Under the pieces are notes generated by a model. That model had not been told where the DNA came from and did no database searches. It was given only the letters and a program-made list of their open reading frames with translations. Position numbers and translations under genes: made by a program. Shown piece by piece: positions 1 through 64,000 of a stretch of 64,000 nucleotides of DNA. The DNA lies in contig NZ_ABIZ01000001.1 of assembly GCF_000172155.1 (NCBI RefSeq), positions 8,155,105 to 8,219,104 on the forward strand. Direction: 5' to 3'. Each line of letters opens with the position of its first letter. The stretch's first letter is position 1. The DNA is from Verrucomicrobium spinosum DSM 4136 = JCM 18804 (GTDB taxonomy: Bacteria > Verrucomicrobiota > Verrucomicrobiia > Verrucomicrobiales > Verrucomicrobiaceae).

Positions 1-188
1 CCTGTAGGGCGAGCGCCCCGCTTGCCGCGAACCACCCCTGATTGCGTCACCATCGCGGTAGGTCAGCCACTCAAGGAATCGGGACGGTTCATCTGCATTG
101 TCCGCTCCGCCAAGCGCATCATTCGAAACAAAAAGTTGTGTTGCCCCATCACCGGAACTCCGGTTACGATCCGGCGAATCTCCCGCCT

Positions 189-980
189 ATGATCACTCCC
201 TTTCCTGATCGCCCGCTTCGCGTTCGAGGTTCCTTTGCCACCAAGAAACTCCTCGGGGGTATCGCGCTGATCCTGCTGGGGATCGGGTTCCTGGCGCTCT
301 TCATCTTCATAGAGAAGGAGTCCATCACCCAGGTTCTGGAAGACAGGAAGATCTGGGACACCGGTGTGCCAGCCAGCTTCTCTGAGGTTCAAGGCAACGA
401 ACGGACGAAGAACTTCATTTTTCACGAGTACGATCTGGTCGTCCGCTATGGTGACAAAGAAATGCAGGCCCGTAGCGCTCGGGTGAAGTTTGACACCTTT
501 CTCACGAGCGTGGATCAGGAGGGGCGTCAGGAGGCCCGGTATCTGGAGAGCGATCCCTCAAAGGTCGCCCATTCGTGGGCTATGGATGCGCTCACCGGGC
601 GATGGTTGGCCATCGGCTTCATGGGGGTCATGGGCCTCCTCCTGGGCGGGTTTGCGATATGGGGCGGTCTCGGCATGATCGGACAGTTGACCCTGGCGAA
701 ACGCTGCGGCCGACGCTCGGATGTGGTGATCCTGGAGATCACCAACGTGGCACCCAACGTCGTGAATGGGAAGCAGGTGGGACTGGTTTACTTCTTCCAG
801 GGCACAGACGGGGACGGCAAACAACTGGAAGGCAAAACCGCCTTCAAAACGAAAGAGGAGCCGCTCTTTGCCGATGAAGAACGCAAGCACCTGGTGGGGC
901 TGCTCAATCCGGCTTCGCCAGGCAAGGTGCTGGTCCCGCACAGAGATCTGTACCCGTTCGTGTCACCGGTTCGCGCCTGA
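189..980 (+). CDS. DUF3592-like two-TM membrane protein
   Basis: This 263-residue protein has a membrane segment at about residues 20-42 (LLGGIALILLGIGFLALF), an extracytoplasmic-looking beta-rich stretch of about 90 residues with a WDTGVPASFSEV motif, a second membrane segment at about 138-163, and a beta-rich C-terminal tail. This TM - small beta domain - TM - beta tail layout is that of DUF3592-type proteins, whose function is unknown. The open frame extends upstream to position 42, but the first 49 residues are Arg/His-rich and unlike a membrane protein N-terminus, so I start at the ATG directly before ITPFPDRP. No operon partner is evident: 246 bases separate it from the next gene. The family call is moderate; membrane location is well supported. 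Confidence 0.7.
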   Translation: MITPFPDRPLRVRGSFATKKLLGGIALILLGIGFLALFIFIEKESITQVLEDRKIWDTGVPASFSEVQGNERTKNFIFHEYDLVVRYGDKEMQARSARVKFDTFLTSVDQEGRQEARYLESDPSKVAHSWAMDALTGRWLAIGFMGVMGLLLGGFAIWGGLGMIGQLTLAKRCGRRSDVVILEITNVAPNVVNGKQVGLVYFFQGTDGDGKQLEGKTAFKTKEEPLFADEERKHLVGLLNPASPGKVLVPHRDLYPFVSPVRA

Positions 981-1226
981 CTTTATTGCTTCACTGCAGA
1001 TGCAAGAGCAGGGGTGCCGTCAGCCGCAGAGGCTCCTTCAGCTTTTCTCCATCCGGATGGCGGTCGTGCGGACTGGAAGCGTGTTTCCATCATGATTGAG
1101 GCTTGAGGTTTCCGGGATTTTTGCTTTGTGGGAAGCGTTAACTCGTTCCCCTGAGTGAACCCCCTTTCTGCGATGGTGAGCGGAGATGCCCGGCATCTCC
1201 CGCCTCCGCCAAAAAACGCCCCCCCG

Positions 1227-3938
1227 ATGAACTATCTCGTCCACAAGCACGGACAGCAGCATGGTCCTTTCTCCGAAGCCGCGCTGCGCCAGAAACTCGC
1301 GAATGGCGAATTCGCCCCGATGGACATGGCCTGGCGCGAGGGCCTGCCCGGCTGGATGCCGCTGAAGAATGTGCTCCCACCGGAAATGCCCCCTCTACCG
1401 GGAGTGCCAGCCGCTCCTGTGCCTCCCCCCCTGCCCCCCGGGCAGACGTCGCCGCAGCCCGTAGCGACCCTGCCTGTACCCACCGAGGTCTCCTTGAGAG
1501 AACCCGTGGCATCACCCACCCCCCATCGGACCTTTTCGGAAGGAGTCAGCAAGCCTGCGTGGAAGCGCCAGCGCACGTGGTGGCCGTGGGTGCTGGGGGC
1601 AGTGATCCTCTGCGGATTTGGCCTGCTCTTCACGATCGGTTTCCTCGTGCTGCAGAAAGTGAACAAGCAAGTCACCGCCGCCAGCAGCGCAGAGAAGCCC
1701 CTCTTTGAGGACCGCGCCGGACATCGCACAGTTTGGAAAAAATCCTCCCACAAGGCATCAGGACCCGCCGAGGATCCGCCCAAAGAAGTGTTTGAGAAGG
1801 TTCGTTACCCATCCGACGCAGGGTCGTTGGTCGCTTATGTCACCCCAGACCCCAAGGACGGGAAGAAGCACCCGGCCATCGTCTGGGCTCACGGCGGGTT
1901 CGGCGGCATAAGCAGCTACTTCTGGCAGGAGGCCTCCAAGTACGATGACCAGTCGGCCCGCGCCTTCCGCGAGGCGGGCATCGTCCTCATGACGCCGTCC
2001 TGGCGGGGTGAGAACGACAATCCGGGAAGGTTCGAGTTGTTCTTCGGCGAGGTGAATGACCTCCTGGCCGCCGTGAAGCATGTGAAGACACTGCCGTATG
2101 TGGATCCCAACCGCGTGTACATCGGCGGGCACAGCACGGGTGGCACGCTCACCCTCCTGGCCAGCACGGCCTCGGACGAGTTCCGTGCCGCATTCTCCCT
2201 AGGCGGCATGCCGGATGGGCGCGACGTCCTGTATGCTGGCGAGGGGTTTGGCAACACTCCCTATGACTCGCTGAAAGAGCGGGAAAGCCTGCTGCGCAGC
2301 CCCATCCGGTACACCCGGTTTATCACGCGTCCCACGTTCTACTTTGAAGGGGAAGACAACCCCACCTTCGCGGAGAGCGCCCAGAAGATGGGCCGCCGCG
2401 CGGCCAACATCAACGTGCCCTTCCAGGCGTTCACCCTGCCGGGCACCCACTTTGATATTGTGCATCCTGTCACCAGCCTCGTGGCAAGGAAGATCCTGGC
2501 GGACACCGGTGATACCTGCAATATGAGCTTCACCGATGCTGAACTGCGCCAGGCGTACGATGAAGCGTTCAGTCACACGCTGGGCACCGTGCTGACGGCG
2601 TGGCTCACAGATGGCGGAGATCTCACGAAGGCGCTGAAGGATCTGGACGCGGATGATGCAGAGCCACGCACGACGAAGCATGTCAAACTGTTGAAGCAGA
2701 CCATAGAAAAGTTGCGGGCAGCACCCGCGGGTCCCGTCATTACCGGCCAGATAGCCGCCCTCACAGAGATCTGCGACAGCGTGACAGACTCCGACATCTA
2801 TGATGCCCTGGTCGATGAAGTCCTGCCTGCGATCAACAGCTGGGCCAAGAAACGGCTGGGAGATTCGGCCACCTTCGCCGCGGCCTCAGGCGAGGATCCC
2901 AGTGAGGCAGCCCAGTTCCTCCAGGTGCTGCAGTACGTCCTGGATTATGGTGAGACGGGTAAGGCACGGCCCCTGGTGGTTGTGGCCGCCCGCAACGGGG
3001 TGGGGCAGGAAGACTACACCTGGACTTCCTTGTTCAACACGTTCTCCACTGATCCGGAGCAGATGACGCTGCTGGTAAAGGATCTGAAAGGCAGCCTGCC
3101 ACCGGGTTTCGCGGGGGTGGCGTTGCTTGACTCCGCGAACCAAGCCCGCTTGAAGGACAAATGGAAGGGCGTCCACCCCTTCGACTCGGCGGCAGGGGTG
3201 GCCCTGCTCCAGGAGTGGCTGGAGAGCCGCGATACGGAGACCACCAGCTATGCCCACAGTGCCGCCGTGGGGCTGGCGTATCTCTCGCCGACGAACCGGG
3301 CAAAACTGCTGCCGCTGGCCCTGGCTCATCCGGATGAAGAAGTGCGTCTGGAAGCCGCATGGTCAGACTTGAAGAACGAGGGCACCACGGGCCTGGATGT
3401 CCTCAAAAAAGCCTGCCTGGACGTCCACCGGTCAAGCACCGCCAAACGCTACCTGGAGGAACTCAAACATGCCGCCGACATCCCCGCCGCTGCGAAGGAA
3501 CCAGAGTTCGCCGCGAAGGCCACGATGTCGGAATGGCTGCAGCATCCCAACGAGCTGGGAGCTCCGCCACTGAGCCTGGAGGTCTATGACAAAACGGAGC
3601 TCTACTGGCCACCCCGGCAGCAGAAGATTCCGTTGTGGCTGTTCAAGTTCACCTATCGCTTCGACAGCAACGAAGGCGAAGCCGCCAAGGAGGTCAAAAC
3701 CAGCTACGGCATGGTGGGCACCGTGACGTGGTCCTTCTTTGCTGAAGACGCCGCCGCGCCCACGCCCGGACACCTCTACGTCAAACACTGCGCCCTGGAA
3801 CTGGAGCACCAGGCCGAAGACGAAGAGGACGAAGACGAAGACCACAAGCTAGACAAGAAGAAATGGACCACCGAAGAGTGGCGGGTGGAGGCACGGAAGC
3901 AGTTGGAGAAAAGCAATCCGGGCAGGAGTTTTGAATGA
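1227..3938 (+). CDS. GYF-domain / alpha-beta hydrolase fusion protein
   Basis: This 903-residue protein begins with a GYF_2-type module (MNYLVHKHGQQHGPFSE...GLPGWMPL, residues 1-50), a Pro-rich linker, and a single membrane segment near residues 120-145 (WVLGAVILCGFGLLFTIGFLVL). A prolyl-oligopeptidase/dienelactone-hydrolase-like domain follows at about 190-430, with nucleophile Ser303 in GGHSTGG, Asp377 in EGEDN and His408 in GTHFD. The remaining ~470 residues are alpha-helical with no family I recognise, ending in a very acidic stretch (EDEEDEDEDH) and a basic tail. I chose ATG 1227 because residues encoded upstream (from 1155) are Pro-rich and the GYF module starts exactly here. GYF_2 domains usually bind Pro-rich peptides; here the Pro-rich segment sits next to it in the same chain. 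Substrate unknown. Confidence 0.8.
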   Translation: MNYLVHKHGQQHGPFSEAALRQKLANGEFAPMDMAWREGLPGWMPLKNVLPPEMPPLPGVPAAPVPPPLPPGQTSPQPVATLPVPTEVSLREPVASPTPHRTFSEGVSKPAWKRQRTWWPWVLGAVILCGFGLLFTIGFLVLQKVNKQVTAASSAEKPLFEDRAGHRTVWKKSSHKASGPAEDPPKEVFEKVRYPSDAGSLVAYVTPDPKDGKKHPAIVWAHGGFGGISSYFWQEASKYDDQSARAFREAGIVLMTPSWRGENDNPGRFELFFGEVNDLLAAVKHVKTLPYVDPNRVYIGGHSTGGTLTLLASTASDEFRAAFSLGGMPDGRDVLYAGEGFGNTPYDSLKERESLLRSPIRYTRFITRPTFYFEGEDNPTFAESAQKMGRRAANINVPFQAFTLPGTHFDIVHPVTSLVARKILADTGDTCNMSFTDAELRQAYDEAFSHTLGTVLTAWLTDGGDLTKALKDLDADDAEPRTTKHVKLLKQTIEKLRAAPAGPVITGQIAALTEICDSVTDSDIYDALVDEVLPAINSWAKKRLGDSATFAAASGEDPSEAAQFLQVLQYVLDYGETGKARPLVVVAARNGVGQEDYTWTSLFNTFSTDPEQMTLLVKDLKGSLPPGFAGVALLDSANQARLKDKWKGVHPFDSAAGVALLQEWLESRDTETTSYAHSAAVGLAYLSPTNRAKLLPLALAHPDEEVRLEAAWSDLKNEGTTGLDVLKKACLDVHRSSTAKRYLEELKHAADIPAAAKEPEFAAKATMSEWLQHPNELGAPPLSLEVYDKTELYWPPRQQKIPLWLFKFTYRFDSNEGEAAKEVKTSYGMVGTVTWSFFAEDAAAPTPGHLYVKHCALELEHQAEDEEDEDEDHKLDKKKWTTEEWRVEARKQLEKSNPGRSFE

Positions 3939-4078
3939 TGGCGTAGGTTTGAAAGCGAGCGGGGATGGCATTTGTGCGGTCCCTGGTCCTGTCTGCAAAA
4001 TATTTTTCCAAACTCATTCAACATTCCCGCCGGTGGATGTTCAATGCTATCCGCTGACTGTTTGGTCTTGCTCACACG

Positions 4079-5512
4079 ATGTGGAGTGTCCGGTCCATTT
4101 TATTCGGGACGATTGTCTCCTGGTTTGCCCTCGCTGGTGCATGGCTATGCATCGCCGCTGGGCATCCTGATGTTGCGGAGGCATCGCCCCCGCCTGCCTG
4201 GTGGGTCTGGAATCGCACCACCCCGCTGACGGCGGAGGAAGCAACAGCACTGCAAAGGCACGGGGTGAAAGAGTTGCAATGGAACCTGGGCACCCTGGAG
4301 CGCAAAGGCACGCAGTGGACTGGCGCGGAGAAGCTGTACCTCCCTGCACGGACGAAGGACGTGACCCTCATTCCCGTGGTGCGTCTCCATCATGCCCCCT
4401 CCACCATTGCAGAACCGGCGGCAGATGAGGCACTGGCAGGGTTGCTTTCGAGACTGTGCGGAAGGCTGGACTGCAAAACGCTGCAACTGGACTACGACTG
4501 TCCCGACCGCTTGCTACCACGCTATGCGGAGGCCCTGGGCAGGATCCGCCAGCGCATCGCCCCGGTGCGTCTGAGCGTCACCGCCCTGGCAGGCTGGCCC
4601 AGGGTGGCAGGGTTCGAGGAACTCTGCGCCAGCGCCGATGAACTCGTGCCCATGTTCTACGATCTTGAGGAACACGCTGTCGCAGAACGGCGGGCGCCGC
4701 TGCTCTCTGAGTCCACCGTACGGGAGCAGATGCCTCTGTGGGCACGCTGCACAACGCGCTGGCGGGCCGGGCTCCCTAACTTCACCCGTGTGACGGTGCT
4801 GGATGCGCAAGACAAGGCCCTGGGGCAGGTGGACACCTGGCTGTGGGAGACGCTGGTCTATGATCCCACTTGGGAGGTGCGATCCTCCACCACCCAGGGC
4901 ATGACGGAGCTGCGCGCCATAACGGCGAACAAGGTGGGGCGCTATCCGGTGGCCCAGGGTGGCGGACTCCTGGTGCGGTGGCCGGATCTGAAGGTGCTGC
5001 AAGCTGCCAGTCAGGCGGCACTCGCCGCCGGGGCGCGTGGGGTGGTCTTGTTCAAACTGCCGCAGGCAGATTCCCCCAGCGGATGGAGCTTGAGCACGGT
5101 CCTTGGAGCTTTGAAGGGTAAAGCAGTGAAGGAATTGCTGCCCAGCTCACAAGACTTTCGACTGCTGCTACAGGGATCCCGGCTGACGCTGGTGCATGAA
5201 GGAAGCATGGATCTGCCTCCACGATTTGAGCCAGTTTCAAGTGCTGTGGAAGCAGACTCCGCACGGTCTGGCTGGAGCCTTGAGCTTGACCTGCCTCCCG
5301 CCGCGCTCGCTGAGTTCTCCGCCGGTGAGTTCGCTGGTCGCGACATGCAGCAGGAAAAAAAGACCGGGCATGTCGTGGTACAGCTTCCCCATCTGCGCAG
5401 CGGCAGCAGCCTCAGTTCTGGTTATTTCCAGCATCCCCCTCCGCCGGCCGTGTTGCGCTGGCGCATTCCCCAACTCTCACCTCTATGGCAAACCGCCGCT
5501 CCCTCCCTCTAG
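4079..5512 (+). CDS. secreted DUF3142-like TIM-barrel protein
   Basis: The 477-residue protein has an N-terminal signal or anchor segment (ILFGTIVSWFALAGAWLC, residues 7-25) followed by WWVWNRT. The core motif LQLDYDCPDRLL near residue 140 and the VPMFYDLEEH segment near 190 resemble DUF3142 proteins, which are predicted (beta/alpha)-barrel carbohydrate-active-like proteins without a proven reaction. A C-terminal region of ~100 residues (from about 375) looks like a separate beta-domain. The 3' end overlaps the start of the next gene by 28 bases, so the two are probably translationally coupled and work together. The ATG at 4079 places the hydrophobic segment at the right distance. Family call is moderate; export is likely. 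Confidence 0.65.
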   Translation: MWSVRSILFGTIVSWFALAGAWLCIAAGHPDVAEASPPPAWWVWNRTTPLTAEEATALQRHGVKELQWNLGTLERKGTQWTGAEKLYLPARTKDVTLIPVVRLHHAPSTIAEPAADEALAGLLSRLCGRLDCKTLQLDYDCPDRLLPRYAEALGRIRQRIAPVRLSVTALAGWPRVAGFEELCASADELVPMFYDLEEHAVAERRAPLLSESTVREQMPLWARCTTRWRAGLPNFTRVTVLDAQDKALGQVDTWLWETLVYDPTWEVRSSTTQGMTELRAITANKVGRYPVAQGGGLLVRWPDLKVLQAASQAALAAGARGVVLFKLPQADSPSGWSLSTVLGALKGKAVKELLPSSQDFRLLLQGSRLTLVHEGSMDLPPRFEPVSSAVEADSARSGWSLELDLPPAALAEFSAGEFAGRDMQQEKKTGHVVVQLPHLRSGSSLSSGYFQHPPPPAVLRWRIPQLSPLWQTAAPSL

Positions 5513-8500
5513 CCTTGCTTGCCGCGGGCACCTGTCTGGCTGTTCCAGGCAGGGTGAACTCCTGTGGCCCGATGTACTACGCCGCGGCCCCAGCACTGGC
5601 GGCGTTCCCTGAGCGGCATCCGGTAAAGACGATGATGGATCTGTTTGCCGAGTCACAGAAGGCGGCCACTCCGGCCCCCGCCTGGGAATCCCTGGACGCG
5701 CTGACGCGCCGCATCCTGTCCACGCCCGAGGCGGACTCGCTCCAGATCATTGACCAGGCACTCTCGGAGAATCGGACCTCGGGGCGCTATGAAGCCCGCA
5801 AGGCCAATCTGCTCTGGGACCTGCGGGATCTGCGCACGGCCTGGGACGGCGACTTCAACGAAGAAGCCCGGACCTACATCGATTGGCGGGTGAGGCTGTA
5901 CCATGATGAAAAGCGCGGGCTTCCACCGGCGGTTGCCCGGGAGCATCGCAAGGTGGAGGATGGCTGGTGGTTGTCCCCCCAGCAGAAAGCCCAGGAGGAG
6001 CAGTGGCTGGCCCAGGAACAAGCCGCCATCAGAGCAGGCATCGAAGAAGGAGAACGCGCCATTGCCCAGGCATCGCCGGCGCTGGTCCCTCACTGGATGG
6101 TGGCGAGAGGTGGAGCAGCCTTCCGTCGCGGCGCGCTGGAGGAAGCGGCGGGATGGTTCGAAAAAGTAGTGCAACACCACGCCGGACATCCCCGGAGGGA
6201 GACCGCGCTGTTCATGATAGCCCGCCTGAAGGTCGAGGAAGCCCGGCGGATTTCGCGGAAACAACCGGAGGCTGGAGCTGGGCCTCGTGACCTGTCAGAG
6301 GGGCTGTCCAACGCCCTGGAGATCGCTGAACACGCTCTGGATGACTACAGCAAAGAGTATCCCAAAGGACGCTACACGGTCGAACTCGCCGGCTGGCGCG
6401 GGGCCATACACACGCTGGCCGGGCAGCACTGGCTCGCCCTCGGTGACTATGTCACGCAACTGGATCATGCAGACCATTCAGAAGTGCGTGACTCAGCCGG
6501 GCGTGAGATCGAACGCTGTCTCAAGGAGTTGTTGTTGTCGGACAAGGTCGAGGATGATCCAGAGGGCATCCAGACCGTGCTGGGTCTGCTTGCCACCAGC
6601 CCACCAGCCACGCTCCGGGTCATGGGGTATCTTCTGGATGGTCCGGCGGACCTTGGCTACGAGACCCGCTATTGGGACGAAAGTTACCTGAACCTGGAGA
6701 AGCTGGACAGGATCAAGACCATGCTGAACCGGTCCCGTCATACAGACATGCTTCAACAGCTTGCGGGTGCGGCCATCGACCACGAGAAAACATTCAAGAC
6801 AGCGAAGTGGCATCCTAAATTTGTGGCCTTGATGGCCTGGGCCGCGACGGAAGGCGGTGAACATGCCCAGGCCCTCCGCCTCTGCGAACGCCAGCCCGAA
6901 GCCCTGGCGAATAGCGACGACCTCCAGTACTGCCGCGCAGTCACCCTGCAACGCCTGGGAGACGACGCCAGAGCCGCTGAGGCGCTGCAAGACTTGCGGG
7001 CCCGCTTTCCCGGAAGCCCTCTCTCCAAGGGACTGGCACTCCGGCAGGCCCAAAGTCTGCACCGCTTGGGACGTGATGGCGAAGCCATCGTGGTCCTGAA
7101 CATGGCCATCGCGCCCGTCGGGCCGGCGGAACGGGAGCCGCTTCCGGATGGTGAAAAACCCCCTGTCTTCCTGCACTCCTATGAGGAACTCCGCCAATAT
7201 CTGGACGTGCTGGAGCAGTTCTGCCCTGTGCCGCAACTGGAAGTAGCACTGCAATCCCGACAACTGCCTGCCCCGTCCGCCTTGCGCCTTCATCAACTCA
7301 CCGTGGCCCGCCTGCTGGCGGCTGAAGACTGGGCCTCCCTGCGCCGGGTGCTGGGCAACCTGCCCGAAGGAGCGGATGCCCTCCCGGCGGATGAACTGGA
7401 CCAGCTGGAACATACCTACACAGGCTGGGAATGGCACCAGCCCTCGCCAGTGTATTTCTATGCCAACAGGAGTTTGCACGCCGGTCTGGCCCGGGCGTTT
7501 CTGTTATTGCATGAAACCCCGCGTGACGGCATGGAGCCTGGTCAAAAAGCCCTCTGGCACTGGAGCCTCGCCACGACGTGGGAAGCCTGCCGGGGGCAGC
7601 TGATCCTGTCCGCCGTCCACGCTGGCCCGGGCAGCTACATGGCCAGCGATCATCGCCAGATGGAGCTCCGCCTTCGCGCCAATGCCCTGGCCCTGGGATA
7701 TCGATCCGACACCGTCAATCGAGAGCTGGAGTCGCGTGATGAACTGCGCCATGCCTACGATCACTGCCTTCTGGCAGCGGAAGCAGCTCCAGGCACGCCC
7801 CTGGCCGCCCGGGCTCTGTTCAAGGCTCTCGAAAGCCTGCGACGGATGGCCGAAGTGACACCGTATGCCCAGGGACGGGCATTCGAAGCGGACTGGGGCA
7901 GCGTTTCCCGGCAGCTGTATGATCGCCTGCTCAAAGAATGCCCACAGTCACCCGAGGCCATGCAACTCGCCGCTTGGTGGGACTTTGCCGCCACGCCTGA
8001 GCTTCATGACTGGATGCCGGGAAACGGCTATCCGCCGCGGGAAGACGAGGCGATCCGCGACATCCTGGTTCCCGATCCGTCGGTGAAGGGCCGTGAGCAT
8101 TGGGACCAGCAAACCTGGCAACGAGAATCCGAACGCAGACGCCAGTTCGGTGTCCTCCGGGAGCGAATCCAAAAGCTCGGAAGCCACTTCGAAAGCCGCG
8201 GTCTGGAGGCTGCCAGAACGGAATCCAAAGCCATCCGGGAAGCCCTGATCCCGCTGGCCGATGTCCTGGAATGGACGGAAGCCATCAATGCTCTGGATGG
8301 GACGGACCTCATGTTGAACCAGGCCTCACCAGACCTGGACGCTGTGAAGCGTTATTTCCTCCACATCGGTGGTCCTCCCGTTGAGGAGCCCCCTGTCATC
8401 GCTGGCATTCCCGTGCGGACGACGGCTTCGGACGGGCTGGAAGACATTCGCGCCTACCAGACGGCTGCGGCAGGCATGGAGGAGGATCGGAACAAGCCGG

Positions 8501-9072
8501 ATCGCTGGAGCCTGCAGGAGACGCGCTGGCAGAACTACCTGGCCGCCTATCCCAAGTCACTGAAGCGTGAGGCAGCCCAGTTTCAACTGGCTCGTGCCGT
8601 GACCCGCCAGTACCGGACCTGGACTCATGTGCAAAATCGCAACTGGCCGGATGCACCGTTCATGGGACGGTATGTCCACCTCGTGGTGGAACGTGAAAAG
8701 CCCTTCGAGGCGGCGCGGCCTAATGCGGCTCTGGATGAATATCGCAAGGCCTATCCGCAGGGCCGCTATCTGGCCGATGTGCAGCTGCTCCGGGCTGGCG
8801 TGGCGGTGGATGCCGGGGATTATCCTCTCGCCTTGCGCCTGCTCTGCTCTGCCTTGGCTGATGAGAACCACAAGGAACTGCACATGGACGCCGCGCTGGC
8901 TCTCGCGCAGTGCTTTGAGCTGCTGCACGATCCCGAACCACGTCTCGCCCTGGCCAAAGCCATCGCGGCAGATCCCGCAGCGTGGGACCGGTTCACTGCC
9001 TTCACCCACAGTGCCAGCTGTGGCCAGCGGCTGAGGGTGTATGAGAACTGGGTGTCGAGCTTGAAGAAATGA
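5485..9072 (+). CDS. large exported TPR-type protein
   Basis: A 1195-residue, almost entirely helical protein with a signal peptide (RRSLPLALLAAGTCLAVPG, then VNSCGP, a weak lipobox). Many segments fit the TPR pattern, for example EEAAGWFEKVVQHHAGHPRRETALFMIARLK around residues 215-245, HAQALRLCERQPEALAN near 460, and DYPLALRLLCSALADENHKELHMDAALALAQC near 1115-1145. Such proteins act as periplasmic or outer-membrane scaffolds; no catalytic motif is visible. Its start lies 28 bases inside the upstream DUF3142-like gene, so both are likely made from one transcript. The C-terminus ends in VYENWVSSLKK. The specific role cannot be read from sequence. Confidence 0.7.
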   Translation: MANRRSLPLALLAAGTCLAVPGRVNSCGPMYYAAAPALAAFPERHPVKTMMDLFAESQKAATPAPAWESLDALTRRILSTPEADSLQIIDQALSENRTSGRYEARKANLLWDLRDLRTAWDGDFNEEARTYIDWRVRLYHDEKRGLPPAVAREHRKVEDGWWLSPQQKAQEEQWLAQEQAAIRAGIEEGERAIAQASPALVPHWMVARGGAAFRRGALEEAAGWFEKVVQHHAGHPRRETALFMIARLKVEEARRISRKQPEAGAGPRDLSEGLSNALEIAEHALDDYSKEYPKGRYTVELAGWRGAIHTLAGQHWLALGDYVTQLDHADHSEVRDSAGREIERCLKELLLSDKVEDDPEGIQTVLGLLATSPPATLRVMGYLLDGPADLGYETRYWDESYLNLEKLDRIKTMLNRSRHTDMLQQLAGAAIDHEKTFKTAKWHPKFVALMAWAATEGGEHAQALRLCERQPEALANSDDLQYCRAVTLQRLGDDARAAEALQDLRARFPGSPLSKGLALRQAQSLHRLGRDGEAIVVLNMAIAPVGPAEREPLPDGEKPPVFLHSYEELRQYLDVLEQFCPVPQLEVALQSRQLPAPSALRLHQLTVARLLAAEDWASLRRVLGNLPEGADALPADELDQLEHTYTGWEWHQPSPVYFYANRSLHAGLARAFLLLHETPRDGMEPGQKALWHWSLATTWEACRGQLILSAVHAGPGSYMASDHRQMELRLRANALALGYRSDTVNRELESRDELRHAYDHCLLAAEAAPGTPLAARALFKALESLRRMAEVTPYAQGRAFEADWGSVSRQLYDRLLKECPQSPEAMQLAAWWDFAATPELHDWMPGNGYPPREDEAIRDILVPDPSVKGREHWDQQTWQRESERRRQFGVLRERIQKLGSHFESRGLEAARTESKAIREALIPLADVLEWTEAINALDGTDLMLNQASPDLDAVKRYFLHIGGPPVEEPPVIAGIPVRTTASDGLEDIRAYQTAAAGMEEDRNKPDRWSLQETRWQNYLAAYPKSLKREAAQFQLARAVTRQYRTWTHVQNRNWPDAPFMGRYVHLVVEREKPFEAARPNAALDEYRKAYPQGRYLADVQLLRAGVAVDAGDYPLALRLLCSALADENHKELHMDAALALAQCFELLHDPEPRLALAKAIAADPAAWDRFTAFTHSASCGQRLRVYENWVSSLKK

Positions 9073-9172
9073 GGGGCGGGATGACGAACAGGAAGCACCG
9101 GAGCTTTTGAAGATCATCCATTTTTGATCCTCTTTCCACCTGGCACTCCCAGACTCACGCCAGTGTCTTGCC

Positions 9173-9193
9173 GGCGGCTCGACGCCGCTTTCG
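9173..9193 (-). repeat. dispersed AAAGCGG element, partial copy
   Basis: On the minus strand this reads CGAAAGCGGCGTCGAGCCGCC, identical over these 21 bases to the core of the copy at 9415-9435. Homology appears to stop soon after the core. Confidence 0.6.
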
Positions 9194-9390
9194 CTGGCTG
9201 GTGGCGGGTGGTTGTGCCTTGAACCTTGGTTCGGTTGGTTGGTGTGCGCGTGGCGTGGGGCTTCGCGACGGAGGGAGTGGTGAGGGTGCTCGGCTGATGT
9301 GGAAGGCTGGACGTTCCCAGATGGGCGCAGAGCAGGAGCGAGTCTCCAAGCCAACATTCCGCAGTTCAATTTCAGGCGGCCCTCTCAAAA

Positions 9391-9435
9391 CTCGCAGCAG
9401 CGTTTTGGAGTGCTGGCGGCTCGACGCCGCTTTCG
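9391..9435 (-). repeat. dispersed AAAGCGG element
   Basis: On the minus strand it reads AAAGCGGCGTCGAGCCGCC, then AGCACTCCAAAACGCTGCTG, matching the plus-strand copy at 9651-9711. The core is itself a small palindrome (GCGGC-tcga-CGCCGC). Confidence 0.65.
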
Positions 9436-9650
9436 CCTGCCGCCAAGATATCCTCTCCATCCTCACACGTCCGCCAGCCGGTAATGGAGGCGGGGTCTCC
9501 GGCCCCGCTCAGTCGGACGGCGACTGAGGTGGCGCACGTGTTGAGCGGCAAGTAGCTGCTGGGTCTTGGGCAAATCCATCCCTCCGATCACCCGCGGGGC
9601 TGGAACCCCCGTCTCCTTTATCCTCGCTGCTCCAGTGTCTGGATTCTAGG

Positions 9651-9711
9651 TCATCACAAGGGGTGCCAAAGCGGTGTCGAGCCACACGCACTCCAAAGAC
9701 GCTTCGCGCGG
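9651..9711 (+). repeat. dispersed AAAGCGG element
   Basis: Begins TCATCACAAGGGGTGCCAAA and continues through GCACTCCAAAGACGCT. It aligns over about 60 bases with the copy at 17671-17730 with one single-base gap and roughly a dozen differences. Confidence 0.7.
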
Positions 9712-9836
9712 CTGTGAGCGCTGGAGCCATTGGCGGGTTGTCATCCGTGGGACGCCCCACGTTGCCCGAAGCTCTTTGTGCCTTCGTGCCTTTGTGTGAG
9801 GATGGAAGTTTCTTGGCCCGAGCAGCCCGCGTCCCA

Positions 9837-12176
9837 TCAATCCTTGATCACCACACCCTGTGCCTGCCAGAGCGTCAGAGGAGCATCATCCGCACCGCGT
9901 TTGGCCAGCTCCTTCAGCACCTGGGCAGGCAGGTCGGGATTGCCCGACAGGGCCCGGTCCGCGGCTCCTTCTGGGAGCTTGAGGAGGTATTGGCGCAGTT
10001 CTTCCGCCTCGGGCGAGTCTGAGCCAAGCTGGGGGCTTTTGGCCACTTCTTCCAGCGAGTACTGGTCGCCCTCCAGCTCGCGGGTGTGTTTCAACAGGGC
10101 CTTGACCGGAGTCTGGCCATGCATGCGGGCGCAGGATTTCAGGTAATCACTATCTGTTTCCAGAAAAGCGGCCAGCACGGGACCAATGTCAGCGCCAGGT
10201 TTGGCGGCAGCTTGTTTCCATTTCTGAAAACCAGGTGCGAACTCCACGCTGGCGCTGGCGCTCACGGCGCGTTCGAGGATGACATCCAGAGGCATGTTAC
10301 GACGCGGCTCCATGCGCCAGAGACGCGGATAAACCTTCGCGATGATGCGCACGGCCTCCTCCGGGAGGCGGGGGTGATTGAGCAGATCTTGAACCTCGCT
10401 CGAGTGGTCGATGTATTTGTCCGAGGTAAGGTTCCACGAATCCTCAGGTGCGGCGGCGAGGCGGCGTGCCTCCTGGATCAAAAGAGCTGGAGGCGCGGAC
10501 AGGTTGTCCAATGCGAAACGACGCACGTACTTGTCCGCATCCTTGCCCAGCACCTCCAGGGTGGCAGCATCCCGGGAGGCCATGGCTAGAGCGCGCCGAA
10601 CGTCTGCCGAAGGGTCCTTTGCGAACTGCGACTGATGTTCGTGCAAATACGGAAACAGTTCACCGCGAGGTGCCTTGCCCAGGGCGGCCACACGGACGGC
10701 GGGACGCTCATCTGCGAGGTCTTTCTTCCAATCGCCCGCGTTCATGGCGACGCCTGGATCGGATGAAACAACCTCATCACCCTCATGCTGCACAGCCCAG
10801 GCGACCAGCTCCTCCTCCTTCGCGTTGCGGAGCTCCTTTACCCAGGCGGCGGTGACCGGAAGGTATCGCACAGCCCGGAGGCGGACGCGTTTTTCCGGGT
10901 CGTGCAGCAGGCGGCGGCGCTGGTCATCCGTCAGGGCGGGATGGGAGGCGCAGGCCCGTCGGACACTGGTTTCAGGATCCGCCACCAGCCCTTCCAGCAG
11001 GGGCGCGGCATGACGGCTCGCCGCCACCTGCTGGCGGACGCTCGCCTCCGGGTCGGTCGCCAGGGAGGCGGCCTCCTTTGCCGGCAGTTTAGGATGATGA
11101 ACCACCACACGACGCACCTCGGGTGCAGGATCGGTGGCGAGACGCACCACCCACTCCTGCGGCAGGCGCGAATGTCCCGCCGCGGCGGTTCTTTCGCTTA
11201 CGTCTTTGGCCGCGGCATGATCTGCCACCACACCGGCATCCGTCGTGGGATCCAGCCGCCAGTCCTGGTGCTTCAGGACCGGGGTGATGAAAGGGGGCCT
11301 GCCCGTGTCACAGACGGCGGCTATTTCCTCGATTCCCGCAGGCAGGCTTCCGGTGATTTTGAGCTTCTTGGCGACGGCGGCCTCCAGGGGAGCGCCCTCT
11401 TCATCGAGCCAGCGCACCTTGCCTTTATGCATCTCACGCCGGTACTGGTCGCCCTCTTCATCCTGCCAGCGCACGAGGGATTCATGCAGGACTTTCTCCG
11501 CCGTTCCCTTGCCAGTGGCGGAGTCCGCGTTGTAAAGGTACTCCACCTTCAGATCATCGGGGTGCATGGTGGAACGGTCCGTGATAATATAGGCACGGCT
11601 CTCAAAGACGGGGCCCCAAACCTCAAAGGACCAGTCATTGTAGTCCGCATGCACGAGGCCGCTGCAGCGCAGTGAACCCAGCACCACGAGCAACTGGCGG
11701 CTGAGGATGTGATGCGCGAGCACGTCTCCGGTCACCACCAGGCTGGCGGAGTCATCCAGATCACTCAGCACGCCCCGGACAATCAGGTTGCCCCGCACGA
11801 CCAGGTTGAGGTTGTTCCTGAAACCGCTGTCCACGATGAGATCCCCCTCGTGCATGTACCAGTCCCCCTCAAAGCTGTCTGCCAGATGTGAAGCATCCCC
11901 GCGGCCCCCGGGAAACAACTTGAGCAGGGCCTGCCTGGCCTCGGGAGGGAACGGCTGGAAACGCGCGGCGAGATCACGGGTCTGGACTGGAGCAGGCATG
12001 GAGATGCTGGGGGAGGCGGCAGTCGCTGGATGGGGATGCAGCAGGGCATCCAGCACCGCCACCCCCACGGCACACGCGCACACCCGGGCCAGGACGGTCT
12101 TGAGGACGGGACGAAATGCCGGGTCAGGGCGGAGCACCCCGTGGTCGGGCTTGAAGGTGGGAAGCGGACAGAACAT
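9837..12176 (-). CDS. exported beta-helix / leucine-rich-variant repeat protein
   Basis: This 779-residue protein has a signal-like segment (VLARVCACAVGVAVLDALL, residues 29-47). Residues ~85-190 form short repeated hydrophobic strands (GDLIVDSGFRNNLNLVVRGN, then LIVRGV, LVVTGDVL, LVVLGSLRCSG) of the kind found in bactofilin-like right-handed beta-helices. After a linker with two RWQDEEG/RWLDEEG motifs, residues ~310-650 hold LRV/HEAT-like repeats of the form LATDPxPxVRxxVxxHPxLP. LRV repeats are alpha/alpha solenoids usually used for binding. It follows the cyclase gene by 54 bases on the same strand and is probably co-transcribed. I see no enzyme motif. A beta-helix joined to an LRV solenoid is an unusual combination. 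Confidence 0.65.
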   Translation of the reverse strand: MFCPLPTFKPDHGVLRPDPAFRPVLKTVLARVCACAVGVAVLDALLHPHPATAASPSISMPAPVQTRDLAARFQPFPPEARQALLKLFPGGRGDASHLADSFEGDWYMHEGDLIVDSGFRNNLNLVVRGNLIVRGVLSDLDDSASLVVTGDVLAHHILSRQLLVVLGSLRCSGLVHADYNDWSFEVWGPVFESRAYIITDRSTMHPDDLKVEYLYNADSATGKGTAEKVLHESLVRWQDEEGDQYRREMHKGKVRWLDEEGAPLEAAVAKKLKITGSLPAGIEEIAAVCDTGRPPFITPVLKHQDWRLDPTTDAGVVADHAAAKDVSERTAAAGHSRLPQEWVVRLATDPAPEVRRVVVHHPKLPAKEAASLATDPEASVRQQVAASRHAAPLLEGLVADPETSVRRACASHPALTDDQRRRLLHDPEKRVRLRAVRYLPVTAAWVKELRNAKEEELVAWAVQHEGDEVVSSDPGVAMNAGDWKKDLADERPAVRVAALGKAPRGELFPYLHEHQSQFAKDPSADVRRALAMASRDAATLEVLGKDADKYVRRFALDNLSAPPALLIQEARRLAAAPEDSWNLTSDKYIDHSSEVQDLLNHPRLPEEAVRIIAKVYPRLWRMEPRRNMPLDVILERAVSASASVEFAPGFQKWKQAAAKPGADIGPVLAAFLETDSDYLKSCARMHGQTPVKALLKHTRELEGDQYSLEEVAKSPQLGSDSPEAEELRQYLLKLPEGAADRALSGNPDLPAQVLKELAKRGADDAPLTLWQAQGVVIKD

Positions 12177-12230
12177 GGTTTACCCCCTTCATGTCAAAAC
12201 CCGCTGAAGTTGTGACAGGCGGACTGACAC

Positions 12231-13517
12231 CTACACCGGGGCAAACACGCGCACGCTGGCGTGACGCCCTTTCACCGTGGTCTCAGTAATCTCCTTGAAC
12301 TTCAGCTCCGAACCGGCCCGGTCCCGGGTGTCGCTGGAGAGCAGGATGTCCTCGTCATGCTTCTTGGTGAGCTGCTCGATGCGTGCGGCGAGGTTCACAG
12401 TGTCGCCAATCGCCGTGTACTCCCGCCGGTGCGGCGCGCCGATGCTGCCGATCACGGCCATGCCGGTGTGCAAGCCCACCCCCATGCGCAGTTCAGGCTC
12501 CCCGCGGGAGGTTCGACGGTGGTTGATCTCCACCAATGCGGCCTTCATGGCGAGGGCGCATCGCACCGCTCGCTCGGCATGGTTGGGCGTTGCCAGCGGC
12601 GCGCCAAAGTAGGCCATCATGCCATCGCCGATATACTTGTCCAAGGTGCCGCCATGCTCGAAGACGAGGTGCACCATGTGCTCGAAGTACTGGTTGAGCA
12701 GCTTCACGATCTCATGCGTGTCCAGCCGCTCGGAGAGGGTGGTGAAGTCCCGGAGGTCACTGAAGAGGACGGTCACCTCGCTCCACTGACCGTCGCTAAG
12801 GCCGGAAGAGCCCTTTTCGATCTCAATGGCCACTTGAGGAGAAAAGTAACGGCCCAGTCGCTCCCGCCGCACCTGCTCCTGATAGAGCGCCTCGATGGCT
12901 GCCAGACGGTTGCGTCTGGCAAAGTCGCACATGGCTGCTGCCACGAGGATCACCACCATGCCCCCCAGGGTGCCGAACGGCCCTTCTCCCGCCGCGCGAT
13001 GCAAAATAAACTGCAGGGAGGCGGCCAGAATTCCCGAGAGGTAAATCTGCCAGCGCTCCAGGGAACTGGCGGCCAGCATGATGAGCGAGACAAAGATCCC
13101 GATGGTAAAGTTCCCCGCAATGCGAGGATCGGCCGGCATGGTGGCGATGAGATTCCACTGGCAGAAAAACACCATCGGCATGTCCAGGAACGGCACCGCC
13201 AGGCTGCCCAGGCGTCCTATCCGTGGTGAAAAGAAGGTGCCCACCAGCAGCGCCAGTACGATTGCCCAGTAGGCCAGCAGTATGGAGAACGTAGAAGCGC
13301 GGCCCTCAACCAACCACTGCATGCCATGGAGCCACAGTTCCAGCACCAAGAATCCCGTCACGGCCACCAGGCGGTACCAGTGAAAGGAGCGCGCATTCTT
13401 GAGCTGCTCCTGGCGCAACACCCGCAGGTAGGCCCCGCCCTCGATCGGCCCCACGCCAGTGTCTATGGCGATGTTGCTAGACTCAGCTGCTTGCGTCGTG
13501 CTCGCTTGTTCAGCCAT
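12231..13517 (-). CDS. membrane-anchored class III adenylate cyclase
   Basis: This 428-residue protein has six predicted membrane helices within residues ~45-205, followed by a class III cyclase domain at ~225-410. The two metal-binding Asp residues are in FSDLRDFT and DKYIGDG. The transition-state Asn/Arg are in GDTVNLAARIE. The Lys of DKYIGD and the Asp of AIGDTVN are the pair that selects adenine, so ATP to cAMP is the likely reaction. A short helical linker containing LGRYFSPQVA joins the membrane part to the catalytic part, as in many bacterial cyclases. The sensory signal is unknown. The next gene downstream, 54 bases away, encodes the beta-helix/LRV protein. Confidence 0.9.
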   Translation of the reverse strand: MAEQASTTQAAESSNIAIDTGVGPIEGGAYLRVLRQEQLKNARSFHWYRLVAVTGFLVLELWLHGMQWLVEGRASTFSILLAYWAIVLALLVGTFFSPRIGRLGSLAVPFLDMPMVFFCQWNLIATMPADPRIAGNFTIGIFVSLIMLAASSLERWQIYLSGILAASLQFILHRAAGEGPFGTLGGMVVILVAAAMCDFARRNRLAAIEALYQEQVRRERLGRYFSPQVAIEIEKGSSGLSDGQWSEVTVLFSDLRDFTTLSERLDTHEIVKLLNQYFEHMVHLVFEHGGTLDKYIGDGMMAYFGAPLATPNHAERAVRCALAMKAALVEINHRRTSRGEPELRMGVGLHTGMAVIGSIGAPHRREYTAIGDTVNLAARIEQLTKKHDEDILLSSDTRDRAGSELKFKEITETTVKGRHASVRVFAPV

Positions 13518-13636
13518 GGTCAGGTGTTGCAGTGCCAGTTCCCATCGTCTTCAATCGTTCAGAGCCCGCCGGCCCCATGACCGTAGGAACAACAGAATCG
13601 CCGCTACCGCCGATTCTTCCATCAAACAGAAGCAGG

Positions 13637-14269
13637 ATGTTGAAGCAAGACTTCTTTCAGAGGGATGTGCTGACGGTCGCCCGCGAGCTCGTCGGCATGG
13701 AGCTGGTATGGCATGGGTGCAGCGGCATCATTGTGGAGACAGAGGCCTACGCGGAGGTGGGCGATGCGGCCAGTCACACGGCCAGCCGCCCCAGCGCCCG
13801 GGAGTTTATGCGGGTGATGGAGCCGGGAACGGCCTACGTGTACTTCAATTATGGGATGTACTGGCTCTTCAATCTGCTGGTGAAGGGAGGCCCTCAGAAC
13901 GGCTTGATCCTCATCCGCGCCCTGGAACCTCGCGAGGGGCAGGCTGAAATGCGCCAGCGTCGGGGTCGGGAGCACCCGGGGGAACTCTGCTCCGGTCCGG
14001 GGAAGCTCACCCTGGCCCTGGGCATCAGGGGCTCGGATCATGGCACCCCCATGACGGGCGCAGGTCGGCCGGGGGGCGTCGGGCTACGGGTCCCCGCTGT
14101 CCCATTGGCACCGGGGCAGGTGGTGGCGGAGGACATTCGCGTGGGGATCAGGAAGGCGGTGGACTTCAAATGGCGATTCGTGGCCGTCGGGCATGCGCAT
14201 GTGAGCGTGCCTCTTGGAAAGGTGAAAGTGCCGGGGGCGACGTCCAGGAAAAGGGCAGGCCGCAAATAG
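13637..14269 (+). CDS. DNA-3-methyladenine glycosylase (AAG/MPG family)
   Basis: A 210-residue protein that removes alkylated purines from DNA to start base-excision repair. The family pattern is clear: FFQRDVLTVARELVG at the N-terminus, catalytic Glu in VETEAYAEVGDAASHT, YVYFNYGMYWLFN, then LCSGPGKLTLALGI in the DNA-binding and catalytic pocket. An upstream ATG at 13577 is in frame, but family members normally start just before the FFxRDxLxVAxELVG segment, so I use ATG 13637. The Lys/Arg-rich end after PLGKVKV is a species-specific tail. Divergent from the cyclase gene, 119 bases between starts. Confidence 0.9.
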   Translation: MLKQDFFQRDVLTVARELVGMELVWHGCSGIIVETEAYAEVGDAASHTASRPSAREFMRVMEPGTAYVYFNYGMYWLFNLLVKGGPQNGLILIRALEPREGQAEMRQRRGREHPGELCSGPGKLTLALGIRGSDHGTPMTGAGRPGGVGLRVPAVPLAPGQVVAEDIRVGIRKAVDFKWRFVAVGHAHVSVPLGKVKVPGATSRKRAGRK

Positions 14270-14346
14270 TAACCGCCGGTCCGGAACCAAGCCCGGAACG
14301 GCGGCAGAGAAAGGCAAAGGGGAAGGCGTTGCGCTTCCCGCTGGCC

Positions 14347-14559
14347 TTACTTCTTCTTGGCGGGCTTGGCCGCATCGGCTTCGCAGCATTCGCCGCCCTT
14401 CTTGGCCTTCGCTTTGTCGGTGGAGGCGCAGCATGCCTTCTGAGCGGCGGCGGGCTTCTTGGAGTCACAGCAGGCGCTGCAGTCCTTCTTCTTCATGGAG
14501 GCGCAGGAGGCGAGGCTCAGCGTGGCCACAGCGGCGGCAAGGGAAAGAACACGGATCAT
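14347..14559 (-). CDS. Cys-rich small lipoprotein
   Basis: This 70-residue lipoprotein has the signal MIRVLSLAAAVATLSLASC with lipobox LASC. The mature part is Lys/Ala-rich with CxxCC, CC and CC clusters (DCSACC, KACC, GECC) and a KPAKKK end, so after lipidation seven further cysteines remain. This suggests metal or redox chemistry at the cell envelope, but no named family is recognised. A second small lipoprotein with a nearly identical signal (LTLASCAS) lies 220 bases upstream on the same strand, with an apparent terminator between them. Confidence 0.75.
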   Translation of the reverse strand: MIRVLSLAAAVATLSLASCASMKKKDCSACCDSKKPAAAQKACCASTDKAKAKKGGECCEADAAKPAKKK

Positions 14560-14606
14560 AATGGCTTGGTTGGTGGATGGTTGGTGAGTTGGTATTTTTT
14601 TATCGG

Positions 14607-14648
14607 GGTCTGAGTGTCTCAGACCAGCAACTTAACAAAGCTGTTAAG
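14607..14648. promoter_or_regulatory. pair of short palindromes upstream of Cys-rich lipoprotein
   Basis: GGTCTGAG-tgt-CTCAGACC at 14607-14625 and CTTAAC-aaagct-GTTAAG at 14631-14648 lie 50-90 bases upstream of the minus-strand ATG at 14559. No U-tract follows the first on either strand in the terminator orientation, so an operator or 5' leader hairpin is more likely. Confidence 0.35.
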
Positions 14649-14726
14649 AAGCCTCTCATGAGACGTTTCAGGTACCGCAATTATTCCACTGTGTGGACAC
14701 ATTTTGTCCAGAACCTTGAAACAAAA

Positions 14727-14754
14727 AGGCGCGTTGGGTTGCCCCACCGCGCCT
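14727..14754 (-). terminator. intrinsic terminator of small lipoprotein gene
   Basis: On the minus strand, AGGCGCG...CGCGCCT (7-bp perfect outer stem, with inner TGGG/CCCA pairing) is followed by TTTTTG. It lies 24 bases past the stop of the gene at 14779-14901. Confidence 0.75.
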
Positions 14755-14778
14755 GATCAAAGGGCTAAACAAGCTGGA

Positions 14779-14901
14779 TTACTTGCCGCTGTGCACGCCC
14801 ATGTCCACAGGAGCGGGAGCAGGAGCGGGCTTCTTGGAAGCGCAGGAAGCCAGGGTAAGAGCGGCGGTGGCCAGCACGAGGGCGACGAGAGTGGATTTCA
14901 T
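14779..14901 (-). CDS. entericidin-size lipoprotein
   Basis: This 40-residue lipoprotein has the signal MKSTLVALVLATAALTLASC with lipobox LASC and a short mature part ASKKPAPAPAPVDMGVHSGK. It resembles entericidin-like or other tiny Pro/Ala-rich envelope lipoproteins but has no assigned function. The open frame extends upstream to 15000 but those residues are not signal-like; ATG 14901 places the signal at the N-terminus. An intrinsic terminator follows it directly. Confidence 0.7.
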   Translation of the reverse strand: MKSTLVALVLATAALTLASCASKKPAPAPAPVDMGVHSGK

Positions 14902-15160
14902 GGTGATGATTTTGTTGGGGTCGTTGGTGGTACTGTTTTGCGATGCAGGTTTTCGCCATGCACCGCGCGGCGATATAACGTGAACTATTGCTTTTGCCAA
15001 CTAGAAAGCAAGATCGCTGTGGGGAACAGGAAGTCGCATCTTTTCGAGGGCAACATCAACGCTTCGCGAATGCCGGGCGGCACGGTTGTCTTTTTCGGGG
15101 CAGAGAGGTGTTACATTTCGGAGGATTTGCATCCGGGACACAGTTGTGATAGGTGTTCAG

Positions 15161-17383
15161 GTGAGCAGCCCGTTTCAACTCAACTCGCACTACTCGCCCG
15201 AAGGAGACCAGGGCCAGGCCATCGCCAAGCTGGTGAAATCCGTCCGCGCTGGCAACCGGCACCAGACCCTCCTGGGGGTGACGGGATCGGGCAAGACCTT
15301 CACGATGGCCAACATCATCGCGCAGATCGGCAAACCGGCGTTGATCATGTCGCACAACAAGACGCTGGCGGCGCAGCTCTACTCGGAGTTCAAGAACTTC
15401 TTCCCCCACAACGCGGTCGAGTACTTCGTCAGTTACTTCGACTACTACCAGCCCGAGGCCTACATCGCACGCTCGGACACCTACATCGAGAAAGACTCCA
15501 GCATCAACGAGGAGATCGAGCGGATGCGCCTCTCCACCATGGGTGCTCTGCTCACGCGCAAGGATGTCATTGTCGTAGCCAGCGTCTCCTGCATCTACGG
15601 CTTGGGCTCGCCCGAGGACTATGAGGGCATGATGCTGCCCTTGAAGGTGGGCGATGTGATCACCCGCGAGAGCTTCCTCACCCGCCTGGTGGACATGCTC
15701 TATGAGCGCAATGACATTGCCTTCGGCCGCGGCAAGTTCCGGGCCAGGGGTGACGTCATCGAGGTCTTCCCTGCCTACCTGGAGGATGAGGCCATTCGCG
15801 TGGAGTTCTTCGGCGATGAGATCGACCGCATGAGCGTCTTTAATCCACTCACTGGCACGGCTACTGGTCAGCTGCCGGGTTACACCTTTTACCCTGCCAA
15901 GCAGTTCGTCACACCGGCAGACAAGCTGCGACGCGCCATCAAGGCCATCCGCGAGGAGCTGGACGCCCGCATCGCAGAGTTCGAGCAGCAGGGCAAGCTG
16001 CTGGAAGCCCAGCGGCTGCGCATGCGCACCGAGTATGACATCGAGATGATGCAGGAGATGGGCTTCTGCCAGGGAATTGAAAACTACAGCCGCCACCTGG
16101 CTTCCCGCGAACCCGGCAGCACCCCGGGCACCCTGCTGAGCTTCTTCCGCGATGACTTCATGCTCTTCCTGGATGAGAGCCATGTCACCGTGCCGCAGAT
16201 CGGTGGCATGTACGAGGGCGACCGCTCCCGCAAGACGGTGCTGGTAGAGCACGGCTTCCGCCTGCCCAGCGCCATGGACAACCGGCCGCTGAAGTTCCCG
16301 GAGTTCATGAAGAAGATGCACCAGATCGTGTACGTGAGCGCCACGCCCGCCACGTTCGAGGTGGAGAACAGCATCGTGGGCAACACCGGCTACATCCCGC
16401 ACAAGCGCGAACGCATCGGCGAGGAAGAGGGAGTGCCCGCCATGGTCCCGGGTTCGAGGTCCAAACCCATCGTCCGCATTTCCGGCAGCGCCGAGCCTTT
16501 GGAGAAGTTCGACGTCACCACGAAGGGCCGCCATCTCATCGTGGAGCAGATCATCCGCCCAACCGGGCTGCTGGACCCCATCGTCACCATGCGCCCGCTC
16601 AAGGGCCAGATTGACGAGACCATCGAGCTCTGCCGCCAGCGCATCGAGAAGAATGAGCGGGTCCTGGTGACCACCCTGACCAAGCGCACCGCCGAGGATC
16701 TCACCGACTACCTGCGGAACCTGGACCTGAAGGTTCGATACCTGCACAGTGAGATCGACGCCATCGAGCGTGTGGAGATTCTGCGCGCCCTGCGTGCCGG
16801 GGAGTTCGACATCCTCGTGGGCATCAACCTCCTGCGGGAAGGCCTCGACCTTCCCGAGGTGAGCCTTGTGTGCATCCTGGATGCGGACAAGGAAGGCTTC
16901 CTGCGCAGCGAGACCTCGCTGCTGCAGACGGCCGGACGCGCCGCCCGGCATGTGAACGGAGAGGTGGTGCTCTTTGCCGACCAGATCACGCAGAGCATCC
17001 AGGCCCTGATCAACATCAGCGCCTACCGCCGCGAACGGCAGGAAGATCACAACGAGAAGCACGGCATCACCCCGCAGACCGTGCAGCGCGCCGTGCAGGA
17101 GAGCCTGCACACCTACCAGGCCGGACGGAATGTGGAGGAAAGCATGGTCCGGGATGAGGCCGGGGGCTATGCCGTAACCGAGGTCATCCGCGAACTGGAA
17201 TCCGAGATGGCCGAGGCCGCCGTGAAGCTCGAGTACGAACGTGCCGCCCTGCTCCGTGACCAGATACGCGAGCTCAAGAAACAAGCGGGCATTGAAGACA
17301 CCGGCATGATGCCCGCGCAGAAGAAAGTGAAGTATGGGGTGAAAAAAGGGTCAAGGGAGAAGGGAAAAGGGAAGAGGGGGTAG
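15161..17383 (+). CDS. uvrB: excinuclease ABC subunit B
   Basis: UvrB verifies lesions with UvrA and recruits UvrC in nucleotide-excision repair. The 740 residues include Walker A GVTGSGKTFT, the beta-hairpin region YFVSYFDYYQPEAYIARSDT, DESHVTVPQIGGMYEGD, helicase motifs VYVSATPATFE, GINLLREGLDLPEVS and QTAGRAARHVNGEV, and a C-terminal UVR coiled-coil (LEYERAALLRDQIRELKK) that contacts UvrC. I use GTG 15161 because family members begin just before SPFxLxSxYxPxGDQxxAI; the frame is open back to TTG 15086 and includes another GTG at 15146. The basic tail after GMMPAQKKVKYG is extra. Length is otherwise normal. No other uvr gene lies nearby. Confidence 0.95.
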   Translation: MSSPFQLNSHYSPEGDQGQAIAKLVKSVRAGNRHQTLLGVTGSGKTFTMANIIAQIGKPALIMSHNKTLAAQLYSEFKNFFPHNAVEYFVSYFDYYQPEAYIARSDTYIEKDSSINEEIERMRLSTMGALLTRKDVIVVASVSCIYGLGSPEDYEGMMLPLKVGDVITRESFLTRLVDMLYERNDIAFGRGKFRARGDVIEVFPAYLEDEAIRVEFFGDEIDRMSVFNPLTGTATGQLPGYTFYPAKQFVTPADKLRRAIKAIREELDARIAEFEQQGKLLEAQRLRMRTEYDIEMMQEMGFCQGIENYSRHLASREPGSTPGTLLSFFRDDFMLFLDESHVTVPQIGGMYEGDRSRKTVLVEHGFRLPSAMDNRPLKFPEFMKKMHQIVYVSATPATFEVENSIVGNTGYIPHKRERIGEEEGVPAMVPGSRSKPIVRISGSAEPLEKFDVTTKGRHLIVEQIIRPTGLLDPIVTMRPLKGQIDETIELCRQRIEKNERVLVTTLTKRTAEDLTDYLRNLDLKVRYLHSEIDAIERVEILRALRAGEFDILVGINLLREGLDLPEVSLVCILDADKEGFLRSETSLLQTAGRAARHVNGEVVLFADQITQSIQALINISAYRRERQEDHNEKHGITPQTVQRAVQESLHTYQAGRNVEESMVRDEAGGYAVTEVIRELESEMAEAAVKLEYERAALLRDQIRELKKQAGIEDTGMMPAQKKVKYGVKKGSREKGKGKRG

Positions 17384-17546
17384 GTCGGTGAGTCAGTGGG
17401 CAGTGCGTCAGTGCGTCAGTGGGTCAAGGTGTTGGGGGCGGGGTGGCGCGGGGTACCAGGCATCGGCCTGCGGATGTTTGATGGGGGCGGAGGGGTCAGG
17501 TTCGAGGAAACTTGTTGCCGAGCAGGCAGTCGTGGAAGATGCGACC

Positions 17547-17621
17547 CTGACCGCATGAATGCGGAACTCCAACCCTCTCCGTCCCCGCCGCTGGGTTGGA
17601 GTTCCGCGTTTACGCGGGTCA
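17547..17621. repeat. cruciform palindrome, copy A
   Basis: Outer arms CTGACC/GGTCAG enclose CCGCATgaATGCGG, then GAACTCCAACCC, a loop of about 20 bases, GGGTTGGAGTTC and CCGCGTttACGCGG. The inner arms are perfect 12-base complements and each end carries its own small hairpin, so a four-hairpin or cruciform form is possible. Confidence 0.8.
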
Positions 17622-17670
17622 GGAAGTCTGGGTTGGCGCGATGGCGCTGGTCGAGCGCTTGGGTGGCAGG

Positions 17671-17730
17671 ATATCACAAGAGGCGCCAAAGCGGCGGTTC
17701 CCGCACGCACTCCAAAGACGCTGCGCGTCC
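17671..17730 (+). repeat. dispersed AAAGCGG element
   Basis: Begins ATATCACAAGAGGCGCCAAA and contains GCACGCACTCCAAAGACGCT. It shares about four-fifths of its bases with the copy at 9651-9711. Confidence 0.7.
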
Positions 17731-17821
17731 AGATATTGGAGGCGTATGGGTTCGAGGTGATTCTTTTGGGTCTGCGATGTCGAAGGGTGCATGTAAAGAG
17801 AGCCTTGGGGAGGATGCGTTC

Positions 17822-17899
17822 CTGAGCCGACTGAAGTCGGTACTCCAACCCTCTCCGTTCCCGCTGGCAGGGTTGGAGTTCCGCGTTTACGCGAGTCAG
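17822..17899. repeat. cruciform palindrome, copy B
   Basis: Same plan as copy A: CTGAG, CCGACTgaAGTCGG, TACTCCAACCC, loop, GGGTTGGAGTTC, CGCGTttACGCG, AGTCAG. The left hairpin differs in sequence from copy A but keeps its own palindrome, which indicates conserved structure rather than conserved sequence. Confidence 0.8.
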
Positions 17900-17986
17900 T
17901 TCGCGAGCCCCTGAGATTGCAAGAATTCGCCCTCCACAACGCCATCACACCTGTGATGTCATTCCGCCGTATGACATGATCGAAGC

Positions 17987-18014
17987 GGGTTGGAGTACCG
18001 ACTTTAGTCGGCAG
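17987..18014. repeat. cruciform palindrome, half copy C
   Basis: GGGTTGGAGTA is followed by CCGACTttAGTCGG, equal to one arm plus end hairpin of copy B in inverse orientation. The other half is missing. Confidence 0.65.
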
Positions 18015-18048
18015 AAGCTTCGCAGTCGGTTCAATGAATCAAATAACC

Positions 18049-19038
18049 CTACCTCGGCCCAAAAGCGTGCCTGGCCCATGCACTTTTCCGGGCATCCTTC
18101 TGGTTTACGACGTGAACCAGCAGCTTCTGTTTCAGCTTCGCGGGCAGCACGGCCAGTCTTGTGGTCGGCCAGCCAACCAGGTATCTGGCCGCGCCTTCGA
18201 GTTGGGCCGTTGTAAAATCGTCCCGCTGCCCAACCGTCAAGAAATCCGCATCGCCGTACTGCTCCAGCATCAACCTGGGGGCTGACGCATAGTTGGAGTC
18301 TGAGGCCCAGCGGTCGTCCTGAGCATACCAGGTAAAGAGAGACAGGATGCGGTCCTCTGCTTGGGGGAACTGCTTCGCCAGAGGCACCTGCAGCTTCTTC
18401 AGATCTCTCTTCTCACCCTCTGCTTGCCAGGCCACCCAAACTGGCCGGATTGACCCTGGCATACCAGCCAGCCACCGGGCTTCTTTTTCGGCATAAAAAT
18501 TCCTCTCCTTCTCCTCCATCTCATAGCTGCTATCCGAAAGAGGCACACGGCCCGCATCGAGCAGCGAGTTGAAGTACTCGGGTGAAGCCGTCAGCCCAAC
18601 GGAGGAAAGCCGTTCCTGGTCACGATAGACGTCGATCCTTACACACTCGAAGCAGATCACGAGATCATAGTGATGCTCCCTTGTCGTTACTCTGAGGGCA
18701 TGTCTGGGGGCGAAGCAGAACGCCAGTCGATCATGGCCTTCGGCAACCCCCTTTTTGATCAAACGGAATGCCGTCGCAGTTTGCTCCCAAGTCAGTGTGG
18801 TGTCACCCAGGACCCGTTCGTTGTGCAGACGCTCATGCTGCGGCAGCATTTCTCCCGTAGGTTCTAGGGAATACAGTTTCGCCGTCTTCGCCGCCTCGAA
18901 CGCCGCCACCACTTCAGTGGGAAGCGAGTCCGGGACCTGGATGTCTTCCGCGACTGCCGGATGCGGAAACACGAGCCCCACGCAAATCCATCCGACGAAG
19001 TGAAGGCAATAATGCTTCACGATAGCTGACACATTCAT
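18049..19038 (-). CDS. secreted protein of unknown function
   Basis: A 329-residue protein with signal peptide FVGWICVGLVFPHPAVA followed by EDIQVPDSLP. The mature part begins with an alpha-helical segment (TEVVAAFEAAKTAKLYSLEP), has a mixed central region with two cysteines (LVICFECVRID) and a Trp-rich stretch (PVWVAWQAEGEKRDLKK), and ends in a basic helix. I recognise no family and no catalytic motif. The ATG at 19038 is chosen because the in-frame extension to 19107 precedes the signal peptide. The cruciform repeats lie immediately past its stop codon, and the repeat half copy C ends 35 bases from it. Confidence 0.65.
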   Translation of the reverse strand: MNVSAIVKHYCLHFVGWICVGLVFPHPAVAEDIQVPDSLPTEVVAAFEAAKTAKLYSLEPTGEMLPQHERLHNERVLGDTTLTWEQTATAFRLIKKGVAEGHDRLAFCFAPRHALRVTTREHHYDLVICFECVRIDVYRDQERLSSVGLTASPEYFNSLLDAGRVPLSDSSYEMEEKERNFYAEKEARWLAGMPGSIRPVWVAWQAEGEKRDLKKLQVPLAKQFPQAEDRILSLFTWYAQDDRWASDSNYASAPRLMLEQYGDADFLTVGQRDDFTTAQLEGAARYLVGWPTTRLAVLPAKLKQKLLVHVVNQKDARKSAWARHAFGPR

Positions 19039-19152
19039 AGGGCGGGAAGGGTTGGGCGATTTGTTCGGACTCGCGTCCATCCCATCAGGTTTTCTCCATG
19101 AAATCAAGCATCAGGCGTGCGGATGGATGTCTCTCACAAGACCGCACCTCAC

Positions 19153-19186
19153 AAAAAAACCAGGCAACCCTCGCAGGCTGCCCGGT
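19153..19186 (-). terminator. intrinsic terminator of transketolase gene
   Basis: On the minus strand, ACCGGGCAGCC - TGCGAG - GGTTGCCTGGT forms an 11-pair stem with two G-U pairs followed by seven T, 28 bases past the transketolase stop. Confidence 0.8.
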
Positions 19187-19213
19187 TCTCAAATGATCTG
19201 CTGCCTGCTCAGC

Positions 19214-21193
19214 TTACTGCGCAGCGGCCACGACGTTCTCGGCGGTGATGCCGAGTTCGCTCATGACGACATTGCCGGGGGCGCTGAGGCCGAAGCGGTC
19301 GATGGCGATGATCTTGCCTTCGGTGCCGACGTATTTCCACCAGAGGGCGGAAACACCGGCCTCAATGGCGACGCGCTTGGTGACTGCGGGGGGCAGCACT
19401 TCATCGCGATAAGCCTGGGGCTGACGGTCGAAACGCTCAAAGCAGGGAAGGCTGACAACGCGGACGCCTTCGCCAAGCTGCTTGGCGGCATCCACGGCGT
19501 GCTGCACTTCGGAGCCGGTGGCGAGAAGGATGGTCTTCAGCGTGCCAGTTTCCTTCACGAGCACGTAGCCACCCTTGAGGGTGCCTTCGCGGCGGACGGA
19601 GGCAGGGGTGCCGCCCTGGTTGGGCAGGTCCTGACGGGAGAGGGCCAGAAGGGTGGGGCCGTCGTTGCGGCTGTAGGCGGCGGCGAAAGCGGCGGCGCAC
19701 TCCTCGCTGTCGCCCGGGCGGATGACATCCAGGTTCGGAATCACACGCAGACCGCTGACGGTCTCCACCGGCTGGTGGGTCGGGCCGTCTTCGCCCACGC
19801 CCACGGAGTCGTGCGTGAAGATGTAGGCCACGGGGAGCTTGGACAGAGCGGCCAGACGAATGCTTGGGCGGCAATAGTCGGCGAACACCAGGAAGGTGGC
19901 ACCGCTGACGCGGAAGAGGCCGTCATAGGCCACGCCGTTGCAAATGGCACCCATGGCGTGCTCACGAATGCCGAACCAGATGTTTCGGCCGGTCGGGTTC
20001 GCGGCTGAGTAGTCGCCACCGTCCTTGATGTAGTTCTTGGTGGAACCGAAGAGGTCGGCGCTGCCGGTGATGACGTTTGGAATGGCCTTGGCGATGTGGT
20101 TCAAGATCTCACCACCGCTGTTGCGGGTGGCGGCCTTGCTCTCAGCCGGGTACTCGGGGATGAGCTTCAACAGCTCCTCGGCGGAGTGGTCGTAGTGCAC
20201 GCTGTTGTCCAGCTCGGCCTTGAGCGCCGGGTTGGCGGCAGCCCACGCGTCAAAGGTCTTGGTCCACTCAGCATGCGCGGCCCCGCGCTTGGCCTTGAGA
20301 TCGGCGAAGTAGGCTTTCACCTCTTCGCTCACGAAGAAGTGCTGGTCGGCAGGCAGGCCGAGAGCCAGACGGGCGGCGTCGATGAACTTGGCACCGCCTT
20401 CACCGTGGGCCTTGGCCGTGCCGGCCACTTCCGGGATGCCCTTGCCGATGAGGGTCTTGGCAATGATGATCTTGGGCTTGCCATTGTTGGTGGCTTTGGC
20501 GGTCTCCACCGCGCTCTTGATGGCGTCGAGGTCGTGACCATCAATGGTCACGGCATCCCAGCCGATGGCTTCATACATCTTCTGGAAGTCTTCGCTCTGG
20601 GTCACCTTGGCCATGGCGTCCAGCGTGACGTCGTTGGAGTCAAAGATGAGGATCAGGTTGTCCAGGCCGTTGTGCGCGGCAAAGGCCACTGCTTCACGGG
20701 CCACGCCTTCCTGAAGGCATCCGTCGCCGGCGAGGGCGATGATGTGGTTGTCAAAAATGGTGTGCTCCGCGGTGTTGTACTTCGCGGCGGCCATCTTGCC
20801 GCTCAGCGCGAAACCGACGGCGTTGCCCACGCCCTGGCCGAGGGGGCCGGTGGTGCACTCCACGCCCACGGTCTCAAAGGACTCCGGGTGCCCGGGGGTG
20901 TGGCTGCGCAGGGCGCGGAACTTGCTCAACTCCTCAACGGGAAGGTCGTAGCCGGAAAGGGCCAGCCAGGAGTAGATGAACATGGAACCGTGACCGGCGG
21001 AAAGGATGAAGCGGTCGCGGTTGAGCCACTTGGGGCTCGCAGGATCGCACTGCAGGGTCTCGCCAAAAAGCACCGCCCCTACTTCCGCGGCGCCAAGAGG
21101 CAGACCCAGGTGACCGGAGTTGCACTTGTGGACGGCGTCCATGGCAAGGCCACGGGCTTCATTGGCGGCTTTCGAGAGGATGGCTTTATTCAT
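19214..21193 (-). CDS. tkt: transketolase
   Basis: Moves two-carbon units between sugar phosphates in the pentose phosphate pathway using thiamine diphosphate. The 659-residue length is normal. Visible are the N-terminal [12 protein letters not shown] (canonical SGHPG-type, with His kept), the ThDP motif [15 protein letters not shown]...FDSND, the pyrimidine-domain [15 protein letters not shown] with its catalytic Glu, and [18 protein letters not shown], and the C-terminal [10 protein letters not shown]. The ATG at 21193 matches family N-termini; the frame is open to 21307 but that part is Pro-rich. It lies 118 bases downstream of the phosphatase/glycosidase gene on the same strand and could be co-transcribed. 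Its own terminator follows. Confidence 0.95.
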
Positions 21194-21311
21194 CGTGTTT
21201 TCTGCGGAGCAATAGATTCTGCAAAGGCGCGCTACATACCTTTCACGGGGCGGGATGCAAGGGCGAATGCAGGGCGGGGGCGGCGGCTCCAGCGGACTTG
21301 TGGACAATCGG

Positions 21312-23420
21312 TCAAAAATGTGACTGAATTTCCAGTTCCTCGCAGGCGAGCAGGAACTCGCTGGCGGACCAAGCTTGCTTGATCTTGCCCATGGGGTTGC
21401 CCGTGCGGGCGTGCGCCCACTCGTTGAATTCCCAGTCGCCCAGCACGCCCCGCTGGTTTAGCCGGGCGAGCTTGAGCAACTCCTGCCGGGCCAGGACACG
21501 GAGGCCCAGACGGTTCACAAAGCGCACCCAGGCGGCTCCGATGTAAGGCCAGATGCCGCCGTTGTGATAGTGGCCCGGGAGGTTGAGCAAGTTCACCGTG
21601 TAATACGGACGCCAGTCGGGATCGCCTGGCTGCACCACCGGGTAGAGATTGACCACCGGGAAAGGGTCGTTTACGCCCACACCCCACATGAAACGGAAAG
21701 CGTGGCGGGCCCGATCCACATCCATGACATTGAAGAGGAACGCGAGGATGTTGCCATACACATCACAGCGCCAGTTAAAGGCAAACGGGGTAACCTGGGC
21801 GAGAAGGTAACTGGTATCCCCCAGGCTGAACTGCATGTCCGCAAAGCTGCGTGGCGAGGCCTCTGGCACCGGGGCGGTACTGGGCCAGAAACGCTGCATG
21901 ATGACGGCCTTGATGGTCTGGGAGCGGCGCACATAGTCGCCAGCCCGCCCAGAGACGCCCAGCATCTCCAGCAGGCGGCCAAAGGCGATGTTCGCCCGAT
22001 ACCAGAGGACCTCGTCCAGCAGCACGTTGTAGGAACGCCCGAAGAGATCCGTCCAGTCGCCTGCTTCAGGAATCTCCAGCAGCCCATCATTGTTCGAGTC
22101 ATGCGCCGCCAGCCAGTCCATCGCCTTCTGCAGGGTGGCCACCCACTTGCGCGCAAACGGCAGGTCCTTGGTGGTGCGCACATGCTCATAGGCGGCAATG
22201 ACGACCCACAGACCACTGTCGATGGCGCAGATGCCGCCAACACCAGAATAGTCCGGCAGGCCGGTATCGATGTTGACGTTGGCGGGGATCTGGCCGTTGG
22301 GCGAGACGTTGGAAAGCAAGGTCTCCAGGGTGCGCACCCGACACGCTGCCACATCTGCGTCCTCCAGGCTCATGCAACCAATCACCGTGATGGCCCCATC
22401 ACGCCCCCACACGCTGCGATAGTTCGCGTCCGTACCACGCACCTCGTTCTCTGTGAGAGAGCAGGCGGAAAAGCCCAAGGGGGTGATGTTTTTCTTGAGC
22501 GTTTCCACCGCCTTTTGATAGGCGGTCTTGAGGAACTCCAGCTCGTCGGGTTTCAGCTCGTCGGTGGGAGCCTGCTGGAGGAGCTGCTGGATCTCCGGAG
22601 TGAACCGGTTGTGACCAGGATCCTCGGGGACCGCAGCGGGCACTTCCTGGATGAGCCCGTAGTGCTTCATGCCTTCCAACACCCCGTCCGCGCAGATGGC
22701 GTGGGCCATGTAGGGGCGCGTGGTGAGCACTGCCTCCAGCAGCTCGGGCTGGGCGTTTTCCACCACGATGCCTCGCACGTCCGGCAGGTGGAACATGGCA
22801 GCGTCGTTTCCCGTGTCCCCGGCGACGAGGGCCTCCGCCGGGGAGATGTCCAGATGGTTGAGCAGCCAGTCCAGCGCGTTGCCCTTGTCCGCCAGCATGG
22901 GCAGCACGTCCAGGTCCCGGTCACTGGAGTAAACCACGGCCGCCTGCAGACCGGCTGTCTCCAATGCAGCACGCAGTCCGTCGATCACCTCGGTAGAAGC
23001 ATGATGGAGATACCAGCTTGATTTGAAAGGCGACTGGAAGTGTGCGGGCTGCGGTACCGCGTGAGTGGTCTGGGTGACCACCTCCACCGCCTTCGCACGG
23101 TTCCAGCCCCCGCTCATGATTTCTGAAAACTCCTGCACCACCTCCTGCGTCTCGCGGCGGTAGATCAAGGTGCCCACACCGCAAATGAGGTAGTCGGGCG
23201 GCGGCAAATCTGTGCGGCGGAGCTGGCGCAGGCTGTCTGCCAGCATGCGGCCGGTATTGTACACCAGCACGGGGCGGGTGCCCTCCGGCAGGGCCAGCCA
23301 GGCCCGCTGGAAGCTCAGCGTGGCGTCCGGTTTGCCCAGCAGGGTGCCGTCGAGGTCAAAACAGGCGAGCCGGATGGGCAGGACGGAAGGGGCAAGTGAG
23401 GGTTCAGTGGCGTCAGGCAT
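21312..23420 (-). CDS. HAD-IIB disaccharide-phosphate phosphatase fused to glycosidase-like domain
   Basis: The 702-residue protein has two parts. Residues ~15-260 form a sucrose-phosphatase-type HAD domain: FDLDGTLL (nucleophile Asp), [15 protein letters not shown] (Lys) and [11 protein letters not shown]. Residues ~290-702 form an (alpha/alpha)6-barrel-like region with [39 protein letters not shown] and [18 protein letters not shown], motifs resembling amylo-alpha-1,6-glucosidase and neutral invertase families. The upstream gene, 15 bases away, encodes a mannosylfructose-phosphate synthase-like GT4, so the phosphatase probably acts on that product. The reaction of the C-terminal half is unknown: it might hydrolyse the disaccharide or be a regulator. 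Sucrose phosphate is the alternative substrate. Confidence 0.75.
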
Positions 23421-23435
23421 GCAGAAGGTTCGAGG

Positions 23436-24818
23436 TCAAACAAACGAAGGCGTGGTGCCCGCTGGCACGAAGGAGGGCTGCGGGTCAAGCAGGGATTCCG
23501 GTGAAAGGCGGTCCTCCAGTTCACGCAGCACCTGCTGGGCAATGCCCGTCCAGGTGAAGAGGCTGCGCGCCCGCTGGCTGCCCAGGCGGCCCAGTCTTTC
23601 CCGCAGACGGTCGTATTTCGTGGCCTGGAGCAAGGCGATGCCAAACTCCTCCTTGTCGAGGGTGTCTGCATAGATGGCGTGAACCCCGAAGTCCAGCGCA
23701 CGATAGAGACCCCCATGGGTGGTGACCACCGTGGGTGTGCCACAGGCCAGGGCCTCAACCGCCGTCATGCCAAATGGCTCATATCGGCTGGAAAGCGCAA
23801 ACACATCCGCAGCGCGGTAGCGGTCGGCCAGCTCCTCGTCCGACACGGAATCGGAAAGCACGATGCGGTCGCGGTAGGGGCTTTGGGAAATAAGTCCCCG
23901 CATCTCCTCCAGCAGCGGGCTGTTCCCGGGGTCCGAGGAAACTTGCCCCACGGCCAGGTGCAGCCAGACATCATCCTTGCGGGCCGCCGCCACTTCAAAG
24001 GCGGGGATGAGCAGGTCGAAGCCCTTGTTCCGCGCCAGACGGCCCAGAGAAAAGATCACCTTGCCCTGATAACCGAAGGACTCCCGCAGCGCCTGACGGC
24101 TCGCAGTGCTCACCGGGAAGAAACGCGTATCATCGTACCCGGGCGGGATCATGCGAATGCTGTCCGCAGGCAGATTATATTCGGACCGCAGGAGATCGAA
24201 CTGTTGCGGCGAAGTGGCCACCACCAGATCACAAGCCCGGTAGAGCGCCTGCTCCTCGCGAATGCGCACGGGGAAGTTGTACTTCTTGTCGAGATCGGCC
24301 ACCTCCTCAGGAGCATCAGCCTTCATCTGGCTGCGCTTCCATGCACCCAGCGAGTGGGGGGTGTGCACATGCGGAATGCCGAGCGCCTCCGCCATTCTTT
24401 GTGATGCCACACCAGCGTCCCAGTAGTGACTGTTGATGAACTGGTAGGCATAATCATGCCGGTCAATGTAGCGCAGCGCATGCTCCACCCATTCCGGCAG
24501 CTTGTTGAGCAGCGTTTCTTTTGGAATGAAATCTTTCCCTCCGCAGGGCATCCGCAGGATGGTGACGTTCTCATCCACCACCTCACGTTCCGGCTGTTCC
24601 TCGAACCTACGGGTCCAGATGTCCACCTTGAAGCCCAGTTGGGCCAGCTTGCGGGAGAGCTCCAGCACATACACCACCTGGCCACCGGTGTCCGGTGCGC
24701 CCAGGGGCGGATTGGCAGCGACATAACCGTGGGTGGAAACCATGGCAATCCTCGGGCGGAGCCGCCGGCGACGGGCGGGCGTGGTCTTGGTGGTGAGTGT
24801 TTCCATTTCCATCATCAT
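23436..24818 (-). CDS. mfpsA: mannosylfructose-phosphate synthase-like GT4
   Basis: This is a retaining GT-B glycosyltransferase of about 460 residues. The N-terminal HGYVAANPPLGAPDTGGQVV, the RMPCGGKDFIPKE segment and HTPHSLGAWK match what I know of the mannosylfructose-phosphate synthase (MfpsA) branch of the sucrose-phosphate synthase family. The C-terminal GT4 acid pair is present (EPFGMTAVE, E-x7-E). The expected reaction joins GDP-mannose and fructose 6-phosphate, giving a compatible-solute precursor; sucrose-phosphate synthesis is the alternative. The start is uncertain: three consecutive ATG codons (24818, 24815, 24812) and another at 24806 are possible. The downstream gene supplies the matching phosphatase. 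Confidence 0.75.
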   Translation of the reverse strand: MMMEMETLTTKTTPARRRRLRPRIAMVSTHGYVAANPPLGAPDTGGQVVYVLELSRKLAQLGFKVDIWTRRFEEQPEREVVDENVTILRMPCGGKDFIPKETLLNKLPEWVEHALRYIDRHDYAYQFINSHYWDAGVASQRMAEALGIPHVHTPHSLGAWKRSQMKADAPEEVADLDKKYNFPVRIREEQALYRACDLVVATSPQQFDLLRSEYNLPADSIRMIPPGYDDTRFFPVSTASRQALRESFGYQGKVIFSLGRLARNKGFDLLIPAFEVAAARKDDVWLHLAVGQVSSDPGNSPLLEEMRGLISQSPYRDRIVLSDSVSDEELADRYRAADVFALSSRYEPFGMTAVEALACGTPTVVTTHGGLYRALDFGVHAIYADTLDKEEFGIALLQATKYDRLRERLGRLGSQRARSLFTWTGIAQQVLRELEDRLSPESLLDPQPSFVPAGTTPSFV

Positions 24819-25330
24819 GGGGTACGGCCACCCTGTCCCCCGCACCATAAGCAAGGGCTTTAGAACCGCCTAAACGATCCTGATTCTCTTTGCCAAGCAA
24901 GCAGGGGGCGCGCTGGCACAGAAGATCGTCTGCCGTGGAATAAGCGGATGTATCCGGGGCGGTGTTCCTCCCATACCGCAAGCCACCAAGGCTTCCCTTC
25001 CAACACAGTTGTGCTTTCCTATTACCCCTCGCCATCCGGCAGGGCCTTTCCAAGAACGCCTTGCTCCTCCGCCTGCCTCCGCACTCTCTCCCAAAATCCC
25101 GACAAGTCAGGAGCCCCCAAGCTTCTCACCACGTCCACCACCTGGGAGCACTGCGCTATCAGGAGTCCTGCGTGGGGCTGTCAAGCTTGGACGTCAGCGG
25201 AGCAGAGATCTGGGCGATGCTGACGAGCGAAGGGTTCCAGCACATTACAAGCGGACGCCAGGCGGCGGATCCCGCGCGCACCGGAAGCCTGTTGCGCAGG
25301 ATCAGGTGTTGGATGCGCAGCATGACTGCA
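24819..25330. other. intergenic region upstream of the GT4 gene
   Basis: These 512 bases must hold the promoter of the disaccharide operon, though no strong -35/-10 pair stands out. They also hold a decayed dispersed repeat at 25243-25300. No credible gene seen. Confidence 0.5.
25243..25300 (+). repeat. dispersed AAAGCGG element, decayed copy
   Basis: CATTACAAGCGGACGCCAGG, then CGGCGGATCCCGCGCGCACC, then GGAAGCCTGTTGCGC, aligns with the copy at 17671-17730 (TCACAAG.GGCGCCA, GCGGCGG, CCCGC.CGCAC) but with many changes. Confidence 0.45.
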
Positions 25331-26803
25331 CTACACCTCCTTCAGCAACCCCTCCATCACCGCCCTGACTTCGCTCCATGCCACTTCGTGCGGAGGACGC
25401 CTGGTCCTGGCAGCCACTGCCGCCGTGGCACCTGCCGCCTCGCCCATGGCAACGGAGTTCCCCGTGACGCGATAGCTCGCATGGGCGGTGAAATCCCCGC
25501 TGATGCAGCGGCCGGCCATGAGCAGGCCGTCCACGTCTTTCGCGATCAAAGCCCGCAGGGGGATGTCATAGGGGTGGAACTTGAAGTCGGCGTGGATGAT
25601 GGCCTTCTTGTCATTGGCCTCCTTGTCATGGGCGTGGATGTCCACGCCAAACGTGGCCCGGGTCACGGCATCATCATGTCGTGCGCCCGTGGCCAGATCG
25701 TCGCGGTTCACGGTATAACGTCCGTGGATGCGCCGGCCATCGCGCACGCCGATCTGTTCCGGAGTGGCCACAATCTGCATGCCTTCCCAGGGCCCGCCGA
25801 GCTTGCGCAGGCCGCGCACGACCTTGAACACCTCCGCACGGGCGCGGATGGTGGCCTCGGTGATCGCCGGGGCGTCAAAGGCCTTGATGCCATATTCGTG
25901 ATTGATCATCACCATCACCAGGTTGTCCCGCACCTGGAAGAGCGTGGGCATGCCATAGGAGGGTTTGAATCCGGCCCGGATGATCTCATTCTTGAAGCCC
26001 TCTGTGGCCTGATGGTGCCAGTCCCACATGCCCTTGCGATTCTCCGGCGTGACTTGGTAAAAGGAAATATAGTTCTTGAGCGCTGCCGCATCCTTCACCA
26101 CGGCCAGGGTGTTCAGCGTCATGGGCTGACACGGGCACTCCGCCCCGCCCTGGCCGATATCCCAGCCACAACGGGCCATGGCACCGAGGTCACCATCTCC
26201 CGTGGCATCAATGAAAACTGGGGCGCGCCAGGCCTGGCGACCGGACTTCGACTCCGTGATCACCGTGGTGAGCTTCCGCCCGTCCCGGTAGGCGGCGGCG
26301 AGGCGGGTGTGCAGGTGGATCTTCACCCCTGCCTCCACACACATCTCTTCCAGCAGGACCTTCATCTCCTCAGGTTCATACACAAACTGGTCTGGCAGCG
26401 TGCTGCGGCGGGCATCCCGCTCGTCCAGCCGGCGGATGATCTCCTTGGCAAGTCCGGGTTTGTTGAAGTCAAAAATGTAGGTGAGCAATCCGGCGGTCCA
26501 CACCCCGCCCAGGCAGCCGTGAATCTCGATGAGGCGGGTCTTCGCCCCCGAACGGGCAGCCGCTAACGCGGCCGCAATCCCCGCCGGACCGGCACCACAG
26601 ACGATGACATCCACATCCTCCCCAAGAGGCAGATCTTGTGCAGGCTCCGGAAAGACGCCCGCCTTGGGCTGCTCCGAGACCGGTGCCGACACCGCCCCGA
26701 GCCAGGATGAGGAAGCCAAGGTGGCCGCCCCGGTCAGAGCGGAGCGCAAAAAGGTACGGCGGCCGTTTTCTGTGGAGGAAAGGGGAGAAGTGAATTCAGA
26801 CAT
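25331..26803 (-). CDS. Tat-exported FAD-dependent oxidoreductase
   Basis: A 490-residue protein starting with a twin-arginine signal (GRRTFLRSALTGAATLASSS). The FAD-binding Rossmann motif is DVIVCGAGPAGIAAALAAAR at ~65-85, with LIEIHGCLGGVWTAG after it and VFIDATGDGDLGAMARCGWD near 215. The C-terminal GLLMAGRCISGDFTAHASYR closes the FAD site. This is the FAD_oxidored (PF12831-like) type common in Planctomycetes and Verrucomicrobia, often near sugar-degradation genes; the substrate is unknown. The ATG at 26803 puts the Tat signal at the N-terminus. The gene is divergent from a BlaI-type repressor, and the two palindromic operators lie in the shared upstream region, so it may be controlled by BlaI. 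Confidence 0.8.
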   Translation of the reverse strand: MSEFTSPLSSTENGRRTFLRSALTGAATLASSSWLGAVSAPVSEQPKAGVFPEPAQDLPLGEDVDVIVCGAGPAGIAAALAAARSGAKTRLIEIHGCLGGVWTAGLLTYIFDFNKPGLAKEIIRRLDERDARRSTLPDQFVYEPEEMKVLLEEMCVEAGVKIHLHTRLAAAYRDGRKLTTVITESKSGRQAWRAPVFIDATGDGDLGAMARCGWDIGQGGAECPCQPMTLNTLAVVKDAAALKNYISFYQVTPENRKGMWDWHHQATEGFKNEIIRAGFKPSYGMPTLFQVRDNLVMVMINHEYGIKAFDAPAITEATIRARAEVFKVVRGLRKLGGPWEGMQIVATPEQIGVRDGRRIHGRYTVNRDDLATGARHDDAVTRATFGVDIHAHDKEANDKKAIIHADFKFHPYDIPLRALIAKDVDGLLMAGRCISGDFTAHASYRVTGNSVAMGEAAGATAAVAARTRRPPHEVAWSEVRAVMEGLLKEV

Positions 26804-26900
26804 GGCAGAAGCAGTGAGAATGCGATGGCGACGGGCGCTTGCTTGTTCTCTAGAGTCCCCCATACCGCCATGTTGGACAAATCGGCGTGAAGAAGTGCCC

Positions 26901-26916
26901 TGCTAAATTTTTAGCA
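26901..26916. promoter_or_regulatory. BlaI-type operator 1
   Basis: TGCTAAA-TT-TTTAGCA, perfect 7-base arms, midway between the divergent FAD oxidoreductase and BlaI genes. It matches operator 2 at 26946-26961. Confidence 0.65.
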
Positions 26917-26945
26917 TTTCCATCTAGACAGCCGAGAGCTTCGGA

Positions 26946-26961
26946 TGCTAAAAAATTAGCA
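26946..26961. promoter_or_regulatory. BlaI-type operator 2 overlapping the start codon
   Basis: TGCTAAA-AA-ATTAGCA, with 6-base perfect arms TGCTAA/TTAGCA. Its last base is the A of the blaI-like start codon, so binding would block initiation as well as transcription. Centre-to-centre spacing to operator 1 is 45 bases. Confidence 0.65.
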
Positions 26962-27362
26962 TGAAGCGAAAATTGCATGAGCTCAGCCGGCGCGAGCGGC
27001 AGATCATGGAACTCATATTGGTCAAAGGCTCCGCCTCGGCGGCCGAAGTGGAAGCAGGGATTCCCGATGCACCGAGCTACTCCGCCATCCGCGCCCTGCT
27101 GCGCATTCTGGAGGAGAAGGGCCATCTCAAGCATCGGGAGGAAGGCGGACGTTATGTGTACGAACCGGTCGAGGCCCCGCAGACGGCGAGCCGCTCGGCA
27201 CTCCAGCAGGTGGTGAAGACATTCTTCGGTGGGTCCCTGGCCGATGCGGTTGCCGCCTTCGTCGATGACAAGGACGGCAGCCTCTCCAGCAATGAGTTGA
27301 AACGACTGGAGGACATCATCAAAAAAGCGGGGAAGCCGGACGCTGGGCCGCGGGCATCTTGA
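26961..27362 (+). CDS. BlaI/MecI-family transcriptional repressor
   Basis: A 133-residue winged-helix repressor. The N-terminal half has the BlaI pattern LSRRERQIMELILVKGSASA...YSAIRALLRILEEKGHLKHR with wing GGRYVYEP; the C-terminal half (ALQQVVKTFFGGSLADAVAAFV) is the dimerisation helix region typical of the family, where cleavage by the partner M56 protease releases repression. The partner gene begins 43 bases downstream. Two palindromes upstream suggest autoregulation. In Verrucomicrobia and Planctomycetes such pairs often control genes unrelated to beta-lactams; no beta-lactamase is seen here. Confidence 0.9.
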   Translation: MKRKLHELSRRERQIMELILVKGSASAAEVEAGIPDAPSYSAIRALLRILEEKGHLKHREEGGRYVYEPVEAPQTASRSALQQVVKTFFGGSLADAVAAFVDDKDGSLSSNELKRLEDIIKKAGKPDAGPRAS

Positions 27363-27405
27363 GATCAACACCCTTTCACGTCGGAATCACATCCTCAATA
27401 GAGCC

Positions 27406-28758
27406 ATGAACGCTATCACCCTCCTCATGATTGACCTTGGGCTGCGCAGCAGTGCCATATTGATTGTCGTGTTTGCTTTGTTCGCTGCCTTTCGCCGTGC
27501 TTCCGCAGGCACGCGCAGTGCCGCATGGCGGGTGGGATTCCTGCTTCTGGCCCTGCTTCCCCTGACTTATTACTTCGAACCTCCATGGTGTCTGACCGTG
27601 GCTGAAATGGCTCCGCCTCCGTCTCGAGAACAGTCGATCTTCAACACACCGGCGGAGTTGGACGCGGCGAACAACCTCTATGGAGGGCGTTCCATGATGG
27701 AGACCCTGGAAGAATCCAGGCCCGGGGTCACGTGGATCGTCATCTGGATGGCCGGTGCCGGGGTCTTGCTGATGCGTCGTTTCATCTCCGGCCGGCAGTT
27801 GAGAAAGCTGGCGCGACAAACCACGCATCTCACGCCCAAGTCGCGGCAAGGACGCATGTGCAAGCACCTGGCCACCTCCCTCGGCATCTCACGTCGTGTC
27901 CGCCTGCGCCATGGTCCCACCTTGGCTGTGCCCGTCACATGGGGCATTCGCAGGCCCGTGATTGCGCTGCCGACCTCCTCGTCCGACTGGGCTGAGGTTC
28001 GGCTTGAGGCCGCCCTGCTGCACGAACTGGGGCACATCCGAAACCGCGATGCCTTTTCCCGTCTCCTCGCCACAGTGGTGCAGGCATTCTACTGGCCCAA
28101 TCCTCTGGTATGGATCGCCGCCAGGGCGTGGCGTACCGCCCAGGAACAGGCCTGTGATGATCACGTTCTCCTCAAAGGCACCCCCGCCGACACTTATGCC
28201 CACCAACTGGTGGAAGCCGCACGCACCTTGGCCGTGGCACGTCAGCGCCTGGGCACCGCGCTGGCCTTGGCACGCCCTTCCACTCTGGAGCAACGCATCA
28301 CTGCCATCCTGAATCCCCGGGTAAACCACCAACCCGTGAGCCGCAGCACCTGGTTCAAGATCTCCACAGGGGGAGTTCTGTGCCTGACGCTCCTGACCAT
28401 GGTGCAGATTCGCGGACTTGCGGCACCAGCGGAAGACTTCAGCAAAGGCAATCCCACAGAAATACACGATCTGGCAGAACGCACGGTGCTCCCGGAGCTG
28501 AAACTCCGCATGGCGACCCTGCAGGAAGCGGTCTCCGCCATACGCCTCAAGATCGTTGAGGCATCACCGGAGAAGAGGCCGCTCAAGATAACGGTGACGC
28601 ACCTGTCCGAGCGCGAGAGACAAACCAGGATGTCGGTAGATTTCATACAAATCCCCCTGCATGAAGCACTGAACTACATCACCCAACTGGCAGGGGTAAA
28701 GTTCAGCTACGTGGAGAACGAGGTGCTGATTGAAGGGACCGAACCTGCCAGCGATTGA
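27406..28758 (+). CDS. BlaR1-like M56 metalloprotease with C-terminal STN-like domain
   Basis: A 450-residue membrane sensor-protease. TM helices lie at about residues 12-30, 43-58, 107-125 and 315-333. The zinc site is HELGH (His206, Glu207, His210), with Glu247 in QEQACDDHV as the likely third ligand. BlaR1/MecR1 proteins cleave BlaI after sensing a ligand with a C-terminal penicillin-binding domain; here the last ~110 residues instead resemble a secretin/TonB short N-terminal (STN) domain (MSVDFIQIPLHEALNYITQL followed by AGVKFSYVENEVLIEG). The signal is therefore probably not a beta-lactam. It lies 43 bases after the BlaI gene and is surely co-transcribed. Confidence 0.85.
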   Translation: MNAITLLMIDLGLRSSAILIVVFALFAAFRRASAGTRSAAWRVGFLLLALLPLTYYFEPPWCLTVAEMAPPPSREQSIFNTPAELDAANNLYGGRSMMETLEESRPGVTWIVIWMAGAGVLLMRRFISGRQLRKLARQTTHLTPKSRQGRMCKHLATSLGISRRVRLRHGPTLAVPVTWGIRRPVIALPTSSSDWAEVRLEAALLHELGHIRNRDAFSRLLATVVQAFYWPNPLVWIAARAWRTAQEQACDDHVLLKGTPADTYAHQLVEAARTLAVARQRLGTALALARPSTLEQRITAILNPRVNHQPVSRSTWFKISTGGVLCLTLLTMVQIRGLAAPAEDFSKGNPTEIHDLAERTVLPELKLRMATLQEAVSAIRLKIVEASPEKRPLKITVTHLSERERQTRMSVDFIQIPLHEALNYITQLAGVKFSYVENEVLIEGTEPASD

Positions 28759-28777
28759 CCGCATTCCGGCCCCCGGT

Positions 28778-30514
28778 TCACGGTGACAACTCATCCACCA
28801 GGAACGAGTTGAACAGCACACACCAGTTCCACAGGGGATAGGGCTGTCCGGCACGCGTCCCATACCCCCGATCCCCGAAGGCATAGACCGCCTTCTCGGG
28901 ATCGGAATCCCGCAGGTTGCCGTAAGAAAACGCACGGTGGGCCACCAGCGTCTGCCCTTCAAGAAAAGGCACCTGGTTGCGAAGTTCACGGTTCTCAATC
29001 CGGATCACGATCTTCCCATCCTCCTCCCGAAGATCCCGGATGGGAGCCCGGGTGGCGGCGGCGGCCGGGGCTTGGTTCGCGATGTAACAGGTGCCTTCGG
29101 CCAACCTCAGCGAGATCAATGAGCCCTCCGGAGCTACCACCAGTTCCGTGGTAGCAGGCTGCCCTTCCACCGTCGGAATCAATCGCACGGCCGTGATGCG
29201 GCCGACCGCTCCAAAATAGGGGACGCCGTAGCTGACCTTGATCTGGTCGCCCGGAGGCAACGGAGCCGCCAACTTGAGCCGGACTTGCGTAGCGGATGAC
29301 AATTTTGCGGCCTCAAGTGCAATGACCGCCCCCGATTGGTTGCGAAGCTGGAAGCCCGCCAGTGAACTAAACGTGCCCGGCTTTCCAGCGGTCGATTGCT
29401 GCCGTGGCAGACAGGTCTCATCCAGCACCAGCGGCGGGCGCGGCACTGTGAACTCCACCCGCACGCTGGTGCGCCCCTCCTCCAGCGCTGCCCGCTTGGG
29501 ACGCAGCGGTTGCCAGTCTTCCTTCTCAATCAAGACACGGCGCACCACCTTGGCGATCTGCTCTCCGTACCAGCGCTCCCCGTCTGCCGCGAGGTGGATG
29601 CCATCTCCATGACGGTTGGCATAGCGGCTGTTGATGGCACTGGGCACCATGTAATGAGGCCCCACCATGTACAGATGCGGCTCCAGGTCGGCGGCCATCA
29701 ACTGGGCGTGCCCAGCAGCCCCCAGCGTCTGGTAAGTGAACAGGGGAATCTCCCCGGCCTGACCGGTGATGGCCCGGAGATCGTCCGACCATTGTTTCCG
29801 ATAACTCACCAGCCGGTCGCGATACCATTCCTGTCCCTTCGGAGCCGGCAGCTCTGCCTCCCAGCGGCAGGGCACGACCCCGCCGGTGGGACCGCCATTG
29901 GCCTCCCCCTGCATCCAGACCAAGGCAGTGATGGCAAAGTCCTGGCCCCGGGCTTTGGCCTGGACCACCGCTCGTCGAGCATCGTCCAGACTGGTGGCGT
30001 AGTAGCCGCCACCGTGCTGTTTGACCTGCGGCGTGCGGGGATCTGCCGACTGATCCGCGATAGACAATTCCTCAATCCCCCGGCCGCCCTGGCCGGCATA
30101 CGCCACCAGATAATGAGGGTCCTGCCCCGGCTGGGAGGCCGCTCCAGGAAGCGTTGCCTTCAAGTGATCTGCCAGGCCATTGGCGATGGTTTCACCAGTG
30201 CCTCCGTTCATGGATGCCCGCAGGGGCACCAGAACAAAGTCCCCCGCCGGACGCCCCTCAGGCCTGGCCGCCCACGATCCGGACGCCCATGTACGCACTC
30301 CCCGCTGAAACATCCAGTTTCCCCATGGAGACGGGGTGGTGGTGACCAGGGGCAGGGACTCTGAGCCCTCGCACAATGACTGCCCCATGAGCCACAGGCC
30401 CTGTAGCGCGGGTGGAGGAGGATCAGCATGACCTTGGATCGCAAGTCCAGCCAACACCAGGGCAAGGATCGGCCGAAAGCAAGTTCGAGGAGAAGAAGGA
30501 GAAGGCGGGGGCAT
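28778..30514 (-). CDS. sialate O-acetylesterase-like SGNH esterase
   Basis: A 578-residue exported protein with signal FRPILALVLAGLAIQGHA. The SGNH pattern is visible: Ser in GLWLMGQSLCEG, Gly in GGTGETIAN, WMQGEANGG, and the Asp-His pair in DGIHLAADGERWYG near residue 310. The C-terminal ~230 residues form beta-rich domains (VRVEFTVPRPPLVLDE, QIKVSYGVPYFGAVGR). Family members remove acetyl groups from sialic acids or plant/animal polysaccharides. It converges with the M56 gene (19 bases apart). The exact glycan is not readable. Confidence 0.75.
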   Translation of the reverse strand: MPPPSPSSPRTCFRPILALVLAGLAIQGHADPPPPALQGLWLMGQSLCEGSESLPLVTTTPSPWGNWMFQRGVRTWASGSWAARPEGRPAGDFVLVPLRASMNGGTGETIANGLADHLKATLPGAASQPGQDPHYLVAYAGQGGRGIEELSIADQSADPRTPQVKQHGGGYYATSLDDARRAVVQAKARGQDFAITALVWMQGEANGGPTGGVVPCRWEAELPAPKGQEWYRDRLVSYRKQWSDDLRAITGQAGEIPLFTYQTLGAAGHAQLMAADLEPHLYMVGPHYMVPSAINSRYANRHGDGIHLAADGERWYGEQIAKVVRRVLIEKEDWQPLRPKRAALEEGRTSVRVEFTVPRPPLVLDETCLPRQQSTAGKPGTFSSLAGFQLRNQSGAVIALEAAKLSSATQVRLKLAAPLPPGDQIKVSYGVPYFGAVGRITAVRLIPTVEGQPATTELVVAPEGSLISLRLAEGTCYIANQAPAAAATRAPIRDLREEDGKIVIRIENRELRNQVPFLEGQTLVAHRAFSYGNLRDSDPEKAVYAFGDRGYGTRAGQPYPLWNWCVLFNSFLVDELSP

Positions 30515-30677
30515 GATGGGGCAGGCTGGAAAAGGAACGGGGGACGGTCCTCATTCTTGCCAAACCGGCCTGGAGTCTGACAGGATCATTTTGTCCATCA
30601 CGCGCTGGGGCTTCTTTGCAAGTTTGGCGCAAGCCGTCGCGTCTTGGCCTCACGCTCTGCCCACCTTCTCCACCTCC

Positions 30678-32309
30678 ATGCCCTGGCTTCAGAATTACGA
30701 CCCCTTTGGCAACCCCTCCCTCTCCACCCTGGTCGCCGCCATCCCCGTGGGGGTCCTGCTCGGGCTGATCGCCTCCGGGAAACTTCGCATCCACCTCGCG
30801 GCGGTCGTGGCCCTCATCGTGGCATTGATCGTGGCCGTGGCCGGATTTCACATGCCTCTGCCCGCCGCCGCCGCCGCCGCGGGCTATGGGGCGGCCTTTG
30901 GCCTGCTGCCCGTGGGATGGATGATCCTGAACCTGATCTTCCTGTACCAGATGACGGTGGAGAAGGGCTGGTTCGATGAACTACGCAACCTCTTCACCCG
31001 CATCGCGCCAGACCCCGGCATCCAGCTCATCCTGGTGGCTTTTTGCTTTGGGGCCTTCTTTGAGGGCATAGCGGGCTTTGGTGCACCCGTCGCCGTGACC
31101 TCGGCCCTGCTCATCCAGTTGGGATTCCGGCCTCTGGAGGCCTGCGTGCTTTCCTTGATCGCCAACACTGCCCCGGTCGCCTTTGGCTCACTGGGCATTC
31201 CGATCATCACGCTGAACAAGGTCACAGGCCTGGGTGAACTCACGCTTTCGCAGATGGCAGGGCGGCAGCTGCCTTTTTTCTCAGCGATCATCCCGGCGTG
31301 GATCATCGCCGTGCATGGGGGACGGCCAGCGCTGCGACGCGCCTGGCCAGCGGCGCTGACTGCCGGGGTCTCGTTCGCCTTCATGCAGTTCATCATGTCC
31401 AACTATCACGGTCCCATGCTGGTGGACATTGTGTCGGCGATCTTTGCCATGGGAGCCATGGCCGTGCTGCTGCGCTTCTGGCAGCCCGCCGAAGCTCCCA
31501 CCAGCGCGCATGTGCAGAGCGTGGCCGATACCGGTGCCCGCCTGCGAAAGCGGGCCTGGATGCCCTGGCTCATCCTGACGGGGATGGTGTTTGTCTGGAG
31601 CCAGCCAGGCATTAAGGACAGCCTGGATGCCGTCTTCAGCCGCGATCTTCCGGTGCCCGGCTTGCACAACGAGATTCTCCGCGTGCCTCCCGTGGTTCCT
31701 GAAACCCCGGTCGCAAAGCCTGAGGCAGCCCTGTTCAAGCTGAACGCGCTGTCCACCACCGGCACTGCCATCCTCCTGGCCGCCCTGGTCTCAGGTCTCG
31801 TCATGGGATTCAGCCCGCTGCGCATGCTGCAGATCTGGCTGCGCACCATCATCAAGATCCGGCTCTCGCTCATCACCATCGCCTGCATGCTGGCATTGGG
31901 CTTCGTGACAAAGTACTCCGGGGCCGACGCCACGCTGGGTCTTGCCCTGGCAAAGACGGGTTGGCTTTACCCGTTCTTCGGCACGCTGCTGGGCTGGCTG
32001 GGCGTGGCGCTCACCGGGTCGGACACTGCGTCGAACGTGCTCTTTGGCTCCCTGCAAACCATCACAGCCCAGCAGGTGGGGGTGAGCCCGGTGCTCATGG
32101 CCTCTGCCAACAGCGTGGGCGGCGTCATGGGCAAGATGGTGGATGCCCAGAGCATCGTCGTAGCGAGCACCGCCGCGCAGGTGTTTGGCCAGGAGGGAGC
32201 CATTCTCCGCCGCGTCTTCTGGCACAGCCTGGTGCTGGCTTCGCTGGTCGGGGTACTGGTCTTCCTGCAAGCCTACGTGTGGCCGTTCACCCAGATGGTG
32301 GTGAAGTGA
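30678..32309 (+). CDS. lldP: L-lactate permease (LctP family)
   Basis: A 543-residue polytopic membrane protein of the lactate/glycolate:proton symporter family. The N-terminal MPWLQNYDPFGNPSLSTLVA is the standard LctP start, so ATG 30678 is chosen over the longer frame from 30513. Family motifs include FCFGAFFEGIAGFGAPVAVT, LIANTAPVAFGSLGIPI, YPFFGTLLGWLGVALTGSDT and SVGGVMGKMVDAQSI. About 13 membrane segments are present. No lactate dehydrogenase gene lies next to it in this window. Confidence 0.92.
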   Translation: MPWLQNYDPFGNPSLSTLVAAIPVGVLLGLIASGKLRIHLAAVVALIVALIVAVAGFHMPLPAAAAAAGYGAAFGLLPVGWMILNLIFLYQMTVEKGWFDELRNLFTRIAPDPGIQLILVAFCFGAFFEGIAGFGAPVAVTSALLIQLGFRPLEACVLSLIANTAPVAFGSLGIPIITLNKVTGLGELTLSQMAGRQLPFFSAIIPAWIIAVHGGRPALRRAWPAALTAGVSFAFMQFIMSNYHGPMLVDIVSAIFAMGAMAVLLRFWQPAEAPTSAHVQSVADTGARLRKRAWMPWLILTGMVFVWSQPGIKDSLDAVFSRDLPVPGLHNEILRVPPVVPETPVAKPEAALFKLNALSTTGTAILLAALVSGLVMGFSPLRMLQIWLRTIIKIRLSLITIACMLALGFVTKYSGADATLGLALAKTGWLYPFFGTLLGWLGVALTGSDTASNVLFGSLQTITAQQVGVSPVLMASANSVGGVMGKMVDAQSIVVASTAAQVFGQEGAILRRVFWHSLVLASLVGVLVFLQAYVWPFTQMVVK

Positions 32310-32463
32310 CCCCATGATGCGGAGCAGGGCCAACCGCAATCATCCCTCTCTTCAAAAGCGAAGAATTGGCTGCCGTGGAAAAAATTTATCGTTGGTTCGG
32401 CAATTCCTTGAATAAACCCTTCGTTAGCCTTGTCATAAGGCGGCATCCCAGATTCTACTTTCC

Positions 32464-33039
32464 ATGAATTCTCCCGCCCAAAGATTGATCCTCGCCCTCA
32501 CGCTGACGTCGGCCATTTTCTCCCACACCCATGCGCAGGACTCGCCCTCACTGCCCGTGAAGGCCCCTGAGCAGCTGTCGCAAGGTTCCCGAAGACTCGC
32601 CTTCCCCCGAGGAATCCAGACTGGCCAGCCTGATCCCAGCAGTGTGCTGGCGGAAAATTACCGGGTGACGCTAACCATCACCGGCATCGCCCCCGAAAAA
32701 GCCGAATCATCGGTCCTCACCTCTTCCAAGCAGATCAGCCTGAGCAATGTGATTCCCGTTCCAGGCGATGCAGGTCTGCTCCAGAACATGGAATTCTCAG
32801 GCTTCCTCGGTGATCCTACAGAGGGTAGGCTGGAGCTGAGCTACACGCTCAACCTGAGTTTTCCCACTCCCGACATCGTGAAGGCCCTTCAAAAAGGGAT
32901 CACGGCAAACGGAGTTCACTATCTGAATGAGAGAGCCTCGGGCACCCTGCGAGTAACACCCGGAAAGTCATACGAGGTGCTCCGCTCTGGTGTGCGGATC
33001 TACACCTTGAAGGTCGAAGTGGAAGCAGAAGGTAAATAG
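32464..33039 (+). CDS. secreted protein of unknown function
   Basis: A 191-residue protein with signal peptide LILALTLTSAIFSHTHAQ. The mature part is beta-rich and soluble (YRVTLTITGIAPEKAESSVL, LTSSKQISLSNVIPVPGD, EGRLELSYTLNLSFPTP) with no cysteines and no enzyme motif. I recognise no family. A possible promoter lies upstream: TTGAAT, 17 bases, TGTCAT at about 32408-32436. It stands alone, with 154 bases before it and 262 after it. Confidence 0.6.
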   Translation: MNSPAQRLILALTLTSAIFSHTHAQDSPSLPVKAPEQLSQGSRRLAFPRGIQTGQPDPSSVLAENYRVTLTITGIAPEKAESSVLTSSKQISLSNVIPVPGDAGLLQNMEFSGFLGDPTEGRLELSYTLNLSFPTPDIVKALQKGITANGVHYLNERASGTLRVTPGKSYEVLRSGVRIYTLKVEVEAEGK

Positions 33040-33301
33040 TCCGGCCGATTCCTGCCGCAGGGTGCTGGAGAAGCACTTTCGCACAGTGCGGATTGCCTCC
33101 CAAGAGTGGAGAAGTGGGCAAATTGCATGGCTTGGGGGAACATCCACAGAGAACAACGCAGCGCCCATCTCACTCATCATCAACTGCTTGCGCAAGCCAA
33201 TCGGCTCTCGGCATGCCTTATGCGATTCTGGGATGCATGCTGGAACGTGATCATCCGGGTGGATGACGGCTGACCGGCCAACAAATCAAACCCATACCGC
33301 C

Positions 33302-33466
33302 ATGCTTTCCTGGACTGTTACATTCTTGGTAGTTGCTCTGATCGCGGCCGTGCTCGGTTTTGGTGGCATCGCTGGTGCCGCTGCCGGGGTCGCCAAAATC
33401 TGCTTCTTTATCTTTCTGGTCTTCTTCCTGATCTCGCTGGTCACCGGTCGAAGAACAGCTCCCTGA
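33302..33466 (+). CDS. DUF1328 small membrane protein
   Basis: A 54-residue protein with two membrane helices: [35 protein letters not shown] and [14 protein letters not shown]. This is the DUF1328 pattern of short inner-membrane proteins common in Proteobacteria and others, often induced by envelope or osmotic stress. The open frame starts at 33263 but the ATG at 33302 gives the family N-terminus. Function unknown. Confidence 0.85.
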
Positions 33467-33647
33467 CGGCCTTTCTTTAGCCAACGTGGGCAGCAGGCCC
33501 CAATCAACATTTCTAGATCAAAACCCCCGCACAGGGCAGCCATACGGCTGCCCTGGCTTGTTTTGCGGCCCAAGCCAAAGGGCCTGCGGTTTGCTTTTCA
33601 CGCATTCCGTGTTTTAATTGTAGGTTCGTTTCTCCCAAACCGCTTTC

Positions 33648-34460
33648 ATGTCCAAGTTTCTTCTCATCATTGGCCTGCTGATTTTTGCCTACGCATGCCG
33701 CACGTTTCACAATCGCTACCTGAACAAGGCGGGTTGGGTGGCGGTGCTGGTGGCCAGCTATCTGGCTGCCTATTTCCTCACGGGCAGTCATGTGTGGGGC
33801 GGGCTGGCACTGGCGCTCTGGTTCTTGTTCCCCTGGGTGGAGATCGTCGGCCGGGTGCGCAAACTTCGCTTCCCCATTCACAGCCATGTGAAGCATCGCT
33901 TCCCTCCGTCCCGGGAGGTTTTTCCGGACCTGGACGAAATCACCAATGAGGTGGAAGAAGCCGGCTTCAGCAAGACGGATGACGCTGGCTGGAAGTGGGA
34001 TGAGACCGACCACTTCGTCCGACTCTTTTACAGCGAGGAAAAAAAGCTCCAGGCCACGATCAGCGTCGCCCAACAGGAGGCTTTTATCTTCTCTCACGCC
34101 AGCCTGACGACGCGCACAGCGGATGGAGAAACGCTGGTGACGACAAACTACCCCTTCAGCTTCACCATGAAGCTGTCTCCACGCCAACGGATGAACCGTT
34201 GCGACGACGCGGAAACCTTCGAAGACATGCTGCTGTCTCACGGTGCCTTTTTGGCACGCCATGGCATTACCACGGACAAAACGGAAGCGCAGGATCCTGA
34301 AAATCTGCACTCAGTCATCGAGGATGATCTCGTGCAACAGGTCTCCCATAATCTCGATGCTGGCGTCATCGTGCGCACAGAAGGTGAGCAATTCCGCTAT
34401 TCATGGAGAGGCTGCTTCTTCCTGTGGTGCCAGGTCGTGAAGGACATGCTCCGCGTGTAG
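33648..34460 (+). CDS. membrane protein of unknown function
   Basis: A 270-residue protein with three N-terminal membrane helices (FLLIIGLLIFAYAC, WVAVLVASYLAAYFLTG, VWGGLALALWFLFPWVEIVG) and a cytoplasmic part of ~190 residues rich in charged residues (FPDLDEITNEVEEAGFSKTD, WKWDETDHFVRLFYSEEKKL). No known family recognised. Small membrane-protein genes flank it, which suggests an envelope or stress role but does not prove it. Confidence 0.65.
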   Translation: MSKFLLIIGLLIFAYACRTFHNRYLNKAGWVAVLVASYLAAYFLTGSHVWGGLALALWFLFPWVEIVGRVRKLRFPIHSHVKHRFPPSREVFPDLDEITNEVEEAGFSKTDDAGWKWDETDHFVRLFYSEEKKLQATISVAQQEAFIFSHASLTTRTADGETLVTTNYPFSFTMKLSPRQRMNRCDDAETFEDMLLSHGAFLARHGITTDKTEAQDPENLHSVIEDDLVQQVSHNLDAGVIVRTEGEQFRYSWRGCFFLWCQVVKDMLRV

Positions 34461-34489
34461 CTAGCTGGCTCCAGGAGGGGGCCTCTGGT

Positions 34490-34513
34490 CCGGCAGGCAC
34501 TCTGCCGGAATTT
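34490..34513 (+). terminator. weak intrinsic terminator
   Basis: TCCGGCAG-gcact-CTGCCGGA, an 8-bp perfect stem starting about 30 bases past the stop of the 3-TM gene, followed only by ATTT. Confidence 0.45.
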
Positions 34514-34539
34514 GGAAACAGATGCAAAAAGCAAGTATC

Positions 34540-34578
34540 TTGCCTGTATTGACATGCAGTTTGCATGAAAACAGGCAA
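34540..34578. promoter_or_regulatory. nested inverted repeat upstream of DUF3096 gene
   Basis: TTGCCTGT...ACAGGCAA (8-base perfect arms) encloses ATGCA-gtt-TGCAT (5-base perfect arms). A TTGACA hexamer (34549-34554) sits inside. This could be an operator overlapping a promoter or an RNA hairpin; no U-tract follows. Confidence 0.4.
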
Positions 34579-34702
34579 AGCATCAAGATTCAAGTCGAGA
34601 GCTAAATAGCTCATTCAGAGCGGTTTACCAACATCATTTCACGTTGGAACCGAACCTGCAAGAGAGGGAAGGCAGAAGCGCGTCAACGGCGTGCCCCCTT
34701 CC

Positions 34703-34843
34703 ATGAAATCGACTCTTTTCCATCCCATCGTCTCCATCATTGCCGGCATTTGCGTGCTGATCTTTCCCGCACTGCTGAACTACGTGGTGGGTATCTATCT
34801 CATTCTGACAGGTGTGCTCGCTCTGAGTGGTCGCCGGTCATGA
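34703..34843 (+). CDS. DUF3096-like small membrane protein
   Basis: A 46-residue protein: a short N-terminus, then hydrophobic IVSIIAGICVLIFPALLNYV and VGIYLILTGVLAL, ending SGRRS. The pattern I-x-G-x-x-V-L-I-F-P-x-L-L-N-Y-V-V-x-I-Y-L-I-L-x-G matches DUF3096 proteins, which are 45-50 residues long and of unknown function. It is below the length usually called by gene finders. Together with the DUF1328 gene and the Lys/Asp-rich lipoprotein nearby it looks like a stress-type membrane set. Confidence 0.8.
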   Translation: MKSTLFHPIVSIIAGICVLIFPALLNYVVGIYLILTGVLALSGRRS

Positions 34844-34961
34844 TCTGATTGAAAACGAGAAGACGAACAAAGTCCCATTTGATCCGCGATTCCCCCTTTC
34901 CCCCAAAACCTAAGGCCAGATCAGAACAAAAACATCCACTACAAACCACACCCCTCCTTCT

Positions 34962-35219
34962 ATGAAATACGATATGAAATCCAGCCTGATGATTGCCGTC
35001 GCCCTTTTCTTCACGGGTGCTTCTGCCCTCCTGTTCACCAGTTGTGAAGAGAAGCCCCGCTCCGCCACCGAAGCAGTAAAAGACGGTCTCGATATGCGTG
35101 AAAACGAGAAAGCCAAGGACGCTGGCGAGGACCTCAAAGACGCGGCCAAAGACGCAGCCGATGGTGTGAAGGATGCGGCCAAAGACGCCAAGGACGCCGT
35201 GAAGGACGCCGCCAACTGA
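34962..35219 (+). CDS. small lipoprotein with amphipathic KDA repeats
   Basis: This 85-residue lipoprotein has a signal ending in LLFTSC (lipobox) and a mature part of repeated 11-residue amphipathic helix units (EDLKDAAKDAADGVKDAAKD, then AKDAVKDAAN). This is the YtxH/late-embryogenesis-like pattern linked in other bacteria to stress and desiccation; function here is inference. The ATG at 34962 and an in-frame ATG at 34974 both give a usable signal peptide. A terminator follows at 35300. Confidence 0.75.
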   Translation: MKYDMKSSLMIAVALFFTGASALLFTSCEEKPRSATEAVKDGLDMRENEKAKDAGEDLKDAAKDAADGVKDAAKDAKDAVKDAAN

Positions 35220-35299
35220 TTTGCAAGTCCATTCCGGCGCGCAGCCTCGAATCAGTGGGGCAGCGCGCCACCTGTCTCTCTAAAGGACAGTAAGATGTG

Positions 35300-35336
35300 A
35301 TCCCGGCCGCATGCCAGCCATGCTGCCGGGATTTTT
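35300..35336 (+). terminator. intrinsic terminator
   Basis: ATCCCGGC...GCCGGGAT, an 8-bp perfect stem with a 17-base loop followed by TTTTTG, about 80 bases past the KDA-repeat lipoprotein stop. Confidence 0.75.
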
Positions 35337-35411
35337 GTTTGGAAGTGACTGCACTTGCCTCCAATCGGGCCTCGCCCGCTGTCTTCACCAACCCCGTTTC
35401 ACCTCGTACCC

Positions 35412-36842
35412 ATGATCCGCTCCTGGCACCGCTGGCTGTTCACCATCGCGGCAGTTCTGCTGCTGGTGACCCTGGCCACCAATATTCGCAGCACCCGTCT
35501 CACGGAACAGAACATCACCAGCGTGCTCCAAACTGATGAGGTCATGGCCCGGTTCCTTCGCCTGCGTGCCCTATTGAGCGAGACGGAATCCACCGCCCGG
35601 GGGTATGCCCTGGCCGGCGATACCGTGAGCCTGGCACTCATGGGGCAGAGCCGGGCAGACGCCCTGGTGGAACTGAGGAGGATTCAGGAAATGACGCGGG
35701 ACAATCCCGTGCAGCAGAACCTTCTGGCCCGGGTGCGGGAACTGGCAGAGTCCCGATTTGCCGCGTTTGACCTGATGGTGACACAACGGGGCAATGCCGT
35801 GGATCCGCGGTCAGTGATCCCGATGGTGGACGAAGGGCGGGGCCTGAGCCGCGCCCTGCAGGCCAGGATGGATGAAGGGCTGGCCAGAGAACAATTGCTT
35901 TTCGACAGGCGCAACGCCCGTGCGAGGTGGCATCTGCACCTGCTCAACCTCACATCCATAGGCAGCGGGGTGATGGCCATTATTACCGCAACTGCGGGCT
36001 TGTTCCTCATGAAGCGCGCCCAAAAGGCCGCCCTGAGAGCCGCCGTGTTGGAGCTCGACAAGGCGCGGGTGGAACATACCGCACTGAAGAAGAGCCGCTT
36101 TCTTGCCCACGTCAGTCATGAGATCCGCAGTCCCCTGACCTCCATCATTGGCCATGCCGAACTCCTGGCAAAGAACCCCGACGGCAAAACGGGACGGGAG
36201 TGCCTGGAGGCCATCCAAGCCAGTGGGCGAGCACTGCTGCGCTTGGTGAACGACCTGCTCGACCTCTCTCACATGGAGGTGGGCAGATTGAAACTGGACC
36301 CGGGGCCGGTGAGCGTGCGGGATGTCCTGCACGAAGTCGCCCTGGTGCATGAGGGCGCGATCCGCGAAAAGGGCCTCGCCTTCATCTGCCGCACTTCGCC
36401 AGAGGTTCCCGCGCTGCTGGAGCTCGATGCAGAACGAATGAAACAGGTGCTGGACAACCTCGTCTCCAACGCGCTCAAGTTCACCCAAGAAGGCAGCATC
36501 GCCCTGGAAGCTTTTGGCACCCGCGTGGCGGGGACCCATCCCAGGTTTGATCTGCAGTTCCGCGTTTCCGACACCGGCATGGGTATCTCCGAGAAAGATC
36601 AGAAGCGCATCTTCCGCGACTATGAACAAGGGACTGAGCATGCAGCCGGTCGCGGCGCGGGGCTGGGCCTTAGCATTTCCCGCCAGCTTGTCCAGCTGAT
36701 GGGCGGGACCATTGCCTTAAAAAGTGAAACTGGCGAAGGCTCCTTCTTCACCGTCAACCTCCCCGGAGTGCCTGTGGTTCCAGGGGGAGCAGGGTCTGCG
36801 AGTGCGGAGACGGCGGATATTGAAGGGGTTTCAGCGAGTTGA
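35412..36842 (+). CDS. CHASE3-type sensor histidine kinase
   Basis: A 476-residue membrane kinase. TM1 is at residues ~8-25 (WLFTIAAVLLLVTLATN), a CHASE3-like helical sensor at ~30-180 contains TESTARGYALAGDTVSLALM, TM2 is at ~185-205 (GSGVMAIITATAGLFLM), then HisKA with H-box SHEIRSPLTSIIGH, N-box LDNLVSNALKFT, G1 DTGMGISEKD and G2 GAGLGLSISRQLV. The Pro of the H-box and all ATP-lid glycines are intact, so it should be active. No response regulator lies next to it in this window, so its partner is unknown. Confidence 0.88.
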   Translation: MIRSWHRWLFTIAAVLLLVTLATNIRSTRLTEQNITSVLQTDEVMARFLRLRALLSETESTARGYALAGDTVSLALMGQSRADALVELRRIQEMTRDNPVQQNLLARVRELAESRFAAFDLMVTQRGNAVDPRSVIPMVDEGRGLSRALQARMDEGLAREQLLFDRRNARARWHLHLLNLTSIGSGVMAIITATAGLFLMKRAQKAALRAAVLELDKARVEHTALKKSRFLAHVSHEIRSPLTSIIGHAELLAKNPDGKTGRECLEAIQASGRALLRLVNDLLDLSHMEVGRLKLDPGPVSVRDVLHEVALVHEGAIREKGLAFICRTSPEVPALLELDAERMKQVLDNLVSNALKFTQEGSIALEAFGTRVAGTHPRFDLQFRVSDTGMGISEKDQKRIFRDYEQGTEHAAGRGAGLGLSISRQLVQLMGGTIALKSETGEGSFFTVNLPGVPVVPGGAGSASAETADIEGVSAS

Positions 36843-36969
36843 GCGGGGGCGGTCAGGTGAGCCAAGATCAGGTGACTTGTTTGTTTGTCGGGGAGGAGAG
36901 CATTTTAAGCTCTTTCTCGAAGTGGATGCGCCGACAGTGTCTCAATTCACCACCGGTCTGGCGTCTCTC

Positions 36970-38562
36970 CTATCCCTCCTCATCCGCCTCCGCATCCACA
37001 TTCCCGCCATCATCCAGATCCCGCAAGCGCTGCCGTTCCTTCCGACGGTCGGCACGGTGCTCGATGGCACGGAGCTGCTTGGGCGTGAGTTCCTCCTTGC
37101 GGCGAATCCACGGAGGAGGCCCGGAGTCGCCAGCCATGATGGAGCCGAGGGGCTCGATCTCCGCCACCACATCCGCGAGCCCAAACTGCTCAATCTGCGC
37201 TTTCACCTGTGCCGCGGGCTTGTAGCCGAGTGGTGACTCGGACAAATCCGGTTTCCCATAAAACCAACGCACCTCGATGCCTCGGGTGCTGTGCTCCAGG
37301 GCCTGCTGCACGCGGCTGGCATCAAGCTCGCCTTCATCATTGCGATACTTCCGCATCATCGCGGAGCGGGACAGATTCCTCCCCGCGCCATGTGGACAGA
37401 ACGAAAGGTACTCCTCGTTGTCGCGGCCCAGCACGACGAGGATGGGGCTGGCCATGTTCAGCGGAATGAGCCCCAGCAGCGGGCGACCGGCCTCATCTTT
37501 CCAGGCCGGGGTCGCCCCCTTGCCGTGAAGGAAGATGTCACCGCGTTTCCAGACAAAATTGTGCTCATTGCCAAAGGCGGCCACGGCCACGCCACCCGTT
37601 CTTTCCAAGAACCTTGCGTGGATGCTCTCGTGATTGGCCTTGGTCCAGCGGGACACGTATTGCAGCGCCTCCCAATAGTCACGCCCCTCCTGCGTGCCGT
37701 AGTCCAGCCATGCCGCCGGAGCGGGGATGTCGGCGGCATGACGCTTGACGTGAGCCAGCGCCGCCTTCTGCCCACGGGCGTACACCTTGGCCCCGAGCCC
37801 GCGGGACCCATGGTGCGTGACCAGCACCAGGCTTTCATCATGCCCTTCCAGCGAGTCCGCCAGAACCACATGTCCGGCCGCTCGCAGTTGCTGGCGAGCC
37901 TCATGGGAGATCCGGATCCTGCCCAGATAGGCGAAGTGATTGCCATCGCCCTGGTCGGCCATGTGCTTGAGCGCGTCTTCCCGCAACCCCTGCAAAAATG
38001 GATTCTGCCAGACATTCTCATGATTCACGGCATGCGGCACGTAGTTCTCCGGCCGCCGCCCTCCCATGCCAAAGCGGGTGGAAGCCATGAGATCATCCAG
38101 CATTGCCGTCACTCCCTTTCCGCACTGGAAAAAGGTGGCGTGCATGGAGCAGCAGATGTCTGCGCTGTGGGCACTGGGGATGATGGCGTTCTGGACGGCC
38201 ACGGCACCTCCCACCGGGATGGTCGCAGGCACGGACCCGGCGGGACAAGCGTCTGGCATGACCGCTCCGCGAGTCACCACCGGTGTTTGCAGCAGCTCTG
38301 TCATGAAGCGACGCACGGATTTGATATTCCGCTCGTCCTCGGGGCACGTGGCCTCGATGGCTTCCGCCAGCGGAGCGGCAACATCCCGCATGGTCATCTT
38401 GGGCGCTGTGGGCGGGAAATCCCGCCGCAACAGCTTCAGCAAATAGGCCGGATCCGTGATGCCTTTGGCCTCATACTCGGCGGCTTTGACAAGGGCTTGT
38501 CCGATCTGCGGTCCGGGGGCCCATCCGGCCTCCAGAAAATCTTCTCCATTTAACACTGACAT
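36970..38562 (-). CDS. rtcB: divergent RtcB-family RNA ligase
   Basis: A 530-residue protein, longer than the usual 400-480. RtcB joins 2',3'-cyclic-phosphate or 3'-phosphate RNA ends to 5'-OH ends using GTP and Mn2+. Metal and guanylylation residues can be traced: Asp and Cys in HSADICCSM, Asn-His in DQGDGNHFAYL, His in HHGSRGLG, and the guanylylated His in CPHGAGRNLSR. DGNHF replaces the usual GGNHF. About 60 extra residues at the C-terminus are highly charged (RRKERQRLRDLDDGGNVD). No rtcA or RNA-repair partner is adjacent. It converges with the histidine kinase gene. Likely an RtcB2-like or specialised paralogue. Confidence 0.82.
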   Translation of the reverse strand: MSVLNGEDFLEAGWAPGPQIGQALVKAAEYEAKGITDPAYLLKLLRRDFPPTAPKMTMRDVAAPLAEAIEATCPEDERNIKSVRRFMTELLQTPVVTRGAVMPDACPAGSVPATIPVGGAVAVQNAIIPSAHSADICCSMHATFFQCGKGVTAMLDDLMASTRFGMGGRRPENYVPHAVNHENVWQNPFLQGLREDALKHMADQGDGNHFAYLGRIRISHEARQQLRAAGHVVLADSLEGHDESLVLVTHHGSRGLGAKVYARGQKAALAHVKRHAADIPAPAAWLDYGTQEGRDYWEALQYVSRWTKANHESIHARFLERTGGVAVAAFGNEHNFVWKRGDIFLHGKGATPAWKDEAGRPLLGLIPLNMASPILVVLGRDNEEYLSFCPHGAGRNLSRSAMMRKYRNDEGELDASRVQQALEHSTRGIEVRWFYGKPDLSESPLGYKPAAQVKAQIEQFGLADVVAEIEPLGSIMAGDSGPPPWIRRKEELTPKQLRAIEHRADRRKERQRLRDLDDGGNVDAEADEEG

Positions 38563-38711
38563 TGGAGGAAAGTGCCAGATGACCTGAAGCTTGTCGAGCG
38601 CCGCGGCGTCAGGTGCCCTGACTCTTCAGTCATGATGGGCAGAATGTGAAATTGATGCTGCAGTCTGTCCAGAATCCCGCGCTGGAGTCGTATGGGTTTT
38701 CGACTCCTCTC

Positions 38712-39206
38712 ATGCACAGTCGCGCTGCAATTCCACCCAGCTTCTCCATCCGCCCGATACGCCTCGAGGACGAGGCGGCGCTGGCACAATTGCTGGTGAC
38801 GTGTCGTGAAGACGCGTTTCACTGGCGGGACGCCGGCAGCTTCGCACTTGCGGACTTTGCCATCGAAACCGCAGGGGAACGCATGTGGGTGGCAGAGGGG
38901 AGCGACGGATCCGTCTGGGGGTTCATCTCCATCTGGGAGCCGGATGACTTCATCCACCACCTGTATGTCCACCCCAATTGCCAGCGGAACGGAGTGGGGG
39001 AGGAGCTGATGCGCAAGGTCCTTGCCTTCAAGGAAACAACCTGGCGGCTAAAATGCCCGGTTGCGAATGCCCCCGGCCTGGCATTCTACGAAAAGCACGG
39101 GTGGACCGTGGAGGACCGCGGGGTGGATGTGGGCAGCGATTATTTCCTCATGCGATCTCCCGCCCCGGGACGGGAGGAGACGTCGGCCCCGGGGCCGGTG
39201 GCATGA
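38712..39206 (+). CDS. GNAT-family N-acetyltransferase
   Basis: A 164-residue acetyltransferase. The GNAT fold is clear: FSIRPIRLEDEAALAQLL (beta1-alpha1), MWVAEGSDGSVWGFISI, the acetyl-CoA loop YVHPNCQRNGVGEELM (QRNGVG), and NAPGLAFYEKHGWTVEDRGV (motif B). The longer frame from GTG 38646 adds 22 residues without a GNAT counterpart, so ATG 38712 is chosen. The acceptor is unknown. Divergent from rtcB. Confidence 0.85.
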   Translation: MHSRAAIPPSFSIRPIRLEDEAALAQLLVTCREDAFHWRDAGSFALADFAIETAGERMWVAEGSDGSVWGFISIWEPDDFIHHLYVHPNCQRNGVGEELMRKVLAFKETTWRLKCPVANAPGLAFYEKHGWTVEDRGVDVGSDYFLMRSPAPGREETSAPGPVA

Positions 39207-39212
39207 CGAACC

Positions 39213-39428
39213 TTAATCGTGCCCGGGGCAATGCCAGTGGCGGCCACGATGGTCGCACCAGTCATGGCAGTGATGATGATGGTGACAACCGCAGAAACGG
39301 ACACCACAAACATGGCGCAGCTTTTGCATGAAGGTGTCGCCAGGCATGTTGGGGCTCACCGTGGAGGCAGCCATGGTAGCGCCACAGGCGAACACAAGGA
39401 CGGCAAGGGGAACAAACAGCATTTTCAT
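39213..39428 (-). CDS. small secreted His/Cys-rich protein
   Basis: A 71-residue protein with a signal peptide (MLFVPLAVLVFACGATMAAS). The mature end is packed with metal ligands: CGVRFCGCHHHHHCHDWCDH and GRHWHCPGHD. Six cysteines and ten histidines lie within 32 residues. A role in metal binding at the cell surface is inferred from composition. Its stop is 6 bases from the GNAT stop (converging). A second His-rich secreted protein lies 120 bases upstream on the same strand. Confidence 0.75.
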   Translation of the reverse strand: MKMLFVPLAVLVFACGATMAASTVSPNMPGDTFMQKLRHVCGVRFCGCHHHHHCHDWCDHRGRHWHCPGHD

Positions 39429-39550
39429 GGTAGGAGGCTTCTCAAGGGAAGCAGCTGGAAGACTGAAGCAGTGCGGGTTTCAGTAAACTACTCACGCCTC
39501 TCATCAGGCCACCACCCGGCGGCCCTGCCGAGACAGGAGGGCAGCCCAGA

Positions 39551-39769
39551 TCACCGGCCGATCACCACATAGCCAACGCCCGGAATGTAGATGGTGTGCC
39601 CACCATGGCCGTGACCGCCGTGTCCATGGCCGCCGTGTCCATGGCCGCCGTGGCCGTGGCCGCCGTGGCCGTGGCCGCCGTGGCCGTGGCCGTGACCGCC
39701 GGCGAAGGTCGCAGTGGGGGCGAAGGCAAGAGTGAGCGCGACAACGAGGGATGAGATGACGAGTTTCAT
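39551..39769 (-). CDS. secreted Gly/His-repeat protein
   Basis: This 72-residue protein has signal peptide MKLVISSLVVALTLAFAPTA ending TFA, then about seven GGHGH repeat units, and a short C-terminus HTIYIPGVGYVVIGR. The repeats are coded by tandem 15-base units. Gly-His repeats bind Ni, Cu or Zn and occur in metal-storage or envelope proteins; the metal is not readable. The ordered non-repetitive tail could anchor it. Confidence 0.75.
   Translation of the reverse strand: MKLVISSLVVALTLAFAPTATFAGGHGHGHGGHGHGGHGHGGHGHGGHGHGGHGHGGHTIYIPGVGYVVIGR
39598..39700 (-). repeat. 15-base tandem repeat coding GGHGH
   Basis: About seven imperfect 15-base units (plus strand gccgccgtgkccrtg) inside the Gly/His-repeat gene. 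Copy number is likely to vary between strains by slippage. Confidence 0.8.
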
Positions 39770-39915
39770 TGGGGTTTTTGAGCCGCGGTGTTGCGTTGTT
39801 TTGTGCGTCGCGGTTCGTCATATCAGACGAGGCTCATGAACCCTTATTCATCATTCGATGCTCATTCTAAAAGATCTCCCAACACCCTTGGCCTGCCCTC
39901 CTGCCACCGTCACCT

Positions 39916-40599
39916 TCACAGACCCGTGGCTGCGATGATCGTCTCCACGCGCAAACCCTCGAGGTTCGAGTAAGCAACATCTGCCTGGCCCAGGCTTTCC
40001 AGCGGATGGGTCGTGGCCACTGCCACCACCTTCATGCCCGCGCGTTTGCCGGCCTCAATGCCGACATGCGCATCTTCAAAAACCACACAACGCTCCGGAG
40101 GGCGGCCCAGCTTTTCCGCCGCCTTGAGAAACACCTGCGGATCGGGTTTGCCCACGGTTACATCCTCCGCGCTGACAATGTGCTGAAAATAACAATCAAG
40201 CCCGGTCATGCCCATGATGGTCTCAATGTTCAAACGGGGCGTGGAGGATCCCACGGAGGTGGGGATGCCCAGGGAGAGCAGCTCTTCCAGAAGCGTCACC
40301 ACCCCAGGCAGCGGAACGATCCCATCCCGACGCAGAATCTCGCGGTACAGCTCCTCCTTGCGATTACCCAGGCGGGCGATCTCTGCGTGATCGTCTGGCG
40401 CCACAAAGTCAAAACACATGGGAATGATCTGCTGGTTGCGCATGCCAAAGGTGGCTTTGAAAAAGCCTTCTGGCATGGGGCGGCCGAGTTCTTGAAACAG
40501 CAGCTGCCAGCTTTCCTCATGCTGGGCATGAGAGTCGATGATGACGCCGTCCCAGTCGAAGATGAAACCGGTGGTGGCGGAGAGAGAGAGGTCGGGCAT
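39916..40599 (-). CDS. HAD beta-phosphoglucomutase-like phosphatase
   Basis: A 227-residue subfamily IA HAD enzyme. Motif I is FDWDGVIIDS (nucleophile and acid/base Asp), motif II is VGSSTPR, Lys is in VGKPDPQVFLKAA, and motif IV is VVFEDAHVGIEAGKRAG. A four-helix cap lies between residues ~15 and 90, of the C1 type. The family includes beta-phosphoglucomutase and several sugar-phosphate phosphatases; the exact substrate is unknown. The ATG at 40599 is preferred to the longer frame from 40632 because the HAD motif should lie near the N-terminus. Confidence 0.85.
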   Translation of the reverse strand: MPDLSLSATTGFIFDWDGVIIDSHAQHEESWQLLFQELGRPMPEGFFKATFGMRNQQIIPMCFDFVAPDDHAEIARLGNRKEELYREILRRDGIVPLPGVVTLLEELLSLGIPTSVGSSTPRLNIETIMGMTGLDCYFQHIVSAEDVTVGKPDPQVFLKAAEKLGRPPERCVVFEDAHVGIEAGKRAGMKVVAVATTHPLESLGQADVAYSNLEGLRVETIIAATGL

Positions 40600-40711
40600 G
40601 AGGCAATGAAGGTGGCAAACTTCAAATCTCAAACTTCAATCTACAATCTTCACGCTTTGGCTTCATGGCCCGGTCCAGATCAGGCTGGCATAGGGCGGTG
40701 GCTCTTCACCG

Positions 40712-41545
40712 TCAGCCCTTGACCCGCCGGGAGGCCAGGAGCCCATGACGGGGCGCAAACACAAAAGCAATGGCAAAAATAAGAGCCTGAACCAGCACCA
40801 TGCAGGCACCGGGTGCGGCATTCAGGAAGAAACTGACGTACACACCGGTCACACAGGAAATCACGGATGAGAGGGCCGCGACAATCAACATGCGGTCAAA
40901 GCGATCCGTCAACAGGTGGGCAATGCAGCCCGGTGTGATGAGCATGGCCACCACCAGCAGAATGCCCACGGCCTGCAAGGCGGCCACGATGGTGCCAGCC
41001 AGAAGGGCAAGAAGCACATAGTAGAGTGCCTGGGTGTTCAGACCAATGGTACGTGCATGCGTGGGATCGAAGCAGTACAAGAGCAGATCCTTTCGCAAAG
41101 TGAGGACTACGCCCAGCGTCAACACAGCCGCCACCAGCGTCTGGATCTTGCTGCTGCGCTCAATGCCCAGGATGTTGCCAAAGAGGATATGGTTCAGGTG
41201 TATGTCCGTCTGCACCTTCGTGAACATCACCAGTCCCAGGGCGAAAAGTCCGGTGAAGATGATGCCCATCACGGTGTCTTCCTTGATGCGGGTGTTGGCC
41301 TTCACCCAGCCGGTGGCGGTGGCGCAGAAGAGGCCGGTGACAAAGGCACCGACGGCCAACGGCAGTCCAAGCAGATAAGCCCCCACCACACCAGGCAGCA
41401 CGGCGTGGGAGATGGCATCCCCCATGAGGGACCAGCCCTTTAGCACCAGGTAACAGGACAGCACGGCACACACCGTGCCCACCAGGGCTCCGATGAGCAT
41501 GGCATCCACCATGAAAGAGTAGCGGAAAGGTTCGAGCCAGTGCAT
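40712..41545 (-). CDS. manganese-type ABC transporter permease 2
   Basis: A 277-residue polytopic permease of the ZnuB/MntB (ABC-3) family with eight or nine membrane segments. Motifs include [44 protein letters not shown] and VVAMLITPGCIAHLL, all family hallmarks. It is a paralogue of the permease gene directly upstream, from which it is separated by 13 bases. Two permeases give a heterodimer. The open frame extends to 41779, but the part before ATG 41545 overlaps the upstream gene and is out of family pattern. Confidence 0.9.
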   Translation of the reverse strand: MHWLEPFRYSFMVDAMLIGALVGTVCAVLSCYLVLKGWSLMGDAISHAVLPGVVGAYLLGLPLAVGAFVTGLFCATATGWVKANTRIKEDTVMGIIFTGLFALGLVMFTKVQTDIHLNHILFGNILGIERSSKIQTLVAAVLTLGVVLTLRKDLLLYCFDPTHARTIGLNTQALYYVLLALLAGTIVAALQAVGILLVVAMLITPGCIAHLLTDRFDRMLIVAALSSVISCVTGVYVSFFLNAAPGACMVLVQALIFAIAFVFAPRHGLLASRRVKG

Positions 41546-41558
41546 GGACAGATCAGAT

Positions 41559-42476
41559 TTACACGGAAATGGAGGACGAGGGAGGCTGCGGGCCTTTGGG
41601 GGTAGAAGGTGCCAGCGCACCCGCGACAGCCCGGGCTTCCCGGCGACGGAGTCTGGCCGCGAGCAGCCCATGCTTGGGGGCCAGCACCAGGGCCAGGAGG
41701 AAGAGCACCGTCTGGAGCACCACAATGCACCCCCCGGTGGAGCCATCCAGAAAGTAACTGGCATATGCCCCTGCAACACCGCAGAAAAGGCCCATGCCGG
41801 TGGCCAGGAGAATCATGCGGCCGAACCGGTCTGTCAGCAAATAGGCCGTGGCCCCAGGGGTAACCAGCATGGCCACCACGAGCACGGCACCGACCGTCTG
41901 CATGGCGGCGACCGCCGTGGCGGAAAGCAATGCCAGCAGGAGAAAATGGAGAAAGGTGGTGTTCATCCCCAGACTGCGGGCGTGGCTGGCATCAAAGCAA
42001 TACACCAGAAGGTCCCGCCACTTCACCAACAGCACTCCCAGCGAGAGGCCGGCAATGCAGACCACCTGGACAATGTCCCGGTCTGAGATGCCCAGGATGT
42101 TGCCAAATATGATGGTGCGCAGATTGATCGAGCTGGGAAACATCGAAAGCAGCAGCACCCCCAGCGCAAACCAAGTGGTGAACACGACGCCGATCACGGC
42201 GTCCTCCCGCAACCGGGAGCGATGCTTCACCCAACCCATGCCCACAGCAGCCAGCAGACCAGCCACAAACGCCCCCAGGGAGAAGGGCAGGCCCAAAATG
42301 GAAGCCACGGCCACTCCAGGCACGATGGCATGAGAGAGGGCATCCCCCATGAGCGACCAGCCCTTCAGCGTGATGAAGCACGAAAGAAAGGCACACACGG
42401 CCCCGATGAGGCCACTCAAAAGAATGGCCTTCACCATGTACTCGTACTGAAACGGGACGAGCAGGCTCTCCATCAT
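41559..42476 (-). CDS. manganese-type ABC transporter permease 1
   Basis: A 305-residue ABC-3 permease with [45 protein letters not shown] and [15 protein letters not shown]. The Pro/Arg/Ala-rich C-terminal tail (residues 275-305) is extra. Its start overlaps the ATPase stop by 4 bases (ATGA), which indicates translational coupling. Metal selectivity is inferred from the substrate-binding protein and MntR-type control. Confidence 0.9.
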
Positions 42477-43372
42477 TTCCGCGAATCCTCCGCCAGTGGA
42501 CCGGTTTTGGTGCCCACGCCGCTGCGCTTGGGAGCACCATCCTGACCGAGGAGCAGGGGCCGCTCATCATCGGAGAGCAGGAGAACTTCATTCCTCGCGG
42601 ACCCCGGGAGGTCCGTGTGGTCAAACTTGAAGTGCCGCAACACGCCGCCAAAGGCCTTGGCCAGGTTTTCCTCTGTGAAGATCTCCGCCGTAGGACCGGA
42701 CGCCAGCACCGTGCGGTTCACGAGCACCACGCGGTCACAAAACTCCGGCACGCTGCCGAGGTTGTGGGTGGAAACCAGGATGATGTGCCCGTCCTCACGC
42801 AGCTCCTCCAGGAGATCGATGATGGCCGTCTCCGTCTTTACATCCACACCGGTGAAAGGCTCGTCCAGCAGCATGATCCGGCCGCGCTGCGCCAGAGCCC
42901 GGGCCAGGAAGACACGCTTCTTCTGCCCGCCGGAGAGCTCGCCAATCTGGCGGTCCTTGTATTCCGACATGCCCACGCGTTCCAGACTCTCCCGCACGAT
43001 ACGCCGGTCTTCCTCCCGCGGGATGCGCAGGAAATTCATGGAGCCGTACCGGCCCATCATGACCACATCCCACACGCTCACGGGGAAGGTCCAGTCCACC
43101 TCCTCACTCTGGGGCACGTAGGCCACCAGATTGCGCTTCTGGGCCTCCTTCACCGGCCGCCCCCCGATGCGTACGGTGCCTTTGGCGGGCTTCAGGAAAC
43201 CCATGATCACCTTGAACAGGGTGCTCTTCCCGCTGCCATTCACGCCTACCAGGGCGCAGACGGTGCCAGAGTGCAGGCTGAAGGTGGTGTCCCGCAGGGC
43301 CACGTTGCCGTTGGTGTACGCCACCGTGACATCGGTGACCTCAATCGAAAGCGGCGTGGAGGCGTCGGACAT
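42473..43372 (-). CDS. manganese-type ABC transporter ATPase
   Basis: A 299-residue ATPase. Walker A is [10 protein letters not shown]-loop [12 protein letters not shown], signature LSGGQKKRV, Walker [13 protein letters not shown] and the H-loop His in VSTHNLG. A 60-residue C-terminal extension after the core ([20 protein letters not shown]) is typical of the Mn/Zn ATPase branch or possibly regulatory. The start is ATG 43372; the open frame reaches further but overlaps the binding-protein gene. Second downstream gene of the operon is coupled by ATGA. Confidence 0.92.
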
Positions 43373-43424
43373 TGGGCGTTCTGGGGAGGGGACACCCCGC
43401 CGGAGCGACGGCGACTCACCGCTC

Positions 43425-44354
43425 TCACCGTCCGGCAAAGCCTTGTACAATAGTGTCGGCATTGGTTTGGAGCAATTGAAGATATGTTGGGGCAGGGCCG
43501 TCATCGTTGGTCAGCGAGTCCACATAGAGAACGCCGCCGTATTTGGCCCCCGTCTCCTTCGCCACCTGAAGCATGGCCTTGTCGCTGATAGTGCTCTCGG
43601 AAAAGACCACCGGAATCTTGTTGGACCGGACACTGTCCACCACCTTCTGCACCTGCTGGGGCGTGCCTTCCTGATCCGCATTGATGGGCCAGAGATAAAG
43701 CTCCTTGAGGCCGTAGTTCCGGGTCAGGTAGGAGAAGGCACCCTCACAGCTCACCAGCCAGCGCTGCTCCGCAGGGATGGTCGCCAGCTTCTGACGAACC
43801 GGCTCATCCACAGCCTTGATCTTGGCCGTGTAAGCGGCGGCGTTGGTGTTGTAGGTCGCTTCATTGGCGGGGTCCAGTTTGACCAGCGCTTTGCGGATGT
43901 TTTCCACATAGATCACGGCATTGGCCGGCGACATCCAGGAGTGCGGATTGGGCTTGCCAGAGTAAGGTCCCTCACCGATCCCGACAGGCTCGATGCCCTC
44001 CGTCAGCACGGCACTGGGCACGCCCTTCACTTCATGGAAAAACTTCTCAAACCAGCGTTCCAGGCCCATGCCGTTCCACAACACCAGATCCACATGCTGC
44101 GCCTTCACCAGGTCCAGCGGCGTGGGCTCATAGTCATGAATCTCGGCACCCGGCTTGGTGATGGACTCCACGATCGCCGCCTCACCCGCCACATTCTGCG
44201 CCATGTCCTGAATGATGGTGAACGTGGTCAGGATGCGCTTGGGGCCAGATTTTCCGGAACCTCCGCTGGATGACGGCGGCCCGCACGCGGTGATGCCGAC
44301 GGCGGCAAACGCCGAGAGGGTCAAGGTGGTGATAAAGTGGCGGCGATAGGTCAT
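43425..44354 (-). CDS. manganese-type ABC substrate-binding lipoprotein
   Basis: A 309-residue lipoprotein (signal [17 protein letters not shown]) of the ZnuA/PsaA/MntA family. The metal ligands can be traced as His in EIHDYEPTP, His in NPHSWMSP, Glu in [15 protein letters not shown] and Asp in YVDSLTNDD; the His-His-Glu-Asp set is that of Mn2+/Fe2+ binders rather than the His-rich Zn type. No Zn-type His-rich loop is present. It is followed by the ATPase gene 52 bases downstream. Confidence 0.9.
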
Positions 44355-44430
44355 GTCAGATTTTATGGAGAGCGGGTTGGGAAGAAAGGAAGATGCCAGT
44401 TGAACCGAAAAGTAGGCCTGGAGGGCGAGG

Positions 44431-45282
44431 CTAGAACCTCATGGAAATGCCGAGGAAAGGGTTCAGATCATCTGCCGTGTCAGTCACCCCCACATTCACC
44501 CCTGCATCGAGTCGCAGGTTCTCCGTGACCGCATAGGTGAAGCCTACGTCCACCGTACCGATCCATTCGCTGGTGTTTTCAGCAGGGATCTCGGAGAAGA
44601 ACTCGACGTACATCCCGAGCTTCTCCGTCAGGTCGTGACCCACGGTGATGGAATTCACTACGTGAACCGTGTGGCCGCTGCCGTCCTCGTCGTTCACGAC
44701 ATCCAGCTCTGTCATCAGCCCAAGCGCCCAACCTTTCGCCAGCTCGACGGCGAGCGGAACGATGATGCCAGCCTCGGCATCCGCCACGCCGTAGTCTCCG
44801 CTGGCGGTGGGGAGGGTGACAACGGGCATGATCGCCAGCGCGGTGCGACCTCCATCGTTGCCCCAGACATTGAACTTCGTCCGCAGGGTCAGGTCGCCGA
44901 AGCCTTCGTCCGTGCTCCGGACCCTGTCGGCGCGGGTGCGCTCGTAGTGGTAGCTCGCCACCACCACCTGGAAATCAATGGAGTCCGTGAGACCGAACTT
45001 GAAGTTCATCGTGGCAACGTCCAGGGCGTCGTAGGCCACGCCATGCTCCCGATCCCGGGTCCAGGTGATGAGATCGGCCTCAATTTGGAGATGCCCGGCA
45101 TCCACCGTGTAGGCACTCTCCGTCTTGTCCGGACGGTCCGTGCTCATCTCCCGCAGGGGTTTGGCCTGGCCGTTTGTGACGAGCGCAGACGCAGGAACGG
45201 AGGGAACGCCCGCCAGCACGGAAGAGGCCGTGAAACTGGTGAACAGGAGAGCAGGGAGAAAAGCGGGTGGATTGAGTTTCAT
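44431..45282 (-). CDS. outer-membrane beta-barrel leading the manganese operon
   Basis: A 283-residue protein with a signal peptide (FLPALLFTSFTASSVLA) followed by about a dozen amphipathic strands (TESAYTVDAGHLQIEADLIT, GFGDLTLRTKFNVWG, TALAIMPVVTLPTASGDYG) ending in Phe (FLGISMRF), the outer-membrane insertion signal. It fits the PF13557-like transporter family. It is the first gene of the manganese operon, 76 bases before the binding-protein gene, and its promoter carries an MntR-type operator. A role in passing Mn2+ over the outer membrane is inferred, similar in idea to MnoP-type channels. Confidence 0.78.
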   Translation of the reverse strand: MKLNPPAFLPALLFTSFTASSVLAGVPSVPASALVTNGQAKPLREMSTDRPDKTESAYTVDAGHLQIEADLITWTRDREHGVAYDALDVATMNFKFGLTDSIDFQVVVASYHYERTRADRVRSTDEGFGDLTLRTKFNVWGNDGGRTALAIMPVVTLPTASGDYGVADAEAGIIVPLAVELAKGWALGLMTELDVVNDEDGSGHTVHVVNSITVGHDLTEKLGMYVEFFSEIPAENTSEWIGTVDVGFTYAVTENLRLDAGVNVGVTDTADDLNPFLGISMRF

Positions 45283-45322
45283 GAGTCGTATTGCGCACAC
45301 AGAAGGCTTTGGCTTGTCTATA

Positions 45323-45341
45323 AATCTTAGTCCGGCCTAAC
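45323..45341. promoter_or_regulatory. MntR/DtxR-type operator 1
   Basis: AATC-TTAGTCCGGCCTAA-C. The 14-base core 45327-45340 is a near-perfect palindrome with TTAG/CTAA ends as in DtxR-family boxes, 41 bases upstream of the outer-membrane gene ATG. Confidence 0.75.
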
Positions 45342-45375
45342 TTTACCGAGAGCAACTTCACGTCAACAAGAAATT

Positions 45376-45393
45376 TTAGGCCAGACTAAGATT
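45376..45393. promoter_or_regulatory. MntR/DtxR-type operator 2
   Basis: TTAGGCCAGACTAA-GATT, the reverse of operator 1 with two changed bases, including the same AATC flank in the other orientation. It lies 65 bases upstream of mntR, so each divergent gene has one box. Confidence 0.75.
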
Positions 45394-45457
45394 GCTTCCT
45401 CGGACTACAGCCTTTTCGGTTTCACTGATTCCACTTCACTGCTAGGTTTCCGGGACC

Positions 45458-45898
45458 ATGTCAGACCCCCGCCCCGTCCGATCTTCCAATGGTCAGTCCC
45501 GAGCCATCGAGGACTATCTGGAGCAGATCCACAACCTCATTGAAAGCAAAGGCTACGCCCGGGTGGTGGACATTGCCCAGAACTTGGGGATCTCCCAGGC
45601 CAGCGTGACGAACATGATCCAGAAGCTGGATGCGGAGGGGTACCTCGTCTATGAGCGCTACCGCGGCGTCACGCTCACTGCCGAGGGCCGTCGGGTCGGC
45701 CAGGCCATCGCCAAGCGCCACGATGTGCTCACCCGCCTCCTCGCGGGATTCGGACTGGATGCGGAGACCGTGCATCGCGATGTGGAAGGCATGGAGCACC
45801 ACATCAGCAAGAGCACGCTCAAGGTGCTGACGCTCATTCTGGAGGAGCTGGAGGGCAATACGGAGTTGATGCGGCGGCTCAAGGAGAAGATGGAGTAG
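45458..45898 (+). CDS. mntR: manganese-responsive regulator MntR
   Basis: A 146-residue DtxR-family repressor that binds DNA when loaded with Mn2+. The winged-helix part reads ARVVDIAQNLGISQASVTNM...LVYERYRGVTLTAEG. Metal ligands match MntR: Asp and Glu in EDYLEQIH, His in AKRHDVL, and Glu, Glu, His in DVEGMEHHIS. The iron-type SH3 extension of DtxR is absent. It is divergent from the manganese uptake operon, with two matching palindromes between them, so it represses both when Mn2+ is plentiful. Confidence 0.93.
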   Translation: MSDPRPVRSSNGQSRAIEDYLEQIHNLIESKGYARVVDIAQNLGISQASVTNMIQKLDAEGYLVYERYRGVTLTAEGRRVGQAIAKRHDVLTRLLAGFGLDAETVHRDVEGMEHHISKSTLKVLTLILEELEGNTELMRRLKEKME

Positions 45899-45911
45899 GG
45901 GGCATCCAACC

Positions 45912-45933
45912 GGCACGGCTCATGAGCTGTGCC
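45912..45933 (+). terminator. possible mntR terminator hairpin
   Basis: GGCACGGCTC-at-GAGCTGTGCC, a 10-pair stem with one G-U pair 14 bases past the mntR stop, without a clear U-tract. Confidence 0.4.
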
Positions 45934-46012
45934 AAAGGTTGGTTCCCAAAAAAATCTTCCTCGTTGATCCTCCTGTCGTGTCTGGAAGCTGCAATCCCAT
46001 TCTGTCACCACG

Positions 46013-46573
46013 ATGCATCCATCATCAATCGAATCCCGCGGTGACGATCTTCCATCCGACATCGCTCAAAAAGTCGATGCTCTTTGCCTGAGGGGCAATG
46101 AGCTCGCGGAGGCAGAACAAGATGATGAGGCCATTTGCACTTTTCAAGAGGCCTACAGCTTGCTGCCCGAGCCGGTCGAACGTTGGTATGCGGCGACGTG
46201 GATCCAGGTCGCCATCGGAGACACCGCTTTCATTCGGGGCGATCTGAATGGTGCTGCCGAAGCTTTCCAGAAGCTGGCGCAGCTCAGAGGTTGGCTTGAC
46301 AATCCCTTCGTTCGCATGCGGCGGGGACAGGTGGCCTTGGAACTAGGGGACCCTGAAATGGCTGCCAACGAACTTGCGGCCGCCTTCATGCTCGGTGGCT
46401 ATGAGATTTTCGACAGTGAAGATGACAAATATGCGGAGTTTGCGTTGTCGAAGCTGCTTCCACCGGTCCCCCCCGTGGACCATCCGTTGGCGCGATTCCA
46501 TTTGCATCCAGATTCGACCGATGAGGAGGGCAACCATCCGGAGGCAAAAAAGCCCTGGTGGAGGTTCTTTTAA
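46013..46573 (+). CDS. TPR-type protein of unknown function
   Basis: A 186-residue soluble helical protein without a signal peptide. TPR-like helix pairs are visible: ALCLRGNELAEAEQDDEAIC at 23-42, IQVAIGDTAFIRGDLNGAAE at ~64-83 and RMRRGQVALELGDPEMAANE at ~102-121. The C-terminal HPLARFHLHPDSTDEEGNHP and KPWWRFF are not TPR. Proteins with this shape are often binding partners, including immunity-type proteins, but no toxin gene lies beside it. Confidence 0.65.
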   Translation: MHPSSIESRGDDLPSDIAQKVDALCLRGNELAEAEQDDEAICTFQEAYSLLPEPVERWYAATWIQVAIGDTAFIRGDLNGAAEAFQKLAQLRGWLDNPFVRMRRGQVALELGDPEMAANELAAAFMLGGYEIFDSEDDKYAEFALSKLLPPVPPVDHPLARFHLHPDSTDEEGNHPEAKKPWWRFF

Positions 46574-47168
46574 GACTCCTCGAACCTTCTCCCGCCCTGG
46601 TGTGCCGCCATCTCCGGTTTGAAGCCTGTCGCGAGATCCCTCACCAGGCTCGCGGCCCACACAGACCCGGAGTTCTAGATATGAACTTTTCCGAAGATGA
46701 GGGACGACCCAGAAGGGTTTACAGCGCAGAGAATTTGAAAGCTGGTCAACCATCGCAGATTCGAAACCGTATTTGGCACAGACTATCTCCAAAGATTGCC
46801 TGGGGTGGATTTGGATGCGTATAACCGGGACCCTACCTCGACGTCTGCTCCGGCCGTTATCACTCTTTAGGCGGGACCTTGGGACAACTGAACAACACCC
46901 GCAATGCCGAGCACTCTCTCGGAGTCGAGAGCGTCTCCAAAATCCCCGCTCCGATGGACTTTGGGATTGCGAAAATCTCTCCTGAGATCTATCGTCGGTC
47001 GCCGACGCGAGGGGATGAGGCTGAAAGGATTAACCCTTCAGCGCAGGATTCGATGGCACCAAGCACGAATCTGCCATGGGAATGCCCGACAAGTGCTATG
47101 CTGAACCCCGAGGGCGGCCAGGTTGGGCCCGCCTGCTTTCCCCACCCTATCTCTCCACCTGCAGCGAG
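46574..47168. other. intergenic region before the glycan island
   Basis: These 595 bases contain only short open frames with no family likeness. A small CTCTCG-gagt-CGAGAG hairpin lies near 46917-46932. The promoter of the large glycosyltransferase gene should be here; no strong -35/-10 pair stands out. Confidence 0.5.
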
Positions 47169-50100
47169 ATGCCCGTCATGCAAGATAATCAGGAAACTAC
47201 AGCACCAAGAATCAAAATGCGAGAAAACACCCTGGTTGCGGGCGGCCTGCCCCTAGGACGGATGGCCCTGATGGCACCTGAATTCAACACCTACAAAAGC
47301 GCGTGGAACGAACACATTCCATTTGCTTTCTGGCTTGTGGAGCAGCTCCGGCCCGTGTCAATTGTGGAACTCGGCGTTCACACTGGCCTCTCGTATAGTG
47401 CTTTCTGTCAGGCGGTCAAAGTGCTGCATCTTGAATGCAAGTGCCTCGGGATTGACACATTCGAGGGAGATCCCCATGCAGGAGTTTACGGGCCGGAAAT
47501 CCTGAGGGAGCTGAGGAGCCATCATGACCCTCTCTATTCGGGGTTCTCCACCCTGATTCAAGACACTTTCGACAACGCACTGGAACACGTCGCGAACGGG
47601 TCGATTGATCTATTGCATATCGATGGAACCCATTTTTACGAGTCGGCCAAGAACGATTTCGAAAAGTGGCTCCCAAAAGTGAGCACACGCGGTGTGGTGC
47701 TCTTTCATGACACCCAAGAGACCGGGCACGGATTTGGCGTTCACCGCCTCTGGAGCGAGCTGATCCAGCGCTATCCCTCCTTTGAATTTCATCACGGCCA
47801 CGGGCTCGGCGTGCTCGGCGTCGGAAAGGATGTCGCAACTCCCGTAGGGACTTTATTCAGCGTGTCAGAGGCAGACAGATCTGCTTTGCGTCAACTTTTT
47901 TCCAGATTGGGATCAAGGCTTACGCTGGAGCTTCAGACCGCGGAAACGCCCCAACTGAAGAATGCGATGGCTGCCATGGCGCAAACCGTTGCAAAGTTGG
48001 AAAATGAAGCAGCAGCAGCGCGCCTCTCGCTTGAGGCCGCTACGGAGAAGCGGACAGAGCTCTCTCGATCACTCGACGAGGCCATATCCCGATTGAAGGG
48101 AGCCGAGGAGACAACCCATCAGTTGAGAATTTCCGCACTGACAGGAGTGCATGCCATCGGGATCCAGAATCAGCGGCTCGCTTCGGCGGCGCGGTTGGTG
48201 AGGGGGGCAAAAATGGCGGCGAAGCAGCGAGAGGAACACCTGCATGAACAGGAGCGCCACCTTGTGACCTACCGGCAACACTTCATCGCGAGCAGTTTTA
48301 AATCTCGAATCACGGCAAGGGCTCCTTGGACGGGCGGAAAAAAGCTTCGAATGCAGCAAAGCCTTATTCTGCAATCAGGAGTCTTTGATGCTGAGTACTA
48401 CCAAAGCCAGCTTCCCGAGGGATTCACTGTCAAGGATCCTGTACTTCACTATTTAGTCATTGGCTGGAAGTGCGGCCTGTCGCCCCATCGACTCTTTGAC
48501 GCATCATGGTATCAGAAGACGTATCGACGGGAGTTAAAAGGCGGGGAGCCGCTGACGAATTTCCTGATCGAAGGGTGGAAGGAGATGCGTCTGCCCAACT
48601 GCCTCTTCCATACCTCGTGGTACATGAAGCGCTATCAAGAGGAGATACCCGAAGGGCAAAATCCCCTCTCGGACTATCTCCAGCATGGCACCACAAAAAA
48701 GCGATGGCCCCATCCCCTTTTTGATGGTGGGTGGTATGTGTCCAAATACCGGAAACAACTTTCCAGCAAAACTCCCCTGGAGCATTTTCTTAGTGATGCC
48801 AATGCGTGGAAGCACCGCCCCAATGGCCTCTTCGACACGACATGGTATGTGGCGGAATACCTTGGCAAAAGCGGAAAGGGGATGATCCCCCTGTTGCACT
48901 ATTGCGAGATCGGAGCGCAACTGAAGTTCTCACCCAATTCTCTATTTGATGTGCCCTGGTACCTTGGCCGGCATCCGGAGGTTGCGAAGCTTCCCCATTC
49001 GGTCCTTGAGTATTATCTTCATCACTTGACCAGCGAGTGCTTGCAGCCCCACCCGCTGTTTGATGCAGCCTGGTACCTTGAACAATATGCGCCGGAGCTT
49101 GAGCCCGGGGCGACCGCCTTCTCGCATTACCTGGATCGCGGCTGGAGGCTGGGGTTTTCTCCACACCCATCTTTTGATGCCAAAAGATATCTCGACCGAA
49201 ACCATGATGTGGTGGCACTTGGAATGGAACCTCTCAGGCACTATCTGGGGTTCGGCTGGAAAGAGGGCCGGGCTCCGAATGCCTGGTTTGACCCCAGAGA
49301 CTATCTGCAGCGCAATCCAGATGTGGCGGCCGCCGGGCTTGAGCCGCTCACTCACTATGTAGAGCATGGTCAATTTGAAGACCGGTATCGAGAAAGAGAT
49401 TCCAGCCTGGCACTTCTGGGGGCACCCGAACCTCTAGACCGGTATGACTGCTGGCTTGAGACAAACACCTTTACCGAGGCGGCCGAAGAGGACCTGCGAA
49501 TTGCCCTGACTCGCGCAACCGGATCCCTGCCGAAGATCTCTGTCGTGATGCCAGTTTACAACACGCCTCTCTGGGCGCTACAGAAGGCTGTTCAAAGCGT
49601 GACAGCGCAGATCTATGACAACTGGCAACTTTGCATCGCGGATGACTGCAGCACGGAACCGGATATTCGCCAATATCTGCAGGCCCTTCAAGCATCCGAC
49701 TCCAGAATCTCAGTCACGTTTCTAGAACAAAATTCGGGAATAAGCGCTGCGACGAATGCTGCAGCGGCACTTGCTGAAGGGGAGTTCCTGGCGTTTTTGG
49801 ATCATGACGATGAATTGACCATCGATGCCCTTGCCGAGATGGCTCTTGGACTTGCTGCGCATCCGGACTGGGACATGGCTTACTCGGACGATGATCTCAT
49901 TGATCCAGCGGGCAGGCGTCATCGTCCTCAGTTTAAGCCCGACTGGTCGCCTACTCTGCTGTTGTCCTTCATGTATATGAGCCATCTTTTGATGGTCCGG
50001 CGTTCTGTTTTCGAAAATTTGGGAGGGTTCCGAGTGGGGTTTGAGGGTGCCCAGGACTATGATTTCGCTCTCCGTGCGTCAGAGGCAGTAAACCAGGTGG

Positions 50101-53100
50101 GGCACATTCCCAAAATTCTCTATCATTGGCGAGTCATGCCTGGGTCCACCGCCACGGGTGGTGCCGCCAAACCAGAAAGCTTTGAACGGGGACGACTCGC
50201 CGTCCAGCAAGCCGTCGAACGCCGAAAGATCTCCGCCAAGGTTAATCACCCTGATTGGGCTCTACAGGCAGGATGCGGCATTTTCTCCCTGCACCATCCT
50301 GATCATGGCCCCCAAGTTGACATTGTGATCATGAATAGAAACGGGGGGAAACTGCTTGAAAGGTGCCTGCAGTCCCTTCAGATGACGACTTATCAAAATT
50401 ATGTCGTCACGGTCGCGGACAACACCAGCAACGATCCGGGCACCCTGGAAGTGCTACAGAAGAGCGGGGCAAAAATCATCACCCTTCCAGATGAAGTGCC
50501 CGGGAGGTTCAGCTTTTCCAATCTCTACAATCGCGCCCTGAGCCAGTCCACAGCGGAGTTTGTGCTGCTGCTCAACAATGACACCGAAGTCAAAAATCCT
50601 CGGTGGCTTTCCCAGATGATGGGTTATGCGCTGATGGAAGGTGTGGGAGCAGTGGGTGCCTGTCTGCTTTTTCCGGACCACACCGTCCAGCACGCGGGGA
50701 TGCTGCTGGGCTGCCATGAAGGCAAGGTTGGGCATGCATTTAAAAACACGCCTGCGCATGAGCATGGCTACATGGCTCTGCGTGCGGTGACCCGCGAGAG
50801 CAGTGGCGTGACTGCGGCCTGTATGCTCATACGGCGCGACTGCTACTTTTCGGTGGGCGGGCAGGACGAGCAGCGCTTCGCCGTCGGCTACAATGATGCT
50901 GACCTCTGCTTGAAACTCGGCGATAAAGGACTCCGGAGCATTTACTGCGGTGAGGCAGAGCTCTTCCACCATGAAGGGAAAAGCCGCGGAACCGGGAATG
51001 ACGATCCGCTAGAGGAGGCTGCAATCCGTGCGGAAGTCCGCCATCGACCCGACCGCTTCTACAACCTCAACCTCTCACTGGAAAACGAGCGTTTTGAAGT
51101 GGGGACCCGCCGCCCATTGCCTCATGTTACCCGCGCCACACGCACAGCCTTTGCCACCCACAATTTGAATCATGAGGGTGCCCCGCGCCTGTTGCTGGAG
51201 CTGATCACTGGCTTGAAAACACGCGGCCACGTGGAGCCAGTGGTGGTATCACCTGTGGACGGCCCCCTCCGGCAGGAATTCGAACAAGCCGGCATACAAG
51301 TTGCCGTAGGACCGATTTCCGAAGGAGGAAGTTCGATCGAAGAGCTTCAGGAATATCTGGCGAAAATTCTGCGCGAATGCAGGGCTGAACTTGTTGTTGC
51401 CAATACTCTCCAGACATGGTGGGCGGTTACCCTTGCGCATCGCGAAAACACCCCCTCCATTTGGCACGTTCACGAAAGTGAACCTTGGGACACCTACTTT
51501 GACTACCTGCCTTTATCCGTGCGAAGCGAGGCTTACCGTGCATTCGCCATGCCCTATCGGATCATCTTTGTCGCCCGAGCCACGCTGCGCGGGTGGGAGG
51601 CGCTGAATTCAAGGAAAAATTTTGAGTGTATCCCTGGCGCATTGGATCTGGATTATCTGGATGCCAAAATTGACAATGCCTCACGAGACGAACTCCGCAG
51701 CCAACTGAATATTGCAGCTGACGAGGTGGTGCTCATTCTTGTGGGCACCGTGTGTGATCGCAAAGGCCAGGCAGACGCAGTAGAAGCGATGGAAATTTTG
51801 GCTCAAGATGTCCTCAAGCGGGTCAGGCTCATTCTAGTCGGATATAGAGAGTCCCTCCACTACGGGCAAACGCTTGTTCGGAAGGTCGAGAGCTTGGCCC
51901 CGGCTTTGAGGGGGAAAATTGTCATCGAGAAGGAGCGCGCCGACTGCATTCGGTACGTCAAGGCCGCAGATATCGCATTGTGCACATCAAGGGTCGAATC
52001 GTATCCGCGTGTCATATTGGAGGCGATGGCCTGTGGGTTGCCCATCATCACTACGCCCGTGTTTGGGATTGTAGAGCAAGTCCGACCCGGTAGAAACGCC
52101 ATCTTCTATCAACCGGGGCGAATATCTGAGCTGGCCCGCGCGATAGAGACTCTCGTTCGCGATGAGGACATGCGTCGACGTTTTGCGGCGAGCTCGCCAG
52201 AGGTACTCTCCGCTCTCCCTGGGTATGATGAAGTGATGGAACGTCACGCAAAGTTAATTCATGAGGGCAGGCTAACCTGTGAGCGCAATCTTGCGATTGG
52301 AGAGCCCAGAGTGACGATCAGACCTTCAGAGCACAGGAGAACTGAGGAACTTCCTCCGGAAGCCATGGGGCAGGAGGTTGATCCCGCACCAAACAAATTT
52401 GCAGCCATACAAGGGATCATAGATCGAAAGCTGCCGAAGCACGTCCGGGAAAATCGCCGCCGGATTGCAGCAAACTATTTGGTGAGAGGCAGCGGGCTGG
52501 AGATAGGCGCGTTTCATACACCGCTCGAACTTCCGCCAGGTGTGGCTACGCGCTACGTGGACCGCCGTTCGGTTGCAGATCATATTGCCCAGTTCCCCGA
52601 ACTTGACCCTAACGATCTGGTCCCAGTCGATATCCTTGATGATGGCGAGACGCTGGCCAGCATCGGAGCTGACTCCGTTGACTTCATCATCGCAAGTCAC
52701 ATGCTGGAACATTGCGAAAACCCATTGGGCACAGTGCGAGCTCACTTGAGCAAGATCAGGCAGGGTGGATGGCTTTTCTATGTCGTTCCTGACAAGAGGA
52801 ACAGCTTCGACGTGGATCGTCCACTCACACCATTTGAGCATCTGGTCGGCGATGATGCAGATCATGGAGAGGGCTCCCGCTTCGCCCATTACTTAGAGTG
52901 GGCAACGGATGTGAAGAAGATTGTCGATGACGTCCATGCCAAGGAGGAAGCCTCAAAGCTGATGGAAATGCGTCATAGCATTCACTTTCACGTCTGGGAC
53001 GGGGCCTCGTGGCTGGATTTCCTCGTCCGCTGCCGAACACATCTTGATAGCCGCTTTGAAATGGTTCACTACGAACTCGCAGGTCCAGAGCTGATCTGTG

Positions 53101-53117
53101 TCTTGAGGAAAGTCTAA
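47169..53117 (+). CDS. multidomain glycosyltransferase/methyltransferase with nine FDxxWY repeats
   Basis: A protein of 1982 residues (from ATG 47169; in-frame starts at 47076, 47082, 47178 and 47217 are possible). Domains in order: methyltransferase ~55-230 (VELGVHTGLSYSAF, LLHIDGTHFYESAKNDF, GVVLFHDTQ); coiled coil ~265-330; nine repeats of about 37 residues, ~405-740, each with (L/V)FDxxWYxxxY...PLxHYLxxG; GT2 ~786-1010 (ISVVMPVYNTP, LDHDDE, SDDDLID); second GT2 ~1047-1280 (VDIVIMNRNGG, LLNNDTEV); GT4 ~1324-1690 (TRTAFATHNLNHEG, ESYPRVILEAMACGLPI); methyltransferase ~1775-1982 (LEIGAFHTPL, ASHMLEHCENP). It probably builds and caps a surface glycan. No membrane segment is seen, so it is cytoplasmic or peripheral. 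Confidence 0.88.
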   Translation: MPVMQDNQETTAPRIKMRENTLVAGGLPLGRMALMAPEFNTYKSAWNEHIPFAFWLVEQLRPVSIVELGVHTGLSYSAFCQAVKVLHLECKCLGIDTFEGDPHAGVYGPEILRELRSHHDPLYSGFSTLIQDTFDNALEHVANGSIDLLHIDGTHFYESAKNDFEKWLPKVSTRGVVLFHDTQETGHGFGVHRLWSELIQRYPSFEFHHGHGLGVLGVGKDVATPVGTLFSVSEADRSALRQLFSRLGSRLTLELQTAETPQLKNAMAAMAQTVAKLENEAAAARLSLEAATEKRTELSRSLDEAISRLKGAEETTHQLRISALTGVHAIGIQNQRLASAARLVRGAKMAAKQREEHLHEQERHLVTYRQHFIASSFKSRITARAPWTGGKKLRMQQSLILQSGVFDAEYYQSQLPEGFTVKDPVLHYLVIGWKCGLSPHRLFDASWYQKTYRRELKGGEPLTNFLIEGWKEMRLPNCLFHTSWYMKRYQEEIPEGQNPLSDYLQHGTTKKRWPHPLFDGGWYVSKYRKQLSSKTPLEHFLSDANAWKHRPNGLFDTTWYVAEYLGKSGKGMIPLLHYCEIGAQLKFSPNSLFDVPWYLGRHPEVAKLPHSVLEYYLHHLTSECLQPHPLFDAAWYLEQYAPELEPGATAFSHYLDRGWRLGFSPHPSFDAKRYLDRNHDVVALGMEPLRHYLGFGWKEGRAPNAWFDPRDYLQRNPDVAAAGLEPLTHYVEHGQFEDRYRERDSSLALLGAPEPLDRYDCWLETNTFTEAAEEDLRIALTRATGSLPKISVVMPVYNTPLWALQKAVQSVTAQIYDNWQLCIADDCSTEPDIRQYLQALQASDSRISVTFLEQNSGISAATNAAAALAEGEFLAFLDHDDELTIDALAEMALGLAAHPDWDMAYSDDDLIDPAGRRHRPQFKPDWSPTLLLSFMYMSHLLMVRRSVFENLGGFRVGFEGAQDYDFALRASEAVNQVGHIPKILYHWRVMPGSTATGGAAKPESFERGRLAVQQAVERRKISAKVNHPDWALQAGCGIFSLHHPDHGPQVDIVIMNRNGGKLLERCLQSLQMTTYQNYVVTVADNTSNDPGTLEVLQKSGAKIITLPDEVPGRFSFSNLYNRALSQSTAEFVLLLNNDTEVKNPRWLSQMMGYALMEGVGAVGACLLFPDHTVQHAGMLLGCHEGKVGHAFKNTPAHEHGYMALRAVTRESSGVTAACMLIRRDCYFSVGGQDEQRFAVGYNDADLCLKLGDKGLRSIYCGEAELFHHEGKSRGTGNDDPLEEAAIRAEVRHRPDRFYNLNLSLENERFEVGTRRPLPHVTRATRTAFATHNLNHEGAPRLLLELITGLKTRGHVEPVVVSPVDGPLRQEFEQAGIQVAVGPISEGGSSIEELQEYLAKILRECRAELVVANTLQTWWAVTLAHRENTPSIWHVHESEPWDTYFDYLPLSVRSEAYRAFAMPYRIIFVARATLRGWEALNSRKNFECIPGALDLDYLDAKIDNASRDELRSQLNIAADEVVLILVGTVCDRKGQADAVEAMEILAQDVLKRVRLILVGYRESLHYGQTLVRKVESLAPALRGKIVIEKERADCIRYVKAADIALCTSRVESYPRVILEAMACGLPIITTPVFGIVEQVRPGRNAIFYQPGRISELARAIETLVRDEDMRRRFAASSPEVLSALPGYDEVMERHAKLIHEGRLTCERNLAIGEPRVTIRPSEHRRTEELPPEAMGQEVDPAPNKFAAIQGIIDRKLPKHVRENRRRIAANYLVRGSGLEIGAFHTPLELPPGVATRYVDRRSVADHIAQFPELDPNDLVPVDILDDGETLASIGADSVDFIIASHMLEHCENPLGTVRAHLSKIRQGGWLFYVVPDKRNSFDVDRPLTPFEHLVGDDADHGEGSRFAHYLEWATDVKKIVDDVHAKEEASKLMEMRHSIHFHVWDGASWLDFLVRCRTHLDSRFEMVHYELAGPELICVLRKV

Positions 53118-53129
53118 GGCCTGGTGCGG

Positions 53130-53162
53130 CCCGTTGACAGTTCACCACGAGCTGTCAACGGG
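53130..53162. terminator. bidirectional stem-loop between converging glycan genes
   Basis: CCCGTTGACAG...CTGTCAACGGG, an 11-bp perfect stem with an 11-base loop between the two converging stop codons. No U-tract on either side. Confidence 0.6.
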
Positions 53163-53191
53163 GCACGGATGGGGTGGCACCCCCATAGAAT

Positions 53192-55690
53192 TCATTTTGT
53201 AAATAGAGAGGAGGGCCCTGCGTAACGGCGACTTGCTGGCTTTGCCTGACGCTTCGCGATGTGACTGCTTTTCCAGGCCGTGTTGTCCTTCTTCAGGTTG
53301 GGGTTGTAGAACGGATCGCCTTGAGAAATCAACCAACCCCAATTCGACAAGAACCGGCTTGAGTCCGCAGGATGAGGATCATGGGAAAAGCTCTTGCCAC
53401 GAGTGGCAGACTCATGGTGGAGGACGGAGGTTTCGCCGCAGTAGAGGGTGCGATACCCAATCTGCCAAAGCCGCAGACAGAGATCCGTGTCATTATAGCC
53501 CACCTGCATCTCTTCACTAAAGCCGCCGACGGCTTCAAACGCCTGCCGCCTGAAGAGCGCACACGCGGTCGTAATTGCCGCCACTTCTCTCGTCACCCGG
53601 AGCATCCCAAGGTAACCGGGGGCGGGGTTGCCTTTTTCGTCCGTGGACGGCAAAAATTTTCCCAAATGCTCCGCCGTTCCGCAAAGCCCTACGGACACGC
53701 CCGCGTGCTGTATGGTTGCTTCGTCGGGATAAAGGAGCATAGGAGCTACCGCCCCAACGGTCTCATCAACAGCCGCCTCAAGCAATCTCTCCAGCCATTG
53801 CGGCTCCTTGGCTTCAATGTCATTGTTGCACAGAAGGAGATACTGGGCATCGCCAGCACCGCGACGAACGCCAAAATTATTGATCGCCGAATAATTAAAG
53901 GGGCCGCTGTAAGGAAGCACTAGATGCTTTTGGGCGAGAATTTCGAGCAACTCCTGCGCATCAGGCTCGTCGGACTGGTGGTCAACAATAACGATTTTAC
54001 AAGGGAGTTTTTCCGGCCACGTTTTCTCAAGGCTGGCCACCGTCTGGGCCAGCAAGTGCGCCTGGTTCTTTGTCGGGATGATCACCGCTACGGAAGAACG
54101 CTCAAGATCAACCTTGGGGCGGATGGAAAAGTAGTTGAAGGCGAATCCTGGCTCTACGTTGCCTACCACGCCTGTTCGCTTCAGGTGCTCCGTAAGGATA
54201 TTCGTAGATATCTCTGTCACTTCCTCCTGCATCAAATGGCCCGCACTGCTGGGCATCTGGCGCCACAGATACAAAATTTCCGGAATGTGAACGACGATGC
54301 GGGCCTTCTCCGCTGCGCGCAGAATCAAGTCGTAGTCTTGGGAGATCTGAAGTTTCTCATCGAACCCTCCAATTTCGTTGAGCAGGCGGGCACTGAACGC
54401 CACCAGATGCACAATATAGGGATGGGACCGGAGATAGCTGAGTGAGAAAGCGGGCCGGTAAATCCCGCCTAAAAACTCTCCAGCCAGATCAATGTGCCCT
54501 TCATCGCTATAGAGGAGGTCAGCGCCGGTTGCGAAGCTTGTCTGGGCCAGCCGGAGCAGGGCGACTGGGGAGATCAGGTCGTCGTGGTCCATCAGGGTGA
54601 TGATGTCCCCGGTCGCTGCGCGCAGTGCGGCGTTTGACGCGGCAGCGATGCCCCGGTTTTCACTGCACCGGATCACGACGATTCTTTCGTCCCACTTCTC
54701 AGCCTCGGTCAGCAGCTCTCGCGTGCTTGGGCTGGTTGAAGCGTCGTCGGCAATGCAGAGCTGCCAGTTTGGATAGAGCTGCGCCATTACGGAGCGGATG
54801 GCTGAGCGCAGATAGTCTGTGGGGGTGTTAAACACCGGCATGATGACCGAGACCAGCGGCTTGTGGGACATCGAATGAATCTCCTTCTGAAACATCCGCT
54901 TTTCAGACGAAGTCACTTGCATGATCTCGCTCACCTTTGCCACACGCCCCGAAGCGCTTTCAGCGCTGGGCTCAGCGCGCTGAGCCCCTGCCGCCACCCT
55001 CCCTTGATAGGTTTGCAAGCTGTGCCACTGGTTGCGGTCATCCAGGACTTCAAGAGTCAGACTGAAACGTGAAGGAAGCTTTTTGACTTCTATCTCGAAC
55101 CCGCAACGGTCGCTATTGGGATACGCGGGAAAGACGGCTCTTACATCGAACCGCTTCCGTCCATAGGCCCCTTCGTACTTCGTGTCGCCGATCACCGCCC
55201 GTATCCCTTGGATGAACTCGCCCGACTTCGTAAAACACCACCCTACCAGCGTCGTTGAATCATCGGCAAGATTCAGTGACTTGGGTTGCTCCAGTTGAAA
55301 CTCAAAACCGCTTTCCGCCTGGGCGGCTTTCCGCCGCTTGAAGAAAAATGCGGGCAGTGTCCAGCGGAACTGGAGTGTGCGTTCAGCCTCGCGCAAGGTG
55401 ATTTTTCTTCGGTCGCTTTCTTTTCGCAGTCGATCCATTTCATTGCGTGCCCAGTCCAGCTCGCGCCGTACATGAGCAAGCTCAGAACGGAGAAAACGAG
55501 CAGTTTCCTCTGCACTGGCGGCCGTCTGGGCCTTCTGCTCCAGCTCGCTTATACGCTTGCGGCTCGCGGCCAATTGCTCCTCGATATCCTCACGGTCTCC
55601 ATCAGCCCGGGAATATTGGGAAGGGAGGCTGTCCGTCTCCGATGGAGACGCACTGCCAGAGGCCGGGGGAACAATATCAGGGTAGGACAT
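53192..55690 (-). CDS. tandem GT2 glycosyltransferase with N-terminal beta-sandwich
   Basis: An 832-residue protein. Residues ~25-105 are coiled coil (ASRKRISELEQKAQTAASAE, LAHVRRELDWARNEMDRLRK). Residues ~135-230 form a beta-sandwich-like module (TTLVGWCFTKSGEFIQGIRA ... GAYGRKRFDVRAVFP ... CGFEIEVKKLPSR) shared with the two upstream genes. A first GT2 starts near 280 (VSVIMPVFNTPTDYLRSAIR, MDHDDLIS) and a second near 530 (VAVIIPTKNQAHLLAQ, LLCNNDIEAKE, VGYNDTDLCLRL). The second half strongly resembles the GT2 pair of the giant protein facing it. ATG 55690 is chosen because the longer frame from 55765 adds an unlikely Cys/Arg-rich leader. Confidence 0.85.
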   Translation of the reverse strand: MSYPDIVPPASGSASPSETDSLPSQYSRADGDREDIEEQLAASRKRISELEQKAQTAASAEETARFLRSELAHVRRELDWARNEMDRLRKESDRRKITLREAERTLQFRWTLPAFFFKRRKAAQAESGFEFQLEQPKSLNLADDSTTLVGWCFTKSGEFIQGIRAVIGDTKYEGAYGRKRFDVRAVFPAYPNSDRCGFEIEVKKLPSRFSLTLEVLDDRNQWHSLQTYQGRVAAGAQRAEPSAESASGRVAKVSEIMQVTSSEKRMFQKEIHSMSHKPLVSVIMPVFNTPTDYLRSAIRSVMAQLYPNWQLCIADDASTSPSTRELLTEAEKWDERIVVIRCSENRGIAAASNAALRAATGDIITLMDHDDLISPVALLRLAQTSFATGADLLYSDEGHIDLAGEFLGGIYRPAFSLSYLRSHPYIVHLVAFSARLLNEIGGFDEKLQISQDYDLILRAAEKARIVVHIPEILYLWRQMPSSAGHLMQEEVTEISTNILTEHLKRTGVVGNVEPGFAFNYFSIRPKVDLERSSVAVIIPTKNQAHLLAQTVASLEKTWPEKLPCKIVIVDHQSDEPDAQELLEILAQKHLVLPYSGPFNYSAINNFGVRRGAGDAQYLLLCNNDIEAKEPQWLERLLEAAVDETVGAVAPMLLYPDEATIQHAGVSVGLCGTAEHLGKFLPSTDEKGNPAPGYLGMLRVTREVAAITTACALFRRQAFEAVGGFSEEMQVGYNDTDLCLRLWQIGYRTLYCGETSVLHHESATRGKSFSHDPHPADSSRFLSNWGWLISQGDPFYNPNLKKDNTAWKSSHIAKRQAKPASRRYAGPSSLFTK

Positions 55691-55999
55691 AACTGTTTCA
55701 CTCGCGTCACCTGCACATTGCCTTCGCTGAAGCGCCGCACCTGCAGCGGAAGAGCCCAGGAACATAGATCGCCATTCTTGGAATCAGCAACCTGAATCTC
55801 ACTTTCGTCTCATCGTCAGCCGCGCAATGAGGATGGTTCTTTTTGCCATGCGGACGATAGACGGATCCTCTCATGACCGGTGCAGTGAGAGCTGGAGGGT
55901 CTGCAATTCTCGCAACCCGGCAACAAGACCTGGCCATCATGCCGCATTTGCGCGTGTATTTCCTCATGCTTCACCCTCTTTGGTGGAAGGCCCTTCACT
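55691..55999. other. intergenic gap within the glycan operon
   Basis: These 309 bases separate the TylF-type gene from the GT2 gene. A hairpin CTCTCA...TGAGAG lies near 55869-55892. Short frames here lack family likeness. An internal promoter is possible. Confidence 0.45.
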
Positions 56000-57085
56000 T
56001 CAATCCTTCCGCCAAAAAGCGCCCGTCCAGTCGATCATTGAAACGGGTGCATGAATACCTTTTTCGGCACGATAATCCCGCACCGCCTGGCGACAGGCGG
56101 GGATGGCACCGTAATCGTCAATGACACAGAATCCACCGCGAGAGAGTTTGGGGTAAAGATGCGTGAGAACGTCCATCGTTGACTCATACATATCCCCGTC
56201 CAGCCGAAGTACGGCGAGCTGCGCAATATCTGCTTTGGGCATGGTCTGCGAAAACAAGCCCTTAAGAAACCGCACCTGATCATCGAGCAGTCCGTAGCGG
56301 GCGAAGTTTCCCTTCACTCTTTCAAGCGGTATGGCGAGCTCTTTGAACGTATAGAGGATGTCGCCCGAGTCTGCCGGATACTTTTCTTCATCAGGTTGAG
56401 GAAGTCCCGCGAACGAATCCGCGACCCACACTTTTCGACTGTGCTCTTCATACGCCTGCAGCACTCCTCGGAGCATGATGCACGCGCCTCCGCGCCAGAC
56501 ACCGGTCTCTATAAAATCTCCCGGCACGTTCTCCTCAAGGGCTGTCTCAGCGCAAGCCCTAAGATGCCTCATCCTCTGCTGGCCGATCATGCTGTGAGCA
56601 TGGCCTGGCCAGTCCTGCCCGTCATAGCGGACCAAAAGCTCGGCATCTTCAGCATATGGGATGCCAAGCAATGTTTTCTCCAGTAGATCAAGATATCGCG
56701 CCTGTGGATGCTGCGAATCCACCCATGGCAGACTTTCATGACTCACCCCTTTAGGCACATCTCGTTCGAGGGTGATCTTTCTACCCACACGCCCCAATTC
56801 GAATCCATTTCGATTAAAAAATATCAGATCCAAGCGGTGCTCGCCTCCCGGCAGTCCTGATGGCAAAACAATATGGGCGCAGAACCCTACGTGGACTGTA
56901 GGACAGCTTGCCTGAAAGGCCTCCAAAACATCCGGCCTGGCACTACCGCAGGAAATGGGGCCTATCGTTTGACCGGCAATTTCCAAGCGTCCGTACCAGA
57001 TGATTTCATCTGAAACAAATGCCCAGCCCGAGAGATGCCACTCGGATTCGGTTTCAACAATTAAATGGTCGATATGGATATTCAC
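56000..57085 (-). CDS. TylF/MycF-type methyltransferase with N-terminal beta-sandwich
   Basis: A 361-residue protein from GTG 57085. Residues ~1-110 are the beta-sandwich-like module (WHLSGWAFVSDEIIWYGRLE ... GSARPDVLEAF ... GFCAHIVLPSGLPGGEHRLD). Residues ~130-361 are a TylF/MycF-type SAM methyltransferase: YLDLLEKTLLGIPY, ETGVWRGGACIMLRG (SAM loop), VWVADSFAGLP, LRLDGDMYESTMDVL and GGFCVIDDYGAIPACRQAV with metal-binding Asp residues. TylF enzymes methylate sugar hydroxyls using Mg2+. In this operon it probably O-methylates a glycan sugar. It lies 35 bases after the sulfotransferase gene. Confidence 0.88.
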   Translation of the reverse strand: MNIHIDHLIVETESEWHLSGWAFVSDEIIWYGRLEIAGQTIGPISCGSARPDVLEAFQASCPTVHVGFCAHIVLPSGLPGGEHRLDLIFFNRNGFELGRVGRKITLERDVPKGVSHESLPWVDSQHPQARYLDLLEKTLLGIPYAEDAELLVRYDGQDWPGHAHSMIGQQRMRHLRACAETALEENVPGDFIETGVWRGGACIMLRGVLQAYEEHSRKVWVADSFAGLPQPDEEKYPADSGDILYTFKELAIPLERVKGNFARYGLLDDQVRFLKGLFSQTMPKADIAQLAVLRLDGDMYESTMDVLTHLYPKLSRGGFCVIDDYGAIPACRQAVRDYRAEKGIHAPVSMIDWTGAFWRKD

Positions 57086-57120
57086 TGGTGTGGCTTTTGA
57101 CTGACTGACTTCTTAAATGT

Positions 57121-58308
57121 TTAGCTATCCCAATGCTGCATGACCCTCCCGATCCTAGTCTCAACCCGCTCTCGTACCCCGGAAAAACGCTCTGCCAGCA
57201 TGGCTTTGGTTTCTTTGCGTAAGACAGAAAGGTACGCTGCCTGGTTCTGCGGCTCCGTGCTCACCCGGATCGATGGGTCCACGCCGAGGAACGCGAAAAT
57301 TTCTCTCTGCCAATGTACTGGATCACTGCTCCACTCACCCAACGTCAGAACAAAAAACTGCCCGGCAGGAAAATGATGCAGATAGTTTTCAAGTTGGAGA
57401 TCATATCGGGATGATCGAACGTACATGTAGTTCCAAAAATACTGGGGGCAGTTCCTCCTGAACAGAGGATCGGCGAAGCGAAGTTCCTCTTCCTCCAGAG
57501 CCAGCTCAAAGGCGGCAAGCGTTTCGTGCCCGTGGCGCTTCATGTGCTGAAAGAGCGAGTGAGCGCGATGAACAGGATTTCGCAGAATGAGGAGAAACCT
57601 CGCTTCAGGAAAAAGCTGCCGCAACACCGGAGCGGTTTCAAAGCTGCTGAAGTAAGCATGCGAAGCTTCGCCATATCGCGTCTTTCCCTCCATTTCCGGA
57701 AACAACCGGAAATATTGCATGGGATTGCTGACGACCTGAAAGCCAGATGTAAAAAAGCTGGGCTCCTTAATAGCTGAGAGGTGAATCTGTGGGTGCTGTT
57801 TGAGGGCATGATACAGGCTGGTAGTGCCGCACTTTCCTGCACCGAGGATGAAAAAATTAGGGGGAGCCAGCTTCTCGTTCATGCCGACATGGGACATCAA
57901 ATGCTCTCCGGCATTCCCCGTGCCCACGGGTTGAGAGCTTGGGATTCCCAAGTCGAGAGGCGGAGAGGAACCGTCCTCAATGGTTACCTCCCGGCAAAGC
58001 TCCACCCGGAAGGATGAAGAGGTGGTGAATACCAGTTTTAGGTTAAAGGAATCGAAGCCTTCGGCCACGTTCCTGATCTCGACCTGGCCGACGTACCCAA
58101 CGCCATCAATCCTGCAACGTCCTCTGAAGTGAGCTTTCACGTCAGGACGAGAAATCCCGTAGGTTAGGTGCCCCAGTGGAGAATGGTTCCACCACACCTG
58201 AGCCTCGACAATTTGCCCCTGTTCCGCGAAGGCCCAGCCCACCACCTGGATCAACACTTTGGCCCCCATCTTCCTAGCCACTGCCCTGTCGATAACCGCT
58301 TCTACCAT
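57121..58308 (-). CDS. PAPS-dependent sulfotransferase with N-terminal beta-sandwich
   Basis: A 395-residue protein. Residues ~10-125 carry the beta-sandwich-like module (IQVVGWAFAEQGQIVEAQVW ... GISRPDVKAHF ... GVGYVGQVEIRNV). The sulfotransferase domain, ~150-395, has the 5'-phosphosulfate loop FILGAGKCGTTSLYHAL, KEPSFF, the 3'-phosphate motif RFLLILRNPVHRAHSLFQHM and the carbohydrate-type EWSSDPVHWQREIFAFLGV. It transfers sulfate from PAPS, here probably to a surface glycan. It is the first gene of the minus-strand operon. ATG 58308 is used because residues from 58386 on have no counterpart in the family. Confidence 0.88.
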   Translation of the reverse strand: MVEAVIDRAVARKMGAKVLIQVVGWAFAEQGQIVEAQVWWNHSPLGHLTYGISRPDVKAHFRGRCRIDGVGYVGQVEIRNVAEGFDSFNLKLVFTTSSSFRVELCREVTIEDGSSPPLDLGIPSSQPVGTGNAGEHLMSHVGMNEKLAPPNFFILGAGKCGTTSLYHALKQHPQIHLSAIKEPSFFTSGFQVVSNPMQYFRLFPEMEGKTRYGEASHAYFSSFETAPVLRQLFPEARFLLILRNPVHRAHSLFQHMKRHGHETLAAFELALEEEELRFADPLFRRNCPQYFWNYMYVRSSRYDLQLENYLHHFPAGQFFVLTLGEWSSDPVHWQREIFAFLGVDPSIRVSTEPQNQAAYLSVLRKETKAMLAERFSGVRERVETRIGRVMQHWDS

Positions 58309-58474
58309 GAGCAAGAAATCATTCCAAAACGCAATGGATGCCACTGAAATTGAACAACCTGTCGTCAAATCACGCACGCAAAGCATTTCTGTCGTACCCT
58401 CAGCTCAAAACGAGTCCCACAACCCGACCACTTGAGCTGAAACTTCACGCCTCCTCAGCGCGTTGCCTCACTCC

Positions 58475-59407
58475 ATGCGCCGCTTGCTTCCCGTCCTCCT
58501 TACCGGTTTGAGCTTCCTCACACCCTGGTTGCCACTCGCGGCCGCCCAGCCCCTGGCTCAGGACTACATGCTGGTGTTCCGCAATCCCAACCCGGAATTC
58601 TATGTGGAGGGTCCCGGACTGACCCGGCTGGAAGACGGTACGCTGGTCGCCATTGTACCGGGGGTGCCCCGAGTTCAATGGAGCGAGGAGCGACGGGCCA
58701 CTCAGAGCGTCGTGCACATCCTGCGCAGTCAAGACGGTGGCAAGAGCTGGCAAGAACCGCGGACCGCGTCTGGTGGCAGGGGACTTGTCCGGAGATCCGC
58801 TGAATCCCTCCGCCTGGCGCATCTCTGAGCCGGTGGCCTTCCCGGGCATCCCGGACATGATGGCCCTGCCGGAGCTGGCCAACCTGGGAAATCAATACCT
58901 CGAACCCAATGTCATCGAGGTGGCGGGAAAACTTCGGGTCATGTGCGCGGTGAAGTTCCGGCGACAGGCGGTCACGAGCATCAATACCATGCTGAGGGCC
59001 GTTGATTCACCTGAGAAGCTGGGCCTGGAGTTCGGCATGTATCACGCCATGCCGGGCGGACAGCTCAAGTTCTGCATCATCCGGGATGAGGTGTCCAAGA
59101 TGTTCTGGGCCACGGCCAATCTCCCGGTGGACAGCCTGGGCGTCTTTGACTGGTGGAAGGGGTTCAAGGAAAAAGGAGGCAAGCTGGTGGCTGAGCAGGC
59201 ACCGGGCGGCAACGACCGCCGCTTCCTCATGCTGCAGTACAGCATGGATGGCCTGAACTGGTTCCCCGCCGGCTGCATCGCCCAAGTACCCAAGGTGACG
59301 CAATTTTTCATGTACGCCCGGCCCGTGGTGGATGGCGGGGATCTGGCCATCATCGCGTGAAGAATTTCCGCAGCCTGGCACTGGATCTGGTGCCAATGCC
59401 GGAGTAG
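58475..59407 (+). pseudogene. broken secreted sialidase/BNR-like gene
   Basis: Starts with a signal peptide (LLPVLLTGLSFLTPWLPLAA) and GPGLTRLEDGTLVAIVPG, then the Asp-box-like SQDGGKSWQEPR. Near 58760 the frame must shift by one base to continue as LVAGDLSGDPLNPSAWRISE and on through YLEPNVIEVAGKLRVMCAVK to DGGDLAIIA. A stop follows at 59358. The last family-like piece (VKNFRSLALDLVPMPE) appears in yet another frame at 59357-59404, right after, as if ~40 codons had been lost. So one frameshift plus one internal deletion. Either a decayed gene or, for the first lesion, a sequencing error. Confidence 0.7.
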
Positions 59408-59426
59408 GGGTGGTGCGGCGAGTTCC

Positions 59427-59753
59427 ATGAAGCACCTTCTGTTTATCTGCTCCCAGAACAAGCTGCGCAGCCCCACGGGCGAGGCTGTCTTTTCTGATTA
59501 CCCTGGAGTGAGCACCGATTCCGCCGGGCTCAATCACGATGCGGAAGTACCGCTCTCAGAAGAGCAGCTGGAATGGGCGAATGTTGTGCTCGTCATGGAG
59601 ACCACTCACCGGAAGCGCCTCAATGACCGGTTTGGCCAAGCCCTTCGCGGCAAACAAGTGGTGGTGCTCAACATTCCTGATCGCTATGAGTTCATGGATC
59701 CCGCTCTAGTGGAACTCTTGAAGGCCCGCTGCGCGCCGTATTTGCCGGGGTAA
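59427..59753 (+). CDS. low-molecular-weight protein tyrosine phosphatase-like protein
   Basis: A 108-residue protein. The P-loop CSQNKLRS fits the LMW-PTP signature C-x5-R-S at the N-terminus (after MKHLLFI), and the general acid may be Asp in EFMDPALVE near the C-terminus. At 108 residues it is shorter than the usual ~150, but short members of this type exist. It starts 20 bases after the broken sialidase-like gene and 73 bases before the antitoxin gene. Substrate unknown; in glycan clusters such enzymes often act on tyrosine kinases, but this one lies outside the island. Confidence 0.75.
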   Translation: MKHLLFICSQNKLRSPTGEAVFSDYPGVSTDSAGLNHDAEVPLSEEQLEWANVVLVMETTHRKRLNDRFGQALRGKQVVVLNIPDRYEFMDPALVELLKARCAPYLPG

Positions 59754-59826
59754 GGAGATGACTTTGTCCGCATTCGATGGGTTGAAAGGACCTTGCGAAG
59801 CTCTGAAGAGGGGGATACGATTGGCC

Positions 59827-60039
59827 ATGGTCACCCTGAGCGAAATTCACGAGCAGGCAATGCAGTTACCCTCAGCGCAACGTGCATCTCTCGCAGCAGA
59901 CCTGCTGGGATCTCTTGAACCCGTATTAATGGATGCAGATGACGGGGTTGAAGAGGCTTTGAGAAGGGATGCTGAATTGGATGCAGATCCGTCTCTGGAA
60001 ATGACTTTGGACGAACTGCGAGCGGCATTGGGAAGATGA
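59827..60039 (+). CDS. addiction-module antitoxin (PF09720-like)
   Basis: A 70-residue acidic protein, MVTLSEIHEQAMQLPSAQRA with SLAADLLGSLEPVL and DADPSLEMTLDELRAALGR, matching the putative addiction-module component family that pairs with ParE/RelE toxins. Its stop overlaps the toxin start by 4 bases (ATGA). The frame is open upstream to 59758, but the family N-terminus starts at ATG 59827. The antitoxin probably binds the toxin through its C-terminal helix. Confidence 0.82.
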   Translation: MVTLSEIHEQAMQLPSAQRASLAADLLGSLEPVLMDADDGVEEALRRDAELDADPSLEMTLDELRAALGR

Positions 60040-60338
60040 CAGTGCCCCGGGTTGTCTTCCATCCCCGTGTACAGTCCGACATGGGAGATGTGCTACAGTA
60101 CGATAGGGAGCAGGGAGGTGACTCGCTTTCTGAGCGCTTCTTCGAGATGTTCTTGGCTACGGTTGACCGAGTCCGAAAAAACCCTCAAGCCTGCCATCCT
60201 GTTTCGAAGGGAATGCGACGAGTGGCCATCAAGGGATTTCCTTACCATCTGCTTTTCAGAAGTTCGAAAGCGAAAATCCGCATCCTGGTGCTGCGTCATG
60301 ACAAAAGGCATCCGTCTTTCGGACTTTCGCGGAGATAG
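60036..60338 (+). CDS. ParE/RelE-superfamily toxin
   Basis: A 100-residue basic protein with the ParE/RelE fold pattern: VVFHPRVQSDMGDVLQYDRE, RFFEMFLATVDRVRKNP, KGMRRVAIKGFPYHLLFRSS, and the conserved end ILVLRHDKRHPSFGLSRR. Toxins with this ending (VLRHDRRHP) and PF09720 antitoxins form type II modules that target DNA gyrase or translating ribosomes. It overlaps its antitoxin gene by ATGA. The module looks intact. Confidence 0.85.
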   Translation: MTVPRVVFHPRVQSDMGDVLQYDREQGGDSLSERFFEMFLATVDRVRKNPQACHPVSKGMRRVAIKGFPYHLLFRSSKAKIRILVLRHDKRHPSFGLSRR

Positions 60339-60416
60339 AATCGGGGGCACAAGCCCAGCCCCTCCGACTCCTTGACATTCAGCCCCCGGAGCCTGTATGC
60401 TTCGCCTTCAACCGTC

Positions 60417-61481
60417 ATGACTTACACCGAACTCCACCGCCTCTACCACCAGCCGTTCTTTGACCTGCTCAAGCAGGCGCGCGCCGTTCACGAGGAACAC
60501 TGGCCGGAGAAGGAAGTGCAGCTCTGCACCCTCCTCAGCATCAAGACGGGCGGTTGCAGCGAGGACTGCGGCTACTGCGCCCAGAGCTCCCGCTACTCCA
60601 CCGGTCTGCAGCGCGAGAATCTGCTCAGCAAGGAGACGGTCATGGAGCGCGCCCAGGCCGCCAAGGCCAATGGCTCCACCCGCTTCTGCATGGGTGCCGC
60701 CTGGAAGGGCGTCCGCATGGGCACCCAGAAGTTTGATCAGGTGCTCGATATCGTGCGCAATGTCAGCACGCTGGGCATGGAAGTTTGTGTGACCCTCGGG
60801 GAACTCGGCCAGGACGAAGCCGTGGCTCTCAAGGACGCCGGGGTGACCGCCTACAACCACAATCTCGACACCTCCCGCGATCACTACAAAAACATCGTCA
60901 CCACCCACACCTACGACGACCGTTTGCGCACCATCCGCCACGCCCAGGAAGCGGGCATGAGCGTCTGCTGCGGCGGCATCCTGGGTCTGGGCGAGTCCAT
61001 TGATGACCGCCTGAAGATGCTGGAGACCCTGAGCAACTTCAATCCTCCGCCGGAAAGCGTGCCGATCAACAGCCTCATGCCCATCAAGGGCACGCCGATG
61101 GAGAACAATGAGCCAGTCGATGTGTTCTCCCTGGTGCGCATGATCGCCGTCACCCGTATTGCCATCCCAAATGCGAAGGTGCGCCTCAGCGCTGGCCGCT
61201 ACTCCCTCAGCAAGGAAGCCCAGGCCATGTGCTACTTCGCCGGGGCCAACTCCATCTTCTACGGGGACAAGCTGCTCACGACCGTGAACCCGCGGGCCAA
61301 CGAGGACATGAAGCTCCTCCAGGAACTGGGCCTGGTAGCTCAGGCTCCCAACCCGAGCATGACTTCCCCAGAGGTGGACCTCGACCGTCCTCTTTCACCC
61401 TGCTGCCCCTCCGACGAATGCCACGAACCTGAGCAAGAACTCGTCGCTACCGGTTGTTCCAGCGGCGGCTGTGGTTGCTAG
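60417..61481 (+). CDS. bioB: biotin synthase with Cys-rich tail
   Basis: BioB inserts sulfur into dethiobiotin, the last step of biotin synthesis. The 354 residues show the radical-SAM cluster C-x3-C-x2-C in KTGGCSEDCGYCAQS, YNHNLDTSRDHY, GGILGLGES, RLSAGRYSLSKEAQ with the [2Fe-2S] Arg, and MCYFAGANSIFYGDKLLTT. The last ~30 residues, beyond the usual end, carry six cysteines (PCCPSDECHEPEQELVATGC and SSGGCGC). ATG 60417 is used; the frame is open to 60372. No other bio genes are nearby. A strong terminator follows. Confidence 0.95.
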   Translation: MTYTELHRLYHQPFFDLLKQARAVHEEHWPEKEVQLCTLLSIKTGGCSEDCGYCAQSSRYSTGLQRENLLSKETVMERAQAAKANGSTRFCMGAAWKGVRMGTQKFDQVLDIVRNVSTLGMEVCVTLGELGQDEAVALKDAGVTAYNHNLDTSRDHYKNIVTTHTYDDRLRTIRHAQEAGMSVCCGGILGLGESIDDRLKMLETLSNFNPPPESVPINSLMPIKGTPMENNEPVDVFSLVRMIAVTRIAIPNAKVRLSAGRYSLSKEAQAMCYFAGANSIFYGDKLLTTVNPRANEDMKLLQELGLVAQAPNPSMTSPEVDLDRPLSPCCPSDECHEPEQELVATGCSSGGCGC

Positions 61482-61512
61482 CTCCTCGCGACATCATCCC
61501 GTGAATCTTGAA

Positions 61513-61538
61513 GGCGGCTCTGCGGAGCCGCCTTTTTT
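61513..61538 (+). terminator. bioB intrinsic terminator
   Basis: GGCGGCTC-tgcg-GAGCCGCC, 8-bp perfect stem, 4-base loop, followed by TTTTTT, 31 bases past bioB. Confidence 0.92.
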
Positions 61539-61567
61539 GGCCCTTTGCGTCTTAAATCAAGTTCCCC

Positions 61568-61620
61568 TGACATAATGTCATGTTTTCTTGACACGCGTTC
61601 ATGCCAGGATATCCTGACAC
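61568..61620 (+). promoter_or_regulatory. promoter and TGACA operator of membrane/XRE pair
   Basis: TTGACA (61588-61593), 16 bases, TATCCT (61610-61615). A perfect palindrome TGACAT-a-ATGTCA lies at 61568-61580, and TGACA recurs at 61589 and 61615, flanking the promoter. An AAGGAGA ribosome-binding site lies at 61627-61633, 7 bases before the ATG. Confidence 0.6.
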
Positions 61621-61640
61621 TGTGTAAAGGAGACTTGACT

Positions 61641-62054
61641 ATGAAAATGGAACTCACCGATGTACAGAAACCACACCGTCAGTATGTCATCCGTACCGCA
61701 CTCTTTATGAGTGGTTACGTCCTCGTGAACCTCGCGGCCATCGCAGGGGCATTCGACGACGCGCGAGGGAAGGGGGCCTGGGCCTTGGGCCTTGTGGTCT
61801 CCGCACCCATCATTGGGCAACTCTGGTCTCTGCTCGCCTACATGCGGGATGCCGATGAATACGTGCGCAGCGTGATGGCCCGGACCTTCATCATTGCCAG
61901 TGGACTCGCGATGGCGTTGTTCTGCACTTGGGGATTTCTGGAGACGTATGCCGGTGCCCGCCATGCGCCTGCCTGGCTGATCGTGCCCACTTTCTATGCA
62001 GCATTTGGGCTGGTGACTCTTTTCACCCGCGACTCCCGCCCATCCCAGCCATGA
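61641..62054 (+). CDS. four-TM membrane protein paired with XRE regulator
   Basis: A 137-residue protein with four membrane segments (YVIRTALFMSGYVLVNLAAI, GLVVSAPIIGQLWSLLAYM, RTFIIASGLAMALFCTWGF, WLIVPTFYAAFGLVTLF). The conserved-looking MRDADEYVRSVMARTFIIAS between segments 2 and 3 may be a functional loop. Start ATG 61641 has a good AAGGAGA site; the frame upstream from 61545 is ignored for that reason. The stop overlaps the next gene start by ATGA. Membrane-plus-small-XRE pairs of this type are widespread; function unknown. Confidence 0.8.
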   Translation: MKMELTDVQKPHRQYVIRTALFMSGYVLVNLAAIAGAFDDARGKGAWALGLVVSAPIIGQLWSLLAYMRDADEYVRSVMARTFIIASGLAMALFCTWGFLETYAGARHAPAWLIVPTFYAAFGLVTLFTRDSRPSQP

Positions 62055-62263
62055 AGAACCGACTCAAAGTGCTGCGGGCCGAGCACAATCTGACGCAAGA
62101 CGAGCTGGGCAAAATACTGGGAGTTTCCCGTCAGGCAGTGAATGCCTTGGAAACAGAGAAGCACTCGCCTTCTCTGGATCTCGCTTACCGCATTTCCACC
62201 GTCTTCAAGCAACCCGTGGAGCAGATCTTCCAGAATCCCCACACTGGGGAAGGGGAGAGGTGA
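62051..62263 (+). CDS. small XRE-family DNA-binding regulator
   Basis: A 70-residue HTH protein: MKNRLKVLRAEHNLTQDELG, then KILGVSRQAVNALETEKHSP, then SLDLAYRISTVFKQPVEQIF. This is the short XRE (YozG-type) single-domain pattern with intact recognition helix SRQAVNALE. It is translationally coupled to the membrane protein gene by ATGA. It probably binds the TGACA repeats around the upstream promoter, giving autoregulation; that is inference. Confidence 0.88.
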   Translation: MKNRLKVLRAEHNLTQDELGKILGVSRQAVNALETEKHSPSLDLAYRISTVFKQPVEQIFQNPHTGEGER

Positions 62264-62391
62264 AATTTTCCGCGAGCGGATAGACCATCGGCACCGCTCG
62301 ATGGTCGCTTATCTTATTGTCGGTAAGTTGGATTTTCCCTATGATCGGGCAGGCTTGGCCAACGGGTTAACCCGATTTTCCGGAGAAGAAG

Positions 62392-62802
62392 ATGGCTCTC
62401 CCACCTGACCGGCTTTCTCAAACCCTCCGTCGCTGCGAAGGCTACGGCGAGCTGGGCATGTGGCATCAGTCCTGGGAAGAGCTGGAGGACCTGCCGGATC
62501 AGGATCGCACCCGGTTGCCGGTGTTGATCTGGCGTGTGCGCACGCTGGTGGGAATGGGGTTTCACCGTAACGCGGTCTCGCTGGGTGGCGGTCTGGTGAA
62601 GTCGTTTCCGAACAGTCTCGGGGTCAAAGGCGTCATGTGCGAGGCGCTGATCGCCCTCGCCCGATCAGAAACCCAGACCGGCGACCCCCAAGTGGCGAGG
62701 GAATGCCTGGCCCAATGCCTGGAAATCGATCCGGGCAGGCGGCAGGGGATCTTGAGCATGCCGGAGTTCAGGGACTTTGCCCCGGTGCTTCCAGAGGCCT
62801 GA
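62392..62802 (+). CDS. small TPR-type protein
   Basis: A 136-residue helical protein without signal peptide: CEGYGELGMWHQSWEELEDL (helix pair 1), VLIWRVRTLVGMGFHRNAVS (pair 2), VMCEALIALARSETQTGDPQ and ARECLAQCLEIDPGRRQGI (pair 3). The pattern matches TPRs. The start has a purine-rich site (CCGGAGAAGAAG) directly upstream. Function unknown; no partner gene is coupled. Confidence 0.7.
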   Translation: MALPPDRLSQTLRRCEGYGELGMWHQSWEELEDLPDQDRTRLPVLIWRVRTLVGMGFHRNAVSLGGGLVKSFPNSLGVKGVMCEALIALARSETQTGDPQVARECLAQCLEIDPGRRQGILSMPEFRDFAPVLPEA

Positions 62803-63040
62803 TGAACACCTCCGACATCACGGGTTTAAGGAAAGAATTGAATGGGCATCCGTCAGGGACTTCCGGGCGATGCACCGGCATCTTCGACGCTGGCCAGGCT
62901 GCAGTCCGCCTGAAACAAGGCTTCCAGGCCATTACGAATCTGACAGCAGACCCGGGAACAGCAGCACACGGCATTCATCCACCATGTCGGATATTAGGAA
63001 ATAATCTTTCAGATGACCCCGCCATACCTGCAAACACCAA

Positions 63041-63069
63041 GGGCCGGATTGTTGGAAACAACCCGGCCC
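63041..63069 (-). terminator. probable pdhB terminator
   Basis: GGGCCGG-attgttggaaacaac-CCGGCCC, 7-bp perfect outer stem with TTGTT/AACAA pairing inside, 33 bases past the pdhB stop on the minus strand; followed by TTGGTGTTTG. Confidence 0.6.
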
Positions 63070-63101
63070 CCGATGGGATGTAGGAAACTATCTTTTACAC
63101 C

Positions 63102-64000
63102 TCAGAACATGCCCAGCACCTTGGCCACGACGACGTCGGGGTAGGGGAGCTGGAGCTTCTCGATCGGAGGGCTGTAGAAGGCCGGGGCGTCCAGGGAGCC
63201 GATGCGCTGCACGGGGGCATCGAGATCATCGAAGCAGTGCAGGGAGATGCTGGCGGCAATCTGGGAACTCACGGCGCAGAAGGGCTTGTTCTCATCCACA
63301 CACACGGCGCGATGGGTCTTCCGCACGGATTCGAAGATGGTTTCTTCGTCGAGCGGACGGATGGTACGGAGATCGACCACTTCGCAGCTGATGCCGTGCT
63401 CTTCTTCCAGGATGCGGGCAGCCTCAAGACAGGTGTTCACCGCCCGGCCATGGGAGATGAGGGAGACATCCGTGCCTTCCCGCTTCACATCGGCCACGCC
63501 GAGCGGGATGAAGAGTTCACCGTCAGGCAGCTCGGAGTTTTCCGGCACGTCCCATTCCTGGCCGTAGAGCACAGTGCTCTCCATGAACATCACGGGGTCA
63601 TTGTCGCGGATGGCCGCCTTCATGAGGCCCTTGGCATCATACGCGTTGGAGGGGCAAACGCACTTCATGCCCGGGAAGGAGGCCATGATGTTTTCCGGCG
63701 TGTGGGAGTGGGTGGCTCCCACGTTGGTGCCGCCGTTGGCAGGACCACGAAGAACGATGGGGCAGTTGATCAAACCGCCGGACATATAACGGACCATGCC
63801 AGCGTTGTTGATGATCTGGTCCCAAGCAACGGTGTAGAAGCTCCAGAACATGAGTTCCATCACCGGGCGAACGCCGAGCATGGAAGCTCCGACGCCCATG
63901 CCGATGAAACCGGCTTCACTGATGGGAGTGTCAATGATGCGCTTGTCGCCCCATTTGGCCCAAAGGCCTTCAGTGACTTTGTAGGCACCATTGTACTGGG
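63102..64000 (-). CDS. pdhB: pyruvate dehydrogenase E1 beta subunit, partial
   Basis: This is the 3' portion (about 299 residues) of an E1-beta type 2-oxoacid dehydrogenase subunit; the gene continues past the window edge. It reads TPISEAGFIGMGVGASMLGV (with the conserved Glu of the thiamine site), MFWSFYTVAWDQIINNAGMV, RYMSGGLINCPIVLRGPANG, HSHTPENIMASFPGMKCVCP, EVVDLRTIRPLDEETIFESV and a regular E1-beta C-terminus. The substrate is most likely pyruvate; a branched-chain E1 beta cannot be excluded without the alpha subunit. No neighbouring alpha gene is inside the window. Confidence 0.88.
   Translation of the reverse strand, partial: QYNGAYKVTEGLWAKWGDKRIIDTPISEAGFIGMGVGASMLGVRPVMELMFWSFYTVAWDQIINNAGMVRYMSGGLINCPIVLRGPANGGTNVGATHSHTPENIMASFPGMKCVCPSNAYDAKGLMKAAIRDNDPVMFMESTVLYGQEWDVPENSELPDGELFIPLGVADVKREGTDVSLISHGRAVNTCLEAARILEEEHGISCEVVDLRTIRPLDEETIFESVRKTHRAVCVDENKPFCAVSSQIAASISLHCFDDLDAPVQRIGSLDAPAFYSPPIEKLQLPYPDVVVAKVLGMF

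What the first reader, a model, noticed from the sequence alone, without database searches (positions are those of the whole stretch)
53192..58308. Three unrelated enzymes in one operon share an N-terminal beta-sandwich module
The sulfotransferase, the TylF-type methyltransferase and the tandem GT2 protein each begin with a stretch of about 100 residues having the same order of motifs: V/LxGW(A/C)F, a strand pair, GxxR(P)DVxxxF, a GF/GY strand, and a final strand pair. The catalytic domains that follow are unrelated. A common module in three enzymes of one pathway suggests docking to a shared scaffold or recognition of the same glycan. I know of similar modules in other surface-glycan enzymes but no described role.
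Basis: partly seen in the sequence, partly recalled or inferred. Interest (0 to 1): 0.72.

Follow-up and report, generated by a model that had tools for sequence, protein, structure and literature searches.

The report
Shared Ig-like module on glycan enzymes
Three different sugar-modifying enzymes encoded side by side each carry the same kind of small immunoglobulin-like domain, one that recurs on many bacterial surface-sugar enzymes, matches no entry of the two domain catalogues searched, and most likely helps each enzyme hold on to its growing sugar chain.

Summary
The sulfotransferase, TylF methyltransferase and tandem GT2 share a ~105-residue module, predicted as an Ig-like beta-sandwich with the same order of elements in the two copies modelled. 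Of 68 such modules none matches Big_7, and no Pfam or NCBIfam model matches more than one, none better than E 0.03. It is homologous to Big_7 repeats of a clostridial amidase (hhalign 98.5%) and, more distantly, to the C-terminal domain of enterococcal phage endolysins, proposed elsewhere to bind carbohydrate.

The module is found in 33 of 387 sampled genomes of the phylum, own included, with up to 17 copies in nine ORFs of one cluster. Of 112 carrier ORFs 103 have a glycosyltransferase, methyltransferase or sulfotransferase domain behind it.

The modules' own tree follows the attached enzyme (10 label changes, shuffled mean 62.8), not the genome (163; printed shuffles 155-158), which argues against one interchangeable dock. 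I favour acceptor-glycan binding tuned to each enzyme (0.40) over oligomerisation, scaffold docking or spacer; no function has been shown. New variant of a known kind.

The parts
57121..58308 (-). sulfotransferase gene (395 aa from the likely Met start; ORF extends to 58386)
   Evidence: Pfam Sulfotransfer_3 2.7e-13 and Sulfotransfer_1 2.1e-11; start by comparison with G014
57976..58308 (-). Ig-like module of the sulfotransferase
   Evidence: scores against shuffles; AF2 pLDDT 91.5, strands up to residue 111
56000..57085 (-). TylF-type methyltransferase gene (361 aa)
   Evidence: Pfam TylF 3.9e-100
56762..57085 (-). Ig-like module of the TylF protein
   Evidence: fold not modelled separately
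53192..55765 (-). tandem GT2 protein (857 aa from the first start; true start unknown)
   Evidence: Pfam Glycos_transf_2 6.5e-43, two stretches; the model's GT part aligns to chondroitin polymerase K4CP, Z 27.0
54995..55306 (-). Ig-like module of the GT2 protein (residues about 154-257)
55406..55597 (-). likely coiled coil before the GT2 module (residues about 57-120)
   Evidence: only sub-threshold Pfam matches, several of them to coiled-coil families
47076..53117 (+). convergent neighbour, 2013 aa: Methyltransf_24, FDxxWY repeats, GT2, GT2, GT4, C-terminal methyltransferase; no Ig-like module reported
   Evidence: domains; repeats; no module match there in the whole-genome scan at E <= 1

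Best explanation
The module is an Ig-like (Big_7-type) accessory domain on enzymes that build or decorate a surface polysaccharide. It probably sits in the cytoplasm, tethered by a short linker in front of each catalytic domain. I think it binds the acceptor glycan chain (or its lipid-linked form), holding the enzyme on the growing polymer and raising affinity or processivity, as was suggested for the Ig-like carbohydrate-binding domains of TarS. Each copy is tuned to its own enzyme. Shown here: homology, predicted fold, the attached enzymes, clustering in the genome, and evolution with the attached enzyme. Inferred: cytoplasmic location, one common pathway, glycan binding, effect on catalysis.
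For: The enzyme classes that carry it use different donors (nucleotide sugar, SAM, PAPS: general knowledge of the families) and, if they serve one pathway, share only an acceptor. In the 103 carrier ORFs scanned the only Pfam families listed at E <= 1e-4 are glycosyltransferases, methyltransferases and sulfotransferases. Relatives sit on other glycan-active proteins: a clostridial amidase/glucosaminidase and enterococcal endolysins (A7 without Clostridium rows scores 41.1 against a maximum of 16.1 in 100 column shuffles), whose C-terminal domain was proposed to be a carbohydrate-binding module (PMC10167349, passages seen). Similar fusions occur on Azospirillum plasmids: before GT2-GT2 (L104), before GT2 (L107), and before a region that looks like a methyltransferase by eye (L105). 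Precedents: in TarS a construct without the Ig-like domains had lower acceptor affinity and processivity (PMC5156392, passages); an Ig-like fold was read as a CBM in a Klebsiella O7 terminator enzyme (PMC11231755, passages).
Against: No ligand, binding surface or activity has been tested. The nearly invariant residues (G24, W25, R54, D56, G71, F/Y72) look like a fold signature rather than a sugar-binding patch, though exposure was not measured. The modules of the locus are only about 20% identical to each other, not what one shared epitope would predict. The TarS paper also calls its domains dispensable for catalysis, with minimal effect on kinetics. Ig-like domains are often plain spacers. 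The nearest solved folds (C-terminal domain of the sulfite oxidase family, Z 9.3, rmsd 2.6, 92 residues) are not glycan binders and lie near the background of Z 7-8. The link to EfAmi1 by sequence alone is weak (E 0.017 whole sequence, 0.12 for the stretch), and A2 against the endolysin alignment gives only 84%.
Confidence: 0.4

Rival explanations
1. Oligomerisation module: the Ig-like domain makes homo-oligomers of each enzyme, as in TarS where Ig-like domains form the trimer.
For: TarS precedent. The best structural neighbours are C-terminal domains of sulfite oxidases/dehydrogenases, recalled to be dimerisation domains. Evolution with its own enzyme and position fits a self-interaction.
Against: No oligomer was predicted; VIA Z 9.3 is barely above background. 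Two or three modules in a row in many proteins are not needed for a simple dimer.
Confidence: 0.25
2. Docking to a shared protein partner or membrane complex, so that the enzymes of one pathway assemble together.
For: Modules cluster strongly: 3 of 4 reported copies of this genome lie within 3.3 kb of 8.2 Mb (crude chance estimate 2e-6); thirteen genomes of family f9 have 4-12 reported matches in stretches of about 11-54 kb. Complexes around a coiled-coil scaffold are known in ABC-dependent O-antigen assembly (PMC11231755), and the GT2 protein has a likely coiled coil.
Against: The conserved motif is shared with a clostridial amidase and phage endolysins, where such a partner is unlikely. Modules of one genome are not more alike than expected (163 changes; the five printed shuffles 155-158), and first and second modules of GT4 proteins separate with 1 change among 71 rows, so they are not interchangeable. 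Not all enzymes of the clusters carry one.
Confidence: 0.15
3. Passive spacer or stabilising cap of the catalytic domain with no binding function.
For: The distance from module to GT2 domain falls in two narrow classes, 35-46 or 93-107 residues, in 53 of 60 GT2 proteins measured. Related tandem GT2 proteins seem to exist without it: of six plasmid GT2 loci examined, one (L104) has a module by profile. In the tblastn list 35 of 40 rows shown (of 80 records) begin behind the module; that alone proves nothing, since L104 is one of these rows.
Against: A fold kept on six or more enzyme families, often in tandem, is more than a cap needs. The linker directly behind the module is predicted disordered (residues 117-129 of the model under pLDDT 50), so a rigid cap is unlikely.
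Confidence: 0.15

Closest known systems
Pfam PF17957 Big_7 (bacterial Ig domain), as in the Clostridium cibarium amidase L018
   Same: Homologous over ~90 columns (hhalign 98.5% and 98.8%, E 2e-15 and 7e-17), with GW, RPDV and GF/GY at the same places. The clostridial repeats match Big_7 at 2.7e-53, eight stretches.
   Different: 0 of 68 modules from the window's phylum match Big_7 at E <= 1. Here the module precedes biosynthetic enzymes; there it is a repeat in what looks like a secreted wall hydrolase.
C-terminal domain of enterococcal phage endolysins (EfAmi1, PDB entry 8C4D)
   Same: GW...RPDV...GF order; sequence match E 0.017 and 0.011 for the whole sequence, 0.12 and 0.04 for the stretch; profile match 94.2% with A7, 93.2% without clostridial rows, well above 100 column shuffles, 84.0% with A2.
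   Different: Attached to a peptidoglycan amidase or muramidase. The domain itself is not in the crystal; carbohydrate binding was proposed from models (PMC10167349, passages).
TarS Ig-like CBM/trimerisation domains (S. aureus wall teichoic acid GT2)
   Same: Ig-like accessory domain on a GT2 that acts on a polymer (PMC5156392, passages).
   Different: C-terminal, tandem and starch-binding-like in TarS; N-terminal here; no sequence relation was tested.
Carbohydrate-binding modules of O-antigen assembly (Wzt C-terminus; Ig-like fold in Klebsiella ORF6 O7)
   Same: Carbohydrate-binding or Ig-like domains on proteins of surface-polysaccharide assembly (PMC11231755, passages).
   Different: Wzt is a transporter part that reads the chain terminus; here several enzymes of one cluster carry the module. 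Homology not tested.

Membership tests
Pfam Big_7 (PF17957) | profile score at or above the curated cut-off | tested here: not met
   No Big_7 match in the three window proteins at E <= 1 nor in any of 68 modules including the three of the window
Pfam Big_7 (PF17957) | homology to repeats that do meet the cut-off | tested here: met
   A7 without Clostridium vs A3: 98.6%, score 82.1, maximum 22.4 in 100 column shuffles
Ig-like / E-set beta-sandwich | seven or more strands in a two-sheet sandwich | tested here: met
   AF2 model of the sulfotransferase module, pLDDT 91.5, pTM 0.80, eight strands; 811 of 997 chains compared have VIA Z >= 5, the best including PKD, fibronectin-like and sulfite oxidase C-terminal domains. 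Foldseek gave no match with E <= 0.001. A prediction, not a solved structure
Carbohydrate-binding module | non-catalytic domain that binds carbohydrate | not testable with these tools
   no binding data; only position, attached enzymes and distant relatives
TarS-type oligomerisation domain | C-terminal tandem Ig-like domains | tested here: not met
   one module, N-terminal to the catalytic domain, in each of the three window proteins
TarS-type oligomerisation domain | forms the trimer | not testable with these tools
   oligomeric state not predicted
Chondroitin-polymerase-like dual GT2 (GT part only) | two GT-A domains of the GT2 family in one chain | tested here: met
   Pfam GT2, two stretches; K4CP 2z86_D Z 27.0, rmsd 2.0, 238 residues, model 145-405; sugar specificity not tested

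The most novel reading that the evidence does not exclude
A family of Ig-like modules, without an entry in Pfam or NCBIfam, serves as a common recognition layer of cytoplasmic polysaccharide assembly: in one cluster up to nine enzymes with up to 17 modules each read the growing chain through homologous but individually tuned modules, so that order and position of each modification are set by module specificity. Phage endolysins and clostridial wall hydrolases use the same fold to read finished wall glycan outside the cell.
Probability: 0.25. Interest if true: 0.78.

Novelty: new variant of a known kind. Interest (0 to 1): 0.55.

Why it matters
Non-catalytic binding domains are well studied on enzymes that degrade polysaccharides, much less on those that build them. 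A domain that can be recognised by sequence, sits on about a hundred glycosyltransferases, methyltransferases and sulfotransferases in the loci examined, and has no Pfam or NCBIfam model gives a handle on how bacteria keep several enzymes on one polymer. It marks otherwise anonymous surface-glycan clusters and offers small domains (about 110 residues) that can be expressed and tested for glycan binding directly.

Tried and rejected
Considered and rejected: chance similarity of beta-rich sequence (shuffles); three different known domains; a feature limited to this genome; recent copying of one module between the three genes (nearest relatives are the counterparts in another genus). L012 (G015, E 0.0076) is a false positive: the matched ORF is a ClpB-type AAA protein. 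Plasmid searches with the GT2 and sulfotransferase modules alone found nothing; the whole GT2 part as query led to Azospirillum. Of six plasmid records then searched, two (both Azospirillum) had matches; that search did not report the module of L104, which has E 1.5e-5 in the smaller set, and its second module is seen by eye only. Sequence search of solved structures with the three-row alignment gave only a parvalbumin at E 1.4. A clostridial FDxxWY-like repeat next to Ig-like repeats (L117) was seen by eye but not confirmed: protein E 0.0097 with no convincing single repeat. Of the GT2 model, VIA rows covered residues 158-679 only, so its module was not compared with the PDB; the TylF copy was not modelled (two jobs only). 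Families not listed by VIA are not excluded. PHROGs and PADLOC were not searched. Papers describing this module were not found in searches; that is the PMC open subset only, and word searches cannot find a domain described under another name.

Counting notes: one search's tally of 9 of 57 genomes includes the window's own genome and the false positive. One search scored at most 12 candidates in the large genomes, so its copy counts are lower bounds. One search classed 112 ORFs with profiles made from members of the same set; 9 had a module only, five of these cut by a locus end. Searches scanned 103 of the 112; of the nine left out four are cut by a locus end, two were scanned, three were not scanned. 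(profile A7): 193 module hits in 117 ORFs, 190 kept by coverage, plus the 3 of the window, 28 genomes; 20 rows without an assigned catalytic class were not counted in the enzyme test. Two of the unassigned carriers are methyltransferases. Of 50 genome-label shuffles only five values were printed. In one search the best 25 of 32 families of the GT2 protein were shown.
Full report
WHAT WAS CHECKED. On the minus strand the window holds a sulfotransferase (57121-58308), a TylF-type methyltransferase (56000-57085) and an 857-aa protein with two GT2 domains (53192-55765), with gaps of 35 and 234 bases. The window lies in a single-contig genome of 8,220,857 bases. Each protein has a stretch of about 105 residues before its catalytic domain. 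In the whole proteins no Pfam match at E <= 1 lies over these stretches and the only NCBIfam match seen there is at chance level (a sigma factor model over part of the sulfotransferase, E 0.15, 11.7 bits, cut-off 290). The GT2 protein has weak, sub-threshold coiled-coil matches further N-terminal.

THE MODULES ARE RELATED. Local alignment scores exceed shuffles by z = 11.3, 7.0 and 3.8, and G-W, F, G..R.DV...F and G are invariant in the three-way alignment. A profile of the three finds one more copy in this genome, in front of another tandem GT2. No match was reported in the 2013-aa convergent neighbour.

FOLD. AlphaFold2 on the sulfotransferase module with a 73-row alignment gives pLDDT 91.5 and pTM 0.80: strands 2-14, 17-28, 33-40, 43-47, 49-52, a helix 55-64 that begins in the RPDV motif, strands 71-79, 87-96, 101-111. 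In the model of the GT2 protein (713 residues, 25 rows, pLDDT 83.9) the module has strands 10-16, 27-35, 43-48, 51-59, helix 62-67, strands 78-83, 89-97, 103-113, i.e. the same order with one short strand less; the linker 117-129 has pLDDT under 50. The two models were not superposed on each other and the TylF copy was not modelled.

RELATIVES OF THE MODULE. A pattern scan of genome contigs confirmed one locus, a Clostridium cibarium protein with a Glucosaminidase domain, eight copies of the module-like domain and an Amidase_3 domain; these copies match Pfam Big_7. Profile comparison of the three window modules with these repeats gives 98.5%, E 2.1e-15. Of 68 modules from the window's phylum none matches Big_7 at E <= 1, and no Pfam or NCBIfam model matches more than one of them (best E 0.03 and 0.043). 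In solved-structure sequences the top hit of two profiles is 8c4d, the E. faecium prophage amidase EfAmi1 (E 0.017 and 0.011 for the sequence, 0.12 and 0.04 for the stretch), in the C-terminal domain that was lost from the crystal and that its authors propose to be a carbohydrate-binding module (PMC10167349, passages seen). A search with that piece found 57 phage records, 52 of them Enterococcus phages. Eight examples, aligned, match A7 at 94.2%, A2 at 84.0% and the clostridial repeats at 94.4%; A7 without clostridial rows gives 93.2%, score 41.1 against at most 16.1 in 100 column shuffles and 9.3 reversed.

WHERE IT OCCURS. Of 57 relatives searched (own genome included) 9 had a match at E <= 0.01, one of them the false positive L012 (checked). 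Two genomes of another genus of the family carry the sulfotransferase and TylF pair with modules; one of them (G014) also has the GT2. Of 387 genomes of the phylum, own included, 33 matched at E <= 0.001. Thirteen genomes of one family (f9) have 4 to 12 reported matches within stretches of about 11-54 kb; with the fuller profile the fetched loci of G318 and G374 have 17 modules in nine ORFs each. Of 199 genomes of the phylum of Clostridium 5 matched at E <= 1e-4, three with tandem copies in one ORF; what these proteins are was looked at only for L018 and L117. Of six plasmid records two, both Azospirillum, had matches: a module before GT2 (L107), before a region that looks like a methyltransferase by eye but has no Pfam match (L105, annotated hypothetical), and at the C-terminus of large hydrophobic proteins (L106; L108 with DUF7657). 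A further Azospirillum gene has a module before GT2-GT2 by a smaller-set search (L104). An Aminobacter record annotated as a SAM-dependent methyltransferase matches an Azospirillum module (E 2e-7).

ATTACHED ENZYMES. Among 112 carrier ORFs in the fetched loci of the phylum the commonest architectures are module-module-GT4 (25), module-GT2-GT2 (14), module-module-GT2-GT2-GT4 (13), module-GT4 (11), module-GT2 (11), module-GT2-GT2-GT4 (7) and GT4-module-GT2-GT2 (7), with two each of sulfotransferase, TylF, Methyltransf_24 and GT2_4; in all 103 with an assigned catalytic domain one lies behind a module; nine had a module only. Pfam on 103 ORFs lists only glycosyltransferase, methyltransferase and sulfotransferase families at E <= 1e-4. 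Two further carriers are methyltransferases. Other proteins of these clusters lack it, for example two methyltransferase-containing proteins and large hydrophobic proteins.

EVOLUTION. A tree of 193 modules from 28 genomes, built from the module sequences alone, needs 10 changes of attached enzyme class (shuffled mean 62.8, 0 of 200 as low), while genome labels need 163 changes, no fewer than shuffles (155-158 in the five printed of 50). In GT4 proteins with two modules, first and second modules separate with one change among 71 rows; in GT2 proteins with three among 60. The three sulfotransferase modules form one side of a branch (support 89), as do the three TylF modules (99); the window GT2 module pairs with that of G014 (100). 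The simplest reading is that each module has stayed with its enzyme, and in its position, since before these genera split. Caution: 117 columns for 193 rows, FastTree, long branches; many copies are counterparts in related genomes, which by itself clusters enzyme labels. The contrast with the genome labels is the result, not the deep order.

INTERPRETATION. The enzymes that carry the module differ in donor and chemistry but, if they serve one pathway, share the acceptor chain. Relatives sit on wall hydrolases and endolysins, also glycan-active. A glycan-binding accessory domain is the simplest common denominator, with TarS as the nearest studied analogue: its Ig-like CBM domains form the trimer, and a construct without them had lower acceptor affinity and processivity, although its authors also call the domains dispensable for catalysis (PMC5156392, passages seen). 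The same paper makes oligomerisation the main rival. A shared scaffold is least consistent with the tree. None of these readings has been tested biochemically.

NOVELTY. Ig-like accessory domains on glycan enzymes are a known kind. What I did not find in Pfam or NCBIfam, or in the papers listed by searches, is this module as a recurring part of polysaccharide biosynthesis enzymes of several chemistries, many times in one cluster. I file it as a new variant of a known kind.

Noticed in passing
47076-53117 (+), residues about 436-775: Nine tandem repeats of about 38 residues (FDxxWY...) in the 2013-aa convergent neighbour, between a Methyltransf_24 domain and the GT2 domains; no Pfam match there at E <= 1. 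The same repeats lie in the C-terminal part of the module-bearing TylF proteins of G004 and G014, and occur in several ORFs beside module genes in G092 and G201; no shuffled copy matched.
   Followed up: partly
L019:12173-15049 and L020:13794-16454: In two relatives the TylF gene continues into a region that by eye resembles the Methyltransf_24 start of the window's 2013-aa gene, and into FDxxWY repeats: pathway parts fused there and separate here.
   Followed up: partly
L061:5363-7867 and 7639-9753 (G374), and similar stretches in G318: Large hydrophobic proteins of 700-835 aa without a reported module, on the strand opposite to the module genes in the G374 cluster; L061:5363-7867 has no Pfam match at E <= 0.01.
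   Followed up: partly
L106, L108 (Azospirillum plasmid W02): Large hydrophobic proteins with the module at the C-terminus; L108 matches DUF7657/DUF7654.
   Followed up: no
53192-58386 and 47076-53117 against the whole window: GC is lower in these genes (0.53-0.56) than in the window (0.60), as is common for surface-polysaccharide loci (general knowledge).
   Followed up: no
L117:892-3135 (Clostridium, G431:C10): A second clostridial protein with at least five Ig-like copies, some with RDD or RND in place of RPD; its C-terminus resembles FDxxxY repeats by eye, not confirmed by profile.
   Followed up: partly
L019:15268-16284 and L020:9500-10519: A similar ORF of about 340 aa lies next to the module genes in both relatives (N-termini alike by eye); not identified.
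   Followed up: no
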